This document shows positions 1-64,000 of a DNA stretch of 64,000 nt, piece by piece. Origin of the DNA: Cupriavidus basilensis (lineage in GTDB: Bacteria; Pseudomonadota; Gammaproteobacteria; Burkholderiales; Burkholderiaceae). The notes beneath the pieces were generated by a model. That model saw only the letters and a program-made list of their open reading frames with translations, did not search any database and was not told the origin of the DNA. The stretch spans positions 558,001 to 622,000 of the forward strand of contig NZ_CP010536.1 of assembly GCF_000832305.1 (NCBI RefSeq), in the 5' to 3' direction. The position numbers and the translations under genes were made by a program. Positions within the stretch are counted from its first letter, which is position 1. Each line of letters begins with the position of its first letter.

Positions 1-134
1 CCCAGATGCCGCTCCAGTTGGCCGACATGCTTGCCTACCATCACCGCCGACAGGCCAAGCGCATCGGCGCAGGCGCTGAAGCTGCCGGCTTCGGCAGCGG
101 CGGCAAACACTTCCATGCTGCGCAGCTTGTCCAT
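1..134 (-). CDS. LysR-family transcriptional regulator, N-terminal part only
   Basis: The window edge cuts this gene, leaving the first 44 codons. They begin at an ATG on the minus strand and encode a winged helix-turn-helix start typical of LysR proteins (MDKLRSMEVFAAAAEAGSFS, then an ALGLSAVMVGKHVGQLE recognition region). The effector-binding domain lies outside the window. The gene is divergent from the SDR gene that starts at 270, the usual arrangement of a LysR regulator and its target, so control of that gene is plausible but inferred. Confidence 0.8.
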   Translation of the reverse strand, partial: MDKLRSMEVFAAAAEAGSFSACADALGLSAVMVGKHVGQLERHL

Positions 135-269
135 GGATTGCTAATTAAAAATTAGGGATATGCAAAATCCTAGCCCATTTATCCCTCCTTGATCCACTTT
201 CACAATGCATTCCTGATGGCGGTAGAAGGAATGCCGTCTTCCTAAACAACCAGAACCATGGGGAATGCG

Positions 270-869
270 ATGAAGATTATTGTGATCGGAGCCAGCGGAA
301 CGCTCGGCCAGGCGGTAGCAGAGAACCTGTCGGCTCGCCACGACGTGGTGCGGGTCGGCAAGTCGCGCGGCGATCATCGGGTCGACCTGACCCGGCCGGA
401 ATCCGTGCAGGCCTTGTTTGACGCGACCGGCCGGGTGGACGCGATCGTCGCCACGACCGGAAGCCTGTTTTTCGGGCCGCTCGCGCAGATGCGGGCCGAG
501 GACTTCGAAATCGGGCTGCAGGACAAGTTACTCGGGCAGGTGCGGCTGGCGCTGGTTGGCCAGCATTTCCTGAACGATGGCGGCTCGATCACGCTCACCA
601 GCGGCATTGTCGGCAGCGAGCCGATCCGCATGGGCGCCAATGCCGGCAGCGTCAATGCGGCGCTGGAGGGGTTCGTGCGTAGCGCGGCGCCCGAACTGGA
701 GCGCGGCCTGCGCATCAATGTGGTCAGCCCCACAGTAGTGCAGGAGTCATGGCCCGCGTATGGCGATTTCTTCCCCGGCTTTGAGCCGGTGCCGGCGGCG
801 CGCGTCGCGCTGGCCTTCCAGCGCAGCGTGGAAGGGCCGCGCAGCGGGCATGTCTATCGGGTCTGGTGA
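270..869 (+). CDS. short-chain dehydrogenase/reductase-like protein (199 aa)
   Basis: This is a compact Rossmann-fold protein of the SDR superfamily. The N-terminal nucleotide-binding motif reads GASGTLGQ, followed by a short beta-alpha-beta core and the VNAALEGFVRSAAPEL helix. I chose the ATG at 270 over the in-frame ATG at 258 because GGGGA at 260-264 is well placed before it and the protein then begins MKIIVIGAS, as relatives do. The usual YxxxK catalytic dyad is not visible: the aligned segment NAGSVNAAL has no Tyr or Lys. Substrate is unknown. The 3' end overlaps convergent mobB by 16 bp. Confidence 0.8.
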   Translation: MKIIVIGASGTLGQAVAENLSARHDVVRVGKSRGDHRVDLTRPESVQALFDATGRVDAIVATTGSLFFGPLAQMRAEDFEIGLQDKLLGQVRLALVGQHFLNDGGSITLTSGIVGSEPIRMGANAGSVNAALEGFVRSAAPELERGLRINVVSPTVVQESWPAYGDFFPGFEPVPAARVALAFQRSVEGPRSGHVYRVW

Positions 870-1411
870 GGCTGCGCCAGGGCGGCGGCCAGCGCGGGCG
901 TGAGTTCGAGCGCGCTGTCGCGGATGACCTGGCAGATCGCGTCAAGGTCCGCCAGGTCCAGCACGGGCAAGGCGGTAAGCGCGGCCACCGCCTGCGGCTG
1001 GTCGCTGGCGACGGCCATGATGCTCGGCACTTCCGGCCATAGCGGCGGCCTGCCCAGGTCTGGGCGGAACACTTCCAGCTTGGGGAAATCGCTGCGCTTG
1101 TAACCCTCCACCAGCACCAGGTCCGTGTCGGCGGGCAGCACGGCCAGCGCATCGGCCAGCTCAGGCGAGGCCTCGGCTTCGGGATAGTGGCGCATCAGCG
1201 TGAGGTGCCGCGCGCCCACCAGCACGACATTGGCGCAGCCGGCCTGGCGCATGCGCCAAGAGTCCTTGCCCGGGGTGTCCGGGTCAAAGCCATGGTGGGT
1301 GTGCTTGACGCCGGCCACGCGCAGGCCGGCGGCGGCGAAGCGTGGGATCACTTGATCCAGCAACGTGGTCTTGCCGCTGCCGGACGCACCGGAGATGCCG
1401 AAAACCTTCAC
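854..1411 (-). CDS. mobB: molybdopterin-guanine dinucleotide biosynthesis adaptor MobB
   Basis: MobB is a small P-loop GTPase that assists MobA when GMP is attached to molybdopterin to form the MGD cofactor. The protein starts VKVFGISGASGSGKTTLLDQ, a Walker A loop right at the N terminus, followed by VKHTHHGFD and GKDSWRMRQAGC, both characteristic of MobB; VLVEGYKRSDFPKLEVFR is the conserved C-terminal part. The GTG at 1411 is chosen because it places the Walker loop where the family has it; the longer reading frame upstream adds low-complexity sequence. Length is 185 aa, slightly above the usual 170-175. It is divergent from the phospholipase D gene. Confidence 0.9.
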   Translation of the reverse strand: MKVFGISGASGSGKTTLLDQVIPRFAAAGLRVAGVKHTHHGFDPDTPGKDSWRMRQAGCANVVLVGARHLTLMRHYPEAEASPELADALAVLPADTDLVLVEGYKRSDFPKLEVFRPDLGRPPLWPEVPSIMAVASDQPQAVAALTALPVLDLADLDAICQVIRDSALELTPALAAALAQPHQTR

Positions 1412-1552
1412 GATGTCGGGGCTTGCGAGGGGATGAAGCGGCGACGATAGCAGAGAAAGGCCGCCGCGGCGCGCATGGCCCCACACGCTGTGTGCGCCGC
1501 GCGCGTCGCCTGGCGCACGCACAGGACATCGGCGTGCCTGATAATGTGCCTC

Positions 1553-2872
1553 ATGTCATCGATTCCGCCCCCCCCACGCCCGCCCCGCGCGCCGCCTCCC
1601 GGGCTCACCGCGAGCCGCGACGATGCCCGCGCAAGCGCGCCACGGCATGCCGGCCCACTGCGCTCCGAATGGCGCCGCGGCAGGCCTCTGGGCGGCAACG
1701 CGGTCCGTTTGCTGCGCGGCGGCAATGCGTTCTTCCCGGCCTTGGTTGCCGCGATCGACCAGGCTGCATTCTCGGTGTCGCTCGAGACCTACATTTACGC
1801 CGATGATGCGGTCGGCGCGGCGGTAAGCGATGCGCTGATCCGTGCCGCCGGGCGGGGCGTGGCCGTGCACCTGGTGGTGGACGGTTTCGGCGCCGGCGAC
1901 ATGCCGGCCGGGCTTGCCGAGCACCTGCGCGAGGGCGGTGTGTGCCTCAAGATATTCCGCCCGCTGCGCCGCTTCAGCCTGGCGCGGCGCAACCTGCGCC
2001 GGCTGCACCGCAAGCTGGCCGTGATCGACCAGCAGATCGGCTTTGTTGGCGGCATCAACATCATTGACGACAACAACCATGGGCCCTTCGAGAGCACCGG
2101 GCTCGGCCCCCGCTACGACTTTGCGGTGGAGGTGCGGGGGCCGCTGGTCAACCAGATCGCGCTGACCGCCGAGCGCCTGTGGTGGCAGCTATCGCTGCGC
2201 GGCGAAATGCGCAGCGTGGGCCTGGCGGGGGTGGCGGCGGAGTTTCCGCTGATCACCGACCTGCCGCTGCCGCGCCAGGACCAGGCCGGCGGCATGCGCG
2301 CGGTGCTGCTGCTGCGTGACAACCTGCGCAACCGGCGCGCCATCGAACGCGAGTACCTGCAGGCGTTGGGCGGCGCGCGCCGGGAAGTGATCATTGCCAA
2401 CGCCTACTTCCTGCCTGGGCACAAGATGCGCCGTGCGCTGCTGGCGTGCCGCAAGCGCGGCGTGCGCGTGCGGCTGTTGCTCCAGGGTAGGGTCGAGTAC
2501 CGTTTGCAGCACTATGCAACCCATTCGCTTTATGCGACCTTGCTCGGCGCCGGCGTGGAAATCTACGAATACGCCGATAGTTTCCTGCACGCCAAGGTGG
2601 CCGTGGTCGACGATGCCTGGGCCACGGTGGGCTCCAGCAACATGGACCCGTTCAGCCTGCTGCTGGCCCGCGAGGCCAACGTCGCGGTCTATGACGGTGC
2701 GTTTTGCGCCGAGCTGCGCCAGGAGCTGGAGCACGCCATTGCCTCGCGCAGCATCGAGGTCAAGGCCGCCACGCATGCGCGCCGTTCGGCGGTGCGCCGG
2801 ATGGCGAACTGGGCCGCCTATATGGTGCTGCGTGTCGGCGTGATCATCGCCGGCGTGACAGGGCGCTACTGA
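1553..2872 (+). CDS. clsB: phospholipase D-family cardiolipin synthase (ClsB-like)
   Basis: The product probably condenses phospholipid substrates to cardiolipin at the inner membrane. Two HKD motifs are visible, HRKLAVID around residue 152 and HAKVAVVD around residue 346, each followed by a GG or GSSN motif (FVGGIN, TVGSSNMDP). This double-HKD layout without N-terminal transmembrane helices is that of ClsB. The start is uncertain: ATGs at 1544 and 1553 are possible, neither with a clear ribosome-binding site, and the first 50 residues are proline/arginine rich and not conserved-looking. A C-terminal hydrophobic stretch (WAAYMVLRVGVIIAGV) may anchor it to the membrane. Confidence 0.85.
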   Translation: MSSIPPPPRPPRAPPPGLTASRDDARASAPRHAGPLRSEWRRGRPLGGNAVRLLRGGNAFFPALVAAIDQAAFSVSLETYIYADDAVGAAVSDALIRAAGRGVAVHLVVDGFGAGDMPAGLAEHLREGGVCLKIFRPLRRFSLARRNLRRLHRKLAVIDQQIGFVGGINIIDDNNHGPFESTGLGPRYDFAVEVRGPLVNQIALTAERLWWQLSLRGEMRSVGLAGVAAEFPLITDLPLPRQDQAGGMRAVLLLRDNLRNRRAIEREYLQALGGARREVIIANAYFLPGHKMRRALLACRKRGVRVRLLLQGRVEYRLQHYATHSLYATLLGAGVEIYEYADSFLHAKVAVVDDAWATVGSSNMDPFSLLLAREANVAVYDGAFCAELRQELEHAIASRSIEVKAATHARRSAVRRMANWAAYMVLRVGVIIAGVTGRY

Positions 2873-3187
2873 TCGCGGGACAATGCCGGGGTGGGGTGAT
2901 GCTGCTATGCATCACTCGCGGCGGCAATGATCGTTATCCCGCTGCGTCGCGGCATGTTGCGGCGCGGGAGCGCGGCCGCTGCGTTTAGAAACCCCGATCT
3001 AATTAAAAGCTTGCTGCCAGCGGGCGCGATCACAATAATCTGAACGGTCGTTCTTTTTTGCCTTAGACTGCGTGCATTCGGGTCTGCCAAGCGGTGAAGC
3101 AGCCAGCCGGGCAGCGAAAAAAATGCATTACGTCAGGGTCATACGCGGCGCGATCCGTATCGCGCCGCGAAGAACGGAGAAAAAATC
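2873..3187. other. 315-bp intergenic region upstream of the TetR gene
   Basis: No gene is seen. The right half is AT-richer than its surroundings and holds an inverted repeat listed separately at 3042-3053, so the promoter of the fatty-acid cluster probably lies here. The left part, just after the phospholipase D gene, contains no obvious intrinsic terminator. Confidence 0.5.
3042..3053. promoter_or_regulatory. candidate TetR operator
   Basis: The sequence GAACGGTCGTTC is a palindrome of 5-bp arms around a 2-bp centre. It sits about 135 bp upstream of the TetR gene in AT-rich DNA. Its core AACGNNCGTT matches the operator core described for PaaR-type TetR repressors of acyl-CoA pathways (established knowledge). 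That this particular repressor binds it is inference. Confidence 0.5.
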
Positions 3188-3832
3188 ATGCGACACCAGT
3201 CAGCTCGTCTCGAATCTGCTACTTCCGCGTCCCCCGCGCCCATGCGCAAGGGGGAAATGACGCGCGTGGCCATTCTGGATGCCGCGCTGGAATTGTCGTC
3301 CCGCGACGGGCTCGAAGGCTTGACCATCGGGCTGCTCGCGGAACGCATGCAGATGAGCAAAAGCGGCGTGTTCGCGCACTTCGGTTCGCGCGAGGACTTG
3401 CAGGTGGAAGTGGTGCGCGAGTATCACCGCCGGTTCGAGCAGGAGGTTTTCTATCCCTCGCTGCACGAGCCGCGCGGGCTGCCGCGCCTGCAGTCCATGG
3501 TGCGCCGCTGGATGGAAAAGCGCATCCAGGAAGTGACCACGGGATGCATCTACATCAGCGGGGCGGTGGAGTACGACGACCGCGCGGAAAGCCCGGTGCG
3601 TGACGAACTCGTCAAGAGCGTCACCATCTGGCGCGCCGCGCTGACGCGCGCCATCGACCAGGCACGGGAAGAGGGGCACCTGCGTGCGGATTGCGATCCG
3701 CGCCTGATGCTGTTCGAAATGTACAGCCTTGAACTAGGCTTGCATCATGACGCCCGCTTCCTGCGCTTGCCCGCGAGTGCCGAGCTTGCCATGGTCGCGC
3801 TCAATAAACTGATTCAGTCCTACCGTACCTGA
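3188..3832 (+). CDS. TetR/AcrR-family regulator of the fatty-acid degradation cluster
   Basis: A 214-aa repressor with an N-terminal TetR helix-turn-helix (about residues 22-70: RVAILDAALELSSRDG ... MSKSGVFAHFGSREDL) and a helical ligand-binding C-terminal domain. An in-frame ATG at 3242 (MRKGEMTR) would give a 196-aa protein starting directly at the DNA-binding domain; the ATG at 3188 is used because AGAACGGAG lies just upstream. It is the first gene of a same-strand cluster of beta-oxidation genes, so the ligand is probably a long-chain acyl-CoA, by analogy with PsrA, FadR and PaaR regulators. Confidence 0.85.
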   Translation: MRHQSARLESATSASPAPMRKGEMTRVAILDAALELSSRDGLEGLTIGLLAERMQMSKSGVFAHFGSREDLQVEVVREYHRRFEQEVFYPSLHEPRGLPRLQSMVRRWMEKRIQEVTTGCIYISGAVEYDDRAESPVRDELVKSVTIWRAALTRAIDQAREEGHLRADCDPRLMLFEMYSLELGLHHDARFLRLPASAELAMVALNKLIQSYRT

Positions 3833-3905
3833 CGCCGCCGCGGCGTCCCGTGCCGGATCGTGCACGGGCGGCGTAGCGGCTTTGCAAACCTCCAAGGAGT
3901 CTTTG

Positions 3906-5693
3906 ATGGGCCAGTACACCGCACCGTTGCGCGACATGCAGTTCGTGCTCCATGAATTGCTCGGCGTGGAAGCCGAACTCAAGGCGCTGCCGAAGCACGC
4001 CGACGTTGACGCGGACACCATCAACCAGGTGCTTGAGCAAGCCGGCAAGTTCTGCTCCGAGGTCGTGTTCCCGCTCAACCAGAGCGGCGACCGCGAAGGC
4101 TGTACCTACGTCGGCGACGGCGTGGTGACGGCGCCCAAGGGCTTCAAGGAAGCGTACAAGCAGTACGTGGAAGCCGGCTGGCCGGCACTGGGCTGCGACC
4201 CCGAATACGGTGGCCAGGGCCTGCCTATCCTGGTCAACAATGCCTTGTACGAGATGCTGAACTCGGCCAACCAGGCGTGGACCATGTACCCCGGCCTGTC
4301 GCACGGCGCGTACGAAGCGCTGCACGCGCACGGCACGCCCGAGCTGCAGAAGGTCTACCTGCCCAAGCTGGTCAGCGGCGAATGGACCGGCACCATGTGC
4401 CTGACCGAGCCGCACTGCGGCACCGACCTGGGCATCCTGCGCAGCAAGGCCGAGCCGCAGGCCGATGGCTCCTACACCATTACCGGCACCAAGATCTTCA
4501 TCTCGGCCGGCGAGCACGATCTTTCCGCCAACATCATCCACCTGGTGCTGGCGCGGCTGCCGGATGCGCCGCAAGGCACCAAAGGCATCTCGCTGTTCGT
4601 CGTGCCCAAGTTCGTCCCCGATGCGAGCGGCAATCCGGGCGAGCGCAACGGCATCAAGTGCGGCTCGATCGAGCACAAGATGGGCATCCACGGCAACGCC
4701 ACCTGCGTGATGAACCTGGACGGCGCGCGCGGCTGGCTGGTGGGTGAGCCCAACAAGGGCCTGAACGCCATGTTCGTGATGATGAACGCTGCCCGCCTGG
4801 GCGTGGGCATGCAGGGCCTCGGGCTGACTGAAGTGGCTTACCAGAACTCGCTGGCCTATGCCAAGGACCGCCTGCAGATGCGCGCGCTGACCGGTCCCAA
4901 GGCACCGGACAAGCCGGCCGACCCGATCATCGTGCACCCGGACGTGCGCCGCATGCTGCTGACGCAGAAGGCTTTTGCCGAAGGCGGCCGCGCGTTCAGC
5001 TACTGGACCGCGCTGCAGATCGACCGCGAACTGTCGCACCCGGACGAGTCCGTGCGCAAGGAAGCGGGCGACCTGGTTGCGTTGCTCACGCCCGTGATCA
5101 AGGCCTTCCTGACCGACAACGCGTTCACCGCCACCAACGAAGGCATGCAGGTGTTCGGCGGCCACGGCTACATCGCCGAGTGGGGCATGGAGCAGTATGT
5201 GCGTGACGCGCGCATCAACATGATCTACGAAGGCACCAACACCATCCAGGCGCTGGACCTGCTGGGCCGCAAGATCCTGGGCGACATGGGCGCCAAGATG
5301 AAGGCCTTCGGCAAGATCGTGCAGGCGTTCGTCGAGGAAGAAGGCACCAACGAAGCCATGCAGGAGTTCGTCAACCCGCTGGCAGACCTGGGCGACAAGG
5401 TGCAGAAGCTCACCATGGAAATCGGCATGAAGGCCATGGGCAACCCCGACGAAGTCGGCGCTGCCGCCGTGCCTTACCTGCGCGTGGTGGGCCACCTGGT
5501 GTTCTCGTACTTCTGGGCCCGCATGGCTAAGATCGCGCTGGAGAAGGAAGCCAGTGGCGACAAGTTCTACACCACCAAGCTGGCGACCGCACGCTTCTAC
5601 TTTGCCAGGCTGCTGCCGGAGACGGCATCGCAGATCCGCATGGCACGCGCTGGTTCGGCCACGCTGATGGCGCTGGACGCGGATCTGTTCTGA
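3906..5693 (+). CDS. fadE: acyl-CoA dehydrogenase, FadE type of the fadNAE set
   Basis: An FAD enzyme that introduces the trans-2 double bond into acyl-CoAs, the first step of beta-oxidation. The 595-aa length, with an extra C-terminal domain beyond the usual 380-residue core, equals that of Bacillus FadE-type enzymes. Visible landmarks are MCLTEPHCGTDLG (FAD/substrate region), GGHGYIAEWGMEQYVRDARI and MIYEGTNTIQALDLLGRK, whose Glu is the expected catalytic base. The ATG at 3906 has AAGGAG at 3892-3897; an upstream in-frame ATG at 3882 would precede that site. Followed by fadN after a gap containing a long palindrome. Confidence 0.93.
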   Translation: MGQYTAPLRDMQFVLHELLGVEAELKALPKHADVDADTINQVLEQAGKFCSEVVFPLNQSGDREGCTYVGDGVVTAPKGFKEAYKQYVEAGWPALGCDPEYGGQGLPILVNNALYEMLNSANQAWTMYPGLSHGAYEALHAHGTPELQKVYLPKLVSGEWTGTMCLTEPHCGTDLGILRSKAEPQADGSYTITGTKIFISAGEHDLSANIIHLVLARLPDAPQGTKGISLFVVPKFVPDASGNPGERNGIKCGSIEHKMGIHGNATCVMNLDGARGWLVGEPNKGLNAMFVMMNAARLGVGMQGLGLTEVAYQNSLAYAKDRLQMRALTGPKAPDKPADPIIVHPDVRRMLLTQKAFAEGGRAFSYWTALQIDRELSHPDESVRKEAGDLVALLTPVIKAFLTDNAFTATNEGMQVFGGHGYIAEWGMEQYVRDARINMIYEGTNTIQALDLLGRKILGDMGAKMKAFGKIVQAFVEEEGTNEAMQEFVNPLADLGDKVQKLTMEIGMKAMGNPDEVGAAAVPYLRVVGHLVFSYFWARMAKIALEKEASGDKFYTTKLATARFYFARLLPETASQIRMARAGSATLMALDADLF

Positions 5694-5766
5694 TCAGCCG
5701 TCTTGAATTAATACGGTTGACTTAGCGCAGGGGCAGGCTACTGGCTCTGATGGTGTCGATGCCAAT

Positions 5767-5808
5767 GGTGTACTCCCCTCTCCCGCAAGCGGGAGAGGGG
5801 AGTACACC
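5767..5808. repeat. perfect 20-bp inverted repeat, dispersed-repeat core
   Basis: Arms 5767-5786 and 5789-5808 are exact reverse complements separated by AA. The centre CCCCTCTCCCGC-AA-GCGGGAGAGGGG recurs at 47988-48013 with TT as centre, so this is a repeat family and not a gene-specific site. It lies between fadE and fadN and has no T run after it, so it is a poor intrinsic terminator; as RNA it would form a very stable hairpin that could protect or process the fad transcript. Confidence 0.85.
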
Positions 5809-5888
5809 CGCGGCAACACCAACGCCAGCGCCAGCGCCACGCGCAGCCAGCCCACCTCATCTCAACGCTCACTTTCCTAGGAGCGCGC

Positions 5889-8315
5889 ATGTCCAATTTC
5901 ATCGTCAAGAAGGTCGCCGTGCTGGGTGCCGGCGTCATGGGGGCGCAGATCGCCGCCCATCTCGTCAACGCCCGCGTGCCCGTGGTGCTGTTCGACCTGC
6001 CGGCCAAGGAAGGCCCCAAGAACGGCATCTCGCTGCGCGCCATCGAGAACCTGAAGAAGCTCTCGCCGGCACCGCTGGGCATCAATGACGAGGCCGGCCT
6101 GATCCAGGCCGCCAACTACGAAGACGATCTCGCGCTGCTCAAGGAATGCGACGTGGTGATCGAAGCCATCGCCGAGCGCATGGACTGGAAGCATGACCTG
6201 TACAAGAAGGTCGCACCACACCTGGCATCGCACACGATCTTCGCCACCAATACCTCGGGCCTGTCGATCACTGCGCTGTCCGATGGTTTCGACGCGGATC
6301 TGAAGTCGCGCTTCTGCGGCGTGCACTTCTTCAACCCGCCGCGCTACATGCACCTGGTGGAGCTGATCCCGACCGCGACCACGCAGCCCGCGATCCTGGA
6401 CCGCCTGGAAACCTTCCTGACCTCCACGCTTGGCAAGGGCGTGGTGCGGGCCAAGGACACGCCGAACTTCATCGCCAACCGCGTCGGCATCTTCTCGATC
6501 CTGGCGGTGTTCGCCGAGGCTGAGAAGTACGGCATCCCCTTCGACGTAGTCGACGACCTGACCGGCTCCAAGCTGGGCCGCGCCAAGTCCGCCACCTTCC
6601 GCACCGCCGACGTGGTGGGCCTGGACACCATGGCCCACGTGATCAAGACCATGCAGGACACCCTGATGGACGATCCGTTTGCGCCGGTGTACAAGACGCC
6701 CGCCGTGCTCAAGGGGCTGGTGGATGCGGGCGCATTGGGCCAGAAGACCGGCGCCGGCTTCTACAAGAAGGAAGGCAAGGCCATCAAGGTGCTGGACCCC
6801 AAGACGGGCCAATACGTCGACTCGGGCAAGAAGGCCGACGAGATCGTGGTGCGCATGCTGAAGAAGGAGCCGGCCGAGCGCATCAAGCTGCTGCGCGAAT
6901 CCACCAACCCGCAGGCGCAATTCCTGTGGGCGGTGTTCCGCGACGTGTTCCACTACATCGGCGTCTACCTGGAGCAGATTGCCGGCTCCGCCGCCGATAT
7001 CGACCTGGCGATCCGCTGGGGCTTCGGCTGGAACTCCGGCCCCTTCGAGGACTGGCAATCGGCCGGCTGGAAGCAGGTGGCCGAGTGGGTGAAGGAAGAC
7101 ATCGAAGCCGGCAAGGGCCTGGCCAACGTGGCGCTGCCCGCGTGGGTCTTCGCAGGCCCGGTGGCCGAGAACCAGGGCGTGCATGGCGCGCAGGGTTCGT
7201 GGTCGCCCGCCGCGCAAGCCTTCGTGCAGCGCAATGCGTTGCCGGTGTACGCGCGCCAGGTGTTCCGCGCCGCGCTCAAGGGCACCGCCGCAGCCGACCC
7301 GCGCAAGGCTGGCCGCACCGTGGAAGAAAACGATGCGGTACGCATCTGGGTGAGCGAGGGCCAGGACGATGTGCTGGTGGTTTCGTTCAAGAGCAAGATG
7401 AACACCATCGGCCCGGACGTGACCGATGGCCTGACGCGCGCCATCGACCTGGCGCAAGCCGAGTACAAGGGCCTGGTCGTGTGGCAGCCGACGTCGCTGC
7501 AACTGGGCGCGCCGGGTGGCCCGTTCTCCGCGGGCGCCAACCTGGAAGCCGCGATGCCGGCCTTCATGATGGGCGGCGCCAAGGGCATCGAGCCCTTCGT
7601 CAAGAAATTCCAGGACGGCATGATGCGGGTGAAGTATTCCGCCGTGCCGGTGGTGTCGGCGGCGTCCGGCATCGCGCTGGGCGGCGGCTGCGAGCTGATG
7701 CTGCATTCGGCCAAGCGCGTGGCCGCGCTGGAAACCTATATCGGCCTGGTGGAAGTGGGTGTGGGCCTGGTGCCGGCGGGCGGCGGACTGAAGGAAGCGG
7801 CCTTGGCGGCTGCACGCGCGGCACAAGCCGCTGGCAGCACCAACTACCTGCAGTTCCTCACCAACCGTTTCCAGGCGGCCGCCATGGCGAAGGTTTCGGC
7901 TTCGGCGCTGGACGCGCAGAAGATGGGCTACCTGCAGCCGTCGGACACCATCGTGTTCAACGTGCATGAGCTGCTCCACGTGGCGCAGAACGAAGTGCGC
8001 GCGCTGTCCAACGCGGGCTACCGCGCCCCGGTACCGGGCACGCTGGTGCCGGTGGCGGGCCGCAGCGGCATTGCCACCATCAAGGCGTCGCTGGCCAATA
8101 TGCGCGACGGCGGCTTCATCTCCGCGCACGACTTCCTGATTGCCAGTCGCATTGCCGAGGCAGTGTGCGGCGGCGACGTGGAAGCCGGCTCGCTGGTCAG
8201 CGAGGAATGGTTGCTGGCGCTGGAACGCAAGGCCTTTGTCGACCTGCTCGGCACGGGCAAGACCCAGGAACGCATCATGGGCATGCTGCAGACCGGCAAG
8301 CCGGTGCGCAACTAA
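5889..8315 (+). CDS. fadN: fused 3-hydroxyacyl-CoA dehydrogenase / enoyl-CoA hydratase, FadN type
   Basis: A bifunctional beta-oxidation enzyme of 808 aa. The NAD-binding 3-hydroxyacyl-CoA dehydrogenase half comes first (GAGVMG at residues 13-18; HFFNPPRYMHLVELIP with the catalytic His; DTPNFIANRVG), and the crotonase half follows from about residue 500 (FSAGANLEAAMP and ASGIALGGGCELML oxyanion-hole segments). This order is that of Bacillus FadN and is opposite to E. coli FadB. A ribosome-binding site, TAGGAG, precedes the ATG. Thiolase follows 21 bp downstream, so hydration, oxidation and thiolysis are co-expressed. Confidence 0.93.
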   Translation: MSNFIVKKVAVLGAGVMGAQIAAHLVNARVPVVLFDLPAKEGPKNGISLRAIENLKKLSPAPLGINDEAGLIQAANYEDDLALLKECDVVIEAIAERMDWKHDLYKKVAPHLASHTIFATNTSGLSITALSDGFDADLKSRFCGVHFFNPPRYMHLVELIPTATTQPAILDRLETFLTSTLGKGVVRAKDTPNFIANRVGIFSILAVFAEAEKYGIPFDVVDDLTGSKLGRAKSATFRTADVVGLDTMAHVIKTMQDTLMDDPFAPVYKTPAVLKGLVDAGALGQKTGAGFYKKEGKAIKVLDPKTGQYVDSGKKADEIVVRMLKKEPAERIKLLRESTNPQAQFLWAVFRDVFHYIGVYLEQIAGSAADIDLAIRWGFGWNSGPFEDWQSAGWKQVAEWVKEDIEAGKGLANVALPAWVFAGPVAENQGVHGAQGSWSPAAQAFVQRNALPVYARQVFRAALKGTAAADPRKAGRTVEENDAVRIWVSEGQDDVLVVSFKSKMNTIGPDVTDGLTRAIDLAQAEYKGLVVWQPTSLQLGAPGGPFSAGANLEAAMPAFMMGGAKGIEPFVKKFQDGMMRVKYSAVPVVSAASGIALGGGCELMLHSAKRVAALETYIGLVEVGVGLVPAGGGLKEAALAAARAAQAAGSTNYLQFLTNRFQAAAMAKVSASALDAQKMGYLQPSDTIVFNVHELLHVAQNEVRALSNAGYRAPVPGTLVPVAGRSGIATIKASLANMRDGGFISAHDFLIASRIAEAVCGGDVEAGSLVSEEWLLALERKAFVDLLGTGKTQERIMGMLQTGKPVRN

Positions 8316-8336
8316 GGCAAGCGAGGAACCGACATC

Positions 8337-9533
8337 ATGAAACAACTGCAAGACGCATACATCGTTGCCGCGACCCGCACGCCCATCGGCAAGGCTCCCA
8401 AGGGCGCGTTCAAGAACACCCGCCCGGACGACCTGCTGGCCACCATCCTGCGCGCGGCCGTGGCGCAGGTGCCTAACCTCGATCCCAGGCTGATCGAAGA
8501 CGCCATCGTTGGCTGCGCCATCCCCGAGGCGCAGCAGGGCCTGAACGTCGCGCGCATCGGCGCGCTGCTGTCGGGCCTGCCGAACACCGTGGGCGGCATC
8601 ACCGTCAACCGCTTCTGCGCTTCCGGCCTGTCGGCCGTGGCCATGGCCGCCGACCGCATCCGCGTGGGCGAGTCCGACGTGATGATCGCCGCTGGCGTGG
8701 AATCGATGAGCATGGTGCCGATGATGGGCAATTCGCCGTCGATGTCGCCGGAGATCTTCGAGCGCGACGAGAACATCGGCATCGCCTACGGCATGGGCCT
8801 GACCGCCGAGAAGGTCGCGCAGAAGTGGCAGGTCAGCCGCGAAGACCAGGATGCTTTCTCGCTCGCTTCGCACCAGAAGGCAATCCGCGCGCAGCAGGCT
8901 GGCGACTTCAAGGACGAAATCACCCCGATCGAGATTGTCGAGAAGTTCCCCAACCTGGCCAGCGGCCAGGTCGACGTGAAGACACGCATCATCTCGCTGG
9001 ACGAAGGCCCGCGTTCGCAGACCTCGATCGAAGGCCTGGGCAAGCTGCGCCCGGTGTTTGCCAACAAAGGCAGCGTCACCGCCGGCAACAGCTCGCAGAC
9101 TTCGGATGGCGCCGGCGCGCTGATCCTGGTTTCGGAAAAGATCCTCAAGCAGTTCAACCTGGTACCGCTGGCGCGCTTCGTGTCGTTCGCGGTGCGCGGC
9201 GTGCCGCCCGAGATCATGGGCATCGGCCCCAAGGAAGCGATTCCCGCGGCGCTCAAGGCAGCCGGCCTCACGCAGGACCAGATGGACTGGATCGAGTTGA
9301 ACGAAGCCTTTGCCGCGCAGTCGCTGGCGGTGATGCGCGACCTGCAGCTGGACCCGGCCAAGGTCAACCAGATGGGCGGCGCGATTGCGCTGGGCCACCC
9401 GCTGGGCGCCACCGGCGCGATCCGTTCGGCCACCGTGGTGCACGCCTTGCGCCGTAACAACCTGAAGTACGGCATGGTCACCATGTGCGTCGGCACCGGC
9501 ATGGGCGCCGCGGGTATCTTCGAGCGCGTCTGA
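8337..9533 (+). CDS. fadA: acetyl-CoA acyltransferase (3-ketoacyl-CoA thiolase)
   Basis: Cleaves 3-ketoacyl-CoA with CoA to release acetyl-CoA. The 398-aa sequence shows the nucleophilic Cys94 in NRFCASGLS, His354 in GGAIALGHPLGATGA and Cys384 in CVGTGMGAAG, the full thiolase catalytic set. It follows fadN closely with GAGGAA as ribosome-binding site. As last core enzyme of the spiral it completes the E-N-A set also found together in Bacillus. A biosynthetic thiolase role is less likely in this context. Confidence 0.94.
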   Translation: MKQLQDAYIVAATRTPIGKAPKGAFKNTRPDDLLATILRAAVAQVPNLDPRLIEDAIVGCAIPEAQQGLNVARIGALLSGLPNTVGGITVNRFCASGLSAVAMAADRIRVGESDVMIAAGVESMSMVPMMGNSPSMSPEIFERDENIGIAYGMGLTAEKVAQKWQVSREDQDAFSLASHQKAIRAQQAGDFKDEITPIEIVEKFPNLASGQVDVKTRIISLDEGPRSQTSIEGLGKLRPVFANKGSVTAGNSSQTSDGAGALILVSEKILKQFNLVPLARFVSFAVRGVPPEIMGIGPKEAIPAALKAAGLTQDQMDWIELNEAFAAQSLAVMRDLQLDPAKVNQMGGAIALGHPLGATGAIRSATVVHALRRNNLKYGMVTMCVGTGMGAAGIFERV

Positions 9534-9677
9534 ACGCGCCGTGGGGCAGGCAGCCTGGGCGCCAGGCGCGTTCGTACTGCCTGCCCCCAACTCTCTATCA
9601 GGTGAAGAAAGCGGTGCCATAACAAGGAGACAGCTGCCGCCCCGATGCGGCTCACCTGACAGGGAGGAAGCAACAAG

Positions 9678-10634
9678 ATGCAGGAGACACTCATTCTGGC
9701 CGACGCCGCGTGCGACATGCCGCGCGCACTGATGGCCGAGCTCGGCGTGCGCACGGTGCCGTTCCGCATTCGCGCGGGCGACCGCTTCGTGGCCGATGTG
9801 CGCGACGAGCCGGCCTTGCCGTCGCTCTACGCGCAATACCTGGTCGGCAAGCAGGACCACTACGCCGAATCCATTCCCTTGCTCGAACGCGAGATCGAAG
9901 ACCACCTGCTCAAGCATGTGGTGACCTCATGCGACCGCGCGCTGCTGCTCACCATCGCCAGCAGCCGCAGCAAGCTGTATGCGCATGCCTCGGGCGCCGT
10001 GGTTGGCACCGTGGCCAAGAGCTTCAAGGCACGCAAGGATGCGGGGCGCACGGGGTTGTTCGAGCTCACCGTGATCGACACCGGCGCGATCGGCCCGGGC
10101 CAGGCGCTGATCGTGCGCGAGGCGGCACGCATGCTGGGCGGCGGCGCCAGCGCGCAAACGGTGGTGCAGGCCGTGGAGACACGCCTGCGCGACGCCGCGC
10201 ATATGTTCCTGGTGCCCGACGAGTTGCTCTACATGTACACGCGGGCCAGGCACAAGGGCGAGAACAGCATCACCTGGGGCCGCTACATGCTCGGCAGCGC
10301 GTTCAATATCCGCCCCGTCGTGCATATGCATCGTGGCCAGACCGAGCCGGTGGCCAAGGCGCGCGGCGCGGACGAAGGCATGCGCCGCGTGATGGCGCAT
10401 GCGCAGCAGTGCATTCGCAGCGGCCGCCTGCTGAGTCCGGCGGTAGCGCTGAGCTATGCCGGGCCGCCCGGGGCGATTCAAGCGTTGCCTGCCTATCAGT
10501 CGCTCGCGCGCACCGCGCAGCAGCATGACGTGGAGCTGATGCTGGCGCCGATGAGCCTGACGGTGGCGCTCAACGTCGGCGCAAAGGCGTTCGGGATGAG
10601 CTATCTTTGCGAGAATCCGCCGGCGTTCGAATGA
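9678..10634 (+). CDS. DegV-family protein (probable fatty-acid-binding protein)
   Basis: The 318-aa product starts LILADAACDMPRALMAELGVRTVPFRIRAGD, a form of the DegV opening motif (D-x-x-C/S-D-x-P ... V-P), and has TIASSRSKLYAHASGA where DegV proteins carry their SSxLSGT strand and SMTVALNVGAKAFGM near the end. DegV/FakB proteins bind one fatty acid between two alpha/beta domains. In Gram-positives they present it to the FakA kinase; no FakA-like gene is in this window. It has a good ribosome-binding site (GGGAGGAA, 9663-9670) and lies between the thiolase and an enoyl-CoA hydratase. A lipid carrier or sensor function is inferred. The motifs are divergent, so the family call is likely but not certain. 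Confidence 0.75.
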   Translation: MQETLILADAACDMPRALMAELGVRTVPFRIRAGDRFVADVRDEPALPSLYAQYLVGKQDHYAESIPLLEREIEDHLLKHVVTSCDRALLLTIASSRSKLYAHASGAVVGTVAKSFKARKDAGRTGLFELTVIDTGAIGPGQALIVREAARMLGGGASAQTVVQAVETRLRDAAHMFLVPDELLYMYTRARHKGENSITWGRYMLGSAFNIRPVVHMHRGQTEPVAKARGADEGMRRVMAHAQQCIRSGRLLSPAVALSYAGPPGAIQALPAYQSLARTAQQHDVELMLAPMSLTVALNVGAKAFGMSYLCENPPAFE

Positions 10635-10688
10635 CCGGGTTCCGGCACGGCGGACAAGTCAACCAAGCAGTAAGGAGAAGACGATTTC

Positions 10689-11465
10689 ATGAGCATCCTG
10701 ACCACCATCGAGCAAGGCATCCTGACCCTTGAATTCGATCGCCTCGACAAGAAGAACGCCATCACGGCGGCGATGTACCAGGCCATGGCCGATGCGCTGC
10801 GCGCGGCCGATGCCGACCCCGCCGTGCGCGTCATCGTGATCCGCGGCAAGCCGGAAGTGTTCACCGCGGGCAATGACCTGGAAGACTTCATGCAGCGTCC
10901 GCCGACCGCGGGCGAGGGTGACCAGCCGGCGCCTGTATTCCAGTTCCTGCAGCAGATCAGCCAGGCCAGCAAGCCGCTGGTGGCGGCGGTGAGCGGCCCG
11001 GCGGTAGGCGTGGGCACCACCATGCTGCTGCATTGCGACCTGGTCTATGTCTCCGAGACGGCCAAGCTGTCGTTGCCGTTCGTGCAACTGGGCCTGTGCC
11101 CGGAGGCGGCATCGAGCTTGCTGTTGCCGCGCCTGCTGGGCCACCAGCGCGCGGCCGAGAAACTGATGCTGGGTGAGGCCTTCAGCGCGCAGGAAGCGCT
11201 GCAGATCGGCCTGGCCACGCGCGTGCTGCCGGTGGCGGAGCTCAACGAGTTCGTGCACCAGCAGGCGCGCAAGCTAGCTGCGTTGCCGGCTTCGTCGCTC
11301 AGGGAAACCAAGCGCCTGATGAAGGGCGGCGAAAAGGCGGCCGTGCAGGCCAAGATGGCGGAGGAGGGCGAAGTGTTCCGGCGCATGCTGCAGGCGCCGG
11401 AAGCCAAGGAGGCGTTCAAGGCGTTCTTCGAGAAGCGCCGCCCGGACTTCTCGCAGTTCAGCTAA
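10689..11465 (+). CDS. enoyl-CoA hydratase/isomerase (crotonase family)
   Basis: A single-domain crotonase-fold enzyme of 258 aa. The oxyanion-hole segments FTAGNDLEDF and AVSGPAVGVGTTMLLHCDLVY are clear, and LGLCPEAASSLLLPRLLG carries the Glu region used in hydratases. AAGGAG precedes the ATG. The C terminus (EKRRPDFSQF) matches the common FEKRRPxF ending of this group. It could supply an additional chain-length range or an isomerase activity alongside fadN. It is the last same-strand gene of the fatty-acid cluster. Confidence 0.88.
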   Translation: MSILTTIEQGILTLEFDRLDKKNAITAAMYQAMADALRAADADPAVRVIVIRGKPEVFTAGNDLEDFMQRPPTAGEGDQPAPVFQFLQQISQASKPLVAAVSGPAVGVGTTMLLHCDLVYVSETAKLSLPFVQLGLCPEAASSLLLPRLLGHQRAAEKLMLGEAFSAQEALQIGLATRVLPVAELNEFVHQQARKLAALPASSLRETKRLMKGGEKAAVQAKMAEEGEVFRRMLQAPEAKEAFKAFFEKRRPDFSQFS

Positions 11466-11491
11466 GGCTCATGGAAACCGCCGCCGCGCAC

Positions 11492-11914
11492 TCAGGCCAG
11501 CGGCGTGTCCTTTCCCTTCGGCAGCACGCGCGGCTGGCGTGTATCGTCGGTGGCAACGTAGGTCAGGGTGGCTTCGGTCACCTTGACGATCTCGTTGCTG
11601 TGGCGCATGCGTTGCGCATAGACCTCGACCGATACGGTGATCGAGGTGCGGCCCGTCTTCTCGATATCGGCGTAGAAGCTCACCAGGTCGCCGACAAAGA
11701 CCGGATGCTTGAACAGGAAGGAATTCACCGCCACGGTGGCCACGCGGCCCTGGGCGCGTTCCACCGCCGGGATCGAGCCGGCGATGTCCACCTGGGCCAT
11801 GATCCAGCCTCCGAAGACGTCGCCATGCACATTGGCATCCGCGGGCATGGGGACCACGCGCAGTGCGGGATTCTTGCCAGGGGGCAGGCAGGGGAGGACG
11901 TTGGCTTGATTCAT
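11492..11914 (-). CDS. yciA: acyl-CoA thioesterase, YciA-like hotdog protein
   Basis: A 140-aa single hotdog-fold thioesterase that hydrolyses acyl-CoAs to free acids and CoA. The signature NVHGDVFGGWIMAQVDIAG contains the catalytic Asp region of the YciA/BACH group, followed by VNSFLFKHPVFVGDLVSFYADI. It is convergent with the enoyl-CoA hydratase gene, with 26 bp between the stops. The location beside the fad cluster suggests a role in relieving acyl-CoA overload or recovering CoA. Confidence 0.9.
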   Translation of the reverse strand: MNQANVLPCLPPGKNPALRVVPMPADANVHGDVFGGWIMAQVDIAGSIPAVERAQGRVATVAVNSFLFKHPVFVGDLVSFYADIEKTGRTSITVSVEVYAQRMRHSNEIVKVTEATLTYVATDDTRQPRVLPKGKDTPLA

Positions 11915-12091
11915 GATGGCTGCTTGATGAGGCTGGATGGGTTGGGGCGGGGTAGGGCGGGCTGCGGCGGAGTGATCTTGCCGCCGCGCGGCCCGGGCGT
12001 CGCGGCGCTGCCGTGACGCGCGCTTGCGGTGTGGCGCCGGCTAATTATGTCGATCTCTGCCACAATCGCATATTCGCCCGAATTCTAACGT

Positions 12092-13987
12092 ATGCGACGC
12101 TACTCTACGTCGGCCGAGCCGTCCCCCGCCCAGCCTTCTTCCCTCTTCGGCAAATCCAACGTTCCCCGCAGCGATTGGCAGACCGTGCGCAACCTGTTGC
12201 CCTATGTCTGGCACTACAAGTGGCGAGTGATCCTGGCGCTGGTGTGCCTGGTGGCGGCCAAGGTGGCCAATCTGGGCGTGCCGGTCCTGATGAAGAAGCT
12301 GGTGGACAACATGAATGTTCCCGCCGGCAGCGCGAGCGCGCTGCTGGTGGTGCCGGTGGGGCTGATCGTCGCCTACGGGATACTGCGCTTGTCTGGCACG
12401 CTGTTTACCGAGTTGCGCGAGATCCTGTTCTCCAAGGTCACGCAGAGCGCGGTGCGCGAGATCGCGCTGCAGGTGTTCCGCCACCTGCACGCGCTGTCTC
12501 TGCGCTTTCACCTGGACCGCCAGACCGGCGGCATGAGCCGCGACATCGAGCGCGGCACGCGCGGCATCCAGTCGCTGATCTCCTACTCGCTCTACAGCAT
12601 CCTGCCGACCCTGGTCGAGATGGGGCTGGTGATGGGCTTCTTCATCCTGCACTACGATATCTGGTTCGCTGCCATCACGGGCTGCGCGCTGGTGAGCTAT
12701 ATCGTGTTCACCATCGTGGTGACCGAGTGGCGCACGCACTTCCGGCGCAGGATGAACGAGCTGGATTCGCGCGCCAACCAGAAGGCGATCGATTCCCTGC
12801 TCAACTTCGAGACCGTCAAGTACTTCGGCAACGAGGAGTACGAGGCCGGCCGCTATGACGAGAACCTGCGCAAGTACCGCACTGCGGCGATCCGCTCGCA
12901 AAATTCGCTGTCGTTCCTCAACTTCGGCCAGCAGGCCATCATCGCCACCGGCCTGATCCTGATCTTGTGGCGCGCCACCGTGGGTGTGGCCGCGGGCAAG
13001 CTCACGCTGGGCGACCTGGTGCTGGTCAACACGCTGATGATCCAGCTGTACATTCCGCTGAACTTCCTCGGCGTGATCTACCGCGAGATCAAGCAGGCCA
13101 CCACCGACATGGACCGCATGTTCGTGCTGCTGGGCACCAACCGCGAAGTCGCTGACGCGCCGGACGCCGCGGCCTTGCGCGTGCAGGGCGCGGCGGTGCG
13201 TTTCAATCATGTCGGCTTTGGCTACGAGAGCAACCGCGTGATCCTGGACGAGGTGGACTTCGCCATCGCCGCCGGTACCACTACCGCGGTGGTGGGCCAC
13301 AGCGGCTCGGGCAAGTCCACGCTGGCGCGGCTGCTGTTCCGCTTCTATGACGTGAGCAGCGGCGGCATCGAGATCGACGGCCAGGATATCCGCTCGATCA
13401 CCCAGGACAGCCTGCGCCGCGCCATCGGCATCGTGCCGCAGGACACCGTGCTGTTCAACGACAGCATCTACTACAACATCGCCTACGGCCGCCCTGACGC
13501 CAGCCGCGACGAAGTCATCGAGGCCGCGCGCGCGGCCCAGATCGACGGCTTTATCCGCGATCTGCCGCAGGGTTACGACACGCCGGTGGGCGAGCGCGGC
13601 CTCAAGCTGTCGGGCGGGGAGAAGCAGCGTGTGGCCATCGCCCGCACGCTGCTCAAGAACCCGCCCATCCTGGTCTTCGACGAAGCCACTTCGGCGCTCG
13701 ACTCGCGCACCGAGCAGGCCATTCAGGCCGAACTGATGCGGCTGGCGCAGAACCGCACCACGCTGCTGATCGCGCACCGGCTTTCTACCGTGGTGCATGC
13801 TGACCAGATCCTGGTGATGGACCACGGACGCATCATCGAGCGCGGCACCCATGCCGAGCTGATGCGGCTCGATGGCCGCTACGCCGAGATGTGGCGCATC
13901 CAGGCGCGCAGCGCGGCACAGAGCGAGGCGCCCGTGGAGGATGCCGCGCTGGCCATCGAAGCTGGCGACGCAACCCAGGACGCCTGA
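12092..13987 (+). CDS. atmA: Atm1-type ABC exporter (AtmA-like)
   Basis: A half-size ABC exporter of 631 aa: an N-terminal six-helix membrane domain (roughly residues 35-320) fused to an ATPase. Visible are Walker A GHSGSGKST near residue 401, the signature LSGGEKQR near 505, Walker B ILVFDEATSALD and the H-loop LLIAHRLSTV. SRDIERGTRGIQSLI and NFETVKYFGNEEYE are typical of the mitochondrial Atm1 and bacterial NaAtm1 family, which export glutathione-linked sulfur or metal species. In C. metallidurans AtmA contributes to nickel and cobalt tolerance. No ribosome-binding site is evident before the ATG. Confidence 0.9.
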   Translation: MRRYSTSAEPSPAQPSSLFGKSNVPRSDWQTVRNLLPYVWHYKWRVILALVCLVAAKVANLGVPVLMKKLVDNMNVPAGSASALLVVPVGLIVAYGILRLSGTLFTELREILFSKVTQSAVREIALQVFRHLHALSLRFHLDRQTGGMSRDIERGTRGIQSLISYSLYSILPTLVEMGLVMGFFILHYDIWFAAITGCALVSYIVFTIVVTEWRTHFRRRMNELDSRANQKAIDSLLNFETVKYFGNEEYEAGRYDENLRKYRTAAIRSQNSLSFLNFGQQAIIATGLILILWRATVGVAAGKLTLGDLVLVNTLMIQLYIPLNFLGVIYREIKQATTDMDRMFVLLGTNREVADAPDAAALRVQGAAVRFNHVGFGYESNRVILDEVDFAIAAGTTTAVVGHSGSGKSTLARLLFRFYDVSSGGIEIDGQDIRSITQDSLRRAIGIVPQDTVLFNDSIYYNIAYGRPDASRDEVIEAARAAQIDGFIRDLPQGYDTPVGERGLKLSGGEKQRVAIARTLLKNPPILVFDEATSALDSRTEQAIQAELMRLAQNRTTLLIAHRLSTVVHADQILVMDHGRIIERGTHAELMRLDGRYAEMWRIQARSAAQSEAPVEDAALAIEAGDATQDA

Positions 13988-14003
13988 CACGGCAATCGCC
14001 GGG

Positions 14004-14035
14004 GCCGCACTGGATTGTCAACAATCCAGTGCGGC
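14004..14035. promoter_or_regulatory. perfect 15-bp inverted repeat containing TTGTCAACAA
   Basis: Arms 14004-14018 and 14021-14035 are exact reverse complements around CA. The central TTGTCAACAA resembles operators of GntR/FadR-type repressors, which bind T-x-G-T-N(2-3)-A-C-x-A half-sites. The repeat is 16 bp after the exporter stop and 138 bp before the start of the downstream ABC importer genes. It has no T run, so an operator is as likely as a terminator for atmA; the sequence does not decide. Confidence 0.45.
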
Positions 14036-14172
14036 AAATCGTCCCGAAACATCCGGTTGCACGAATTTGGTTCGACAATAGGTGGCGTATCAGCCCCATC
14101 GTGGTGCGTGTTTGCATGGCACGCGCCTTGCGGACGAACTCTCCAGGAAGACGACTAACTGGAGAGAGTTCA

Positions 14173-15306
14173 ATGCCGCTATTCCGTGCCGCCACCCCGT
14201 TCGAGGCCACTGCCGCTCACGCCGGCACCGAGCCCGCCCATGCCGCGTCCGGCGCTGCGGCATCCACCGCGCGCCGCCGCTGGCTGCAGCTTGGCATGGC
14301 GCTGGGCACCGCCCTGGTGCTGTCGACACAATTTGCCGGCGAGGCGCACGCCCAGACCAAGGTCCGCTTCCAGCTCGACTGGCGCTTCGAAGGCCCGTCG
14401 GCGCTGTTCCTGCTGGGCGAGCAGAAGGGCTACTACAAGGCCGAGAAGCTTGACGTGTCGATCGACGCCGGCAATGGATCGGGCAACGTGGTCAACCGCG
14501 TGGCTTCCGGCACCTACGACATGGGCTTTGCCGACCTGGCTTCGGTGATGGAGTTCTACGGCAACAACCCGGATGCCAAGAACAAGCCGGTGGCCGTGAT
14601 GATGGTCTACAACAACACCCCGGCCGCCGTGCTCGCGCTGAAGAAGTCCGGCATCAAGACCCCGCACGACCTGGCCGGCAAGAAGCTCGGCGCACCGGTA
14701 TTCGACGCCGGCCGCCGCGCCTTCCCGATCTTCGCCAAGGCCAACGGCCTGCAGGCATCGAGCTTCAACTGGCAGGCGATGGACCCGACCCTGCGCGAGA
14801 CCATGCTCATGCGCGGCGACCTCGACGCCATCACGGGCTTCTCGTTCACCTCCATCCTCAACCTGAATGCGCGGGGGGTGAAGGACGAGGACATCGTGGT
14901 GCTGCCTTACCCGCAATACGGCGTGAAGCTGTACGGCAACGCCGTGATCGCCTCGGAAGATTTCCTCAAGAAGAACCCGGAGGCGGTCAAGGCCTTCCTG
15001 CGCGCTTTCGCCAAATCGGCCAAGGACGTGATCGCCAAGCCGGAAGAGGGCATCAAGGCGGTCAAGGCGCGCGACGGCATCATCGATGAGAAGCTCGAGA
15101 CCAAGCGCCTGAAGATGGCGCTGGACAGCGTGGTCAAGTCGCCCGACGCGCGCGCCGAGGGCTTTGGCCGCATCAACAAGCCGCGCCTGTCGCTGATGGC
15201 TTCGCAAGTGGCTGACGCCTTCGGCACCAAGGGCCGCATCAACCCCGACAACCTGTGGACCGATGCCTACCTGCCGTCCGCCGCCGAACTGGATGTGCTG
15301 CGATGA
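14173..15306 (+). CDS. ABC transporter substrate-binding protein, NMT1/SsuA family
   Basis: Periplasmic binding protein of the NMT1/THI5 group, whose members bind sulfonates, nitrate or pyrimidine precursors. The start at 14173 has GGAGAGAG just upstream and gives 377 aa. Residues 33-59 form an export signal with a twin-arginine-like ARRRWLQLGMALG followed by a cleavable AHAQ end, so Tat export is possible. The mature part begins KVRFQLDWRFEGPSALFLLGEQKGYYKAEKLDV, a classic NMT1 opening. Its stop overlaps the ATPase start (ATGA). The substrate cannot be told from sequence alone. Confidence 0.88.
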   Translation: MPLFRAATPFEATAAHAGTEPAHAASGAAASTARRRWLQLGMALGTALVLSTQFAGEAHAQTKVRFQLDWRFEGPSALFLLGEQKGYYKAEKLDVSIDAGNGSGNVVNRVASGTYDMGFADLASVMEFYGNNPDAKNKPVAVMMVYNNTPAAVLALKKSGIKTPHDLAGKKLGAPVFDAGRRAFPIFAKANGLQASSFNWQAMDPTLRETMLMRGDLDAITGFSFTSILNLNARGVKDEDIVVLPYPQYGVKLYGNAVIASEDFLKKNPEAVKAFLRAFAKSAKDVIAKPEEGIKAVKARDGIIDEKLETKRLKMALDSVVKSPDARAEGFGRINKPRLSLMASQVADAFGTKGRINPDNLWTDAYLPSAAELDVLR

Positions 15307-16166
15307 CGGTGGGCACCACCTCCCTGCGCACAGGGGCCGCGCTCGCTCCTGAGCTGCCGCGCGAGCCGGCGGCGCAACCCTTCGTCGAGTTCAACCGGGT
15401 CTGGCTCGCCTATAACGACGAGCTTGCCCGCCAGGGCGAGTTCGCCATCGAGGACATCTCGCTGCAGGTCGAGCCGGGTGAGTTCATCGCCATCGTCGGG
15501 CCTTCCGGCTGCGGCAAGTCCACCTTCATGAAGCTGGCGACCGGGCTCAAGCCGGCCACGCGCGGCGTGGTCAAGATCGCCGGCGAGAAGGTCGCCGGCC
15601 CGCTCAAGATGGTTGGCATGGCCTTCCAGGCGCCGACGCTGTTGCCCTGGCGCACCACGTTGCAGAACGTCATGCTGCCGCTGGAGATCGTCGAGCCCTA
15701 CCGCTCCACGCTGCGCCAGAAGCGGGAGGAGTACACGGCGCGCGCACGCGAGCTGCTGCGCACCGTGGGCCTGGCCGGCTACGAGGACAAGTACCCGTGG
15801 CAGCTCTCCGGCGGCATGCAGCAGCGTGCCTCGATCTGCCGCGCGCTGATCCACGAGCCGCGCATGCTGCTGCTCGACGAGCCCTTCGGCGCGCTCGACG
15901 CCTTTACCCGCGAGGAGCTGTGGTGCGTGCTGCGCGACCTGTGGCAGGCCCAGCGCTTCAACGTGATCCTGGTCACCCACGACTTGCGCGAGGCCGTGTT
16001 CCTGGCCGACACCGTCTACGTGATGAGCCAGCGCCCGGGGCGCATCCTCACGCGCAAGGAGATCGACCTGCCGCGTCCGCGCGACCTCGACCTGACCTAT
16101 ACCGAACCCTTTGCCGACCTCGTGCATTCGCTGCGCGAGAAGATCGGCCACGTACGGCAGCACTGA
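15303..16166 (+). CDS. ABC importer ATP-binding protein (SsuB/TauB type)
   Basis: A 287-aa ATPase that energises the importer encoded with it. It carries Walker A GPSGCGKST, the Q-loop segment MAFQAPTLLPWRTTLQNV, signature LSGGMQQRASICRALIHEP, Walker B MLLLDEPFGALDAFTREEL and the H-loop VTHDLREAVFLAD, all in the SsuB/TauB/NrtD style. The start is fixed by the 4-bp ATGA overlap with the binding-protein gene, implying translational coupling. An N-terminal extension of about 30 residues precedes the domain. Confidence 0.92.
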   Translation: MTVGTTSLRTGAALAPELPREPAAQPFVEFNRVWLAYNDELARQGEFAIEDISLQVEPGEFIAIVGPSGCGKSTFMKLATGLKPATRGVVKIAGEKVAGPLKMVGMAFQAPTLLPWRTTLQNVMLPLEIVEPYRSTLRQKREEYTARARELLRTVGLAGYEDKYPWQLSGGMQQRASICRALIHEPRMLLLDEPFGALDAFTREELWCVLRDLWQAQRFNVILVTHDLREAVFLADTVYVMSQRPGRILTRKEIDLPRPRDLDLTYTEPFADLVHSLREKIGHVRQH

Positions 16167-16168
16167 CC

Positions 16169-16954
16169 ATGAGCACTTTTTCTTCCTCGATGAGCGCGGC
16201 TCAGCAACGCCGCGTGCAGCGCGTGGCGCCATGGCTGTTGCTGGGCACGTTCCTGCTGCTGTGGCAGGGTGCGTGCCTTGTGTTCAATGTGTCGGACTTC
16301 ATCCTTCCCAGCCCCGGCGCGATCGTCACGTCGCTGTTCGAATACTGGGATGTGATTGCCGGCCACGCCTGGCGTACCTTCTGGACCACCATGGTCGGCT
16401 TTGGCCTTGCCATCATCGTGGGCGTGGTGCTGGGTTTGCTGATGGGCTCGTCCAAGCTGGCGTACGCCGCCGGGTATCCGCTGATGACGGCGTTCAATGC
16501 GTTGCCAAAGGCAGCCTTCGTGCCGATCCTGGTGGTGTGGTTCGGCCTGGGCGCCGGCCCGGCGATCCTGACCGCCTTCCTGATCTCGTTCTTCCCGATC
16601 ATGGTCAATATCGCTACGGGGCTGGCTACGCTGGAGCCGGAACTGGAGGATGTACTGCGCGTACTTGGTGCAAAGCGCACCGATGTGCTGCTCAAGGTCG
16701 GGCTGCCGCGGTCGATGCCTTACTTCTTTGCTTCGCTCAAGGTGGCGATCACCCTGGCTTTCGTCGGCACCACCGTGTCCGAGATGAGTGCTGCCAATGA
16801 AGGCATCGGCTATCTGCTGGTGTCCGCCGGTTCGGCGATGAAGATGCCGCTGGCGTTTGCCGGGCTGGTGGTGATCGCGGTGATGGCGATGGTGATGTAT
16901 GAGTTTTTCGCGGTGGTGGAGAGGCGGATGACGGGGTGGGCGCATCGGGGGTGA
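16169..16954 (+). CDS. ABC importer permease (SsuC/TauC type)
   Basis: A 261-aa integral membrane protein with about six hydrophobic segments, beginning WLLLGTFLLLWQGACLVF. The binding-protein-dependent permease loop for contact with the ATPase is visible as EPELEDVLRVLGAKRTDVLLKVGLPRSMPYFFASLKV. The start ATG lies 2 bp after the ATPase stop. Binding protein, ATPase and permease form one operon, so the importer is complete. Confidence 0.92.
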   Translation: MSTFSSSMSAAQQRRVQRVAPWLLLGTFLLLWQGACLVFNVSDFILPSPGAIVTSLFEYWDVIAGHAWRTFWTTMVGFGLAIIVGVVLGLLMGSSKLAYAAGYPLMTAFNALPKAAFVPILVVWFGLGAGPAILTAFLISFFPIMVNIATGLATLEPELEDVLRVLGAKRTDVLLKVGLPRSMPYFFASLKVAITLAFVGTTVSEMSAANEGIGYLLVSAGSAMKMPLAFAGLVVIAVMAMVMYEFFAVVERRMTGWAHRG

Positions 16955-17042
16955 ATTGAGGGCTGGTGGAGATCGTTTTGGCGGCGATGGCTCTTGAGTG
17001 CAAGATGCCATCGCCGCTCAAGGAAACAGCGACCAACCCCAA

Positions 17043-17501
17043 TCACGCATAATCCAGAGGCAAAGCAGTCGTGTACTTGATCTGCTCCATGGCGAAACTG
17101 GAACTGACATCAGCCAGCTCAGCGCCCTGGATCAGCTTCTTGTACACGCGGTCATACGCGGCAATATCCGGCACCACTACGCGCAGCAGGTAATCGGTGT
17201 CCCCGGCCATGCGGTAGAACTCAGTCACCTCGGGGATCGAGGCGACCAGGTCATGAAAGGTCTTGAGCCATTTGACGCTGTGCTGGCTGGTGCGGACCGA
17301 GACGAATACCGTCACGCCCACATTCAGCAGCGCGGGGTCCAGCAGCGCCACCCGCTTGCGTATCACGCCGCTTTCCTCAAGCTTCTGCACGCGCCGCCAG
17401 CACGGCGTGGAGGTGAGGCCCACCCGCTCGCCCAGCTCGGCCACCGGCACGGTGGCGTCTTCCTGGAGAGCGGCAAGTATCTGGCGGTCGTATCGGTCCA
17501 T
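17043..17501 (-). CDS. Lrp/AsnC-family transcriptional regulator
   Basis: A 152-aa regulator with the Lrp layout: an N-terminal helix-turn-helix (MDRYDRQILAALQEDATVPV ... VGLTSTPCWRRVQKLEESGVI) and a C-terminal RAM ligand-binding domain (MAGDTDYLLRVVVPDIAAYDRVYKKLI). The ATG at 17501 matches the usual family start; the frame stays open further upstream but without family similarity. It lies 60 bp downstream of a cysteine-dioxygenase-family gene on the same strand and may regulate it in response to an amino acid, which is inference. Confidence 0.92.
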   Translation of the reverse strand: MDRYDRQILAALQEDATVPVAELGERVGLTSTPCWRRVQKLEESGVIRKRVALLDPALLNVGVTVFVSVRTSQHSVKWLKTFHDLVASIPEVTEFYRMAGDTDYLLRVVVPDIAAYDRVYKKLIQGAELADVSSSFAMEQIKYTTALPLDYA

Positions 17502-17561
17502 GGCAAATCCTGTTGGCGCGCAGCGTCGTCCGGGTGCCTGGCCGAGCGCCGCCCGCAAGAC

Positions 17562-18158
17562 TCAGGCCGCGTCCACCAGCAGGTTCACACCGCTGCAGAT
17601 GTGTTCCTGGTCCACCCCATAAATATGCAGCGACACGGCCACCGCGTCGCTGTCGTTGCCAAGCGCATGGATATGGCGCAGCCCGGCCGGCACGCTGAAG
17701 GTATCGCCCACCGTGCGCGTGATCTCGCCGCACGGATGCGCCTGGCGCGCTTGCGCGTCCCAGCGGTAGTGGCGCTCATGCAGCGTGCCGCGCAGCACCC
17801 GGTAGGCGCACCAGGTCTGGTGTCCGTGCACCGGGCTGTGCTGCCCCGGCCGCCAGACGATCAGCATGGCGGAGAAGCGCGCCAGCGGATCGGCATGTAC
17901 CAGGTGGCGCACATAGCCCTCAGCCGAGCCTTCGCGCAGCGATTCCGGCAGCAGCGCCAGCAGCGTGGCGGCGTCCGGCAGGCTGGCTTCGATGCCTTGC
18001 GCCACCATGCGCGCGCTGGCGGCAAAGGCGCACGACATGCCGTCGGACAGCGGGGCAAAGAGATCCGGCTGGCCGTCGGCCGTGTCGAGGGTGCCAAGGA
18101 CGCCGGTGCTGCGTGCGTGGCTGGCAACATCGGTAACGGCGGCTTGCTGGGTGGCCAT
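17562..18158 (-). CDS. cysteine dioxygenase-family thiol dioxygenase
   Basis: A 198-aa cupin that probably adds O2 to the thiol of cysteine (or a related thiol such as 3-mercaptopropionate) to give a sulfinate. The iron ligands are visible as His-x-His in SPVHGHQTWCAYRVLRG and a later His in VPAGLRHIHALGN. A Cys follows the HxH motif at about the place of the crosslinking Cys of mammalian enzymes, but I see no clear partner Tyr. GGAG precedes the ATG. It is divergent from a LysR gene and followed by an Lrp-type gene, so two regulators flank it. Confidence 0.82.
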   Translation of the reverse strand: MATQQAAVTDVASHARSTGVLGTLDTADGQPDLFAPLSDGMSCAFAASARMVAQGIEASLPDAATLLALLPESLREGSAEGYVRHLVHADPLARFSAMLIVWRPGQHSPVHGHQTWCAYRVLRGTLHERHYRWDAQARQAHPCGEITRTVGDTFSVPAGLRHIHALGNDSDAVAVSLHIYGVDQEHICSGVNLLVDAA

Positions 18159-18253
18159 GACGGGCTCCTTGTTGGTTTGCGACCATCATAGCGTCCGTCC
18201 CGGAGCAAGCACGTGCGTCTTGTCGTGCAAATCCGGATATGAGTGTAATCGTA

Positions 18254-18271
18254 TTCCAATAAAAATTGGAA
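18254..18271. promoter_or_regulatory. inverted repeat between thiol dioxygenase and LysR genes
   Basis: TTCCAAT-AAAA-ATTGGAA is a perfect 7-bp palindrome with a 4-bp spacer in the AT-rich divergent intergenic region, 61 bp upstream of the LysR start. Its place and symmetry fit a LysR operator that controls both directions. Binding is inferred. Confidence 0.45.
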
Positions 18272-18332
18272 ATATAGAATATTATTCCTGGCGGTGGCGA
18301 AACCGCGGGAAGCCGGTGGATAATGCCGCCTC

Positions 18333-19304
18333 ATGGAAATCAAGTGGCTTGAAGACTTCGTCAGCCTGGCCGAGACGCACAGCTTCTCGCGCTCGGCCGA
18401 GCAGCGTCATGTAACGCAGCCCGCGTTCTCGCGCCGGATCCAGTCGCTGGAGTCCTGGGTGGGCACGGAGCTGATCGACCGCTCCAGCTATCCCACCAGC
18501 CTGACACCAGCGGGCAAGGTGTTCTACGAGCAGGCCCTGGCCATGCTGGCGCAGGTCAGCGAGACCCGCGCGCTGATGCGGGGGCAGCGTTCGGCCAATG
18601 CCCAGGTGCTGGAGTTCGCGGTGCCGCACACGCTGTCGCTGACGTTCTTCCCCGAATGGCTCAAGGCAGTGGAGCGCGAGATCGGCACGCTGCCGTGCCG
18701 GCTGCGTGCGCTCAACGTGCATGACGCCGTGCTGGCGCTGGTCGATGGCGGCTGCGACCTGGTGATGGTCTACCACCATGCGCGCCAGGCTATCCAGCTT
18801 GATCCCGCGCACTACGACATGATGGTGCTGGGCACCGAACGGCTGTCGCCATACAGCGTGCCGGACGCCACCGGCAAGCCTCTGTACCGGCTGCCGGGCA
18901 CGGACAAGAAGCCGGTGCCTTTCCTCAGCTATACGCCCAATGCCTTCCTTGGCCGCATGGTCGACATGCTGCTGTCGGAGACCACCGACGCGCTCAAGCT
19001 CGACAAATGCTACGAGACCGATATGGCCGAGGCGCTCAAGGTGATGGCGCTGTCCGGGCATGGCATGGCCTTCCTGCCGGAGAGCGCGGTGCGCGAGGAA
19101 CTGCTCCAGCACCGGCTGGTGCGCGCGGAGGCCGCGCGTGGCGCGGCGTTGTCGATCGACATGGAAATCCGGCTTTACCGGGAGAAGCCGGGCGAACACG
19201 TCAACGAGCGGCGCAGCGCGCAGGTTCGCAACAAGCGCCAGCTGGTGGAACGCGTGTGGTCTTCGCTGGCAGCGCAGGCCTTGCCCGCACTGCCGAAATC
19301 CTGA
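18333..19304 (+). CDS. LysR-family transcriptional regulator
   Basis: A 323-aa regulator with an N-terminal helix-turn-helix (MEIKWLEDFVSLAETHSFSR, then HVTQPAFSRRIQSLESWVGTELIDR) and a LysR substrate domain. The opening and the Arg/Ser pattern resemble the YjiE/HypT-like branch, whose members respond to oxidants or act in amino-acid metabolism. It is divergent from the thiol dioxygenase gene and upstream, on the same strand, of glutamate dehydrogenase and the gltIJKL importer, so any of these could be its target. The effector is unknown. Confidence 0.88.
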   Translation: MEIKWLEDFVSLAETHSFSRSAEQRHVTQPAFSRRIQSLESWVGTELIDRSSYPTSLTPAGKVFYEQALAMLAQVSETRALMRGQRSANAQVLEFAVPHTLSLTFFPEWLKAVEREIGTLPCRLRALNVHDAVLALVDGGCDLVMVYHHARQAIQLDPAHYDMMVLGTERLSPYSVPDATGKPLYRLPGTDKKPVPFLSYTPNAFLGRMVDMLLSETTDALKLDKCYETDMAEALKVMALSGHGMAFLPESAVREELLQHRLVRAEAARGAALSIDMEIRLYREKPGEHVNERRSAQVRNKRQLVERVWSSLAAQALPALPKS

Positions 19305-19385
19305 AGGCGCGCAGCTGGTGCGCCGGGCACACCGCCACATAGCCGGGAAGGTCGGCATGGGGTGGCGCGGGGCCTTGGTCAAAGG

Positions 19386-19404
19386 TTATGCAAAGCATGC
19401 ATAA
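19386..19404. promoter_or_regulatory. inverted repeat upstream of glutamate dehydrogenase
   Basis: TTATGC and GCATAA flank a 7-bp spacer, 78 bp upstream of the gdhA start. The arms and spacing fit a LysR-type T-N11-A site, and GATAAT at 19408-19413 could be the -10 element next to it. It is a candidate operator for the LysR protein encoded just upstream. Confidence 0.4.
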
Positions 19405-19481
19405 CGGGATAATCAAACGGCATTGGCTTCGGCGGGGGCGCCTCCCCTAAGCTGGCGGCACCTTCACACCGGAACCAAACG

Positions 19482-20789
19482 ATGTCTTCCGCAGCGCCGT
19501 CCAATCCTGCCGTCAAGAACCACACCTTGCCTTCCTACCTGAACGCCGATGCGCTCGGGCCCTGGGGCATCTACCTGCAGCAGGTCGATCGTGTCACGCC
19601 TTACCTGGGCTCGCTGGCCCGCTGGGTCGAGACCCTGAAGCGTCCCAAGCGCGCGCTGGTGGTGGACGTGCCGATCGAGATGGACAACGGCACCATTGCC
19701 CACTTCGAAGGCTATCGCGTGCAGCACAACATGTCGCGCGGCCCGGGCAAGGGCGGCGTGCGCTTCCACCAGGACGTGACCTTGTCGGAAGTGATGGCCC
19801 TGTCGGCCTGGATGTCGGTCAAGAACGCCGCGGTCAACGTGCCGTACGGCGGCGCCAAGGGCGGTATCCGCGTCGATCCGCGCACGCTCTCGCGCTCGGA
19901 GCTGGAGCGCGTCACGCGCCGCTATACCAGCGAAATCAACTTCATCATCGGGCCCAACAAGGACATCCCGGCGCCCGACGTCAACACCAATGAACAGGTG
20001 ATGGCATGGATGATGGACACCTACTCGATGAACTCCGGCAGCACCGCCACCGGTGTGGTGACCGGCAAGCCGATCTCGCTGGGCGGCTCGCTGGGTCGCC
20101 GCGAGGCAACCGGCCGCGGCGTGTTCGTGGTGGGTTCCGAGGCGGCGCGCAACCTCGGCCTTGAGATCAAGGGCGCACGCATTGCCGTGCAGGGCTTCGG
20201 CAATGTCGGCGCCGTGGCCGCCAAGCTGTTCCATGAGGCTGGCGCCAAGGTGGTGGCGGTGCAGGACCACCGCACCGCGCTGTACAACCCGGCCGGCCTG
20301 GATGTGCCCGCCATGATGGAATATGCCTCGCACAGCGGCACCATCGAGGGCTTCCAGGGCGAGACCATCTCCGCCGAGCAATTCTGGCAGGTGGACTGCG
20401 AAATCCTGATCCCGGCCGCGCTGGAAGGCCAGATCACAGCCCAGAACGCGCCCCACATCAAGGCACGCATGGTCATCGAAGGTGCGAATGGCCCGACCAC
20501 GCCCGAGGCCGACGACATCCTGCGCGAGCGCAATATCCTGGTGGCGCCCGACGTCATCGCCAATGCTGGCGGCGTTACGGTCTCCTATTTCGAATGGGTA
20601 CAGGACTTTTCCAGCTTCTTCTGGACCGAAGAGGAAATCAACCAGCGCCTGGTACGAATCATGCAAGAGGCATTCCGGGCGATCTGGCAGGTCGCTCAGG
20701 ACAACAAGGTTACCTTGCGCACGGCCGCCTTCATCGTGGCGTGCACGCGGATTCTGCAGGCGCGCGAAATGCGCGGTCTCTATCCCTGA
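19482..20789 (+). CDS. gdhA: glutamate dehydrogenase
   Basis: Interconverts glutamate and 2-oxoglutarate plus ammonium. The 435-aa length and the pattern fit the hexameric GDH group: [22 protein letters not shown] and [14 protein letters not shown] contain the substrate and catalytic lysines, [20 protein letters not shown] the catalytic Asp, and [15 protein letters not shown] the nucleotide-binding loop. Length and sequence style are nearer the NAD-type GudB/RocG enzymes than E. coli GdhA; cofactor preference cannot be settled here. It lies 364 bp upstream of a glutamate/aspartate importer, which suggests use of imported glutamate as carbon and nitrogen source. Confidence 0.94.
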
Positions 20790-20805
20790 TGCCTGACGCG
20801 GCTTG

Positions 20806-20896
20806 GCGCCGCAGCGTCGCCATCTGGCGATGCTGCGGCGCAACAGGTCTATCCAGGATTGGTAACGCGGCTGCCGGGCTTCCCGGCAGCCGCGTT
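20806..20896 (+). terminator. tandem GC-rich hairpins after gdhA
   Basis: The first hairpin pairs 20806-20815 with 20832-20841 and continues inward. The second is a perfect 15-bp stem, 20864-20878 with 20882-20896, closing a CTT loop. Neither is followed by more than two T residues, so they are not standard intrinsic terminators. They may still end or stabilise the gdhA transcript. Confidence 0.5.
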
Positions 20897-21061
20897 GTCG
20901 TATGCGCTCGCTGCCCCCACGCGCCAGGGGGCTCCCGTGCTGGCGAGGCCTTGCCTCAAGGCCGGCCCGATGCGCTGGCGCAACGGCTTTACGGCAATGG
21001 CGACATGTCTCGCTTGCCTTGCAAACCATGCCTTGGATGGCGCTGTTAGGGGAAAAACCCG

Positions 21062-21090
21062 TTGTCTTGAGTGCTTGCCTGCGCAATACT
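21062..21090 (+). promoter_or_regulatory. candidate sigma-70 promoter of gltIJKL
   Basis: TTGTCT at 21062-21067 and AATACT at 21085-21090 are separated by 17 bp, 63 bp before the gltI start. Spacing is ideal and both boxes are near consensus. No start-site data are available. Confidence 0.5.
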
Positions 21091-21153
21091 ATTTCGTCGG
21101 CGGGTGGTTTTTTGTTAGAGTCCCGCCTTTCTCTTCATGGTCAAGGAGATGTT

Positions 21154-22053
21154 ATGAATGTTGCCAAGTTGGCTTCCCTGATGATTGCTGCTGGCGTGCT
21201 GTGCGGTACCGCGCAAGCTGCCGAGCAACTGACGGGCACGCTGCAGAAGATCAAAGACACCGGTGTGATTACGCTTGGCGTTCGTGAGTCGTCGATTCCG
21301 TTCAACTACAACCTCGGCGGCGTGCGCCAGGTCGGTTATTCCTACGATATCAATGTCAAGATCGTGGAAGCGATCAAGGACCAGTTGAAGCTGCCGAACC
21401 TGCAGGTCAAGGAAATCCCGATCACCTCGCAGAACCGCATCACCCTGCTGCAGAACGGCACCATCGACATCGAGTGCGGCTCGACCACCAACAACCTCGA
21501 GCGCCAGAAACAAGCATCGTTTACCACCAGCATCTTCATCATCGGCACCCGCATCATGGTGAAGAAGGATGGCGGCATCAAGGACTGGGCCGACCTCAAG
21601 GGCAAGAACGTGGTGACGACCGCCGGCACCACCTCGGAACGCCTGCTGCGCAAGATGAACGATGACCAGAAGCTGGGCATGAACATCATCAGCACCAAGG
21701 ACCATGGCCAGTCGTTCCTGACGCTGGAATCGGGCCGCGCCGTCGCCTTCATGATGGACGACGCATTGCTGTTCGGCGAACGCGCCAAGGCCAAGAACCC
21801 GGCCGACTGGATCGTGGTGGGCAAGCCGCAATCGCGCGAGTCCTATGGCTGCATGATCCGCAAGGACGATGCACAGTTCAAGAAGCTGTCGGACACCGTG
21901 ATCACGGGCATGATGAAGGATGGCTCGATCAACACGCTGTACACCAAGTGGTTCCAGCAGCCGGTCCCGCCCAAGGGCCTGAACCTGGACTTCCCGCTGT
22001 CGGAAGACATGAAGGCACTGTTCAAGACGCCGAACGACAAGGCACTCGACTGA
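21154..22053 (+). CDS. gltI: glutamate/aspartate ABC transporter substrate-binding protein
   Basis: Periplasmic binding protein for acidic amino acids, 299 aa. A typical Sec signal peptide (residues 1-22, ending GTAQA) precedes AEQLTGTLQKIKDTGVITLGVRESSIPFNYN, the standard GltI opening; ESRESYGCMIRKDD-like sequence near the end is also family-typical. The ATG at 21154 has AAGGAG at 21143-21148. It heads the gltIJKL operon, with permease genes 63 bp downstream. Confidence 0.94.
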   Translation: MNVAKLASLMIAAGVLCGTAQAAEQLTGTLQKIKDTGVITLGVRESSIPFNYNLGGVRQVGYSYDINVKIVEAIKDQLKLPNLQVKEIPITSQNRITLLQNGTIDIECGSTTNNLERQKQASFTTSIFIIGTRIMVKKDGGIKDWADLKGKNVVTTAGTTSERLLRKMNDDQKLGMNIISTKDHGQSFLTLESGRAVAFMMDDALLFGERAKAKNPADWIVVGKPQSRESYGCMIRKDDAQFKKLSDTVITGMMKDGSINTLYTKWFQQPVPPKGLNLDFPLSEDMKALFKTPNDKALD

Positions 22054-22116
22054 TACTGGGATTCCGGTTGTGTGAAACGGAAGGCATGTCCTTCCGTTTC
22101 TTTTTGAGGACACATC

Positions 22117-22845
22117 ATGAACTACAGCTGGCATTGGGGTGTATTCCTCGAACAAGCGGCCCAGAACGAGACCTACCTGGACTGGATGATTTCCGGCCTG
22201 AAGGTCACCATTGCACTCGGGCTCTCGTCGTGGATCATCGCCCTCGTCATCGGCTCCGTGCTCGGCGTGCTGCGCACGGTGCCCAACAAGTGGCTGTCCG
22301 GCCTGGCCGCGACCTACGTCGAGATCTTCCGTAATATTCCGCTGCTGGTGCAGTTGTTCATCTGGTATTTCGTCATGCCCGAGCTGTTGCCCGGCGGCGA
22401 GTCGTTCAAGCAGATGAACCCGTTTGCCCAGCAGTTCCTGGCGGCCATGCTGTGCCTGGGCACCTTTACGGCGGCCCGGGTCTGCGAGCAGGTGCGCTCA
22501 GGGATCAACTCGCTGCCGCCCGGCCAGCGCAACGCCGGCCTGGCGATGGGTTTCACGCTGGCCCAGACTTACCGTTATGTGCTATTGCCGATGTCGTTCC
22601 GCGTCATCGTGCCGCCGCTGACCTCGGAGTTCCTGAACATCTTCAAGAACTCCGCTGTGGCGTCGACCATCGGGCTGCTGGAGCTGGCGGCGCAGGGGCG
22701 CCAACTGGTGGACTACACGGCGCGCCCGTATGAGTCCTTCATCGCGGTGACCATCATGTACGCGCTGATCAATATCGTGGTCATGCTGCTCATGCGCTGG
22801 GTCGAAGGCCGCACCCGCGTGCCCGGCTTCATCGGCGGCAAGTAA
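22117..22845 (+). CDS. gltJ: glutamate/aspartate ABC transporter permease GltJ
   Basis: A 242-aa inner-membrane permease of the HisMQ family. The N terminus [32 protein letters not shown] is the GltJ opening, and [36 protein letters not shown] is the EAA loop that contacts the ATPase. TGAGGA precedes the ATG. It pairs with GltK to form the transmembrane channel. Confidence 0.95.
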
Positions 22846-22856
22846 GAGGACACGTC

Positions 22857-23540
22857 ATGGCATATACATTCGATTTCAGCTCGATCAACGCGACCACGCT
22901 GGACGTGCTGGGCGAGGGGATGCTGGTCTCGCTCAAGATCACCGTTACCGCGGTGGTGGTCGGCATCGTCTGGGGCACCATCCTGGCGATGATGCGGCTG
23001 TCCTCCGTCAAGCTGCTGAACTGGTTCGCGCAGGGCTACGTCACCATCTTCCGGTCGATTCCGCTGGTGATGGTGTTGTTGTGGTTCTTCCTGATCATCC
23101 CGCAGCTGCTGCAAAAGGCCTTCAACCTGTCGCAGGCATCCGACCTGCGCATGACCTCGGCGCTGATTGCCTTTGCCTTGTTCGAGGCGGCGTACTATTC
23201 CGAGATCATCCGCGCGGGTATCCAGAGCGTGTCGCGCGGGCAGATGTTCGCCGCGCAGGCCATGGGCATGACCTACGGGCAGTCGATGCGGCTGGTGATC
23301 CTGCCGCAGGCCTTCCGCAACATGGTGCCGCTGCTGCTCACGCAAGGCATCATCCTGTTCCAGGATACGTCGCTGGTCTACGTGAGCGCGCTGGCGGACT
23401 TCTTTGGCCAGGCCTACGGTATCGGCGAGCGTGATGGCCGCATCGTGGAGATGCTGCTGTTCGCCGGGCTGGTGTATTTCATTATCTGTTTCTCCGCATC
23501 GCTGCTGGTCAAGCGTTACCAGAAAAAGGTGGCCGTATGA
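22857..23540 (+). CDS. gltK: glutamate/aspartate ABC transporter permease GltK
   Basis: The second HisMQ-family permease, 227 aa, starting [29 protein letters not shown]. The EAA loop reads [32 protein letters not shown]. It begins 11 bp after gltJ with AAGAGGA as ribosome-binding site, and its stop overlaps the gltL start by 4 bp. Confidence 0.95.
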
Positions 23541-24271
23541 TTGAAATCAATAACGTCTCCAAGTGGTACGGCGCCTTCCAGGTGCTGACCGATTGCACCA
23601 CCAAGGTCGCCAAGGGCGAAGTCGTGGTGGTGTGCGGCCCCTCGGGTTCGGGCAAGTCGACGCTGATCAAGACCGTCAACGCGCTGGAGCCCTTCCAGAA
23701 GGGCGACATCACGGTGGACGGCACCTCGGTGGGCTCGCCCAAGACCAACCTGCCCAAGCTGCGTTCGCGCGTGGGCATGGTGTTCCAGAACTTCGAACTG
23801 TTCCCCCACCTGTCGATCACCGAGAACCTGACCATCGCCCAGACGAAGGTGCTCGGCCGCTCGAAGGAAGAAGCCATGGCGAAGGGCCTGAAGTACCTGG
23901 ACCGCGTGGGCCTCAAAGCCCAGGCGGCCAAGTTCCCGGGCCAGCTGTCGGGCGGCCAGCAGCAGCGCGTGGCAATTGCCCGCGCGCTGTCGATGGATCC
24001 GATCTGCATGCTGTTCGACGAGCCGACCTCCGCGCTGGACCCGGAGATGGTCAACGAAGTGCTGGACGTGATGGTGCAGCTGGCGCAGGAAGGCATGACC
24101 ATGATGTGCGTGACCCACGAAATGGGTTTCGCGCGCAAGGTCGCCAACCGCGTGATCTTCATGGACCAGGGCAAGATCGTCGAGGACTGCGCCAAGGAAG
24201 AGTTCTTCGGCAATATCGACGCGCGCTCCGAGCGGGCCAAGCAGTTCCTGTCGAAGATCCTGCATCACTGA
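23537..24271 (+). CDS. gltL: glutamate/aspartate ABC transporter ATP-binding protein
   Basis: A 244-aa polar-amino-acid ATPase. Walker [11 protein letters not shown]-loop [18 protein letters not shown], signature [19 protein letters not shown], Walker [15 protein letters not shown] and H-loop [16 protein letters not shown] are all intact. The ATGA overlap with gltK implies coupled translation. A strong terminator follows 33 bp after the stop, ending the operon. Confidence 0.95.
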
Positions 24272-24304
24272 TGCGGGCCGCCGCCCCGATGGGCGGCAGG
24301 ATGC

Positions 24305-24332
24305 AAAAAGGGACGCCTCGGCGTCCCTTTTT
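24305..24332. terminator. intrinsic terminator after gltL
   Basis: A 13-bp perfect stem (24305-24317 with 24320-24332) is flanked by A5 and T5, so it can end transcription in both directions: gltIJKL from the left and the amidotransferase gene from the right. Confidence 0.9.
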
Positions 24333-24416
24333 GTTTGGCGCGTGGCGCTGCCGCAGACAGTACAAGGGGTATGGCAAGGCCGCGCAACGATGCCAGAATC
24401 TCTTTGAAATGGCCTC

Positions 24417-25247
24417 TCAGGTGCAGGCGCTGTTGGCCGCGTTCTTGGCCTGGACTTCCGGCGGGATCGGCACCGTCAGCGTCATCACCGAGCGGCCTTC
24501 CTCGAACATCATCAGCTCGCCGGGCGCGAAGGCGGTCCAGGTTTCGTTGTCGGTCAGTGGCGCCGTGGCGATCACCGCCACGCGGTCGTCGGGCGTGGTG
24601 ACCTGGGCGAAGTCGATCGACAGGTCGGCATCGATCAGGTGGGCGGTGGAGAAGGGCCACTGGCGCACGATGTAGTACAGGCGCGTGGAGCAGTGGGAGA
24701 ACAACGCCTGTCCATTGGACAGCAGGTAGTTGAACACGCCGTGCTGCGTGATCTCGCGCGTGATGTCCGCCAGCGCGTGGCACAGCTCGTTGAGCGGCGG
24801 CTGCGAGCCTGGGAAGCGCTTGCGCAGCCCCTGCATCAGCGTGCAGAAGGCGAGTTCACTATCGGTGTCGCCGACCGGCTGGTAGACCCCCGACAGGAAA
24901 GGCGAGAAGTCCTTCAGGTCGCCGTTGTGGGCGAAGATCCAGTGCCGCCCCCACAGCTCGCGCATGAAGGGATGGCAGTTTTCCAGCCGCACCGTGCCCT
25001 GGGTCGCCTTGCGGATATGGGAGATGACGTTCTTGGACTTGATCGGGTAGCGCTTGACCAGCTCAGCCACGGGCGAGGTGCCGGCGGACTGGTTGTCGAT
25101 GAACAGGCGGCAGGCCTTGTCCTCGAAGAACGCCACGCCAAAGCCATCGGCATGGTGATCCGTGACGCCGCCGCGGGCGGCGAAGCCGGTAAAGGAGAAC
25201 GTCACGTCGGTCGGCGTGGCGCAGTTCATGCCGAGCAGCTGGCACAT
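24417..25247 (-). CDS. class II glutamine amidotransferase (YafJ-like)
   Basis: A stand-alone Ntn-type glutaminase domain of 276 aa. Starting at the ATG at 25247 puts Cys at position 2 (MCQLLGMNCATPTDVTF), which after Met removal is the nucleophile of class II amidotransferases; the frame extends upstream to 25298 but would bury this Cys. RKATQGTVRLENCHPF and WIFAHNGDLKDF are conserved substrate-loop segments. The acceptor is unknown. It is divergent from the tartrate dehydrogenase gene and convergent with gltL. Confidence 0.9.
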   Translation of the reverse strand: MCQLLGMNCATPTDVTFSFTGFAARGGVTDHHADGFGVAFFEDKACRLFIDNQSAGTSPVAELVKRYPIKSKNVISHIRKATQGTVRLENCHPFMRELWGRHWIFAHNGDLKDFSPFLSGVYQPVGDTDSELAFCTLMQGLRKRFPGSQPPLNELCHALADITREITQHGVFNYLLSNGQALFSHCSTRLYYIVRQWPFSTAHLIDADLSIDFAQVTTPDDRVAVIATAPLTDNETWTAFAPGELMMFEEGRSVMTLTVPIPPEVQAKNAANSACT

Positions 25248-25377
25248 GGCGGGCACCGGACCGGCAGCAGGCTGCCGGATTGCAATAGAATGTTCCATTA
25301 TCCGGCCTGCCCGGGTTATCTGCCAAGCGCAGCGCGTTTTTCCCCGATTTCAATACCGTTCAGCGGGCCCTCGAGAC

Positions 25378-26466
25378 ATGAGCAAATACAAGATCGCAGT
25401 CATCCCCGGCGATGGCATCGGCACCGAAGTGATGCCCGAGGGCCTGCGCGTGATGGACGCCGCCGCGCGCCGGTTCGGCATCGACATGCAGTTCGATCAC
25501 TTCGACTTCTCCAGCTGCGACTACTACGCCCGCCACGGCAAGATGCTGCCGGACGACTGGTTCGACACCCTGGTCAAGTACGACGCCATCTACTTCGGCG
25601 CGGTGGGCTGGCCGGACGCCGTGCCCGACCATATCTCGCTGTGGGGCTCGCTGCTGCAGTTCCGGCGCTCCTTCGACCAATACGTCAACCTGCGCCCGGT
25701 GCGGCTGATGCCCGGTATCCGCAGCCCGCTGGTGGACCGCGACGGCCATGCGCGCAAACCGGGTGACATCGATTTCTACGTAGTGCGCGAGAACACCGAG
25801 GGCGAGTACTCGAGCATCGGCGGGCGCATGTTCCCCGGCACCGACCGGGAGGTTGTGATCCAGGAAACGGTGATGACGCGCACGGGCGTGGACCGCATCC
25901 TCAAGTTCGCCTTCGAGCTGGCGCAAAAGCGTCCGGCCAGGCATCTGACCTCGGCCACCAAGTCCAACGGCATCTCCATCACCATGCCGTACTGGGACGA
26001 GCGGGTGGAGGCCATGGCTACCCACTACCCCGGCGTGAAGGTCGACAAGTACCACATCGACATCCTCACCGCGCACTTCGTCCAGCATCCGGACTGGTTC
26101 GACGTGGTGGTCGCCAGCAACCTGTTTGGCGACATCCTGTCCGACCTGGGGCCGGCCTGCACCGGCACCATCGGCATCGCGCCCTCGGGCAATATCAACC
26201 CGGACCGCACCTTCCCCAGCTTGTTCGAGCCCGTGCATGGCTCCGCGCCGGACATCGCCGGGCGCGGCGTGGCCAACCCGATCGGCCAGATCTGGTGCGG
26301 CGCCATGATGCTGGAGCATCTGGGTCAGCCGGAAGCCGGCGCGGCCGTGCTGGGTGCCATCGAGAAGGTGCTGTCGGCCGGGCCGGAGCATGCCCCGCTG
26401 ACCCGCGACATTGGAGGCAAGGCCGGCACGGCGGACCTGGGCCAGGCCATCGCGCAAGCGCTGTGA
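25378..26466 (+). CDS. ttuC: tartrate dehydrogenase/decarboxylase or D-malate dehydrogenase
   Basis: A beta-decarboxylating dehydrogenase of the isopropylmalate/isocitrate family, 362 aa. IAVIPGDGIGTEVMPEGLRVMDA, FYVVRENTEGEYSSIGGR, NLFGDILSDLGPACTGTIGIAPSGNIN and EPVHGSAPDIAGRGVANP are present. Isocitrate and isopropylmalate use are less likely because the sequence follows TtuC/DmlA. The glycerate kinase gene overlaps its end, which favours tartrate use: tartrate is converted to D-glycerate and then phosphorylated. The start ATG at 25378 matches the family. Confidence 0.9.
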   Translation: MSKYKIAVIPGDGIGTEVMPEGLRVMDAAARRFGIDMQFDHFDFSSCDYYARHGKMLPDDWFDTLVKYDAIYFGAVGWPDAVPDHISLWGSLLQFRRSFDQYVNLRPVRLMPGIRSPLVDRDGHARKPGDIDFYVVRENTEGEYSSIGGRMFPGTDREVVIQETVMTRTGVDRILKFAFELAQKRPARHLTSATKSNGISITMPYWDERVEAMATHYPGVKVDKYHIDILTAHFVQHPDWFDVVVASNLFGDILSDLGPACTGTIGIAPSGNINPDRTFPSLFEPVHGSAPDIAGRGVANPIGQIWCGAMMLEHLGQPEAGAAVLGAIEKVLSAGPEHAPLTRDIGGKAGTADLGQAIAQAL

Positions 26467-27803
26467 GTACGGCTGCCCAACCTTTGCCGGCCACCGCGGC
26501 CGACGCGCGCGCCCTGCTGCTCGATAGCTTCCATGCCGCGGTGGCGGCAGCGGATCCGCTGCGCATCGTGGCGGACCACCTGCCGTCGCCCCAGGCTGGC
26601 GGGCGTACCCTGGTGGTAGGCGCCGGCAAGGCCGCGGCATCGATGGCGCTGGCCGTGGAGCGCGCGTATGCCAGCCAGAACAGCGCGGTGCAGCTCGACG
26701 GCCTGGTGGTGACGCGCTACGCCCACGGCCTGCCGACCGAACACGTGCGCGTGATAGAGGCCGGCCACCCGGTGCCGGACGAGGCCGGCGAGCGCGCCGC
26801 CGCCGAGATCCTGGCGCGGGCTGGCGAGCTGGGGCCGGACGACAGGCTGATCGTGCTGGTGTCCGGCGGCGGCTCCAGCCTGCTGTCGCTGCCGGCCGAG
26901 GGCATCGGCATGGCGGACCTCAAGGCCACCACGCAGGAGCTGCTGCGCTGCGGCGCTCCCATCACGGATATGAATATCGTGCGCAAGCACCTGTCGCGCA
27001 TCCAGGGCGGGCACCTCGCCCGGGCCTGCCGCGCGCCGGTGACCACGCTGATCGTGTCTGACGTGGCCGGGGACGACCCCAGCGCCATCGCTTCCGGTCC
27101 CACCGTGCCAGACGCCAGTACCTACGCTGATGCCCTGGCAGTCCTGCGCCGCTACGGTGCGGTGGTCCCGCCGGTGGTGCAGGCGTACCTGGAGCGCGGT
27201 GCGCGCGGCGAAGTGGCGGAAACGCCCAAGCCTGGCGATCCGCTGTTCGCGCGGGTTGAGAATCGTGTGATCGCTACCGCCCACGGCAGCCTGATGGCGG
27301 CAGCGGATCACTTTCGCGCGCGCGGCATCCAGCCGGTGGTGCTGGGCGACACGGTGACCGGCGAGGCGCAGGAAGTTGCCCGGGTCTACGCAGCGCTGGT
27401 GCGTGAGATACGCGCGTACAATGCGCCATTCGCGGTGCCCGTGGTGCTGATTTCCGGTGGCGAATGCACCGTCACGTTGCCGCAGGGCAATGGCGCGGCG
27501 GCTGGGAAGCCCCGTGGCGGGCGTTGCTCGGAGTTCCTGCTGTCGCTCGCCCTGGAGCTGGATGGCGTTGATAATGTGTACGCCATCGCGGCGGACACCG
27601 ACGGCATCGACGGCTCCGAGGATAATGCCGGCGCGTTGCTGGACCCGTCCACGCTCGCGCGTGCGCAGGCTGCCGGCGCATCGGCGCGCGCGCGGCTTGA
27701 CGCGCATGATGCCTGGGGCTTGTTCGATGCCGCCGGCGACCTCGTGGTGACGGGCCCCACGCGGACCAATGTGAATGACTACCGCGCCATCCTGATCCTG
27801 TAA
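26463..27803 (+). CDS. ttuD: glycerate 2-kinase, MOFRL family (TtuD)
   Basis: Phosphorylates glycerate; older annotations call this family hydroxypyruvate reductase. The 446-aa protein has the DUF4147 domain first (TLVVGAGKAAASMALAVERAY; VLVSGGGSSLLSLPAEGI; VSDVAGDDPSAIASGPTVPD) and the MOFRL domain last (LISGGECTVTLP ... AADTDGIDGSEDNAGALLD ... TNVNDYRAILI). The start is GTG at 26463, overlapping the ttuC stop as GTGA, so translation is probably coupled. A role in tartrate or glyoxylate breakdown fits. Confidence 0.92.
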   Translation: MSTAAQPLPATAADARALLLDSFHAAVAAADPLRIVADHLPSPQAGGRTLVVGAGKAAASMALAVERAYASQNSAVQLDGLVVTRYAHGLPTEHVRVIEAGHPVPDEAGERAAAEILARAGELGPDDRLIVLVSGGGSSLLSLPAEGIGMADLKATTQELLRCGAPITDMNIVRKHLSRIQGGHLARACRAPVTTLIVSDVAGDDPSAIASGPTVPDASTYADALAVLRRYGAVVPPVVQAYLERGARGEVAETPKPGDPLFARVENRVIATAHGSLMAAADHFRARGIQPVVLGDTVTGEAQEVARVYAALVREIRAYNAPFAVPVVLISGGECTVTLPQGNGAAAGKPRGGRCSEFLLSLALELDGVDNVYAIAADTDGIDGSEDNAGALLDPSTLARAQAAGASARARLDAHDAWGLFDAAGDLVVTGPTRTNVNDYRAILIL

Positions 27804-27849
27804 TCCCTGACAAGCGCCAGCCGCGACTGCCGGCCGGCCCCCGAAAGCC

Positions 27850-28884
27850 ATGACCCAGACTCTCACCATTACCCGCCCGGACGACTGGCACCTGCACCTG
27901 CGTGACGGCACGGCCCTGGCCGCCGTCCTGCCGGATACCGCCCGCCAGTTCGCCCGCGCCATCATCATGCCCAACCTGAAGCCGCCCGTGACCACGGTGG
28001 CGCAGGCCGCGGCCTACCGCGGCCGCATCCTGGCCGCGCTGCCGGCGGGCATGGCGTTCGAGCCGCTGATGACGCTGTACCTGACCGACAAGACCACCGT
28101 CGAGGAAATCGTCGCTGCCAAGGCCAGCGGCTTCGTGCACGGGGTCAAGCTGTATCCGGCCGGCGCCACCACCAACAGCGATGCCGGCGTGACCGACCTG
28201 CGTCACTGCGCGGCAGCGCTGGAAGCCATGCAGCGCGTGGGCCTGCCGTTGCTGGTGCACGGCGAAGTGACCGATCCGGCGATCGACATCTTCGACCGCG
28301 AAGCCGTCTTCATCGACAAGGTCATGACGCCGCTGCGCCGCGACTTCCCGGCGCTCAAGGTGGTGTTCGAGCACATCACCACCAAGGATGCGGCCGAGTA
28401 CGTGCGCGACGCGCAAGGCCCAGTCGCCGCCACCATCACTGCGCATCACCTGCTGTACAACCGCAACGCCATCTTCACCGGCGGCATCCGCCCGCACTAT
28501 TACTGCCTGCCGGTGCTCAAACGCGAGACCCACCGCGAAGCCCTGGTGGCCGCGGCCGTGTCCGGCAGCGAGCGCTTCTTCCTCGGCACAGACAGCGCGC
28601 CGCACGCGCGCGGGCTGAAGGAACATGCCTGCGGCTGCGCCGGCTGCTATACCGGGCTGCACGCCATGGAGCTCTACGCCGAGGCCTTCGAAGCCGCCGG
28701 TGCGCTGGACAAACTGGAAGCCTTCGCCAGCTTCAACGGCCCGGCGTTCTACAGCCTGCCGCGCAATAGCGGCACGCTCACCCTGGTCCGTGAGGCGTGG
28801 GAGCTGCCGGCCGAACTGCCATATGGCGACACCACGCTGGTGCCGCTGCGCGGCGGCGAGACGCTGCATTGGAAGGCCCGCTAA
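27850..28884 (+). CDS. pyrC: dihydroorotase
   Basis: Catalyses the cyclisation of carbamoyl aspartate in pyrimidine synthesis. At 344 aa it is the class II, E. coli-type enzyme. Metal ligands are in [10 protein letters not shown]; the carboxylated Lys is in [24 protein letters not shown] and FEHITTKDA carry the further His ligands, and FLGTDSAPH the catalytic Asp. A DUF3025 gene and rnpB follow, a linkage seen elsewhere in Burkholderiales as far as I recall. Confidence 0.95.
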
Positions 28885-28904
28885 GCCGCGCTGGCGAAGC
28901 GGAA

Positions 28905-29765
28905 GTGCAAGCACAGAGCCAGGTCCGGCTGGCGCTGGCTGCGGCGGTGGCGCAGATCGACTGGGCGCAGCCATGGTTCCGGCCGTTCGCCACCATCGGC
29001 TCGGCGCTGGACAGCGCGCTGCGAGGCGGCGCCGACCTGCGCGCCGTGCTCAGCGAAGTGGCTGCGCAGCGCGCGCTGCGCAATGCCCGCGGCGCGCCGC
29101 TGCGTTTCGTTGCGCAAGCCGAACTGCCGGCCGGCACGGCCTACGAGGCACATATTTACGCCACCGGCGCCGTGCCGACGCGCGACAACCTGCACGATTT
29201 CTTCAATGCGCTCATCTGGCTGCATTTTCCCCGTTCCAAACGCGTGCTGAACCGGCTGCAGGCCCGCGCCATCGCGGTGGCGGGCGTGCAGGGCAGCCGT
29301 GGCAGCCTGCGCGATGCCGCGACCTTGTTCGACGAGAACGCCATCCTGTTCCTGAGTGCCGACAGTGGCCTGGAGTCCGTTTTGCGCGGTTTTGGCTGGG
29401 AGCAGCTGTTCGTTGCGCGGCGGGGTGTCTGGGACGGTAGCGAGCATGCCGGCAGCCGTGACAGCACCGCCCGCTGCGGCGTGGTGCCCTTCGGCCATGC
29501 CTTGCTGGAGAAGCTGGTGCGGCCCTATAAGGCCCTGACCGCGCATGCATGGCCGCTGGCCGTCCCGCCGGCTGCAGGCGCCGCGCTCCCCGGCTCGCTC
29601 GACGATTCCGTGTGCGCCTCGCTCGAAGCGGCCGAGCTGCACAGCGGCCGCTTTGCGCCGTTACCGGTGCTGGGCATTCCCGGCTGGTGCGAAGCCAATC
29701 GCGATCCGGCCTACTACGCGGATACCAAGGTGTTTCGTCGCGGACGCCGCGCGCAGGCCGCATGA
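28905..29765 (+). CDS. DUF3025 domain protein of unknown function
   Basis: A 286-aa protein matching the DUF3025 family by its central pattern: PTRDNLHDFFNALIWLHFPRSKRVLNRLQA, then GSRGSLRDAATLFDENAILFLSAD and VVPFGHALLEKLVRPYKALTAHAW, ending PGWCEANRDPAYYADTKVFRRGR. The function is unknown. The start is uncertain: GTG at 28905 is the first reasonable candidate after the pyrC stop, while the reading frame stays open into pyrC. No signal peptide or membrane segment is seen. It lies directly before the RNase P RNA gene. Confidence 0.78.
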   Translation: MQAQSQVRLALAAAVAQIDWAQPWFRPFATIGSALDSALRGGADLRAVLSEVAAQRALRNARGAPLRFVAQAELPAGTAYEAHIYATGAVPTRDNLHDFFNALIWLHFPRSKRVLNRLQARAIAVAGVQGSRGSLRDAATLFDENAILFLSADSGLESVLRGFGWEQLFVARRGVWDGSEHAGSRDSTARCGVVPFGHALLEKLVRPYKALTAHAWPLAVPPAAGAALPGSLDDSVCASLEAAELHSGRFAPLPVLGIPGWCEANRDPAYYADTKVFRRGRRAQAA

Positions 29766-29806
29766 GGGTGGCCGGTTCGTGGCCAAACGGTGTTAGACTG
29801 CGGGCC

Positions 29807-30150
29807 GCAAAGCAGGCCAGACAATCGCTGCTTGCACCCTCGTGGTGCAAGGGGAGGAAAGTCCGGACTCCATAGGGCAGGGTGTTGGCTAATAGCCATC
29901 CACGGCAACGTGCGGAATAGGGCCACAGAGACGAGTCTTGCCATCGGGTTCGCCCGATGGGAAGGGTGAAACGCGGTAACCTCCACCTGGAGCAATCCCA
30001 AATAGGCAGGCATTGAGGCGGCCCGCTGAGCCTGCGGGTAGGGAGCTTGAGCCGGTCGGTAACGATCGGCCTAGAGGAATGATTGTCACGTGCCGGTAAC
30101 CGCAAGGAAGCCGGCGCGCACAGAATCCGGCTTATCGGCCTGCTTTGCTT
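29807..30150 (+). ncRNA. rnpB: RNase P RNA, bacterial class A
   Basis: This is the catalytic RNA that matures tRNA 5' ends. The universally conserved 5' block GAGGAAAGTCCGGACTCC lies near 29855-29872, GAGGAATGATTGTCAC near 30073-30088, and ACAGAATCCGGCTTAT near 30120-30135. The closing helix P1 is formed by 29807-29818 (GCAAAGCAGGCC) and 30137-30148 (GGCCTGCTTTGC). Ends are set from P1, so they may be off by several bases. No clear intrinsic terminator follows. Confidence 0.96.
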
Positions 30151-30233
30151 CTGATTCTTTAGCGTGGCGCGCACCCATCCCAACTGGGGGCGCCACCGCC
30201 GGCTCCCCCCGGGGCTGGTCAGGCGCCAGGCGC

Positions 30234-30656
30234 CTACACCTCTACAATTTCCATCGTGTGCGTGATTTCCGCCGTCTTGGCCAGCATGATCGAGGCCGAG
30301 CAATACTTGTCGTGCGACAGGTGGATGGCGCGCTCGACCGCGCCGGGGTTCAGGTTGCGCCCGCTCACCTTGAAATGGAAGTTGATCTTGGTGAAAACCT
30401 TCGGATCTTCGCTGGCGCGCTCCGCTTGCAGCTTCACGCTGCAGCCGCGCACATCCTGCCGGCTCTTCTTCAGGATCAGCACCACGTCATAGGCGGTGCA
30501 GCCGCCGGTGCCCAGCAGGACCATTTCCATCGGACGCGGGGCCAGGTTGTGGCCGCCGCCCTCGGGCGCACCGTCCATCGCCACGATATGGCCACTGCCC
30601 GTCTCGGCCACGAAGCTCATGCCGTCGGTGCCCATCCAAGTTACTTTGCATTCCAT
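30234..30656 (-). CDS. OsmC-family protein (YhfA-like)
   Basis: A 140-aa OsmC/Ohr-fold protein. HNLAPRPMEMVLLGTGGCTAYDVVLILKKSRQDVRGCSV shows one Cys in the family's first site and a second Cys in the next strand, and HLSHDKYCSASIMLAKTAEI has the C-terminal Cys typical of the YhfA branch. OsmC/Ohr members reduce organic hydroperoxides; the YhfA branch is less well defined. The gene is convergent with rnpB. Confidence 0.88.
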   Translation of the reverse strand: MECKVTWMGTDGMSFVAETGSGHIVAMDGAPEGGGHNLAPRPMEMVLLGTGGCTAYDVVLILKKSRQDVRGCSVKLQAERASEDPKVFTKINFHFKVSGRNLNPGAVERAIHLSHDKYCSASIMLAKTAEITHTMEIVEV

Positions 30657-30916
30657 TTTGTTCGATCCTGCGTTCTAGTGAGTGCGTATTCGATCATGAA
30701 CACGCGATTTCAAAGCTTGCTTTTTGAGTATAGGCCACCTGGCTAGAAGCGCCGTAACTCGGCATTTTTCCCGAAAACTGAAGCTTTCTTCTAAGATGGC
30801 AGTGCCGTGACAGCGCGGTGCATTCTTAAGTTATTGATTTTATTGTATAAAAATCATTCTTGTGCTTCGTCGTATGTTTTCATAATACGAAATGGCATTT
30901 CGCACTGCAAATTTCC

Positions 30917-30944
30917 TTGCGCTGGGAGAGCGCTCATGTATAAT
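30917..30944 (+). promoter_or_regulatory. candidate sigma-70 promoter of a small RNA
   Basis: TTGCGC at 30917-30922 and a perfect TATAAT at 30939-30944 are 16 bp apart. The nearest strong terminator downstream ends at 31118, before any ribosome-binding site, so the promoter would drive a short transcript and not rplM. Confidence 0.6.
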
Positions 30945-30950
30945 TTCCAT

Positions 30951-31118
30951 CATTGAACGACGGCGCACAACACGGCGCAGAGTGCGAAAGCGAATCGGAT
31001 GGTTTCAGCCACATTCGCCGGCCCGCACCGCGATCCAGCCCCGTCGATCTCCCGGTGTCTCCTCCACCCTCCTCCTTTGGTGGATTCAAACCCAAGCTCA
31101 ATAGCTTGGGTTTTTTTT
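30951..31118 (+). ncRNA. candidate small RNA with anti-Shine-Dalgarno loop
   Basis: A transcript of about 168 nt is predicted from the promoter at 30917-30944 to the terminator at 31091-31118. A 6-bp hairpin (TCCACC 31063-31068 with GGTGGA 31079-31084) presents CTCCTCCTTT in its loop, and a second CTCCTCC lies at 31059-31065. These are complementary to Shine-Dalgarno sequences, as in the loop-exposed CCUCCUCC motifs of some alphaproteobacterial trans-acting sRNAs. The T8 tail fits an Hfq-dependent RNA. There is no convincing reading frame. The identity and targets are unknown; this is a prediction. Confidence 0.55.
31091..31118 (+). terminator. intrinsic terminator upstream of rplM
   Basis: An 8-bp stem (31091-31098 with 31103-31110) closes a CAAT loop and is followed by eight T residues. 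It is a textbook Rho-independent terminator with no annotated gene immediately before it. Confidence 0.93.
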
Positions 31119-31253
31119 ATTCTGCGCCTGCCAGACCCGATGCGCATCCTGCTGAAAAGTGCTTCATGGGTTTCTTTTGTGCTGCTTACTGCCATTCTGG
31201 ATGGCGAGCAGCATACGGTGCGGCACCATCTTGGCGTTCTCCCCCAACTTTCC

Positions 31254-31283
31254 TTGTGCTCAGGCCTCAGTCCGCAGTATACT
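31254..31283 (+). promoter_or_regulatory. candidate promoter of the rplM-rpsI operon
   Basis: TTGTGC at 31254-31259 and TATACT at 31278-31283 are separated by 18 bp. Transcription would start near 31290 and give a leader of about 130 nt before rplM, containing a small hairpin (CCTGC 31328-31332 with GCAGG 31341-31345). Confidence 0.6.
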
Positions 31284-31421
31284 CGTAGGCTTTTCCGTCA
31301 TGCCCGCGGGAAGGAATTCAGGGAGAGCCTGCACATACAAGCAGGAAGGTCAGATCCTAAGGGTCGGCCGACGACGTAAAGTCAATGTTTCGGGCAGGTT
31401 CTACAAGTCTCAGGAAAAATC

Positions 31422-31850
31422 ATGAAGACCTTTTCCGCAAAGCCTGCAGAGGTTAAGCGCGACTGGTACGTGATTGACGCGACGGACAAAGTCCTCGGCC
31501 GTGTTGCCAGCGAAGTGGCACGCCGACTGCGCGGCAAGCACAAGCCGGAATTTACTCCGCACGTCGACACGGGTGATTACATCATCATCGTCAACGCAGG
31601 CAAGCTGCGTGTCACGGGTACCAAAGAAACCGACAAGAAGTACTATCGTCACTCGGGTTACCCGGGCGGCATTTACGAAACGACGTTCGGTAAGATGCAG
31701 CAACGTTTCCCGGGCCGCGCCCTGGAAAAAGCTGTGAAGGGCATGTTGCCGAAGGGCCCGCTGGGCTATGCGATGATCAAGAAGCTGAAGGTTTACGCCG
31801 AAGCCGAGCATCCGCATGAAGCGCAGCAGCCTAAAGCGCTGGAAATCTAA
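31422..31850 (+). CDS. rplM: 50S ribosomal protein L13
   Basis: A 142-aa ribosomal protein of the large subunit. [48 protein letters not shown] and [19 protein letters not shown] are diagnostic of L13. It is cotranscribed with rpsI, 11 bp downstream, the order conserved across bacteria. Confidence 0.98.
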
Positions 31851-31861
31851 GGGGGCCATCC

Positions 31862-32254
31862 ATGATCGGAAATTGGAATTACGGTACTGGCCGCCGCAAG
31901 AGCGCAGTGGCTCGGGTCTTCATCAAGTCGGGCAAGGGCGATATCATCGTCAACGGCAAGCCCATCAATGAGTATTTCGCTCGCGAAACCTCGCTGATGA
32001 TCGTGCGCCAGCCGCTCGAACTGACTGCCAACGCACAGACCTTCGACATCAAGGTCAACGTCACTGGCGGCGGTGAAACGGGTCAAGCCGGCGCAGTGCG
32101 CCACGGCATCACCCGTGCACTGATCGACTACGATGCCACCCTGAAGCCGTCGCTGTCCAAGGCCGGTTTCGTCACGCGCGATGCGCGTGAAGTGGAACGT
32201 AAGAAGGTCGGTTTCCACAAGGCGCGTCGTCGGAAGCAATTCTCGAAGCGTTAA
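31862..32254 (+). CDS. rpsI: 30S ribosomal protein S9
   Basis: A 130-aa small-subunit protein. [19 protein letters not shown] and the basic C-terminal tail ending [17 protein letters not shown], which reaches the P-site tRNA, identify S9. GGGGG precedes the ATG and a strong terminator follows 43 bp after the stop. Confidence 0.98.
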
Positions 32255-32297
32255 TGTGTGTTCGGCGGGTCCGGTTCAACCGGATCTGGCCGTTCAG

Positions 32298-32331
32298 AAA
32301 AAACCGCACGGCTTGCCGTGCGGTTTTTTTT
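32298..32331 (+). terminator. intrinsic terminator of the rplM-rpsI operon
   Basis: A 15-bp perfect stem including flanking A and T runs (32298-32312 with 32315-32329) with a TT centre is followed by more T residues. Confidence 0.93.
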
Positions 32332-32453
32332 CGCCGTTGGCGCACGTGAAGCTGCGTGCAATGGGGTGCAACGGCAGGCTATCACCACGTTTTACAAATA
32401 CTTTGCATCTCCCCGGATACAATCCCTGCTCTTGCCGCCCGGAGAACCCGACC

Positions 32454-32528
32454 ATGATGCATTGGATGCGATGGCCTGCCGACCCGCTCCGCGCCCGCCT
32501 GCCGGTGCCGCGCATCCGCGGCGCATGA
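32454..32528 (+). CDS. possible 24-aa upstream ORF overlapping the next gene
   Basis: ATG at 32454 has GGAGA at 32441-32445, a good ribosome-binding site, and the frame runs 24 codons to a TGA at 32526-32528 that overlaps the ATG of the membrane coiled-coil gene as ATGA. The peptide is MMHWMRWPADPLRARLPVPR plus four residues. The downstream gene has no clear ribosome-binding site of its own, so the short frame may serve translational coupling. It may equally be chance. Confidence 0.35.
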   Translation: MMHWMRWPADPLRARLPVPRIRGA

Positions 32529-33274
32529 AGTATCGCGTGCTGCGCCCGCGCCGGGGCTCGCTATCCGGGAGCCTGGCGGTGCGTTCACATTTGCCGTGGC
32601 CGCTGCGCGTGCTGGGCGCCGCCGCGGTGCTCGTCGTCGTGCTTGTGGTGGTGGTGGTCGCCGCGCGTTGGGCATACGACGCTGGCCGGCGGCTGGCTGG
32701 TGCGCCGGATATGACGGCGGAGAACAAGGCGCTGCGCGAGCAGGCGGCGGTGATGACGGCTCAGCACGAGCGCTTGCAGGCGGTGGCAAACACCGCCGAG
32801 GCGCAGTTGCAGATGGCACGCAGCGCCCAGGAGGCGCTGGCCGGGCAACTGAAGACGGCGGAAGGCGAGGTCGCTCAACTCAAGGAAGACCTGGCATTTT
32901 TTGAGGGCCTGCTCCCGGCCAGCGGCAATACGTCCGGGATCCATGTGCGGAGTTTTCGCGTGGGTCTTGATGAAGCCGACCCGCTGAAGATGCACTATCG
33001 ATTGCTGATAATGCAGGGTGGATCCAAGGCTTTTTCATCCTTGCCGGAGTTCCGCGGTGAGTTACAGTTGGTCGTTTCGCTGATGCGGGATGGCAAGCCG
33101 GTCACATTGAGCCTGCCGGAAAATGGCACCGGCTCGCTGCCCGGCCTGCGGGTCACGCACTACCAGCGGATCGAAAGCGCCTTCGCGCTGCCTGCCGGCG
33201 CCACGGTACGGGCGGTCACGGTACGAATTTTGCAAAACGGTCAGTTGCGCGCGACCCAGACGGCCATGCCGTGA
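32525..33274 (+). CDS. DUF6776-like membrane coiled-coil protein
   Basis: A 249-aa protein with a basic N terminus, one transmembrane helix near residues 27-45 (VLGAAAVLVVVLVVVVVAAR) and a coiled coil at about 60-125 rich in Ala, Gln and Glu. The C-terminal domain is beta-rich (FRVGLDEADPLKMHYRLLIMQG ... ELQLVVSLMRDGKPVTLSLP) and would be periplasmic if the basic N terminus stays inside. This pattern matches a conserved family of unknown function found next to bactofilin genes. Function is unknown; an anchor or partner for the bactofilin is inferred from adjacency. Confidence 0.78.
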   Translation: MKYRVLRPRRGSLSGSLAVRSHLPWPLRVLGAAAVLVVVLVVVVVAARWAYDAGRRLAGAPDMTAENKALREQAAVMTAQHERLQAVANTAEAQLQMARSAQEALAGQLKTAEGEVAQLKEDLAFFEGLLPASGNTSGIHVRSFRVGLDEADPLKMHYRLLIMQGGSKAFSSLPEFRGELQLVVSLMRDGKPVTLSLPENGTGSLPGLRVTHYQRIESAFALPAGATVRAVTVRILQNGQLRATQTAMP

Positions 33275-33308
33275 GGGTGCGCTGGGCCAGCAACGAAAAA
33301 AGGGACCT

Positions 33309-33722
33309 ATGTTGTTTTCCAAGAAGAAAGGCCTGTCGATCGATACCCTGATCGGCCAGCACAGCGTGATCCAGGGCGACCTGACGTTTTCGGGCGGCCT
33401 GCGCCTGGATGGCCGGGTACGCGGCAACGTGACGGCGGCCGCTGACCAGGCGAGCATGCTGGTCATCAGCGAAAAAGGCGTGGTCGAGGGCGAAGTCCGG
33501 GTCGGGCACCTGATTCTCAACGGCACGGTCACCGGGCCAGTGCACGCGACGGAGCTGCTGGAGTTGCAACCGCACGCCCGCGTGCAGGGCGAGGTGCACT
33601 ACGCCGCGCTGGAAATGCACCAGGGTGCATTGGTGGAGGGCCGCCTCGTGCCGCTCGGCAATGCGCAGCCCAAGGCGCTGCCCAACCTGGTTCTGGCATC
33701 CGGCGCGCAGGAATCCGCCTGA
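33309..33722 (+). CDS. bactofilin (polymer-forming cytoskeletal protein)
   Basis: A 137-aa bactofilin, which self-assembles into nucleotide-free filaments of right-handed beta-helices at the inner membrane. The core repeats hydrophobic-glycine strands from about residue 17 to 117 (GDLTFSGGLRLDGRVRGNV, VEGEVRVGHLILNGTVTGPV, VQGEVHYAALEMHQGALVEG). The short N-terminal MLFSKKKG can act as a membrane-targeting tail. Translation starts at 33309 after AGGGA. The gene sits between a membrane coiled-coil protein and erpA. Confidence 0.93.
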   Translation: MLFSKKKGLSIDTLIGQHSVIQGDLTFSGGLRLDGRVRGNVTAAADQASMLVISEKGVVEGEVRVGHLILNGTVTGPVHATELLELQPHARVQGEVHYAALEMHQGALVEGRLVPLGNAQPKALPNLVLASGAQESA

Positions 33723-33832
33723 TACGGCACCCGTGGCCAGGTTGCGCCAACAGAACCCCTTGAATTCACGGGGTTTCGGCACGATCTTCCCGGAGCGCTT
33801 AAAATACAGGCGTATCTACATAGGAGAACCCC

Positions 33833-34201
33833 ATGAACGCAGTCGCAGAGGCACCCGTTACCGAGGACATGCCGGCCCCGTTCGTCTTTACCGACAGCGC
33901 TGCCGACAAGGTCAAGCAGTTGATCGAGGAAGAGGGCAATGCCGATCTGAAACTGCGCGTGTTCGTGCAGGGCGGCGGCTGTTCCGGCTTCCAGTATGGC
34001 TTCACCTTCGACGAAGAGGTGAACGAGGACGACACCACGCTGGACAAGAATGGCGTCACGCTGTTGATCGATTCGATGAGCTACCAGTATCTGGTGGGCG
34101 CCGAGATCGATTACAAGGAAGACATCAACGGCGCGCAATTCGTGATCAAGAACCCCAACGCAAGCACCACCTGCGGTTGCGGCTCTTCGTTCTCGGTATA
34201 A
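33833..34201 (+). CDS. erpA: iron-sulfur cluster insertion protein ErpA
   Basis: An A-type carrier of 122 aa that delivers Fe-S clusters to essential apoproteins. The three cluster-ligand cysteines are at 50 ([11 protein letters not shown]), 114 and 116 ([11 protein letters not shown]). TAGGAG lies before the ATG, and AAAATACAG upstream may be part of its promoter. A strong bidirectional terminator follows. Confidence 0.97.
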
Positions 34202-34240
34202 GGCTCGCAGGGGCGCCGCGGCTTCCGACAGGTTCTCGCG

Positions 34241-34279
34241 GCATAAAAAAAGCGCACTTAGGTGCGCTTTTTTTTATGC
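34241..34279. terminator. bidirectional terminator shared by erpA and the PhyH gene
   Basis: GCGCAC pairs with GTGCGC and the stem extends through A7/T8 runs to GCAT/ATGC (34241-34257 with 34262-34279). The TAA stop of the convergent PhyH gene lies within the right arm, so both genes end in this element. Confidence 0.92.
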
Positions 34280-35071
34280 GTCCCGGCGCCAGACCACCGG
34301 GAACCAGTCCTCGCGCATCCGCTCGCCGTTGGCCAGGCCGATTCCGGGGAAGGGCGGCGAGGTGCGGCCAGGCCGCTCCAGATAGCGCACATCGTCGCCC
34401 AGGAAGCGTGCCGAGAAGGCGCGGCGGCGCCCCGTCCCGGTATTGCCCGCGGCACCATGTACCGTGCGGAAGTCGAACACCACGGCATCGCCGGGCTCCA
34501 GCTCCGGTATCAGGATTGCGTGGCTGCCGTCGTCCACGTCCGGCATCTCCATGAACTGGTCGCTGCCCGCATAGAAATTCTCATTGCTGGCCCAGCGCTT
34601 GGGCCTGACCAGTTTGGGCCAGCGGTGCGAGCCCAGCACCACGCGCAAGGTATTGGCGGTGGTGACCGGGTCCAGCGGGATCCAGTAGCTCGCGGTCTGC
34701 AGGCCATCCACGCAGTAGTAGGGCAGGTCCTGGTGCCACGGTGTGGGCTTTGCCGTGCCTGGTTCCTTGACCAGGATGTGCTCATGGAACACCTGGACGG
34801 CCTCGGCCTGCATGATGTGGCCGGCGATGGCTGCGGCCGGTGAGCGCCGGATGAAGTCGGCGAACGGCTGGATGCGCTCCCAGTTGCAGTAATCCTCGAA
34901 AAAGCGGCCACGCTCGCCGCTGCCGACGTTCTCGATGGCAAAAGGGCCCGGCTTCGCGAGATTCTGCTCGAATCCTTCGCGCAGCGGCGTCACCCAATCG
35001 GTGAAGGCGCCGCGCAATACCAGGGCGCCGTCGCGCTGGTAGGTGTCGATTTCGGCTGCGGTGATGTGCAT
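34274..35071 (-). CDS. phytanoyl-CoA dioxygenase (PhyH) family oxygenase
   Basis: A 265-aa Fe(II)/2-oxoglutarate oxygenase. The metal triad is His and Asp in PWHQDLPYY and a distal His in FDFRTVHGAAGN; the Arg in TGRRRAFSARFLGDD would bind 2-oxoglutarate. EHILVKEPGTAKPTPWHQD resembles PhyH proteins acting on small molecules, not only acyl-CoAs. I took the ATG at 35071 (MHITAAEIDTYQRDGALVLRG) as start; the frame extends to 35122. It is divergent from a LysR gene with shared operator DNA. The substrate is unknown. Confidence 0.88.
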   Translation of the reverse strand: MHITAAEIDTYQRDGALVLRGAFTDWVTPLREGFEQNLAKPGPFAIENVGSGERGRFFEDYCNWERIQPFADFIRRSPAAAIAGHIMQAEAVQVFHEHILVKEPGTAKPTPWHQDLPYYCVDGLQTASYWIPLDPVTTANTLRVVLGSHRWPKLVRPKRWASNENFYAGSDQFMEMPDVDDGSHAILIPELEPGDAVVFDFRTVHGAAGNTGTGRRRAFSARFLGDDVRYLERPGRTSPPFPGIGLANGERMREDWFPVVWRRDA

Positions 35072-35120
35072 GAGGGTCCCGTGGATGGCTGGCTTGGGAC
35101 GAGTATCGGGGCAGGGCGCC

Positions 35121-35160
35121 AATAGGAAAAGAATATATTTCCTATGCTGTAGTATAGGAA
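35121..35160. promoter_or_regulatory. three-copy operator array between the PhyH and LysR genes
   Basis: ATAGGAAA occurs at 35121-35128, inverted (TTTCCTAT) at 35137-35144 and direct again at 35153-35160. The starts are exactly 16 bp apart. The array lies in the 92-bp divergent gap and its last copy ends 3 bp before the LysR start codon, so binding there would autoregulate the LysR gene and control the PhyH gene. Confidence 0.75.
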
Positions 35161-35163
35161 ATC

Positions 35164-36078
35164 ATGATTGGATTCTCCTTCCGCCAGCTCGAGTACTTTG
35201 TCGCGGCCGCCGAGCACGGCAGCATCAGCGCGGCTGCCCGTGCGCGCCACGTATCGCAGCCTTCCGTGTCGCAGGCCGTGGCGCAGCTCGAGCAAACGCT
35301 GGGCGAGATCCTGTTTCGCCGCCAGGTCAGCCGCGGGCTGGAGCTGACGCCGGCTGGCCAGCGCTTGCTGGGCCGCGCCCGCGACATCCTGGCGCTGGCC
35401 GCAGGCCTTGCAACCGATGGCGTGGACCAGGCACAGGCACGCGGCCTTAGCGGGCAGCTGTCGCTGACGTGCTTCCAGGATCTTGGCGCCTATTACGTAC
35501 CGCGGCTGCTGGCCGGCTTCCGGCGGCTGCATCCGCATGTTGCCGTGACGCTGTTCGAGGCCGACCTGGCCACGGTGCATCGCACGCTCGCTGCCGGCAA
35601 GGCGGAGCTGGCGTTGACCTACGATCTCGGCTTCGACCAGCGCATTGCACGCTGGGTACTTGCCCGGCTTGCCCCCTACGCGCTGCTGCACGCCGGCCAT
35701 GCGCTGGCCGTCCAGCCAAGCGTGAGCCTGCAAGACCTGGCCGGCGAACGGTTGATCCTGGAGGATATTGCGCAAACACGTGAGTACTTCCTCTCGCTGT
35801 TCTGGGCGCACGGCTTGCGCCCGCAGCTGCACCAGTACACCCAGACCTTCGAGATGCAGCGCGGCCTGGTGGCGCACGGCTATGGCGTGGCGCTCTCGTG
35901 CACGCGTCCGGCAGGCGACCACAGTTATGACGGGCAGCCCATCGTTTGCTTGCCGCTGAGCGAGGCCGTGACGCCGCAGCGCGTGGTGCTGGCGCGTTCG
36001 CCGGCCATGCGGCCGTCGCCCGTCGCGCAAGCATTTATCCAGTGGGTTTGCGAGGCAGGCCACGCCGAGCCGGCGTGA
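35164..36078 (+). CDS. LysR-family transcriptional regulator
   Basis: A 304-aa regulator. The helix-turn-helix lies at residues 4-63 (FRQLEYFVAAAEHGSISAAA ... VSQPSVSQAVAQLEQTLGEILF) and the co-inducer domain follows from about residue 95. The substrate domain resembles the CynR/OxyR-like group by general pattern only. Divergence from the PhyH gene and the operator array between them make that oxygenase its likely target. Confidence 0.9.
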   Translation: MIGFSFRQLEYFVAAAEHGSISAAARARHVSQPSVSQAVAQLEQTLGEILFRRQVSRGLELTPAGQRLLGRARDILALAAGLATDGVDQAQARGLSGQLSLTCFQDLGAYYVPRLLAGFRRLHPHVAVTLFEADLATVHRTLAAGKAELALTYDLGFDQRIARWVLARLAPYALLHAGHALAVQPSVSLQDLAGERLILEDIAQTREYFLSLFWAHGLRPQLHQYTQTFEMQRGLVAHGYGVALSCTRPAGDHSYDGQPIVCLPLSEAVTPQRVVLARSPAMRPSPVAQAFIQWVCEAGHAEPA

Positions 36079-36094
36079 GGGTGGCGAGGTGTCG

Positions 36095-37237
36095 CTATCG
36101 AGGGTAGAGCGCGCCCAGGACACGCGGGCCGGCCGCGCCGGTGACGGTGGGCACATTGCCCGGTGCTCCGCGCAGCATCTGCCGCGCCAGCCAGGCAAAA
36201 GCGATGCCCTCCACCTGCGATACGGGAACGCCCAGTTCGTCCGAGCTTTGCACCGCCACGGCGGGCAGCGCCTGCACCAGCAACGCCATCACCAGGTGGT
36301 TGCGGGCGCCGCCGCCGCACACGATCAGCCGCGCCGCGTCGGGCGCGTGCTGGCTGACATCGCGGGCGATGGCCCCGGCGGTCAGCGCGGCCAGCGTGGC
36401 CTGCACGTCGGCGGGGTCGAGTGCCGTGCCATGCTGGGAAAGATGATTTTCCAGCCAGGCGGGATGGAACAGGTCGCGGCCCGTGCTCTTGGGCGGGGCC
36501 ACGCTGAAATAAGGCTCGGCCAGCAGGCGCGCCAGCAGCGCCTGGTCGACCTTGCCGCTGGCGCCCCAGGCGCCGTCGGCATCGTAGGCCAGGCCGTGAT
36601 GCCGGTCGATCCAGTAGTCGAGCAGCACGTTGCCCGGGCCGCAGTCGAAGCCGGTGACCGGCCGCGCCGCGCTGCCTTCGCTGGCGGCGGGCAGCACGCT
36701 GATATTGGAGATCCCGCCGATATTGCAGGCCACCCGTGTCTGGGCGGCGTCGCCGAACAGCGCCTGGTGCACCGCCGGCACCAAGGGCGCTCCCTGGCCG
36801 CCGGCCGCCACGTCGCGGCTGCGGAAATCCGCCACCACGTCAATGCCCGTCAACTCGGCCAGCAGCGCGGGTTGCTGGCTCTGGCGGGTATAGCCGATGC
36901 CGTCGTACAAGCCGGGCCGATGGCGAACGGTCTGGCCGTGCGCGCCGATTGCCGCGATGGCGTCCGGCGCCAGCCCGGCATCGCGCAGCAGGGCCGCCAC
37001 GCAAGCCGCATAGACGCGCGCCAGCCCATTGGCGGCCAGCGCCTCGCGGTGGATTTCATCGTCGCCGGGCTGCTGCAGCGCGCTGAACGCGTCGCGCAGC
37101 TCGGCCGGGAAGGGCTGGAAGGCTGCAGCCAGCACCGTGGGCCGTGGCCCCGAGAAATCGACCAGCACGCCGTCCGCGCCGTCCATGCTGGTGCCGGACA
37201 TGATGCCGATAAAGCAATCTGGGGGCGAAATTGGCAT
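36095..37237 (-). CDS. anmK: anhydro-N-acetylmuramic acid kinase
   Basis: Opens and phosphorylates 1,6-anhydro-MurNAc, a product of lytic transglycosylases, to MurNAc-6-phosphate in the cytoplasm. [21 protein letters not shown] and [18 protein letters not shown] are diagnostic. The 380-aa start at ATG 37237 is preferred; a TTG at 37264 in the same frame would overlap the upstream gene. The M23 peptidase gene lies 23 bp upstream on the same strand, linking wall hydrolysis and recycling. Confidence 0.95.
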
Positions 37238-37260
37238 GCTGGGCGCGCGGGCTCGATGGA

Positions 37261-38640
37261 TCAATTGCTGGCCGAAGCCACGTTGTAGGTACGCAGCGCG
37301 TTGATGCGGCTAAGCATCTCGCTGGTATAGCTCAGGAACTGCTGGCGCGCCGGGCCGGACAGCGCGGGCGTGTCGAGCGCGGCGATGGCCAGCGGGTTCA
37401 GCGGCACATCGTTGACGCGGAACTCGTAGTGCAGGTGCGGCCCAGTGGCCCAGCCGGTCTGGCCAACGTAGCCAATGACCTCGCCTTGCGACACATGCTG
37501 CCCGCGCTTCATCGTGGCAAAGCCGGACAGGTGCGCGTAGTAGGTGGAGTAGCCGCTATGGTGCTTGAGGATGACGATGTTACCGTAGCCGTTCTGCTGG
37601 CCGACAAACTCGACTTCGCCGTCGCCGGTGGCCATCACCTTGGTGCCCGTAGGTGCGGCAAAGTCCACGCCCTTGTGCTGTGCCCAGTGGTGGTGCAGCG
37701 GATGGTCGCGTCCGCCGAAGCCCGACGAAACGCGCGAGAACTCCACCGGCGAGCGCAGGAACGGCCGCTTCATGCTGCGCCCGTCAAAGGTGTAGTACGC
37801 GCCCTGCTTGCTGCCTTCCGGTGCGTACCAGAGCGCCTGGTGCAACTGGTTGTGGTTGATCAGCTCGACCGCCATTACGCGCCCGTTGCGCACGAACGCA
37901 CCGTCGCGAAAGCCCGCTTCGTAGACGATGCGGAAGCGGTCTCCACTGGTGATGTCATGGTGGAAATCGATCACGCCGGAGAAGATCGAGAGCATTTGCT
38001 GGACGATCTCGTCGGGCACATTGGCCGCGTCCATGGCCTTGAAGAAGCCACCCGAGGCAATGGCGCCGGACAGCATCTCGTAGTGCAGTTCGTTCTTCAC
38101 CGACTGCACGCGGGCCTTGTAGACCGGATCGGCAGGGTCGCCCGCGCGTTCGATCACCAGTTCGCGGGAGGCGTTTGCGTCACCGCCGAGGTTGGCTTGC
38201 AGCGACACCAGCAGGTTGTTCTCGTCGACCTCGGCCTGCACCGTCTGGCCGGGATTGAGGTCGAACAGGCCGCGCGCGGTGGTGTTGCGCCGGATAAAGG
38301 CCTGCGCATCGGGGTCGTCCACGCCCAGCCGCTTGAGCAGGCTGGCAATGGTGTCGCCGCGCTGCATGCGCTCTTCGCGCACAAAGGTAGCGTCGGTTTC
38401 GGTAAGCTGTTCGAGTTGCGTGCGTAGATCGGGCAGGCGTATCGCCTCCCGGACACGCGGAGCCTGGGGGTCGTCGAAGGCACTACGGGGGGCCACGCCC
38501 ATGGCAGCTGCCATGCCCAGCGTGAACACCGTACCCACCGCCGCTGTCAACTGCTTGCGCCGACGGGCGTGCAGGGCATTGGTAGGATCGACCAGAACCA
38601 CCAGCTCCCGCGCGAAAACTTCGCGGAGTCTGGACCACAT
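37261..38640 (-). CDS. M23-family peptidoglycan metallopeptidase (MepM-like)
   Basis: A 459-aa envelope endopeptidase. After a cytoplasmic arginine-rich N terminus there is one hydrophobic segment at about 34-50, which anchors it to the inner membrane. A LysM/OapA-like region follows ([20 protein letters not shown]), then the C-terminal LytM domain with metal ligands in [12 protein letters not shown] and [11 protein letters not shown]. The ATG at 38640 is preferred over the adjacent GTG. All catalytic residues appear intact, so it is probably an active DD-endopeptidase. Divergent from tyrS. Confidence 0.92.
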
Positions 38641-38764
38641 CACGTAAAATTCACTCTTTGTTTCGGGCTGCGTTGCCGCGACGATTTTTTTGCTTCGTCT
38701 GCCTTCCTCCCCGGAGGTGCGGCGCCTGCCATATTGGTTTGCCGCCTAGAATGGCGGTTGGCCC

Positions 38765-38780
38765 ACGGGAACATTCCCGT
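38765..38780. promoter_or_regulatory. inverted repeat in the tyrS leader region
   Basis: ACGGGAA-CA-TTCCCGT is a perfect 7-bp palindrome in the 229-bp gap between the M23 peptidase and tyrS genes, about 90 bp before tyrS. It could be an operator or an RNA hairpin. No regulator can be named. Confidence 0.35.
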
Positions 38781-38869
38781 TTGCACAAGAAGCGCGGATT
38801 ATACCAAAGCCGGCCGCAAGCCGTTTTGTGCCGCCATCTGAATTCTCATGTTTTTCAAAGACTTACGTC

Positions 38870-40111
38870 ATGACTGAAGTTTCCTCCGGCGCTGCCACTA
38901 CCTACCCCCTCACGCCCACCGTGATGCACGCCCTGGAGGTGTCCAAGCGCGGTTGCGACGAACTGCTGGTCGAATCCGAATGGCTGGCCAAGCTCGCGCG
39001 CAGCGAGGCCACCGGCGTGCCGCTGCGCATCAAGCTGGGGCTGGACCCGACCGCGCCCGATATCCATATCGGCCACACGGTGGTGCTCAACAAGATGCGT
39101 CAGTTGCAAGACCTGGGCCACCAGGTCATCTTCCTGATCGGCGATTTCACCTCCACCATCGGCGATCCGTCCGGGCGCAACGCCACCCGTCCTCCGCTCA
39201 CGCGCGAGCAGATCGAGGCCAACGCCCAGACCTACTACAGCCAGGCCAGCCTCGTGCTCGATCCGGCCAAGACCGAGATCCGCTACAACAGCGAGTGGTG
39301 CGATCCGCTGGGCGCGCGCGGCATGATCCAGCTGGCGGCCAAGTACACCGTGGCGCGGATGATGGAGCGCGACGACTTCACCAAACGCTACCGCACTGGG
39401 ATTCCGATTTCGGTGCATGAGTTCCTTTACCCGCTCATGCAGGGCTACGACTCCGTCGCGCTCAAGGCCGACCTGGAACTGGGCGGCACCGACCAGAAGT
39501 TCAACCTGCTGGTGGGCCGGGAGCTGCAGAAGGAATACGGCCAGGAGCAGCAGTGCATCCTGACCATGCCGCTGCTGGTGGGCCTGGATGGCGTGGAGAA
39601 GATGTCCAAGTCCAAGGGCAACTACATTGGCGTGACCGAAGCCCCGAGCGAGATGTTCGGCAAGCTGATGAGCATCTCGGATGACTTGATGTGGAAGTAC
39701 TACGAGCTGCTGTCGTTCCGCCCCATGAGCGAGATCGACCTGATGAAGCAGGAGATCTCGCTGGGCCGTAATCCGCGCGACTGCAAGGTGATGCTCGGCC
39801 AGGAGATCGTCACGCGCTTCCACAGCGCAGCCGACGCCGACCGCGCGCTTGAGGATTTCAACCACCGCGCGCGTGGCGGCGTGCCCGACGAGATCCCCGA
39901 GGTCAGCCTTTCCGGCGCACCGCTGGGCATCGGCCAGTTGCTCAAGCAGGCCAACCTGGTGCCGTCCACGTCGGAAGCCAACCGCAATATCGAGCAGGGT
40001 GGCGTCAAGATCGACGGCACCGTCGTCAGCGACAAAGGACTGAAGATCGAGGCCGGCAGCTACGTCGTGCAGGTGGGCAAGCGCCGCTTCGCACGCGTGA
40101 CGCTGGCTTGA
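38870..40111 (+). CDS. tyrS: tyrosyl-tRNA synthetase
   Basis: A class I synthetase of 413 aa. The HIGH motif reads [20 protein letters not shown], and KMSKS is intact in [13 protein letters not shown]; the C-terminal S4-like tRNA-binding domain includes [34 protein letters not shown]. The sequence is of the TyrZ-like group. The ATG at 38870 matches relatives; the frame extends 14 codons further upstream. The D-aminoacyl-tRNA deacylase gene follows after 19 bp, a meaningful pairing because that enzyme removes D-Tyr from tRNA-Tyr. Confidence 0.96.
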
Positions 40112-40130
40112 GGCCGGGCAGGAACGGCTC

Positions 40131-40631
40131 ATGATCGCGTTGATCCAGCGGGTCGCCCAGGCCCGCGTCACTGTCGATGGCCGCACCACCGGCGAGATCG
40201 GCGCCGGGCTGCTGGCGCTGGTCTGCGCCGAGCGCGGCGACACCGAAGCGCAGGCCGAACGCCTGCTCGCCAAGCTGCTGGCCTACCGTGTGTTCTCCGA
40301 TGAGGCCGGCAAGATGAACCTGCCCGTGCAGGACATCGATGGCCGCGGCACGCGCGGTGGCCTGCTGGTGGTGTCGCAGTTCACGCTGGCCGCCGATACC
40401 AACAGTGGCACGCGGCCCAGTTTCACTCCGGCCGCGGCGCCCGCCGATGGCGAACGCCTGTACAACCATTTCGTGGCGCGTGCGCGCGCCGCGCACGGCG
40501 AGGTGCAGACCGGCGAGTTCGGCGCCATGATGCAGGTCAGCCTGGTCAACGACGGTCCGGTCACCTTCTGGCTGCGCGTGCCGCCGGCCGCGCCGTCCAC
40601 CCACTCCCAGCTAGCCCAGGCAGGCCGTTGA
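40131..40631 (+). CDS. dtd: D-aminoacyl-tRNA deacylase
   Basis: Removes D-amino acids wrongly attached to tRNA. The 166-aa protein starts [17 protein letters not shown] and carries the family motifs SQFTLAADT and [10 protein letters not shown]; the family is usually about 145-150 aa, the excess being a C-terminal tail. Transcribed with tyrS. Confidence 0.96.
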
Positions 40632-40747
40632 TGCGACAACGGCCTGCCGCAGTTCAGCTACCGACGCCGCTCGTCACCGCCGGGACCGGCCCTGGCTTGA
40701 TCCCGCATGCCGCGCAGTGCGCGGCGCAACCCAGCAAGGAGAGAAAC

Positions 40748-41407
40748 ATGAAGCTCTGGAGCAAGGCATTCAGCGACAACGGGCCGATTCCCATCGAGTT
40801 CGCTTTCGGTGCGATCGACCCAGCCACCCACGTGACGCTGTCGAGCAACCGCAATCCCGACCTGCACTGGGACGAGGCCCCGGCCGAAACGCGTTCCTTC
40901 GTGCTGATCTGCCACGATCCGGACGTGCCCAGCCGTGGCGACGACGTCAACCAGGAAGGCCGCGAAGTGCCTGCATCGCTGCCGCGCGTGGACTTCTTTC
41001 ACTGGGTGCTGGTGGATATTCCGATGGGGTTGCGCACCATCTCCGCGGGCACCCACAGCGATGGCGTGATCGCGCGCGGCAAGCCGGGCCCCGAGGCCAC
41101 CGGCGGCACGGCCGCGGCAGGCGGGCTGCGCCACGGCCTGAACGACTACACCGGCTGGTTCGCCGGCGACCCGGACATGAAGGGCGATTACTACGGTTAC
41201 GACGGCCCTTGCCCGCCTTGGAACGACAGCCTGGTGCACCACTACGTGTTCACCGTCTACGCGCTCGACCTGGACCGCTTGCCGCTAGAGGGCACCTTCA
41301 CCGGCGCCATGGTGCGCGAGGCCATCCAGGGCCACGTGCTGGCGCAGGCGGCCTGCACCGGTACCTATACCCTCAATCCGAAACTTGCCGGCCAGCCGGC
41401 GAAGTAA
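40748..41407 (+). CDS. YbhB/YbcL-family (PEBP-like) protein
   Basis: A 219-aa protein of the phosphatidylethanolamine-binding/Raf-kinase-inhibitor-like fold. DLHWDEAPAETRSFVLICHDPDVP and FFHWVLVDIPMGLRTI are the family's anion-binding-site segments, and GYDGPCPPWNDSLVHHYVFTVYALDLDRLPL is the long C-terminal signature. No signal peptide is present, so it should be cytoplasmic. Start ATG at 40748 follows AAGGAGAG. The function in bacteria is not known. Confidence 0.9.
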   Translation: MKLWSKAFSDNGPIPIEFAFGAIDPATHVTLSSNRNPDLHWDEAPAETRSFVLICHDPDVPSRGDDVNQEGREVPASLPRVDFFHWVLVDIPMGLRTISAGTHSDGVIARGKPGPEATGGTAAAGGLRHGLNDYTGWFAGDPDMKGDYYGYDGPCPPWNDSLVHHYVFTVYALDLDRLPLEGTFTGAMVREAIQGHVLAQAACTGTYTLNPKLAGQPAK

Positions 41408-41496
41408 GCACGGGCCGCGCGGCGCGCAAGCGCTGCGCGCCAGGGGCGCCGCGACAGCACAGCGTAGCGCCGCCTAAATCGCCTCAAGGAAACGGC

Positions 41497-42171
41497 ATGT
41501 CGCAATTGCCCGGGCCGCATTCGCTGGCCTTCACTCACCTGATCCTGATCCGCCACGGCGAGACCGCATGGAACCGCGAGCGGCGCCTGCAAGGCCAGCT
41601 CGACATCCCGCTCAACGCCACCGGCGTGGCGCAGGCGGATGCCCTGGCCCAGGCGCTGGCGGTCGAGCCGATCGATGCGGTCTACGCCAGCGACCTGTCG
41701 CGCGCGATGCGGACGGCGGCGCCGCTGGCCGAGGCGCTCGGCCTGGCGGTGCGGCCCGATCCCCGCTTGCGCGAGCGCTGCTACGGCTCGCTCGAAGGCA
41801 TGACGTACGCGGAAGTGGCCGAGCAGCTGCCCGAGGATTTCGCCAGGTGGCAAGCGCGCGTTCCCGACTACGCGCCCGATGGCGGCGAGTCCTTGCTGGC
41901 GTTTCATGAGCGCGCGGTGCAAGCCGCGCTGGCGCTCGGGCGCCGCCATCCCGGCGAGCGCATCGCCCTGGTGGCGCACGGCGGCGTGCTGGACTGCCTG
42001 TACCGCGAAGCCAACGACATGACGCTGGAGGCGCCGCGCCGGCACGAGCTGCTCAATGCCAGCATCAACCGGCTGCGCTGTGACAGCGTGCGGCTCACGG
42101 TCATGCAGTGGGCGGACGTGGGCCACCTGGAAGCGCTTACCCTCGACGAAGTCGACCGCAGGGTGCCCTGA
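41497..42171 (+). CDS. histidine phosphatase-family protein (phosphoglycerate mutase-like)
   Basis: A 224-aa member of the histidine phosphatase superfamily. The phospho-accepting His is in LILIRHGETAWNRE; YASDLSRAMRTAAPLAE and LVAHGGVLDCLYR carry the other catalytic Arg and His. Size and motifs fit the GpmB/CobC branch, which more often hydrolyses phosphate esters than isomerises phosphoglycerate. The start at 41497 follows CAAGGAAA. Confidence 0.88.
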   Translation: MSQLPGPHSLAFTHLILIRHGETAWNRERRLQGQLDIPLNATGVAQADALAQALAVEPIDAVYASDLSRAMRTAAPLAEALGLAVRPDPRLRERCYGSLEGMTYAEVAEQLPEDFARWQARVPDYAPDGGESLLAFHERAVQAALALGRRHPGERIALVAHGGVLDCLYREANDMTLEAPRRHELLNASINRLRCDSVRLTVMQWADVGHLEALTLDEVDRRVP

Positions 42172-42197
42172 GCCGCGCTGGGCGCGCCGGGCGCGTC

Positions 42198-42923
42198 TTA
42201 CACCCGCAGGCGGAAGGGCGTGAAATCGGTATTGCGGTCGTAGTAGTCTTCGCGCTCGGCACGCTTGAGGAAGTTCACCACCTTGTAGGTGACCGGCGTC
42301 ATCACCACTTCCCATGTGGTCTTGAGGATGTACTGGGCAATGGCGACCTGGATCACTTTCTCCAGCGGCCAGATGCCGTGGAAGGCGATCACGTAGAACA
42401 GCGAGGAATCAACCAACTCGCCGGCCAGCGTGGAGCCAATGGTGCGGGACCATAGCCAGCGGCCGTTGGTCCACAGCTTCATCTTGGCCAGCACATAGCT
42501 GTTGGTGAAGCTGCCGCAGCAGAACGCGATCAGCGAGCCCAGCGCGATGCGCCAGGTATTGCCGAAGACGTCTTCCAGGCTCTTTTGGTAATCGCTCATG
42601 AAGGGCGCCACCGGCATCTTCAGCACCACCAGGCTCATGAAGGTGGCGAACGCCAGCGCCGCGAATCCGGCCCAGACCACGCGGCGATCGCGCCCGTAGC
42701 CGTAGACCTCGGTCAGCACGTCCCCAAAAATGTACGAAATCGGGAAGAACAGCACGCCCGCGCCGAAGGTCACCGGGCCGATCACCGGCAGCGTGACCTG
42801 GGCCGCCTTGGCCGCGCCGATCAGGTTGGAGCACAGCAGGACCGTGACGAAAGCCACCATCACGAGATCGTAGTAACGATAGACGCGCCCGCTGTGGGCG
42901 GACGTGGCGCTTGACATGGTCAT
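42198..42923 (-). CDS. yhhQ: queuosine precursor transporter (YhhQ/QPTR family)
   Basis: An integral membrane protein of 241 aa with six probable helices. YIFGDVLTEVYGYGRDRRVVWAGF and RTIGSTLAGELVDSSLFYVIAF are the family signatures. In E. coli YhhQ imports preQ0 and preQ1 for queuosine tRNA modification. The start has two nearby ATGs (42923 and 42917). I see no preQ1 riboswitch upstream. Convergent with the histidine phosphatase gene. Confidence 0.93.
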   Translation of the reverse strand: MTMSSATSAHSGRVYRYYDLVMVAFVTVLLCSNLIGAAKAAQVTLPVIGPVTFGAGVLFFPISYIFGDVLTEVYGYGRDRRVVWAGFAALAFATFMSLVVLKMPVAPFMSDYQKSLEDVFGNTWRIALGSLIAFCCGSFTNSYVLAKMKLWTNGRWLWSRTIGSTLAGELVDSSLFYVIAFHGIWPLEKVIQVAIAQYILKTTWEVVMTPVTYKVVNFLKRAEREDYYDRNTDFTPFRLRV

Positions 42924-43050
42924 CGGGGTGTTCCAGGGGCGATTTTTTGGCGATTATGCCAGCCGCGCCGCCACCTTGCCCCGCCACACTGTAGACGAGC
43001 GCGCGCCTGGCCGGGTCGCCCCGGGCCAGGGCTGCCCGCGCGGGTTGCGG

Positions 43051-43635
43051 CTACATGTTCAGCTTGCTGATCTTTGAACCGTCGAGCGACACATCGAACA
43101 TCAGCCCGGCATTGGTCTGCACAAAGCCGATCACCGGCTGCTGGCCGGTGATCGTATCGAGTTTGCCGTTGGCACCGATCTTGGCGAGCGCCACGCCGGC
43201 ATCCGCACCGACCGTCCAGCCGCTGCTGTTGACGAATTTATCGTAGGCACCGGGGGTCATGAACATCAGCACCACCGACTTGGACTGGCCGCCCGCGGTT
43301 GCGCCGACCGAGGCCGAGGTGGTGCGGTAATAGCTCACCGCGGCGCCCTTGGAGCGCAACACGCCCTCGCCGTACTCGCCGCCGACCACCAGCCCCGCCG
43401 ACAGCACTCGCGGGAACACGAGGATGCCCTGGGCGCGTGAGGCCAGCTCGCGCGAGCTGTCGACCGTGGTGAACAGCCGGTTGAGCGCGCCGTCGGCACC
43501 CGCGTCGATCTCCTTCCTCTTGGCCGCCGCGTCGGTTGGCACATAGGCGCCGGTGGTGGTGCAGCCAGCCGCGAACGCGGTGGACACGACCAGGCCTGAG
43601 CCCGCCAGCCGGGTGACAAAGTGGCGTCGATTCAT
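43051..43635 (-). CDS. SYLF/YSC84-domain lipoprotein
   Basis: A 194-aa envelope lipoprotein. The lipobox FAAGC puts the lipidated Cys at 25, after a signal with a twin-arginine-like start (MNRRHFVTRLAGSG). The SYLF lipid-binding domain covers the rest (RAQGILVFPRVLSAGLVVGGEYGEGVLRSKG ... KSVVLMFMTPGAYDKFVNSSGWTVGADAG). Family members bind phosphoinositides in eukaryotes; the bacterial role is not known. Confidence 0.92.
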   Translation of the reverse strand: MNRRHFVTRLAGSGLVVSTAFAAGCTTTGAYVPTDAAAKRKEIDAGADGALNRLFTTVDSSRELASRAQGILVFPRVLSAGLVVGGEYGEGVLRSKGAAVSYYRTTSASVGATAGGQSKSVVLMFMTPGAYDKFVNSSGWTVGADAGVALAKIGANGKLDTITGQQPVIGFVQTNAGLMFDVSLDGSKISKLNM

Positions 43636-43810
43636 GTGCTCTCTCCTGTCTGGGATCCGTTAGCCGGCCGTCGGGCATTTGCCGTCAGTTGTCGCCTTGC
43701 CTTGGCGGTCGGGGCAAAGTCATTGTGGACAAGGAGGGAGCAGCCAGCAATGCACGACAAAAGAATTGTCTGCGGGCCTCGAAACTACTTAATGCGCGTT
43801 TCGATGCCGC

Positions 43811-44866
43811 TCAGGCCGGGGCCGAATCGCTCTCGCCGGGCGCAGCCAGCCCGAAGTGCCGGTAGGCGGCGGCCGTGGCCATGCGGCCCCGCGGCGTGCG
43901 CTGCAGGTAGCCCTGCTGGATCAGGAAGGGCTCGAGCACGTCCTCGATGGTGTCGCGCTCTTCGCCGATGGCGGCAGCCAGGTTATCCACGCCCACCGGG
44001 CCGCCGCTGAACTTGAGCAGGATCGCTTCCAGCAGTTTGCGGTCCATCAGGTCGAAGCCGACCGCGTCCACGTCGAGCATGGCGAGCGCGGCGTCCGCGA
44101 TGGTGCGAGTGATGTTTCCGTCCCCCTTGACCTCCGCAAAGTCGCGCACGCGGCGCAGCAGCCGGTTGGCGATCCGTGGCGTGCCGCGCGCGCGGCGGGC
44201 GATTTCCAGCGCGCCCAGCGGGTCGATGCGGGCACCCAGCAACTGGGCGGAGCGCGTGACGATGCGCGAGAGTTCCTCGGCGGTGTAGAACTCCAGCCGC
44301 GCCACGATGCCGAAGCGGTCGCGCAGCGGGTTGGTCAGCATGCCCGCGCGGGTGGTGGCGCCGACCAGCGTGAAGGGTTGCAGGTCCAGTTTGACCGAGC
44401 GTGCGGCCGGGCCTTCGCCGATCATGATATCGATCTGGTAGTCCTCGAGTGCCGGGTACAGGATTTCCTCGACGACCGGAGATAGTCGGTGGATTTCGTC
44501 GATGAACAGGACGTCGTTGGCTTCCAGGTTGGTCAGAAGCGCCGCCAGGTCGCCCGGGCGCTCCAGCACCGGGCCGGAGGTCTGGCGCAGGTTGACGCCC
44601 ATCTCGCGGGCGATGATGTGCGCCAGCGTGGTCTTGCCCAGCCCCGGCGGCCCGAACAGCAGTACGTGATCGAGCGCTTCGCGCCGGTTGCGCGCGGCGT
44701 GCATGAAGATGTCTAGCTGGCCGCGCACTTTTTCCTGGCCGACGTATTCGTCGAGCAGCTTGGGTCGCAGCGCCCGCTCGAAGGCCTCCTCGTTGGGGGA
44801 GACTGCGGTGGGGGCGATCACGCGATCGGCGCCCCGCTCGGTGGCTAGCTTGTCGGTTTCGATCAT
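43811..44866 (-). CDS. ruvB: Holliday junction branch migration helicase RuvB
   Basis: The AAA+ motor that drives branch migration with RuvA. Of 351 aa, it has Walker [16 protein letters not shown], Walker [18 protein letters not shown], sensor GATTRAGML and the C-terminal winged helix ending [22 protein letters not shown]. It lies 127 bp downstream of ruvA. Confidence 0.98.
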
Positions 44867-44993
44867 GTTACGGATGCGGGCAAAGTGGTTGGATTGTAGC
44901 CCTTCCGGGCGTGGCGCCGGCCGCGCGAGTCCTGCGCACGCCGCGCAGGCTCAGCGCCGGGAGCGTCCTTGGCCTGCCCGTGATCCGGCCGGG

Positions 44994-45575
44994 TCAACCT
45001 TTGGATAGCGATTTCAGCGCCATCTTGATGCCGTCGGACACGCCGGTGCCTGCGGGCACCGGCTTGATCGCCAACGCCGCCTCTTTCTCCGAGTAGCCGA
45101 GCGCAAGCAGCGCGTTGAGGATGTCGACGGCGTTGTCGTGCACCGGCGTGCTGCCGGGCGCTGCCCCAAGCTCGGCGCCCAGCTTGCCCTTGAGTTCGAG
45201 CAGCAGGCGCTCGGCGGTCTTCTTGCCGATGCCCGGCACGCGCGTCAGCCGTCCGGCTTCCTGCAGCGTGATGGCCTGCGCCAGCTCGCTGACTGACATG
45301 CCGGAGAGCACCGCCAGCGCCATGCGCGCGCCGATGCCGGTGATCTTGATCAGCTCGCGGAAGGTGTTGCGCTCGGTGGCGCTGCCAAAGCCGTACAGCA
45401 GGTGCGCGTCCTCGCGCACGATCTGCTGGGTCAGCAGGGTGACGGGATGGCCAACGGCGGGCAGGTTGTAGAAGGTGCTCATCGGCACGTCGATCTCGTA
45501 GCCGACGCCGTGGCAATCGACCAGCAGGTGCGGGGGATTTTTCTCGATGAGGGTGCCGGCGATGCGTCCGATCAT
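44994..45575 (-). CDS. ruvA: Holliday junction branch migration protein RuvA
   Basis: Tetrameric Holliday-junction-binding subunit, 193 aa. It opens [31 protein letters not shown], has paired helix-hairpin-helix motifs ([36 protein letters not shown]), and the C-terminal domain that contacts RuvB ([16 protein letters not shown]). It stands between ruvB and a glycerophosphodiesterase gene. Confidence 0.97.
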
Positions 45576-45734
45576 GGTGTAGTGTCTGCAGCGAATTACG
45601 GCGCGCGCGCCGGGATGGGAAGGGAGTGCGGCGGCGGCCAGCGCGGGGGAAGGCCCGCCATCGCGAAGGCCGCCAGTGTAGCCCAGCGTACGGCGTACCG
45701 GCGCGGCGGTGCCACATTGGCCATCGACTATCGA

Positions 45735-46922
45735 CTATCGGCCCGGCGTATCCACCGCCTGGCGTCCCAGCGCGGGATCGTCGGTGAAAAAGCCATCGAT
45801 GCCGGCGGCGAGGAAGGCTTGCACCTCGCGCACCATGCCGCTGGGGCTGCGCGTGGCATCGCCGCCGCCGGTGCGCAGGTTGCGCGGCAGGAAGGTGTTC
45901 TCAGGACGGAAGGTATAGGGATGGACCAGCAAGCCTGCCGCATGCGCGTTGCGCACCAGCGCGGTCGGCGTGCCGAGGTTGCCGTTGGCGTCGCGGGGCA
46001 CCACGCTGGACTTCTCCGGGCCGATGCCGTTGGCGTAGCTGGCTACTTCGCGCAAGCCGATCGGCGTCATCATGTCGGCGTAGGTGCGGGTGTCGCCGGC
46101 CAGGCGCCAGTCGGCAGGCCGGTTCTTCGCGCCGCCCATCAATTGGATCAGCTTCACATTGGGCATGCCCTGGGCCAGGCGCTGGTGCATCTCGCGCAAG
46201 TTGCCGGTCTCGAAGGACTGCACGAACACCGGCGCGCTGCGCGTGTACGCATGGGCTTGCAGCGTGGCCACCAGCTTCTCCTCCAGCGGCAGGCCGATGC
46301 CGCGGAAATAGCTCGGATGCTTGGTTTCCGGGTACAGGCCGATCACGCGCCCGCTGTGTTGCGATGCCTTGGCCACCAGGTCGATGATTTCGTCGAAGGT
46401 GGGAATCTCGAACTTGTCGTTGTACTGGGTATTGGCCTTGCGCACCTGCGCGATACGCTCGCGCGCGCGCAGCGTCTTGAGCTCGGCCAGCGTGAAGTCT
46501 TCGGTGAACCAGCCATCCAGGCGTTCGCCGTCGATCACCTTGACGCGCTTGCGGCTGGCGAACTGGGGCAGCTCAGCCACGTTGGTCGTGGTGCCGATTT
46601 CGTTCTCGTGCCGGGCCACCAGTACGCCGTCGCGCGTCATCACCAGGTCGGGCTCCACCACGTCGGCACCGTCGTCGATGGCGCGTTGGTAGGACGCCAG
46701 CGTGTGCTCAGGGCGCAGCGCGCTAGCGCCGCGATGCCCGATCACCAGCGCCTTGGGCACGGCCGGAGCCGGGCCAGGGGCCGGGGCTGCCGGGCCTGTG
46801 GCCACGGGCGGCGGCGCCGCGCAGCCGGCGAGAACCGCGGCGGCCAGCGCGGACAACAGCGCCGGCAGGTGAGCGGGGCGGGGCGGATTCAAGGCGCGGA
46901 ACGTGCGAGGCGAGCGGAGCAT
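45735..46922 (-). CDS. glpQ: glycerophosphodiester phosphodiesterase, lipoprotein
   Basis: Hydrolyses glycerophosphodiesters to glycerol-3-phosphate and an alcohol. The 395-aa protein has a lipobox AVLAGC (Cys34), so it is exported and probably anchored. The catalytic HRGA motif is in VIGHRGASALRPEHTLASYQRAIDDGADVVEPDLVMTRDGVLVARHE, with the Glu/Asp metal ligands; WFTEDFTLAELKTL and GLYPETKHPSYF follow as in GlpQ. It is inserted between ruvC and ruvA on the same strand. Confidence 0.93.
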   Translation of the reverse strand: MLRSPRTFRALNPPRPAHLPALLSALAAAVLAGCAAPPPVATGPAAPAPGPAPAVPKALVIGHRGASALRPEHTLASYQRAIDDGADVVEPDLVMTRDGVLVARHENEIGTTTNVAELPQFASRKRVKVIDGERLDGWFTEDFTLAELKTLRARERIAQVRKANTQYNDKFEIPTFDEIIDLVAKASQHSGRVIGLYPETKHPSYFRGIGLPLEEKLVATLQAHAYTRSAPVFVQSFETGNLREMHQRLAQGMPNVKLIQLMGGAKNRPADWRLAGDTRTYADMMTPIGLREVASYANGIGPEKSSVVPRDANGNLGTPTALVRNAHAAGLLVHPYTFRPENTFLPRNLRTGGGDATRSPSGMVREVQAFLAAGIDGFFTDDPALGRQAVDTPGR

Positions 46923-47000
46923 GCGGCATCCTTTGACGAGCGATTGCTCGATTGTAAGAGACCTGAAGGTGCAAGCGGCTGCTTGGCCGCCTGGGCTCGC

Positions 47001-47546
47001 TCAGCCGATCAGGCGCCCACGCCGCACCCGCATGCCCTTGCGCGCCAGGTCCGGGGCCAGGCCGGTCAGGGCGGTGAGCGTGTTGCTGCCATTGGCATGG
47101 CAGATTGCCATGCCCAGGGCATCCGCCGCGTCGGAACTGGGGCGTCCCGTCAGGCTCAACAGGCGCATCACCATTTCCTGCACCTGCTCCTTGTTGGCGC
47201 GGCCGTAGCCGACCACCGCCACCTTCAGCTGAAGTGCCGTGTACTCGAACACCGGCAGGCCATGCGTGACCAGCCCGCAGATCGCCGCGCCGCGGGCCTG
47301 GCCCAGCAGTAGCGTGGATTGTGGGTTGACGTTGACGAACACCTTCTCGATTGCGGCGCAATCGGGCGCGTAGGTGCGGGTGACTTCGCTGATGCCGTCG
47401 AAGAGGGTTTTCAGCCTTGCCGGCAGGCCGCTGTCGCCGTCGCTCTTGATGGTGCCGGAGGCGATGTAGGTTAGCTTGTTGCCGTGCTTTTCCAGCACGC
47501 CGAAGCCGGTGGTACGCAGGCCGGGGTCGATGCCGAGGATACGCAT
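47001..47546 (-). CDS. ruvC: crossover junction endodeoxyribonuclease RuvC
   Basis: Cleaves Holliday junctions together with RuvAB. The 181-aa sequence has the RNase-H-like acidic residues in [25 protein letters not shown] and [17 protein letters not shown]. It starts at 47546 and lies about 80 bp upstream of the glycerophosphodiesterase gene. Confidence 0.97.
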
Positions 47547-47643
47547 GGGGGTTGGGCTCGGCTTTTAATGGGTGATGGGGGGATTGTAACGTTGGGAGGG
47601 TAGGGGCTACTGCTACTTTGACTGTAACGGCCTGAAGTCAAAA

Positions 47644-47673
47644 GCAACTGCAACTGCAACTGCAACTGCAACT
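47644..47673. repeat. tandem hexanucleotide repeat (GCAACT)5
   Basis: Five exact copies of GCAACT run head to tail, followed by GCAG. Copy number is likely to vary among strains by slippage. It is too short and regular for a CRISPR array. Confidence 0.9.
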
Positions 47674-47702
47674 GCAGTTTCACCACCCCTGCGGGGCGGC
47701 GA

Positions 47703-47732
47703 CCTACTTTTTTGTCTTGCCAAAAAAGTAGG
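47703..47732. repeat. 12-bp palindrome with T6/A6 arms
   Basis: CCTACTTTTTTG (47703-47714) and CAAAAAAGTAGG (47721-47732) are exact reverse complements around TCTTGC. Similar GGCGACCTAC-type elements recur in Burkholderiales genomes as far as I recall, so it may belong to a dispersed family. The preceding CCCCTGCGGGG is a further palindrome. Confidence 0.8.
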
Positions 47733-47749
47733 CAAAAAAGGCGCGCCGG

Positions 47750-47877
47750 ATGGGGCGACACCCCCTCGGGATTCGGCGAAAAGAGCGGCCGGGACCCAAA
47801 CTCGCATCGCCTTGAGGCGATACTCAGACATGGGTCCCTCTTTTCCGCTCTTTTCGCCGAATCCCGAGGCGCCCCAT
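47750..47877. repeat. large nested inverted repeat (about 128 bp)
   Basis: The outer arms ATGGGGCG (47750-47757) and CGCCCCAT (47870-47877) enclose a perfect 25-bp pair (47764-47788 with 47845-47869), then GGGACCCA/TGGGTCCC (47791-47798 with 47831-47838) and a terminal hairpin (47806-47821). The whole would fold into one long cruciform or RNA hairpin. Such a structure, without coding capacity, resembles a dispersed palindromic repeat or a miniature mobile element. Confidence 0.8.
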
Positions 47878-47987
47878 ACGGCCTTGGCACACCTCCACGG
47901 CTCGCTTCGCATCGCGTTGGGGTGTGGCCCGCCCTTCGGGCGCTTCACACGGCTACATCAATCGGTTGATCTTGCCGCTGGTTGGCT

Positions 47988-48013
47988 CCCCTCTCCCGCT
48001 TGCGGGAGAGGGG
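47988..48013. repeat. second copy of the CCCCTCTCCCGC palindrome
   Basis: CCCCTCTCCCGC-TT-GCGGGAGAGGGG has perfect 12-bp arms and is the same core as the repeat at 5767-5808, where the centre is AA. It lies 60 bp after the purH stop codon on the minus strand. Confidence 0.88.
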
Positions 48014-48072
48014 CCGGGGGAGAGGGCGGGCGCTTGCGATGCCGCGATGCGTTCAAGTGCCCAGCCCGGACC

Positions 48073-49647
48073 TCAATGGCGGAAGTGACGGACGCCCGTC
48101 AACACCATTGCGATATTGCGCTCGTCGGCGGCGGCGATCACTTCGTCGTCGCGCATCGAGCCACCCGGCTGGATGACGCAGGTGGCGCCTGCGTCCACCA
48201 CGACGTCCAGGCCGTCGCGGAACGGGAAGAAGGCGTCCGATGCCACGGCCGAGCCCGCCAGCGTGAGGCCGGCGTTCTGCGCCTTGATGCTGGCGATGCG
48301 GGCCGAGTCAACGCGGCTCATCTGGCCGGCGCCGACACCTAGCGTCATGCCGCCGCCACAGAACACGATGGCGTTCGACTTGACGAACTTGGCCACGCGC
48401 CAGGCGAACATCAGGTCGTCCATTTCCTTGGGCGTGGGCTGGCGCTTGGTCACAACGCGCAGTTCGTCCCGCTGGACGTTCCTGGCGTCGGGGCCTTGCA
48501 CCAGCAGGCCGCCGCCGACGCGCTTGAAGTCATACGGGTTGAGGCCGTTGCCCAGCGGAATTTCCAGCAGGCGCACGTTTTGCTTGGCAGCAAACACGGC
48601 GCGCGCGCCGGCGCTGAACGACGGGGCGATCAGCACCTCGACGAACTGCTTGGCCACGGCTTGGGCGGCGGCTTCGTCCAGCTCGACGTTGAAGGCGATG
48701 ATGCCGCCGAAGGCCGAGGTCGAGTCGGTCTTGAGGGCTTTTTCGTAGGCTTCCAGCGCGTTGGCGCCGACTGCCACGCCGCACGGGTTGGCGTGCTTGA
48801 TGATCACGCAGGCCGCGCCGGTGGCAGCGCCGAAGGTCTTGACGCATTCCCATGCCGCATCGGCGTCGGCGATGTTGTTGTACGACAGTTCCTTGCCTTG
48901 CAACTGTGTGTAGTTGGCCAGCGCGCCGTCGGAGGCTTTCAGGTCGCGGTAGAAGGCGGCCGACTGGTGCGGATTCTCGCCATAGCGCATTTCCTGCACC
49001 TTCTCGAAGGCCAGGTTCAGCGTCTGCGGGTAGGCGCTGCGGGTCTGGTGCGCCTTGTCCGCGCCGAGGCTGGTCAGGTAGTTGGTGATGGCGCCGTCGT
49101 ACTGCGCGGTGTGGGCGAACACCTTGGTGGCCAGGCGGAAGTTGGTGTCGTAGCCGACGCTGTTGGCGTTGGCGCGCATTTCTTCCAGCACCGGCGCGTA
49201 GTCGGCCGGGTCCACGATGACGGTGACGTCGCGGTGGTTCTTGGCGGCCGAGCGCAGCATGGTGGGGCCGCCGATGTCGATGTTCTCGATGGCGTCCGGC
49301 AGGGAGCAGTCATCCTTGGCCACGGTTTGCTGGAACGGGTACAGGTTCACGACCAGCAGGTCGATGGTGGGGATGTTGTGCTCGGCGAGCGCTGCCATGT
49401 GCTCGGGCAGGTCGCGGCGGGCCAGGATGCCGCCGTGCACCTTCGGGTGCAGGGTCTTGACGCGGCCATCGAGCATTTCGGGGAAACCGGTGTAGTCGGC
49501 CACCTCCGTGACGGGCAGGCCGGCATCGGCCAGCAGCTTGGCGGTGCCGCCGGTGGAGAGCAGCGCGACGCCGAGCGAGTTGAGCTCGCGGGCAAATTCG
49601 ACGATGCCGGTCTTGTCGGATACGGAGAGGAGGGCTTGCTTGATCAT
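48073..49647 (-). CDS. purH: bifunctional AICAR transformylase / IMP cyclohydrolase
   Basis: The last two steps of de novo IMP synthesis in one 524-aa protein. The cyclohydrolase half starts [19 protein letters not shown] and includes [11 protein letters not shown] and [14 protein letters not shown]; the transformylase half includes [11 protein letters not shown] and GFNVELD-type and [13 protein letters not shown] segments. ATG 49647 is chosen over an in-frame site at 49668 because relatives begin MIKQALLS. It lies just downstream of fis. Confidence 0.97.
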
Positions 49648-49664
49648 GGCTATGGGGAGACGCT

Positions 49665-49898
49665 TCAAAGTAAACCGTGCTGCTGCAACTTCTTGCGCAG
49701 CGTATTGCGATTGATGCCCAGGTAGGCGGCCGCGAGCGACTGGTTGCGCTCGGCGCGCGCCATCACTGCTTCCAGCAGCGGCCGTTCCACGGCTTCGAGC
49801 ACCATGTTGTACATATTCGACGGCTCTTCACCGTCCAGGTCGCGAAAGTAGGCACCCAGGCTGTCCCGGATGCACTGGTCGATAGCGTTGCGGCTCAT
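49665..49898 (-). CDS. fis: nucleoid protein Fis
   Basis: A 77-aa DNA-bending protein. The C-terminal helix-turn-helix reads [26 protein letters not shown], essentially identical to Fis and the NtrC C terminus. It is shorter than E. coli Fis (98 aa), as is usual in betaproteobacteria. Its start overlaps the dusB stop by 4 bp (ATGA), the conserved dusB-fis operon. Confidence 0.95.
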
Positions 49899-50989
49899 GC
49901 GGCAAGCAACTCCCCGTTATTGTTGTTGTTCGACTTGTTGCGTTTCTCGTCGTCGGCGTCATCCGTGCCGTGCGCGCCGTCTTCCACGTAGACCAGGCGC
50001 TCGGACAGCAGCGCCTGCTCATCGAAGAACTCGTTGACCGCGGCAAGCTGGGCCGTGGTGCTGTCCAGCGTGTTCATGCGGTGGCGGAACAGGTTGGCGC
50101 CGGCCAGGCCGCGCGTGTACCAGGCAATGTGCTTGCGCGCGGTGCGCACGCCGGTAAACTCGCCGTAGAAGTCGTAGTGGTCTTCCAGGTGCGCGTTCAT
50201 GATGGCGCGGATCTCGGCCACTTCCGGCGACGGCAGCAGCTCGCCGGTGGCCAGGTAGTGCTCGATCTCGCGGAACAGCCAGGGCCGGCCCTGCGCCGCG
50301 CGGCCGATCATGATGGCGTCGGCGCCGGTCACGGCCAGCACATGCTTGGCTTTTTGCGGCGTGGTGACGTCGCCATTGGCGACCACGGGGATGGAGAGCG
50401 CCGCCTTGACCGCCGCAATGGTCTCGTACTCGGCTTCGCCCTTGTACAGGTCGGCGCGCGTGCGCCCGTGCACGGTGAGCATGCTGATGCCGGCGTCTTC
50501 CACCATGCGCGCGATGCGAAGCGCATTGCGGTTCTGGCGGTCCCAGCCGGTACGGATCTTGAGCGTGACAGGCACGCGCGGATCGACCTCGGCCACGGCG
50601 GCGACCACCGCCTGGACGATGCGCAGCACCAGCGGCTCGTTTTGCAGCAGCGCCGAGCCGGCGGCCACATTGCACACCTTCTTGGCCGGGCAGCCCATGT
50701 TGATGTCGATGATCTGCGCGCCGCGCTCCACGTTGTGGCGCGCGGCCTGCGCCATCATGGCCGGCTCGGCGCCGGCGATCTGCACCGCGATGGGCTCGAC
50801 TTCGCCCGTGTGGTTGGCGCGCCGCATGGTCTTTTCGCTCTTCCACAGCTGTGCGTTGGAGGCGACCATTTCGGACACCGCATAGCCCGCCCCCAGCCGT
50901 TTGCACAGCTGGCGGAATGGCCGGTCCGTCACACCGGCCATGGGCGCGACGAACAGGTTGTTGCGGAGTTGGTGCGGTCCGATTTGCAC
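49895..50989 (-). CDS. dusB: tRNA-dihydrouridine synthase B
   Basis: An FMN enzyme that reduces uridine in the tRNA D-loop. Of 364 aa, it shows APMAGVTDRPFRQLC, INMGCPAKKVCNVAAGSALLQN with the catalytic Cys, and IPVVANGDVTTPQKA. GTG at 50989 makes the protein start VQIGPHQLRNNLFVAPM, like relatives that begin MQIG; the frame also opens to 51070. The 9-bp sequence TAGCGACTG occurs three times immediately upstream of this start in place of a ribosome-binding site. The C terminus has a run of five Asn. Confidence 0.92.
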   Translation of the reverse strand: MQIGPHQLRNNLFVAPMAGVTDRPFRQLCKRLGAGYAVSEMVASNAQLWKSEKTMRRANHTGEVEPIAVQIAGAEPAMMAQAARHNVERGAQIIDINMGCPAKKVCNVAAGSALLQNEPLVLRIVQAVVAAVAEVDPRVPVTLKIRTGWDRQNRNALRIARMVEDAGISMLTVHGRTRADLYKGEAEYETIAAVKAALSIPVVANGDVTTPQKAKHVLAVTGADAIMIGRAAQGRPWLFREIEHYLATGELLPSPEVAEIRAIMNAHLEDHYDFYGEFTGVRTARKHIAWYTRGLAGANLFRHRMNTLDSTTAQLAAVNEFFDEQALLSERLVYVEDGAHGTDDADDEKRNKSNNNNNGELLAA

Positions 50990-50991
50990 GA

Positions 50992-51020
50992 TAGCGACTG
51001 TGTAGCGACTGTAGCGACTG
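50992..51020. repeat. three copies of a 9-bp repeat at the dusB start
   Basis: TAGCGACTG occurs at 50992-51000, 51003-51011 and 51012-51020, so on the dusB strand the reading is CAGTCGCTA three times, ending 2 bp before the GTG start codon. No Shine-Dalgarno sequence is visible between the repeats and the start. Confidence 0.85.
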
Positions 51021-51229
51021 ACGAGGGGCCGCAAGGCGGCCCCGCAACTAGGCAAAAATGAAAATGGCATGCCCTGCCGAAACAGTGCTCGGCGTCATTC
51101 AGTGGACATGTGCGAGGGCAGGATTTTACCGCCAAACGACCCGGGTTGCTCAAGATTTGAGCAAATATTGCACCGGGCCGGATTGCAAACCATGTTGACA
51201 ACTGGGCCGCCGCCGGCCCTTGGCAGCCT

Positions 51230-52477
51230 TTAGCGGCGCATGCCGTACATCATCTGGCGCGCCAGCGTGTCCTTGAGCGGTCCCAGGCAAGCGAGCGCCG
51301 CCAGGGACGCCCCACGCGCGTGGGCAGCGAGCGGGTAGGAAACGCCAAACACCCGCGGCAGCAGGTCAGTCACGCCAATGGTGACGGCCCGATCCAGCTT
51401 TTGCTGCGCCGCAAACGCCTGCAAGGCCTGTGGGCTGCAGTCGGCGCGCAGCGCGAGCGCCAGGGCAAAGGCGTCGCGCAGGCCGAGGTTGAGTCCTTGG
51501 CCTGCTACCGGATGTAGCGTCTGCGCCGCATTGCCGACCGCCACCACGCGGCCCTCCACGGTGACGGGCGCCGCGTTCAGCCCAAGCGGGAAGGCATGGC
51601 GCTTGCCAATGCCGGTGAAGCGGCCCATGCGCGGGCCGAAGGCTTGCTCCAGTTCAGCAAGGAACTCCCCGTCGGGCAGCGCGAGCCGGCGCGCCGCTTG
51701 TTCCGGCGGGCAGCACCAGACCAGGGCGTAGCCGGGCGTGCCGTGTTCTTCATGCGGCAGCAGCGCCAGCGGCCCTTCCTCGGTAAAGCGCTCCCAGGCC
51801 CAGCCGGGCTGCGGACGCGAGCAGCCCACGTGGGCCACGATGGCGGTCTGCCCATAGTCGCGCCGGTATTTTTGCCCCTGCACGCCACGCTCCGCGCGGG
51901 TGGATTGCTGGTGGAACAGGCCGCCTTCGGCCTGCACCACCAGGCGCGCGCCGAAGGCGGCGGGCTGCTGGTCATGCCCATGGCCGCAGAGGCGCACCAG
52001 GCTGGCTGCGGCCGTATCGGGACCCGACTGCTCCAGATGATCGATGCGCGTCTCGTAGACCCGTTCCAGGCGTTCGCCAACTGGGGCGGGGCTGGCCCGG
52101 ACGGCCTGGGCCAGCGCGCGCTCGAGCGCCTCGCACAGCTCGCCGTAGCGCACCACATAGCCCAGCGCGGGTACGTCGTAGTCGTGGCTGTGCAGCTTGA
52201 CGTGGCCGAACCGCCCGCGTTGCGACACATGGATATGCTCGATCGGGGTGACAGAGCGAGGCCACGCGCCGATCTGCTCGAGCAGCTGGCGGCTGCCGTA
52301 CGACAGCGCGATGGCGCGCGGATCGCGGGATGCGCGCGCCGGCGTGGCGGCGTCGATCAAGGTCAGGCGCCATGGGCTCTTGCGCAGCAACAGGCAGGCC
52401 AGCGCGAGGCCTACCGGCCCTGCGCCGACAATGGCGATATCCATGTCCGCAGAGGCGTCAGTGCTTGCCGGGCTCAT
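51230..52477 (-). CDS. ubiH: FAD-dependent monooxygenase, UbiH/UbiF/COQ6 family
   Basis: A ubiquinone-ring hydroxylase by family, 415 aa. The FAD fold starts IAIVGAGPVGLALACLLL; RAIALSYGSRQLLEQIG, and VVAVGNAAQTLHPVAGQGLNLGLRDAFALA (the DG-like second FAD motif) are typical. Which ring position it hydroxylates cannot be told. The start may be 52477 (used here) or 52444 (MDIAIVG). It overlaps the preceding unknown gene and lies downstream of pepP, as in the E. coli pepP-ubiH cluster, which supports the ubiquinone assignment. Confidence 0.85.
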   Translation of the reverse strand: MSPASTDASADMDIAIVGAGPVGLALACLLLRKSPWRLTLIDAATPARASRDPRAIALSYGSRQLLEQIGAWPRSVTPIEHIHVSQRGRFGHVKLHSHDYDVPALGYVVRYGELCEALERALAQAVRASPAPVGERLERVYETRIDHLEQSGPDTAAASLVRLCGHGHDQQPAAFGARLVVQAEGGLFHQQSTRAERGVQGQKYRRDYGQTAIVAHVGCSRPQPGWAWERFTEEGPLALLPHEEHGTPGYALVWCCPPEQAARRLALPDGEFLAELEQAFGPRMGRFTGIGKRHAFPLGLNAAPVTVEGRVVAVGNAAQTLHPVAGQGLNLGLRDAFALALALRADCSPQALQAFAAQQKLDRAVTIGVTDLLPRVFGVSYPLAAHARGASLAALACLGPLKDTLARQMMYGMRR

Positions 52478-52967
52478 GCGCGCTGCCTGGCTGGGCGACG
52501 GGGTTGCTGTCGTTGCCCGCACTGCTCATGGCGCTGGACTGCGCCGGCTGTGCGCCGCGTTTCCAGCAATTGGCGTCAGTGCGGTGCTTGCCCGCCGCCG
52601 CGTCGCTCAGGGCGTTGTCCAGCTTCTGCTGGTTGAAGCCGGGAAACGCCTGCAGGCGTTCCACCAGCGCCGCGTGATTGGCCGCGTCGAGCGGTACCAC
52701 GCAGCCCCGGGGCGTGCCATCGGCCTTGGCGTCTCCCACCAGGATCAGCCAGGCCTTCCCGGCCCATGGCTCGCGGTTCGAGACCCGCACCACCACGCGT
52801 TCGATCACGTCCCATTCGAGCTCTTCACGCTGGCCATCGGGGCGATGCACGACCAGGCGGTCGTCATAGAGGTTGATCACGAACGGTTGCGCGGGATCAA
52901 CCGCGCGCGCGCGGCTGGTCTGCGTGCGCTCGCCGCTCGGAAGTATCTTGCGTAGCCAACCGATCAT
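52458..52967 (-). CDS. uncharacterised 169-aa protein between pepP and ubiH
   Basis: I do not recognise a named family. It starts MIGWLRKILPSGERTQ, a short amphipathic or hydrophobic segment, and has a beta-rich middle (FVINLYDDRLVVHRPDGQREELEWDVIERVVVRVSNREPWAGKAWLILVGD) that looks PH-like, then LQAFPGFNQQKLDNALSDA and a disordered Ser/Ala-rich tail. The start overlaps the pepP stop (ATGA) and the end overlaps the ubiH start by 20 bp, so it is translationally linked to both. A role near ubiquinone synthesis is only a positional guess. Confidence 0.7.
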   Translation of the reverse strand: MIGWLRKILPSGERTQTSRARAVDPAQPFVINLYDDRLVVHRPDGQREELEWDVIERVVVRVSNREPWAGKAWLILVGDAKADGTPRGCVVPLDAANHAALVERLQAFPGFNQQKLDNALSDAAAGKHRTDANCWKRGAQPAQSSAMSSAGNDSNPVAQPGSAHEPGKH

Positions 52968-54346
52968 CGCGCACCTCCCGCGTCGCGCATCAGCGCCTCG
53001 ATGTCGTCCGCCTTGACCGGAACGCCGCGCGTCATCAGTTCGCAGCCGCCCCCGGTGACAACCGCATCGTCTTCGATGCGGATGCCGATATGCCAGAAGC
53101 GCTCCGGCACTTCCGGTGCCGGGCGCACGTAGATGCCGGGCTCCACCGTCAGCACCATGCCGGGCGCGAGCGGACGCCAGGCGCGCTCGCCCTCGGCCGG
53201 CGCGGCGCCGGGCACGCGGTACTCGCCCACGTCATGCACGTCCATGCCCAGCCAGTGGCCGGTACGGTGCATGTAGAACTGGCGGTAGCTGCCGCTGGCG
53301 AGCACTTCGTCCAGGCTACCGCAACGGTTCGCGTCGAGCAGGCCGGTATCAAGCATGCCCTGCGCCAGCACCCGCGTGGCGGCGTCGTGCGGCACGTTGT
53401 AGGGCACGCCGGGGCGGGTCTCGGCGATGGCGGCTTCCTGCGCGGCCACCACCAGGTCGTACAGCTCGCGCTGGGCTGGCGAGAAGCGGCCGGAGACAGG
53501 GAAGGTGCGGGTGATGTCGGACGCGTAGCCATCGAGCTCGCAGCCGGCGTCGATCAGGCACAGGTCGCCGTCGCGCAGCTCGGCGGGGCCGGCGCGGTAG
53601 TGCAGCACGCAGGCATTGGGGCCGGTGGCGACGATCGAGTTGTAGGCGACGCTCTGCGCACCGTGGCGGCGGAATTCGTAGAGCAGCTCGGCTTCCAGGT
53701 GGTATTCGCGCAGGCCTTCGCGCGAAGCGCGCATGGCGCGCACATGGGCCTGGGCCGAGATCTCGGCGGCGCGGCGCATGGTGGCGATCTCGCCGGCATC
53801 CTTGAACAAGCGCATCTCGTCGAGGATGGTGCGGATATCGATCGCCGTCGATGGCGCGGTTACGCCGGCACGGCCTTGCATGCGCACCGTTTCGAGCCAG
53901 CGCCGCACCTGCATGTCGGTGCGGGTGTTGGCGGCCAGCGGGTAGGCCACCACAGCGTGGTTGGCCAGCAGCGAGGGCAGCACGGCGTCGATTTCCTCGA
54001 TCGAATGTGCCTCGTCGAAGCCGAAGGCCGCCTGCGCGCCTTCCGGGCCATAGCGAAAGCCATCCCAGATCTCGCGCTCTTCGTGCTTGGGGCGGCAGAA
54101 CAGGATGCTGCGCTCGGCGCCACCCGCCAGCGCCACCAGGACCAGCACGGCCTCCGGCTCGGTGAAGCCAGTCAGGTAATAGAAATAGCTGTCGTGGCGA
54201 TAGGGATAGTCGCTATCGCGGTTGCGCATGGCTTCCGGCGCGGTGGGCAGGATCGCCACGCCGCCGCCGGCGGCGCGCAATTGCTGCAGCACGCGGGCGC
54301 GCCGGTCGCGACAGGCGAGAAGGAGGGCGGAGTCGGGTGCGGACAT
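52964..54346 (-). CDS. pepP: Xaa-Pro aminopeptidase
   Basis: Removes N-terminal residues before proline. The 460-aa protein has an N-terminal aminopeptidase-P domain and a C-terminal pita-bread domain. The five metal ligands appear in IDAGCELDGYASDITRTFP (two Asp), HRTGHWLGMDVHD (His), TVEPGIYV (Glu) and GIRIEDDAVV (Glu). ATG 54346 is chosen; the frame extends four codons to a GTG. It is the first gene of the overlapping pepP-unknown-ubiH set. Confidence 0.94.
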   Translation of the reverse strand: MSAPDSALLLACRDRRARVLQQLRAAGGGVAILPTAPEAMRNRDSDYPYRHDSYFYYLTGFTEPEAVLVLVALAGGAERSILFCRPKHEEREIWDGFRYGPEGAQAAFGFDEAHSIEEIDAVLPSLLANHAVVAYPLAANTRTDMQVRRWLETVRMQGRAGVTAPSTAIDIRTILDEMRLFKDAGEIATMRRAAEISAQAHVRAMRASREGLREYHLEAELLYEFRRHGAQSVAYNSIVATGPNACVLHYRAGPAELRDGDLCLIDAGCELDGYASDITRTFPVSGRFSPAQRELYDLVVAAQEAAIAETRPGVPYNVPHDAATRVLAQGMLDTGLLDANRCGSLDEVLASGSYRQFYMHRTGHWLGMDVHDVGEYRVPGAAPAEGERAWRPLAPGMVLTVEPGIYVRPAPEVPERFWHIGIRIEDDAVVTGGGCELMTRGVPVKADDIEALMRDAGGAR

Positions 54347-54427
54347 GTGTTGGGCCACGTGGATGGGGAATAGGGCGATTCTAACGCCGCCTGATTGCCG
54401 GCGCGGGGCTGGACTGGCCAGACCCGC

Positions 54428-55168
54428 TCAGGGCAGGGGTGCGCAAGCGGTGCCGGCCCGCGCCAGCACCGTGGCATCGAGGGCCGCCAGCTGGGCCGGC
54501 GTGCCGACGTTCTCCCAGGCGCCGTCGAAGCGCTCGCCGCTGGCCAGCCCGGCTGCCACGGCGGCGCGGTAGTAGGGCGTCATGGCAACTTTCTGGCCAG
54601 GCTCGATGGCGGTGAACAACCGGGTGTCGTACAGGCCGATATTGCCGAAGGTCAGGCTCGGCGCCGTAGCCGTTGGCGTGGGCAACAACAGGCCGTCGGC
54701 ACCGAGCGCAAAATCGCCGTCCGGATGGAACGGCGGATTGGGCACCATGACCAGGTGCATGCGCGGCTCGGGCGCACCGGCCATGGCGCGCGCGCGAGGC
54801 AGCAGGGCGCGGAAGTCGTAGTCGGTGAAGATGTCGCCGGACACCGCCAGGAAGATCTCGCCGCGCTCGGGTGCGGCTGACAGCAGCGGCAACGCCTGGG
54901 CGATGCCGCCGGCGGTTTCCAGCGCGCTGGGCTCGGCCGAGTACGCCAGGCGCACGCCGAAGCGGTTGCCATCACCGAGCGCCTGCTCGATCTGCTCGCC
55001 GAGCCAGGCGTGGTTGATCACGATGTCCTTGAAGCCGGCGCGCGCCAGCGCCTCGATCTTCCAGACGATCAGCGGCTTGCCGCCCACCGGCAGCAGCGGC
55101 TTGGGGTGGGCATCGGTCAGCGGGCGCATGCGCTCGCCGCGCCCGGCTGCAAAAATCATGGCTTTCAA
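54428..55168 (-). CDS. murU: N-acetylmuramate alpha-1-phosphate uridylyltransferase MurU
   Basis: Converts MurNAc-1-phosphate to UDP-MurNAc, so recycled muramic acid can bypass early peptidoglycan synthesis. The 246-aa nucleotidyltransferase starts (TTG as Met) MKAMIFAAGRGERMRPLTD, then HPKPLLPVGGKPLIVWKIEALARAG and ETAGGIAQALPLL; FLAVSGDIFTDYDF is the metal-binding segment. The TTG at 55168 makes the N terminus match MurU; the next ATG at 55159 would remove three residues. AmgK, which makes its substrate, is encoded 1.1 kb upstream on the same strand. Confidence 0.92.
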   Translation of the reverse strand: MKAMIFAAGRGERMRPLTDAHPKPLLPVGGKPLIVWKIEALARAGFKDIVINHAWLGEQIEQALGDGNRFGVRLAYSAEPSALETAGGIAQALPLLSAAPERGEIFLAVSGDIFTDYDFRALLPRARAMAGAPEPRMHLVMVPNPPFHPDGDFALGADGLLLPTPTATAPSLTFGNIGLYDTRLFTAIEPGQKVAMTPYYRAAVAAGLASGERFDGAWENVGTPAQLAALDATVLARAGTACAPLP

Positions 55169-55185
55169 TGCAGGGTCTCCGGCGC

Positions 55186-55524
55186 TTATTTCAGCGCGTG
55201 GTTCAGCAGGTATGTCAGCGCGATCAGGGTGCCCATGCCGCCAGCGATGGTCCAGCCAATGCTGCGCGTCCTGGCGGCGATGACAATGGCCACAAGCCCG
55301 GCTACCAGGCGCGCATTGCCGGGACCGATGTCGACGTGGCCATCGCGCATCAGCAGGTCGGGCGCGATCAACGCCGACAGCATGGCCGCCGGCACGAACT
55401 GCAGCGCGGTGCGAAACCACGACGGCAGCCGCACCCGGCCTTCCACGGCAATGAAGGACAGGCGGATCAGGAAGGTGGCGAGGCCGGCGCCGATAAAGAC
55501 CAGCAGCAGGGTCAGCTGGCTCAT
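55186..55524 (-). CDS. azlD: AzlD-family branched-chain amino acid exporter subunit
   Basis: A 112-aa membrane protein with about four helices, beginning MSQLTLLLVFIGAGLATFLIRLSF and containing FVPAAMLSALIAPDLL, typical of AzlD. With AzlC it forms a two-component exporter of branched-chain amino acids. The start overlaps the azlC stop (ATGA). It lies 17 bp upstream of murU. Confidence 0.9.
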   Translation of the reverse strand: MSQLTLLLVFIGAGLATFLIRLSFIAVEGRVRLPSWFRTALQFVPAAMLSALIAPDLLMRDGHVDIGPGNARLVAGLVAIVIAARTRSIGWTIAGGMGTLIALTYLLNHALK

Positions 55525-56273
55525 GCGGCGGGCTCCGTCGCGGCCGGCTTGCGCTGCCTGCGGTCCTTGCCAAGCAGCAGCATGCCCGCGGCGATTCCGC
55601 CCAGCGCCGCGACCATCAGGCCAAGCTTGTGCGGCATGCCGTAGCAGGCCACTGCTAGCGCCGTGGCCGCCAGCGCCGCCGCGGCGTGCGAGCGGCGCTT
55701 GATGCCGGGCACGATGATGGCGATGAAGGTGAGCGGCAGGAAGAAATCGAGCGGCCAGTCGCGCGGGATCTGGGCGCCCACCAGCACACCCGCCAGCGTC
55801 GAGACCTGCCAGCTGGCCCACAGCGCGAAGCCGGCGCCAAAGAAGAACCAGTGGCGGTAGCGCTTGTGTTCGTCGTCGTCGCTGAGGCGCCGCGTCATGG
55901 CGGCGAAGGCCTCGTCGGTCAGCAGGTAGGAGATGAGTGCCTTCCAGCGGCCCGGCAGGTGCGCCAGAGCCGGGGCCATGGTGGCCGAGTACAGCGCATG
56001 GCGCAGGTTGACCATGGCGACCGTCACGGCGATCAGCACCGCCGGCGTGCCCGCCGCCCACAGTTGCGTCAGGATCATCTGCGAGGCGCCGCCGAACACG
56101 ATTGCGCTCATGGCGCAGGCCAGCCATGCGGGCATGCCGGCGTTGACCGCCAGCACGCCATAGATCAGGCCGAACGGCGCCACGCCGAGCAGCATCGGCG
56201 CCAGCGCCCGCACGCCTGCCCACCACTCGCCGCCGCGGGTGAGCGTGGCCGTGGGGTCTGCGCCGGATGTCAT
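55521..56273 (-). CDS. azlC: AzlC-family branched-chain amino acid permease
   Basis: The larger exporter subunit, 250 aa. GVAPFGLIYGVLAVNAGMPAWLACAMSAIVFGGASQMILTQLWAAG is the AzlC signature and MVNLRHALYSATMAPALAHLP the second conserved block. Several membrane segments run through the protein. It sits between amgK, 31 bp upstream, and azlD. Confidence 0.92.
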   Translation of the reverse strand: MTSGADPTATLTRGGEWWAGVRALAPMLLGVAPFGLIYGVLAVNAGMPAWLACAMSAIVFGGASQMILTQLWAAGTPAVLIAVTVAMVNLRHALYSATMAPALAHLPGRWKALISYLLTDEAFAAMTRRLSDDDEHKRYRHWFFFGAGFALWASWQVSTLAGVLVGAQIPRDWPLDFFLPLTFIAIIVPGIKRRSHAAAALAATALAVACYGMPHKLGLMVAALGGIAAGMLLLGKDRRQRKPAATEPAA

Positions 56274-56304
56274 GGCTGCGCGTCCGGCATGGCTTGCGCC
56301 GGCA

Positions 56305-57339
56305 TCAGAACGTGTAGCCGACCGGGCGCTCGACGCCGTCGAGGGCGTCGAACAGGCGTACCAGCCTGCGCAGCTCGATGTAGCGGCCCGCCACCTGGCG
56401 CGCGTACTTGAGCACCAGCGGCAGGTTGGCCAGGTAGCCATCCTTGCCGTCGCGATGGTACAGGCGGGCAAAGATGCCGAGCACCTTGAGGTGGCGCTGC
56501 AGGCCCATCCACTCGAAATCCCGGTAAAAGTCGCCAAAGTCGGGCGCCACCGGCAGCCCGGCCTTGCGCGCGCGCTCCCAGTAGCGGATCAGCCAGTCGA
56601 GCTGCTCCTGCTCGTCCCATTCAATATAGGCATCGCGCCACAGCGACACCGCATCATAGGTAATGGGACCGATCACCGCGTCCTGGAAATCCAGGATGCC
56701 GGGATTGGCCTCGCCCTCAAGCACCATCAGGTTGCGCGAGTGATAGTCGCGATGCACATACACCTGTGGCTGGGCCAGGTTGTTGGCCAGCAACGTCTGC
56801 ATCACTTCGGCCAGCCCGGATTCCTGGTCGGGCGTCAGTGTCACGCCCAGGTGCCGAGCCACGTACCACTGCGGGAACAAGTCGACTTCGCGCTGCAGCA
56901 GCGCCCGGTCGTAGGCGGGCAGGGTGCCGGGACGGGTCGCGAGCTGGATCTTCACGAGCGCGGCGGCGGCATCGCCATAGAGGCCGCGCGCGCTGGCCGC
57001 GTCCAGCCGGGACAGATACGTGGTGTTGCCCAGGTCGCTGAGCAGCAGGAAGCCTTGCTCGAGGTCCTGCGCCAGTACCTTGGGCACGGTCACGCCGGCG
57101 GCGCCGAACAGTTCCGCGACATGGATGAAGGGGCGGCAGTCCTCCTGCGCGGGAGGCGCATCCATCACGATCACGCTCGGATGGTCGGGGTGGCAGGTGC
57201 TGGCCCGGAAGTACCGCCGGAAGCTGGCGTCAGCCGATGCGGGGGTACAGGAGTCGGGGTTAACGGACCAGGCCGGACCGAGTCCGGACACCCAGACTTT
57301 GAGCTGGTCGAGACGCGGGTCGAGAGGATGTGCTGCCAT
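56305..57339 (-). CDS. amgK: N-acetylmuramate/N-acetylglucosamine kinase AmgK
   Basis: An aminoglycoside-phosphotransferase-fold kinase of 344 aa that phosphorylates the anomeric hydroxyl of MurNAc (and GlcNAc). SFRRYFRAST, DAPPAQEDCRPF, YVHRDYHSRNLMVLEGEANPGILDFQDAVIGPITYDAVSL carry the catalytic loop and metal-binding Asp. ATG 57339 gives the usual AmgK start. Together with murU it makes the UDP-MurNAc recycling route. It is divergent from lptD; a TATTAT box on its strand at 57368-57373 may be its -10 element. Confidence 0.92.
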   Translation of the reverse strand: MAAHPLDPRLDQLKVWVSGLGPAWSVNPDSCTPASADASFRRYFRASTCHPDHPSVIVMDAPPAQEDCRPFIHVAELFGAAGVTVPKVLAQDLEQGFLLLSDLGNTTYLSRLDAASARGLYGDAAAALVKIQLATRPGTLPAYDRALLQREVDLFPQWYVARHLGVTLTPDQESGLAEVMQTLLANNLAQPQVYVHRDYHSRNLMVLEGEANPGILDFQDAVIGPITYDAVSLWRDAYIEWDEQEQLDWLIRYWERARKAGLPVAPDFGDFYRDFEWMGLQRHLKVLGIFARLYHRDGKDGYLANLPLVLKYARQVAGRYIELRRLVRLFDALDGVERPVGYTF

Positions 57340-57495
57340 GCCGGAAAGGGAGAATAGGATGCCCCGTATAATACCCGACCAGACCCGGGCCCCGGGGCGG
57401 CTCCCAGGCGGGCCTCCCACAGCCCGACAGCCTGCTTCGGCGGTGGCTGGCGGTTGCTGGGCCGCCGCCGCCGCTCTGACTCATGACCCGCTCGC

Positions 57496-59904
57496 ATGAC
57501 CGAACAACGACGATCACCGAACCAGAAGGCTAGCAAGACACCGACACGACTCCCCGGCAGCGCGTTGCGCCCGCTCGTGTTGGCGATGGCCGGCTGGTCG
57601 GTGGGCGCGCACGCGCAGGCCGTGAGCTCCGCCATTCCCGACCTGCCGGTGGCCGAGCCGGCCGTCGAGGCGGTGCCCGAGGCTGCGCCGGTAGCCGGCA
57701 AGCTGGTGCCGCGCCTGGCCGAACCGGGCACGGCCAAGACCAAGACGGCCGAGCCGGACGACAACCCGCCCACCTTTGTCTCGGGCGATCGCATGACCGG
57801 CTATAACCAGCGTGGCGTGGAGCTCGAGGGCAACGCCGAGCTGCGCCGCAATGGCGGCGTGGTCAAGGGCGACAAGCTCACCTACGACCAGGACAGCGAC
57901 GAGGCTTTCGTCCATGGCAATGCCCGCGTCGCCCGCGACGGCTCGCTCTCCGTCGGGCCGGAAGCCCGGCTGCGGGTCGAGGCCAACGAAGGCTACATGC
58001 TGTCGCCGGACTACTATTTCCAGCAGACTGGCGGCTCCGGCAAGGCCGAGCGCATCGATTTCATCGACAAGAACCTCAGCACGATCAAGCGCGCCACCTA
58101 CACGACCTGTTCGCCGGACAACGCGGACTGGTATTTCAGCGCGCGTGAGCTCGATATCGACAGCGACCGCCAGGTGGGCACCGCCTATGGCGGCGTGCTG
58201 CGCTTTTTCGACGTGCCGATCATGGCCGCGCCGGTGTTCAGCTTTCCCTTGAACAGCGAGCGCCGCAGTGGGGTGCTACCGCCGCTGTTCGGCTACAGTT
58301 CGCGCTCGGGCATGGACCTCACGGTCCCGTATTACTTCAATATCGCGCCGAACCGGGATCTAACGATCTTCCCGCGCTATCTGAGTTCGCGCGGGCCGCA
58401 ACTAGGCAGCGACTTTCGCTACGTCGGCGATGGCTATAGCGGCCGCCTGCGCGGCGAGTTCCTTCCGGACGATCAAAAGACCAAGACCAATCGCTGGGCT
58501 TATTCGGTCCAGCATACCCAGTTGCTCGCCCGTGGCCTTACCGCTTACGTTAATGTAAATAAGGTCTCGGACAACCAGTACCCGGACGACCTCACGCGAT
58601 CGGTGACGCAGGCGACCCAGAGGCAGTACACGCAGGAGGCAGGCGTTTCCTATGCCTGGCAGGATTTCTCCCTTCTCGCACGCGTGCAGAAGTTCCAGAC
58701 TCTGACGCCAAGCCAGCCCTCTTACGAGCGCGTGCCGCAGATTAATGGCAAGTATACGCGGTACGACCTGGGCGGTTTCGACGTGCAAGTCGAGACCGAT
58801 TTCACGCGCTTCCGTATCCCGCTGACCACGGACGGCACGCAGCAACCGGAAGGTGACCGGCTCTTCGTCCAGTCTTCGGTCAGCTATCCGATTGTGCGCC
58901 CAGGCTGGTTCATCACGCCCAAGGTGTCGTTCAACGCCACCCAGTACCAGATGGAACCCGGCTCGGTCGCCACCGGCACACCGACCACACTGAACCGCAC
59001 GCTGCCGACGCTCAGCCTGGACTCGGGCATGACCTTCGAGCGCGATGCGCCGACCGTGAGCCGGCTGTTTGGCGTCAGCTACGTGCAGACGCTTGAGCCA
59101 CGCCTGTTCTACGTCTACACGCCATTCCGCGACCAGAGCCAGTTTCCGCTGTTCGACACCGTACAGTCCGACTTTGGCTACGGCCAGATCTTCAGCGAGA
59201 ACCCGTTCACCGGCTATGACCGTATCGCTGACAACAATAAGGTGACAGCGGGCGTGACCACGCGCCTGATCGAGGCAAGCAGCGGGATTGAGCGCTTCCG
59301 TGGCACGATTGCCCAGCGTTTCGACCTGACTGGCCAGCGCGTGCAGATCGGCGGTACAGACCCGGTCGGCAAGTCAGGCTATTCCGACCTGCTGGCAGCG
59401 ACGACCATCCAGCTGTTCAAGGGCTACTACCTCGACGCCGGCATGCAGTACAACCCGGACAGCGATCGGGTGATCTACTCGAACATCGCCTTCTCGTGGC
59501 GGCCGGAGCAGCGCAAGACGCTGAATATCGGCTATCGGTACCGGCGCCCGACCTCGGTGACGGACAATTCCGCCATCGACCAGTTCGAGGTTTCGAGCCA
59601 GTGGCCGCTGACACAGCGCACCTACGGCATCGGCCGGGTCGCGTTCGACCTGAGCGCAAGCCAGTTGGTGGACGCGCTGGCCGGCTTCGAATACGCAGCG
59701 GATTGCTGGGTTGGCCGTGTGGTCTACCAGCGTTTTCGCAATACCACGCAGGGCTACACCGGGCGCATCTTCTTCCAGGTGGAGTTCCGCGGGTTGTCCA
59801 AGATCGGTTCCAATCCGCTGGATGTGCTGCGGCTGAACGTGCCGGGTTATGAGCCCGTCCTCGCCAAGCCTGTTATCCCATCCCAGCTCGACCACTATGA
59901 ATGA
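57496..59904 (+). CDS. lptD: LPS-assembly outer membrane protein LptD
   Basis: The outer-membrane barrel that, with LptE, inserts lipopolysaccharide into the outer leaflet. The 802-aa protein has a signal peptide (ending AHAQA), an OstA-like N-terminal domain (about 95-200: YNQRGVELEGNAELRRNGGVVKGDKLTYD) and a C-terminal beta-barrel (for example YSNIAFSWRPEQRKTLNIGYRYRRP). It starts at ATG 57496 without a clear ribosome-binding site. surA follows immediately. Confidence 0.95.
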   Translation: MTEQRRSPNQKASKTPTRLPGSALRPLVLAMAGWSVGAHAQAVSSAIPDLPVAEPAVEAVPEAAPVAGKLVPRLAEPGTAKTKTAEPDDNPPTFVSGDRMTGYNQRGVELEGNAELRRNGGVVKGDKLTYDQDSDEAFVHGNARVARDGSLSVGPEARLRVEANEGYMLSPDYYFQQTGGSGKAERIDFIDKNLSTIKRATYTTCSPDNADWYFSARELDIDSDRQVGTAYGGVLRFFDVPIMAAPVFSFPLNSERRSGVLPPLFGYSSRSGMDLTVPYYFNIAPNRDLTIFPRYLSSRGPQLGSDFRYVGDGYSGRLRGEFLPDDQKTKTNRWAYSVQHTQLLARGLTAYVNVNKVSDNQYPDDLTRSVTQATQRQYTQEAGVSYAWQDFSLLARVQKFQTLTPSQPSYERVPQINGKYTRYDLGGFDVQVETDFTRFRIPLTTDGTQQPEGDRLFVQSSVSYPIVRPGWFITPKVSFNATQYQMEPGSVATGTPTTLNRTLPTLSLDSGMTFERDAPTVSRLFGVSYVQTLEPRLFYVYTPFRDQSQFPLFDTVQSDFGYGQIFSENPFTGYDRIADNNKVTAGVTTRLIEASSGIERFRGTIAQRFDLTGQRVQIGGTDPVGKSGYSDLLAATTIQLFKGYYLDAGMQYNPDSDRVIYSNIAFSWRPEQRKTLNIGYRYRRPTSVTDNSAIDQFEVSSQWPLTQRTYGIGRVAFDLSASQLVDALAGFEYAADCWVGRVVYQRFRNTTQGYTGRIFFQVEFRGLSKIGSNPLDVLRLNVPGYEPVLAKPVIPSQLDHYE

Positions 59905-59910
59905 CGGACC

Positions 59911-61404
59911 ATGATGAAACGTCAAGAATTCAACGCGCGCCCCTCGATGTCTTCCCGCCTGACCGGCTGGCAAAGCCTGCTGTTGACCGCGCTGCTGGCC
60001 GCCTTCGCGCTGCCGGCTTCGGCGCAGCTGAAGGCGCCCGGGCAGAAGGCTACCGGCATCTTCCTGCCCCAGGCCGGCGACAGCGCTGCCGCCTCGCCCA
60101 GCCAGCCGCGCCTGGGCGTGACGCAGCCGGGCACGAGCGCCCAGCGCTCGCAACTGGTGGACGAGGTGGTGGCGATCGTCAACAACAGCGTGATCACGCG
60201 GCGCGAGTTGCTGGACCGCGCCGACGAGATCGAATCGCAGCTGCGCCAGGCCAACCGGCCGGTGCCGGCGCGCGCCGACCTGCTGGGCGAAGTGCTCGAG
60301 CGGCTGGTGATGGAGCGGGTGCAGACGCAGGCGGCGCAAGATGCGGGCATCAAGGTGACCGACCAGGAAGTCGATCGCGCCATCGAGTCGGTCGCGCAGC
60401 AAAACCACATCAATGCGACCGACTTGCGCAGCCAGGTCGAGCGCAGCGGCATGACCTGGACCAAGTACCGTGACGAGCTGCGCAAGCAGGTCCAGGTGAT
60501 CCGCCTGCGCGAGCGCGAAGTCGATTCCAAGATCCAGGTCCATGACGGCGAGATCGACAACTATCTCGCCGCCCATGGCGGGCAGGGTGCCGCCGACAGC
60601 GGCCCCACCGAATTCAACGTCGCCCAGATACTGGTGCGCGTGCCTGAGGATGCCTCCGAAGCGCAGAAGGCCACCTTGCGCGCCAAGGCCGAAGGCCTGC
60701 TCAAGCAAGCCCAGGGCGGCGCGGATTTCGCCCAGCTGGCGCTGGGCTCCGACGGCCCCGAGGCCGCTCAGGGAGGCGCGCTCGGCTTCCGTGAAATCGG
60801 TCGGCTGCCGGCGCTGTTTGCCAATGCCGTGCTTGACCTGCAGCCTGGTGGCGTGGCGCCCCAGGTCATCGAGAGCGCCAACGGTTTCCATGTGCTCAAG
60901 CTGGTGGCCAAGCGCACCGCGCCGCCGGCAGCGTCGAACCCGGCGGCCAGCGATCGCATCACGCAGACCCAGGTGCGCCATATCCTGATCCGCACCGGCC
61001 CCAACATGCCGGAGGCCGAGGCACGCCGCCAGTTGGCCACGCTGCGCGACCGGATCACCCACGGCGGCGACTTTGCCGACGCGGCCAAGCGCTTCTCCCA
61101 GGATGGGTCGGCGCAGAACGGCGGCGATCTCGGCTGGGTATCGCCGGGCGAGCTGGTGCCGGAGTTCGAGCAGGCCATGAGCCGCCTGCGCCCGGGCGAG
61201 GTGTCCGAGCCCATCGTCACGCAGTTCGGCGTGCATCTGATCCAGGTGCTCAATCGCCGCGAGACCGAGATCACGCCGGAGAAGCAGCGCGACTTTGCCC
61301 GCGCGGAGATTCGCGAGCAGAAGGCGCGCGCGGCGTATGAAGACTGGCAGCGCCAGTTGCGCCAGGCCGCCTACGTGGAATACCGCGTCAACCGCCAGCG
61401 CTAA
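59911..61404 (+). CDS. surA: periplasmic chaperone and peptidyl-prolyl isomerase SurA
   Basis: Chaperone for outer-membrane proteins including LptD, 497 aa. A signal peptide ends near FALPASA; the N-terminal chaperone domain begins VDEVVAIVNNSVITRRELLDRADEIE; two parvulin domains lie at about 232-335 and 351-455. The start has tandem ATGs at 59911 and 59914, 7 bp after lptD. The coupling with its client lptD is conserved in proteobacteria. Confidence 0.96.
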   Translation: MMKRQEFNARPSMSSRLTGWQSLLLTALLAAFALPASAQLKAPGQKATGIFLPQAGDSAAASPSQPRLGVTQPGTSAQRSQLVDEVVAIVNNSVITRRELLDRADEIESQLRQANRPVPARADLLGEVLERLVMERVQTQAAQDAGIKVTDQEVDRAIESVAQQNHINATDLRSQVERSGMTWTKYRDELRKQVQVIRLREREVDSKIQVHDGEIDNYLAAHGGQGAADSGPTEFNVAQILVRVPEDASEAQKATLRAKAEGLLKQAQGGADFAQLALGSDGPEAAQGGALGFREIGRLPALFANAVLDLQPGGVAPQVIESANGFHVLKLVAKRTAPPAASNPAASDRITQTQVRHILIRTGPNMPEAEARRQLATLRDRITHGGDFADAAKRFSQDGSAQNGGDLGWVSPGELVPEFEQAMSRLRPGEVSEPIVTQFGVHLIQVLNRRETEITPEKQRDFARAEIREQKARAAYEDWQRQLRQAAYVEYRVNRQR

Positions 61405-61422
61405 CCGGAACGCATCGCCACC

Positions 61423-62472
61423 ATGTCCGAGCCGCTCGCGCTAGCCATCACCACCGGGGAACCCGCCGGCATTGGCCCCGACATCACTGTCGGCGCCTTG
61501 CTGCAACTTGCCGGCGAGCATCCGCAGGTGCGTTTTCACGTACTTGGCGACGCGGGCCTGCTAGCGGCGCGCGCCGCCGCGCTGGGTGTCGCGCAAGCCT
61601 GGGCGCACCGGCTTGCGGATGGCAGCGTGGTGTGCGACGACATCCCTCTGGCCGTGCCTTGCGATGCTGGCCGGCTGGACGCGCGCAATGGCGGCTATGT
61701 GCTTGCCTTGCTCGATGCCGCCATCGATGGCTGCATGGGCGGGACCAGCGGCACGCGGCGTTTTGCCGGCATGGTGACCGCGCCCGTGCAGAAGAGCACC
61801 ATCAACGATGCCGGCGTGTCCTTTACCGGGCACACCGAATACCTGGCCGAGCGCGCCGGCGTGCCGCGCGTAGTGATGATGCTGGCTGGCCCGCAGCCCG
61901 CGCATGGCAACGCCATGCTGCGCGTGGCGCTGGCCACCACCCACCTGCCATTGCGTGCGGTGCCCGATGCGCTGACCGTGTCGATGCTGGAAGAAACGCT
62001 GGCCATTGTCGACCACGACCTGCGCCGGCATTTCGGTATCGCCCGGCCGCGTATCCTGGTGACCGGCCTGAACCCGCATGCCGGCGAAAGCGGCCATATG
62101 GGCCGTGAGGAGATCGATGTGATCATTCCCGCGCTGGCCCATGCCGTGGACGCGGGCATCGATGCCCGCGGCCCGTACCCGGCCGACACGCTGTTCCAGC
62201 CCCGCCATCTCGATGGGGCTGACTGCGTGCTGGCGATGTACCACGACCAGGGCCTGGCCCCGCTCAAGTACGGCACATTTGGCCACGGCGTGAACATCAC
62301 GCTGGGGCTGCCTTTTATCCGCACCTCGGTTGACCATGGCACTGCGCTCGACCTGGCCGCAAGTGGCCAGGCCGAGCACGGCAGCATGATCGAGGCGATC
62401 CGCAACGCCATCGCCATGGCCGGCCACGCCAACGGTCGGCCGCGCGCCGCGCCGCTGGTAGCAACACGCTGA
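61423..62472 (+). CDS. pdxA: 4-hydroxythreonine-4-phosphate dehydrogenase
   Basis: A vitamin B6 pathway enzyme of 349 aa that oxidises 4-phosphohydroxy-threonine. [33 protein letters not shown] and [43 protein letters not shown] show the metal-binding histidines and nucleotide site. It follows surA by 18 bp and precedes rsmA, as in E. coli. Confidence 0.96.
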
Positions 62473-62492
62473 CGCCCGAGCGAGACCTAACT

Positions 62493-63314
62493 ATGCGTTC
62501 CAACGTACACCAGGGCCATGTGGCCCGCAAACGATTCGGACAGAACTTCCTGGTCGATGACGGCATCATCCACGGCATCGTCAGTGCCATCGACCCGCAG
62601 CACGGCGACACCCTGGTCGAAATCGGCCCCGGTCTCGGCGCGCTGACCCAGCCGCTGCTGGAGCGCTTGCCGCAGATGCAGGTGGTCGAGCTTGATCGCG
62701 ACCTGGTAGAGCGCCTGCGCCGCCGCTACGGCGAACGGCTGCTGATCCACGCCGGCGACGCGCTGGCCTTCGATTTCGGCAAGCTGTGCGAAGCCGGCAA
62801 GCCGCTGCGCATCGTCGGCAACCTGCCCTACAACATCTCCAGCCCGCTGCTGTTCCACCTGGCCGAGTTTGCCGACCAGGTGCGCGACCAGCACTTCATG
62901 CTGCAAAAGGAAGTGGTCGAGCGCATGGTGGCTGAGCCGGGCAGCAAGGCCTTCGGGCGGCTGTCGATCATGCTGCAGGTGCGCTATCACATGGAGCATG
63001 TGCTCGATGTGCCGCCGGCCTCGTTCAACCCTCCGCCCAAGGTCGACTCCGCCGTGGTGCGCATGATCCCCTGGCCACGCCAGCCCGATGGCCAGTTGCG
63101 CTCTCCGTATCCCGCGTGCAACCTGACGGTGCTTGGCGACGTGGTGGCCGCGGCGTTCTCGCAGCGGCGCAAGGTCCTGCGCAATACACTGTCGATGCTG
63201 CGCGACCAGGTCGATTTTGAAGCGCTTGGCTTCGACCTGGCGCGGCGCGCCGAGGAAGTCCCCGTGGCCGAGTACGTCGGCCTGGCGCGCCAGCTTGAAA
63301 CCCCGGCTACATGA
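62493..63314 (+). CDS. rsmA: 16S rRNA dimethyladenosine transferase
   Basis: Dimethylates the two adjacent adenosines near the 3' end of 16S rRNA. The 273-aa protein has [18 protein letters not shown], the SAM-binding [15 protein letters not shown] and the catalytic [15 protein letters not shown]. It also shows [21 protein letters not shown] C-terminal sequence. Same-strand continuation of the lptD-surA-pdxA operon. Also called ksgA. Confidence 0.96.
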
Positions 63315-63385
63315 TGATGCGCACGACCGGCTCTCGTTCCCATTGGTGGCGCTGCTGAGCGCAGCGGCACGTCGTCATCCCCTGA

Positions 63386-64000
<615 letters not shown>

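Follow-up and report, generated by a model that had tools for sequence, protein, structure and literature searches.

The closest described relatives of the RNA examined here belong to Rfam family RF02278 (Betaproteobacteria_toxic_sRNA). In Burkholderia cenocepacia, these molecules are called double-hairpin RNAs and members have been seen by dRNA-seq; the "toxic" in the family name derives from the inhibition of E. coli growth by family members (PMC5688073). Those described in strain J2315 are ncS03, ncS05, ncS27, and ncS62. Overexpression of ncS27 attenuates growth (PMC5688073), and the target classes given for it are amino-acid and carbohydrate transport and metabolism (PMC5688073 and a review). 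Its gene is flanked by BCAL3348a and BCAL3349. It is encoded on the opposite strand from BCAL3349, the product of which has 140 aa after re-annotation of the start. We take BCAL3348 to be rplM and BCAL3349 to be osmC.

The RNA S17 of Bordetella pertussis is described as a close relative of one of the known members. It is produced as a 190-nt precursor that RNase E cuts at GU|GU to yield a 67-nt form, and it is Hfq-dependent (PMC11722255). In a reporter assay, S17 directly represses BP2158; the same report describes no effect on fusions to BP0442 and BP1445 and none of the long form on two others (PMC11722255). Table 1 of that report has 11 S17 targets, 9 of which are predicted to be bound by the 5' segment, and the candidate targets include solute-binding proteins, transporters, and a fatty-acid ligase (PMC11722255). 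Additional RF02278 members, Hsnc059, 063, 086, and 107, are described for Herbaspirillum seropedicae from a study of prediction and expression. Outside this family, the Neisseria sibling sRNAs NmsRA and NmsRB are described as acting under RelA to lower TCA-cycle enzymes via an anti-Shine-Dalgarno sequence. Alphaproteobacterial RNAs of the CcsR/cuckoo type expose CCUCCUCC in a loop.

Members of the genus Cupriavidus are employed in bioplastics production and in the remediation of metals. In a 64-kb stretch of Cupriavidus basilensis DNA (hereafter the window, whose numbering is used throughout), an original prediction made from the letters alone proposed a small RNA upstream of rplM with its own promoter and terminator that exposes an anti-Shine-Dalgarno sequence. 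Our analysis supports this proposal. When the whole window was scanned with Rfam 15, two matches exceeded their cut-offs, namely RNase P RNA and RF02278. The latter spans 31056-31119 on the plus strand and covers model positions 1-64 of 64, with 69.9 bits against a cut-off of 50 and an E value of 4.7e-12. Further traits of the family are present as well: the fold and a terminator scan reveal two hairpins, the second of which is an intrinsic terminator with a U-tail, and the fold and site counts reveal unpaired CU-rich segments that are complementary to ribosome-binding sites. All other Rfam families that were scanned score below their cut-offs at this position. RF02837 (anti-hemB) reaches 26.4 bits against a cut-off of 49.5, and RF02877 (NmsRb), which likewise has an anti-Shine-Dalgarno sequence and to which the RNA is weakly similar, reaches 31.4 bits against a cut-off of 52; membership in either family was rejected on these scores. 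No tRNA was found between 29000 and 34000. The likeness to alphaproteobacterial RNAs noted in the original prediction holds for the loop-exposed CCUCCUCC motif, but it is a remote analogy with no Rfam match among the families scanned, and the betaproteobacterial relatives are nearer.

The stretch 30951-31118 is a genuine sRNA gene that is conserved and falls into a family known before, and the RNA itself is no new discovery. The original prediction had rated such an RNA as notable for the genus, but novelty is not supported: family members have been published for Burkholderia and Herbaspirillum, Bordetella has a relative, and the locus resembles that of ncS27. We hold with high confidence that the RNA is a trans-acting regulator from the double-hairpin family RF02278 that apparently corresponds to ncS27 in Cupriavidus; it would be cut from a precursor and repress its targets at their ribosome-binding sites. 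Family membership, the conserved promoter, the fold, the locus, and the complementary sites were computed here. What this adds is a position for the sRNA, known and conserved as it is, in a large Cupriavidus genome, together with concrete candidate targets. The features of the locus are collected in Table 1.

Table 1. Features of the sRNA locus and its neighbors, in window coordinates
Feature	Positions	Strand	Basis or remark
RNase P RNA, upstream neighbor	29809..30150	+	RF00010
OsmC-family gene, divergent neighbor, 140 aa	30234..30656	-	PF02566
-35-like hexamer TTGCGC	30917..30922	+	16 nt before -10; weak; TTGC invariant in 30 aligned same-genus copies
-10 box TATAAT	30939..30944	+	in window and 57/57 same-genus copies
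Predicted long form, ~168 nt	30951..31118	+	start inferred from -10 box
Predicted 5' leader of long form, ~105 nt, which processing would remove	30951..31055	+	start inferred from -10 box
Leader helix, 5' arm CGACGG	30958..30963	+	pairs with 31041-31046
Leader helix, 3' arm CCGTCG	31041..31046	+	pairs with 30958-30963
GU|GU, candidate RNase E cut	31055..31058	+	analogy with S17
Predicted short form, ~63 nt	31056..31118	+	RF02278 match and fold
Site 1, UGUCUCCUCC, single-stranded 5' seed, last 3 nt within stem	31056..31065	+	fold
First hairpin, stem TCCACC/GGTGGA (31063-31068/31079-31084), loop CTCCTCCTTT 31069-31078 = site 2	31063..31084	+	fold
Intrinsic terminator, 11-bp stem 31088-31098/31103-31113, T8 31111-31118	31088..31118	+	terminator scan
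rplM, downstream neighbor (then rpsI)	31422..31850	+	PF00572

The TATAAT box, the T8 terminator, the 6-bp stem, and the second CTCCTCC were all found by direct reading where the original prediction had placed them. This second CTCCTCC occupies 31059-31065 and shares 3 nt with the 5' arm of the first hairpin. CTCCTCC is not in excess of chance in the window (5 occurrences versus 7.1 expected) and was set aside as an enriched motif; the unusual feature is that the motif recurs at a distance of 10 nt within a hairpin context that is conserved. Folding of the 63-nt 3' part gives -23.6 kcal/mol (z = -5.58, equaled by 0 of 200 shuffles), and the full 168 nt give -56.0 kcal/mol (z = -2.43, equaled by 3 of 200). 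A generic promoter scan does not list the sRNA promoter because its -35 box is too weak, and the one terminator reported by the generic scan is no excess over shuffled sequence (mean 1.1). A TATACT box at 31278-31283, noticed by eye, is a possible separate promoter for rplM.

Conservation of the promoter and of the CTCCTCC loop in relatives had been named beforehand as a test of the prediction, and the copies examined within the genus (57 for the promoter box, 30 in alignment) do not refute it. RF02278 is present at E <=0.001 in 60 of 60 Cupriavidus genomes, and the match is above the cut-off in 58 (own genome included). The 57 copies compared are the best match of each genome, with the exception of the genome that holds the window, one that is 54% complete, and one that yielded only another copy (L064). 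The osmC gene is upstream in all 57, and rplM falls within the fetched stretch in 55; one of the two stretches without rplM stops at a contig end. An alignment of 30 copies shows no variation in the TTGC and TATAAT elements, in the core hairpin, or in much of the terminator. A search of named genomes for the exact 43-nt core returned 33 stretches, all from Cupriavidus, Ralstonia, or unclassified Burkholderiaceae.

The comparison with relatives, made from their published descriptions, suggests how the RNA would be produced and act. Like ncS27, it belongs to RF02278 and has CU-rich unpaired regions and a predicted two-hairpin short form; in ncS27, the short form results from processing. Like S17, it would proceed from a long precursor to a short form, with predicted pairing to ribosome-binding sites via the 5' end (Site 1) or the loop (Site 2). 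That the window RNA is transcribed and processed, that it uses Hfq, that it represses, and what role it has in physiology are all deduced from these relatives. A sigma-70-type promoter at 30917-30944 would drive synthesis of an RNA of ~168 nt that ends at the terminator (31118), and this precursor is probably cut near 31056, as S17 is, to leave a stable form of ~63 nt. Both the promoter and the GU|GU are present in the window and conserved in same-genus copies, and the latter is located just 3' of the leader helix and just 5' of the free seed. The original prediction had a single 168-nt RNA, whereas S17 and ncS27 are cut to a short one.

At its free 5' end, the short form would expose UGUCUCCU, and its loop would expose CUCCUCCUUU. 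With Hfq, the short form would base-pair with mRNAs that encode nutrient receptors, transporters, and enzymes of catabolism at their Shine-Dalgarno region, and the block of ribosome binding would lower uptake and metabolism under nutrient shortage. The sRNA probably silences genes for nutrient uptake and breakdown by covering their ribosome-binding sites, an action that is supported by the relatives and by complementarity and is in line with the target classes of ncS27 and S17. The free 5' end, UGUCUCCUCC, is likely the seed to a greater extent than the loop. The original prediction named the exposed loop, but the single-stranded 5' segment matters too, as it is the predicted S17 site for 9 of 11 targets. 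The main contrary result comes from Cupriavidus metallidurans CH34: a start-site study that contrasted copper-exposed with control cells reports no detection of the sRNAs described in B. cenocepacia and B. pertussis (PMC7563307).

Because the window itself contains no AGGAGACA-ATG site, complementary sites were sought genome-wide. The complement of the 10-nt 5' site, in the arrangement GGAGGAGACA-N2-9-ATG, occurs seven times in the genome. These sites precede four TctC genes (in one of which an ATG earlier than the matched one was used) and one gene each for a solute-binding protein, an acyl-CoA dehydrogenase, and an AMP-binding acyl-CoA synthetase. The 8-nt complement, AGGAGACA-N2-7-ATG, occurs 197 times versus 2 for the reversed pattern. 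Of the 100 listed places among these 197, 15 are followed by a TctC gene; the corresponding binomial p (1.7e-9) is overstated, as it assumes 2% TctC genes (~150 of a guessed 7,600) and independent paralogues. TctC genes number at least 150 in the genome, where 170 candidates were found and 150 of them scored. By Pfam names, the first 30 AGGAGACA places by position, which overlap partly with the seven GGAGGAGACA genes, precede 15 transport genes (5 TctC) and 15 genes for enzymes or their subunits, mostly catabolic.

A broader motif, GGAGGAG-N5-12-ATG, occurs 102 times. ACA directly follows GGAGGAG in 7 of the 102 (p = 0.001 versus 1/64), but this excess is weak proof alone, as A-rich spacers after a Shine-Dalgarno sequence may be common. 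As controls, 30 sites were fetched from the 100 places listed among the 102 (A or T next, spacer of 5-8, non-ACA, minus one at a contig end), and 23 were scanned after 7 with an ORF of <90 aa had been dropped. Transporters or porins account for 11 of these 23 control genes, so enrichment of the transport class as a whole was discarded as evidence. TctC genes account for 3 of the 23; all three have GGAGGAGAC, and 0 of the 16 controls without GGAGGAGAC are TctC genes. TctC nutrient receptors are over-represented among the genes preceded by AGGAGACA. However, AGGAGACA may simply be the favored ribosome-binding site of this lineage, and TctC paralogues could share leaders by descent. Candidate targets are TctC receptors, acyl-CoA enzymes, xanthine/uracil-type permeases, and a 2-oxoacid dehydrogenase.

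The same sites bear on whether the RNA has a defined target set at all. It could instead be a general titrator that mimics the anti-Shine-Dalgarno tail, attaches to strong ribosome-binding sites of every kind, and thereby slows translation globally. The loop CTCCTCCTTT does include CCTCCTTT, which we take to be the 3' tail of 16S rRNA. The growth inhibition in E. coli that gave the family its name (PMC5688073) also speaks for it. Yet complementarity to the 5' site reaches beyond the Shine-Dalgarno core, and its extent is not the same in all gene classes. GAGAC is present within 22 nt before the predicted start in 21 of 30 TctC genes, 8 of 30 porin genes, and 3 of 30 LysR genes (Fisher p of 0.0017 for TctC versus porins and 3e-6 for TctC versus LysR), where the 30 genes per class are the best scorers rather than a random draw and the starts were predicted by a script that prefers good Shine-Dalgarno sequences. 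This difference exists although the porins have stronger Shine-Dalgarno sites on average; those of the LysR genes are weaker overall. Strands were entered by hand and checked by open frame, and the one porin that failed (L276, with an internal stop) was kept in the count. This gene (G000:C2:146678-147682) has one in-frame TAG and is possibly a decayed copy. Furthermore, S17 overexpression is reported to leave exponential growth of E. coli BL21 unimpaired, and ~90 genes rise in its absence (PMC11722255). We therefore judge general titration to be improbable, and repression of a defined set of mRNAs by a trans-acting RF02278 member is the reading that we retain.

Beyond the genus, in the taxonomic family, RF02278 matches are present in 107 of 120 genomes at E <=0.001 (104 above the cut-off; 10 of the 120 are from Cupriavidus), and rplM is present in 119. 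We searched 1.6 kb upstream of rplM in a hand-picked sample of 60 of the 109 rplM-bearing genomes from other genera, which covers 22 of 24 such genera. A match at E <=0.001 was found in 48 of these 60 (18/20, 14/20, and 16/20), 46 of them above the cut-off. All 48 copies are on the strand of rplM, and a divergent osmC is on the far side in 47. By script, a -10 box with at least 5 of 6 matches and an upstream TTG accompanies 42 of the 48. RNase P RNA, whole or partial, is found in 39 of the 60 stretches, with one further small fragment. Two of the 12 genomes without a match there have a listed copy farther upstream of rplM, at 3.8 and 7.5 kb. Three stretches (L090, L094, and L114) have osmC upstream of rplM and no RF02278 match within 1.6 kb, and these are possible losses or divergent copies. 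Two copies upstream of rplM in genus g15 (L095 and L096) have a much enlarged first hairpin and score 41-43 bits, below the Rfam cut-off. At the level of the order, matches are present in 99 of 150 genomes (59 above the cut-off), whereas none was found in 14 control genomes.

The window locus is apparently the ncS27 locus, as judged by the same divergent gene order and the 140-aa product that OsmC in the window shares with re-annotated BCAL3349. The locus of S17, in contrast, adjoins coq7. Given the shared strand and the conserved adjacency to rplM, the RNA could be read as a cis element, either an attenuated leader or a long 5' UTR of the rplM-rpsI operon involved in L13 autoregulation. We regard this possibility as very remote. 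The terminator closes the RNA 303 nt before rplM, the gap between the two varies from 148 to 923 nt in the 48 family copies, and the genome has other RF02278 copies and one rplM. The relatives are described as stand-alone sRNAs with their own starts, and the adjacency to osmC (47/48) is equally conserved, which points to conservation of the locus.

The trans-acting RNA of the window differs from ncS27 in its leader, which is ~105 nt compared with ~30 nt for ncS27 (92 nt in all, an inferred length). By script, leaders are 63-120 nt in Cupriavidus. Data were available for 17 other genera, 12 of which have leaders of 26-37 nt, and longer ones occur in g4, g12, g15, g24, and one g21 copy. The leaders closest by eye to that of the window are L027, L028, and L043. 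The fold places a further hairpin upstream of the Rfam core, with the outer helix CGACGG/CCGTCG, which suggests that the Rfam model omits an upstream leader hairpin. This helix was also computed here, and its support is weaker than that for the fold, promoter, and locus. Among the 30 aligned copies, 3 of 12 predicted leader pairs in the genus, including 2 of 6 in the outer helix, have two-sided changes that retain pairing; covariation is modest (covariation term of -0.95 kcal/mol). For comparison, two terminator pairs have two-sided changes, and the first-hairpin stem is invariant in 30 of 30 and hence gives no covariation signal either way. When 19 leaders from six other genera are compared, most positions of the helix show more than one or two types of pair, although the helix was fitted by script and the result is biased toward it. 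In an arm-swap test with 94 of 100 leaders (six of <30 nt were dropped, and six of the 48 family copies that have no rule-defined -10 box were unused), exchange of arms between genera weakens the pairing relative to matched arms in Cupriavidus and 12 of 15 other genera; in g9, g16, and g24, matched arms are no better than swapped ones.

That this leader encodes a small peptide, making the RNA dual-function, is scarcely credible: a possible 32-residue ORF is described for the S17 long form, S17L (PMC11722255), and the window leader is open from a TTG at 30953, but the spacing between the conserved start of the leader and the core is spread over all three frames (18, 17, and 23 of 58 copies), most other genera have the short leaders given above, and none of the four ORFs of at least 60 aa over the stretch (70, 81, 111, and 126 aa) has a Pfam match. 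The coding reading was therefore rejected, in agreement with the original prediction that the stretch has no credible reading frame.

The genome carries five further RF02278 matches at E <=0.001, two of them above the cut-off, in addition to the trans-acting RNA of the window. Among four own-genome copies that were read (L004 and L006 fell outside the script), only the window copy has CTCCTCC in the hairpin loop. We offer the tentative idea, which we consider possible but would not favor, that the Cupriavidus ribosome-binding site serves as an address. Genes for uptake and catabolism, above all TctC genes, would share AGGAGACA, the exact complement of the free 5' end, and the RNA and its paralogues could lower carbon and nitrogen uptake en bloc. 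RNA pairing would then fill the role that Crc-Hfq has in pseudomonads. This copy would perhaps be the strongest, because it alone among the four read has a second anti-Shine-Dalgarno loop. The family may be split into one-site and two-site RNAs. Three paralogues (L002, L003, and L005) keep TGTCTCCTCC, and their hairpin loops differ and have no CTCCTCC. One of these, L005, is a weak RF02278-like copy (G000:C2:3502093-3502155, 35.8 bits) that ends ~140 nt away from where the TctC domain encoded by a convergent gene ends (C2:3502293-3503111).
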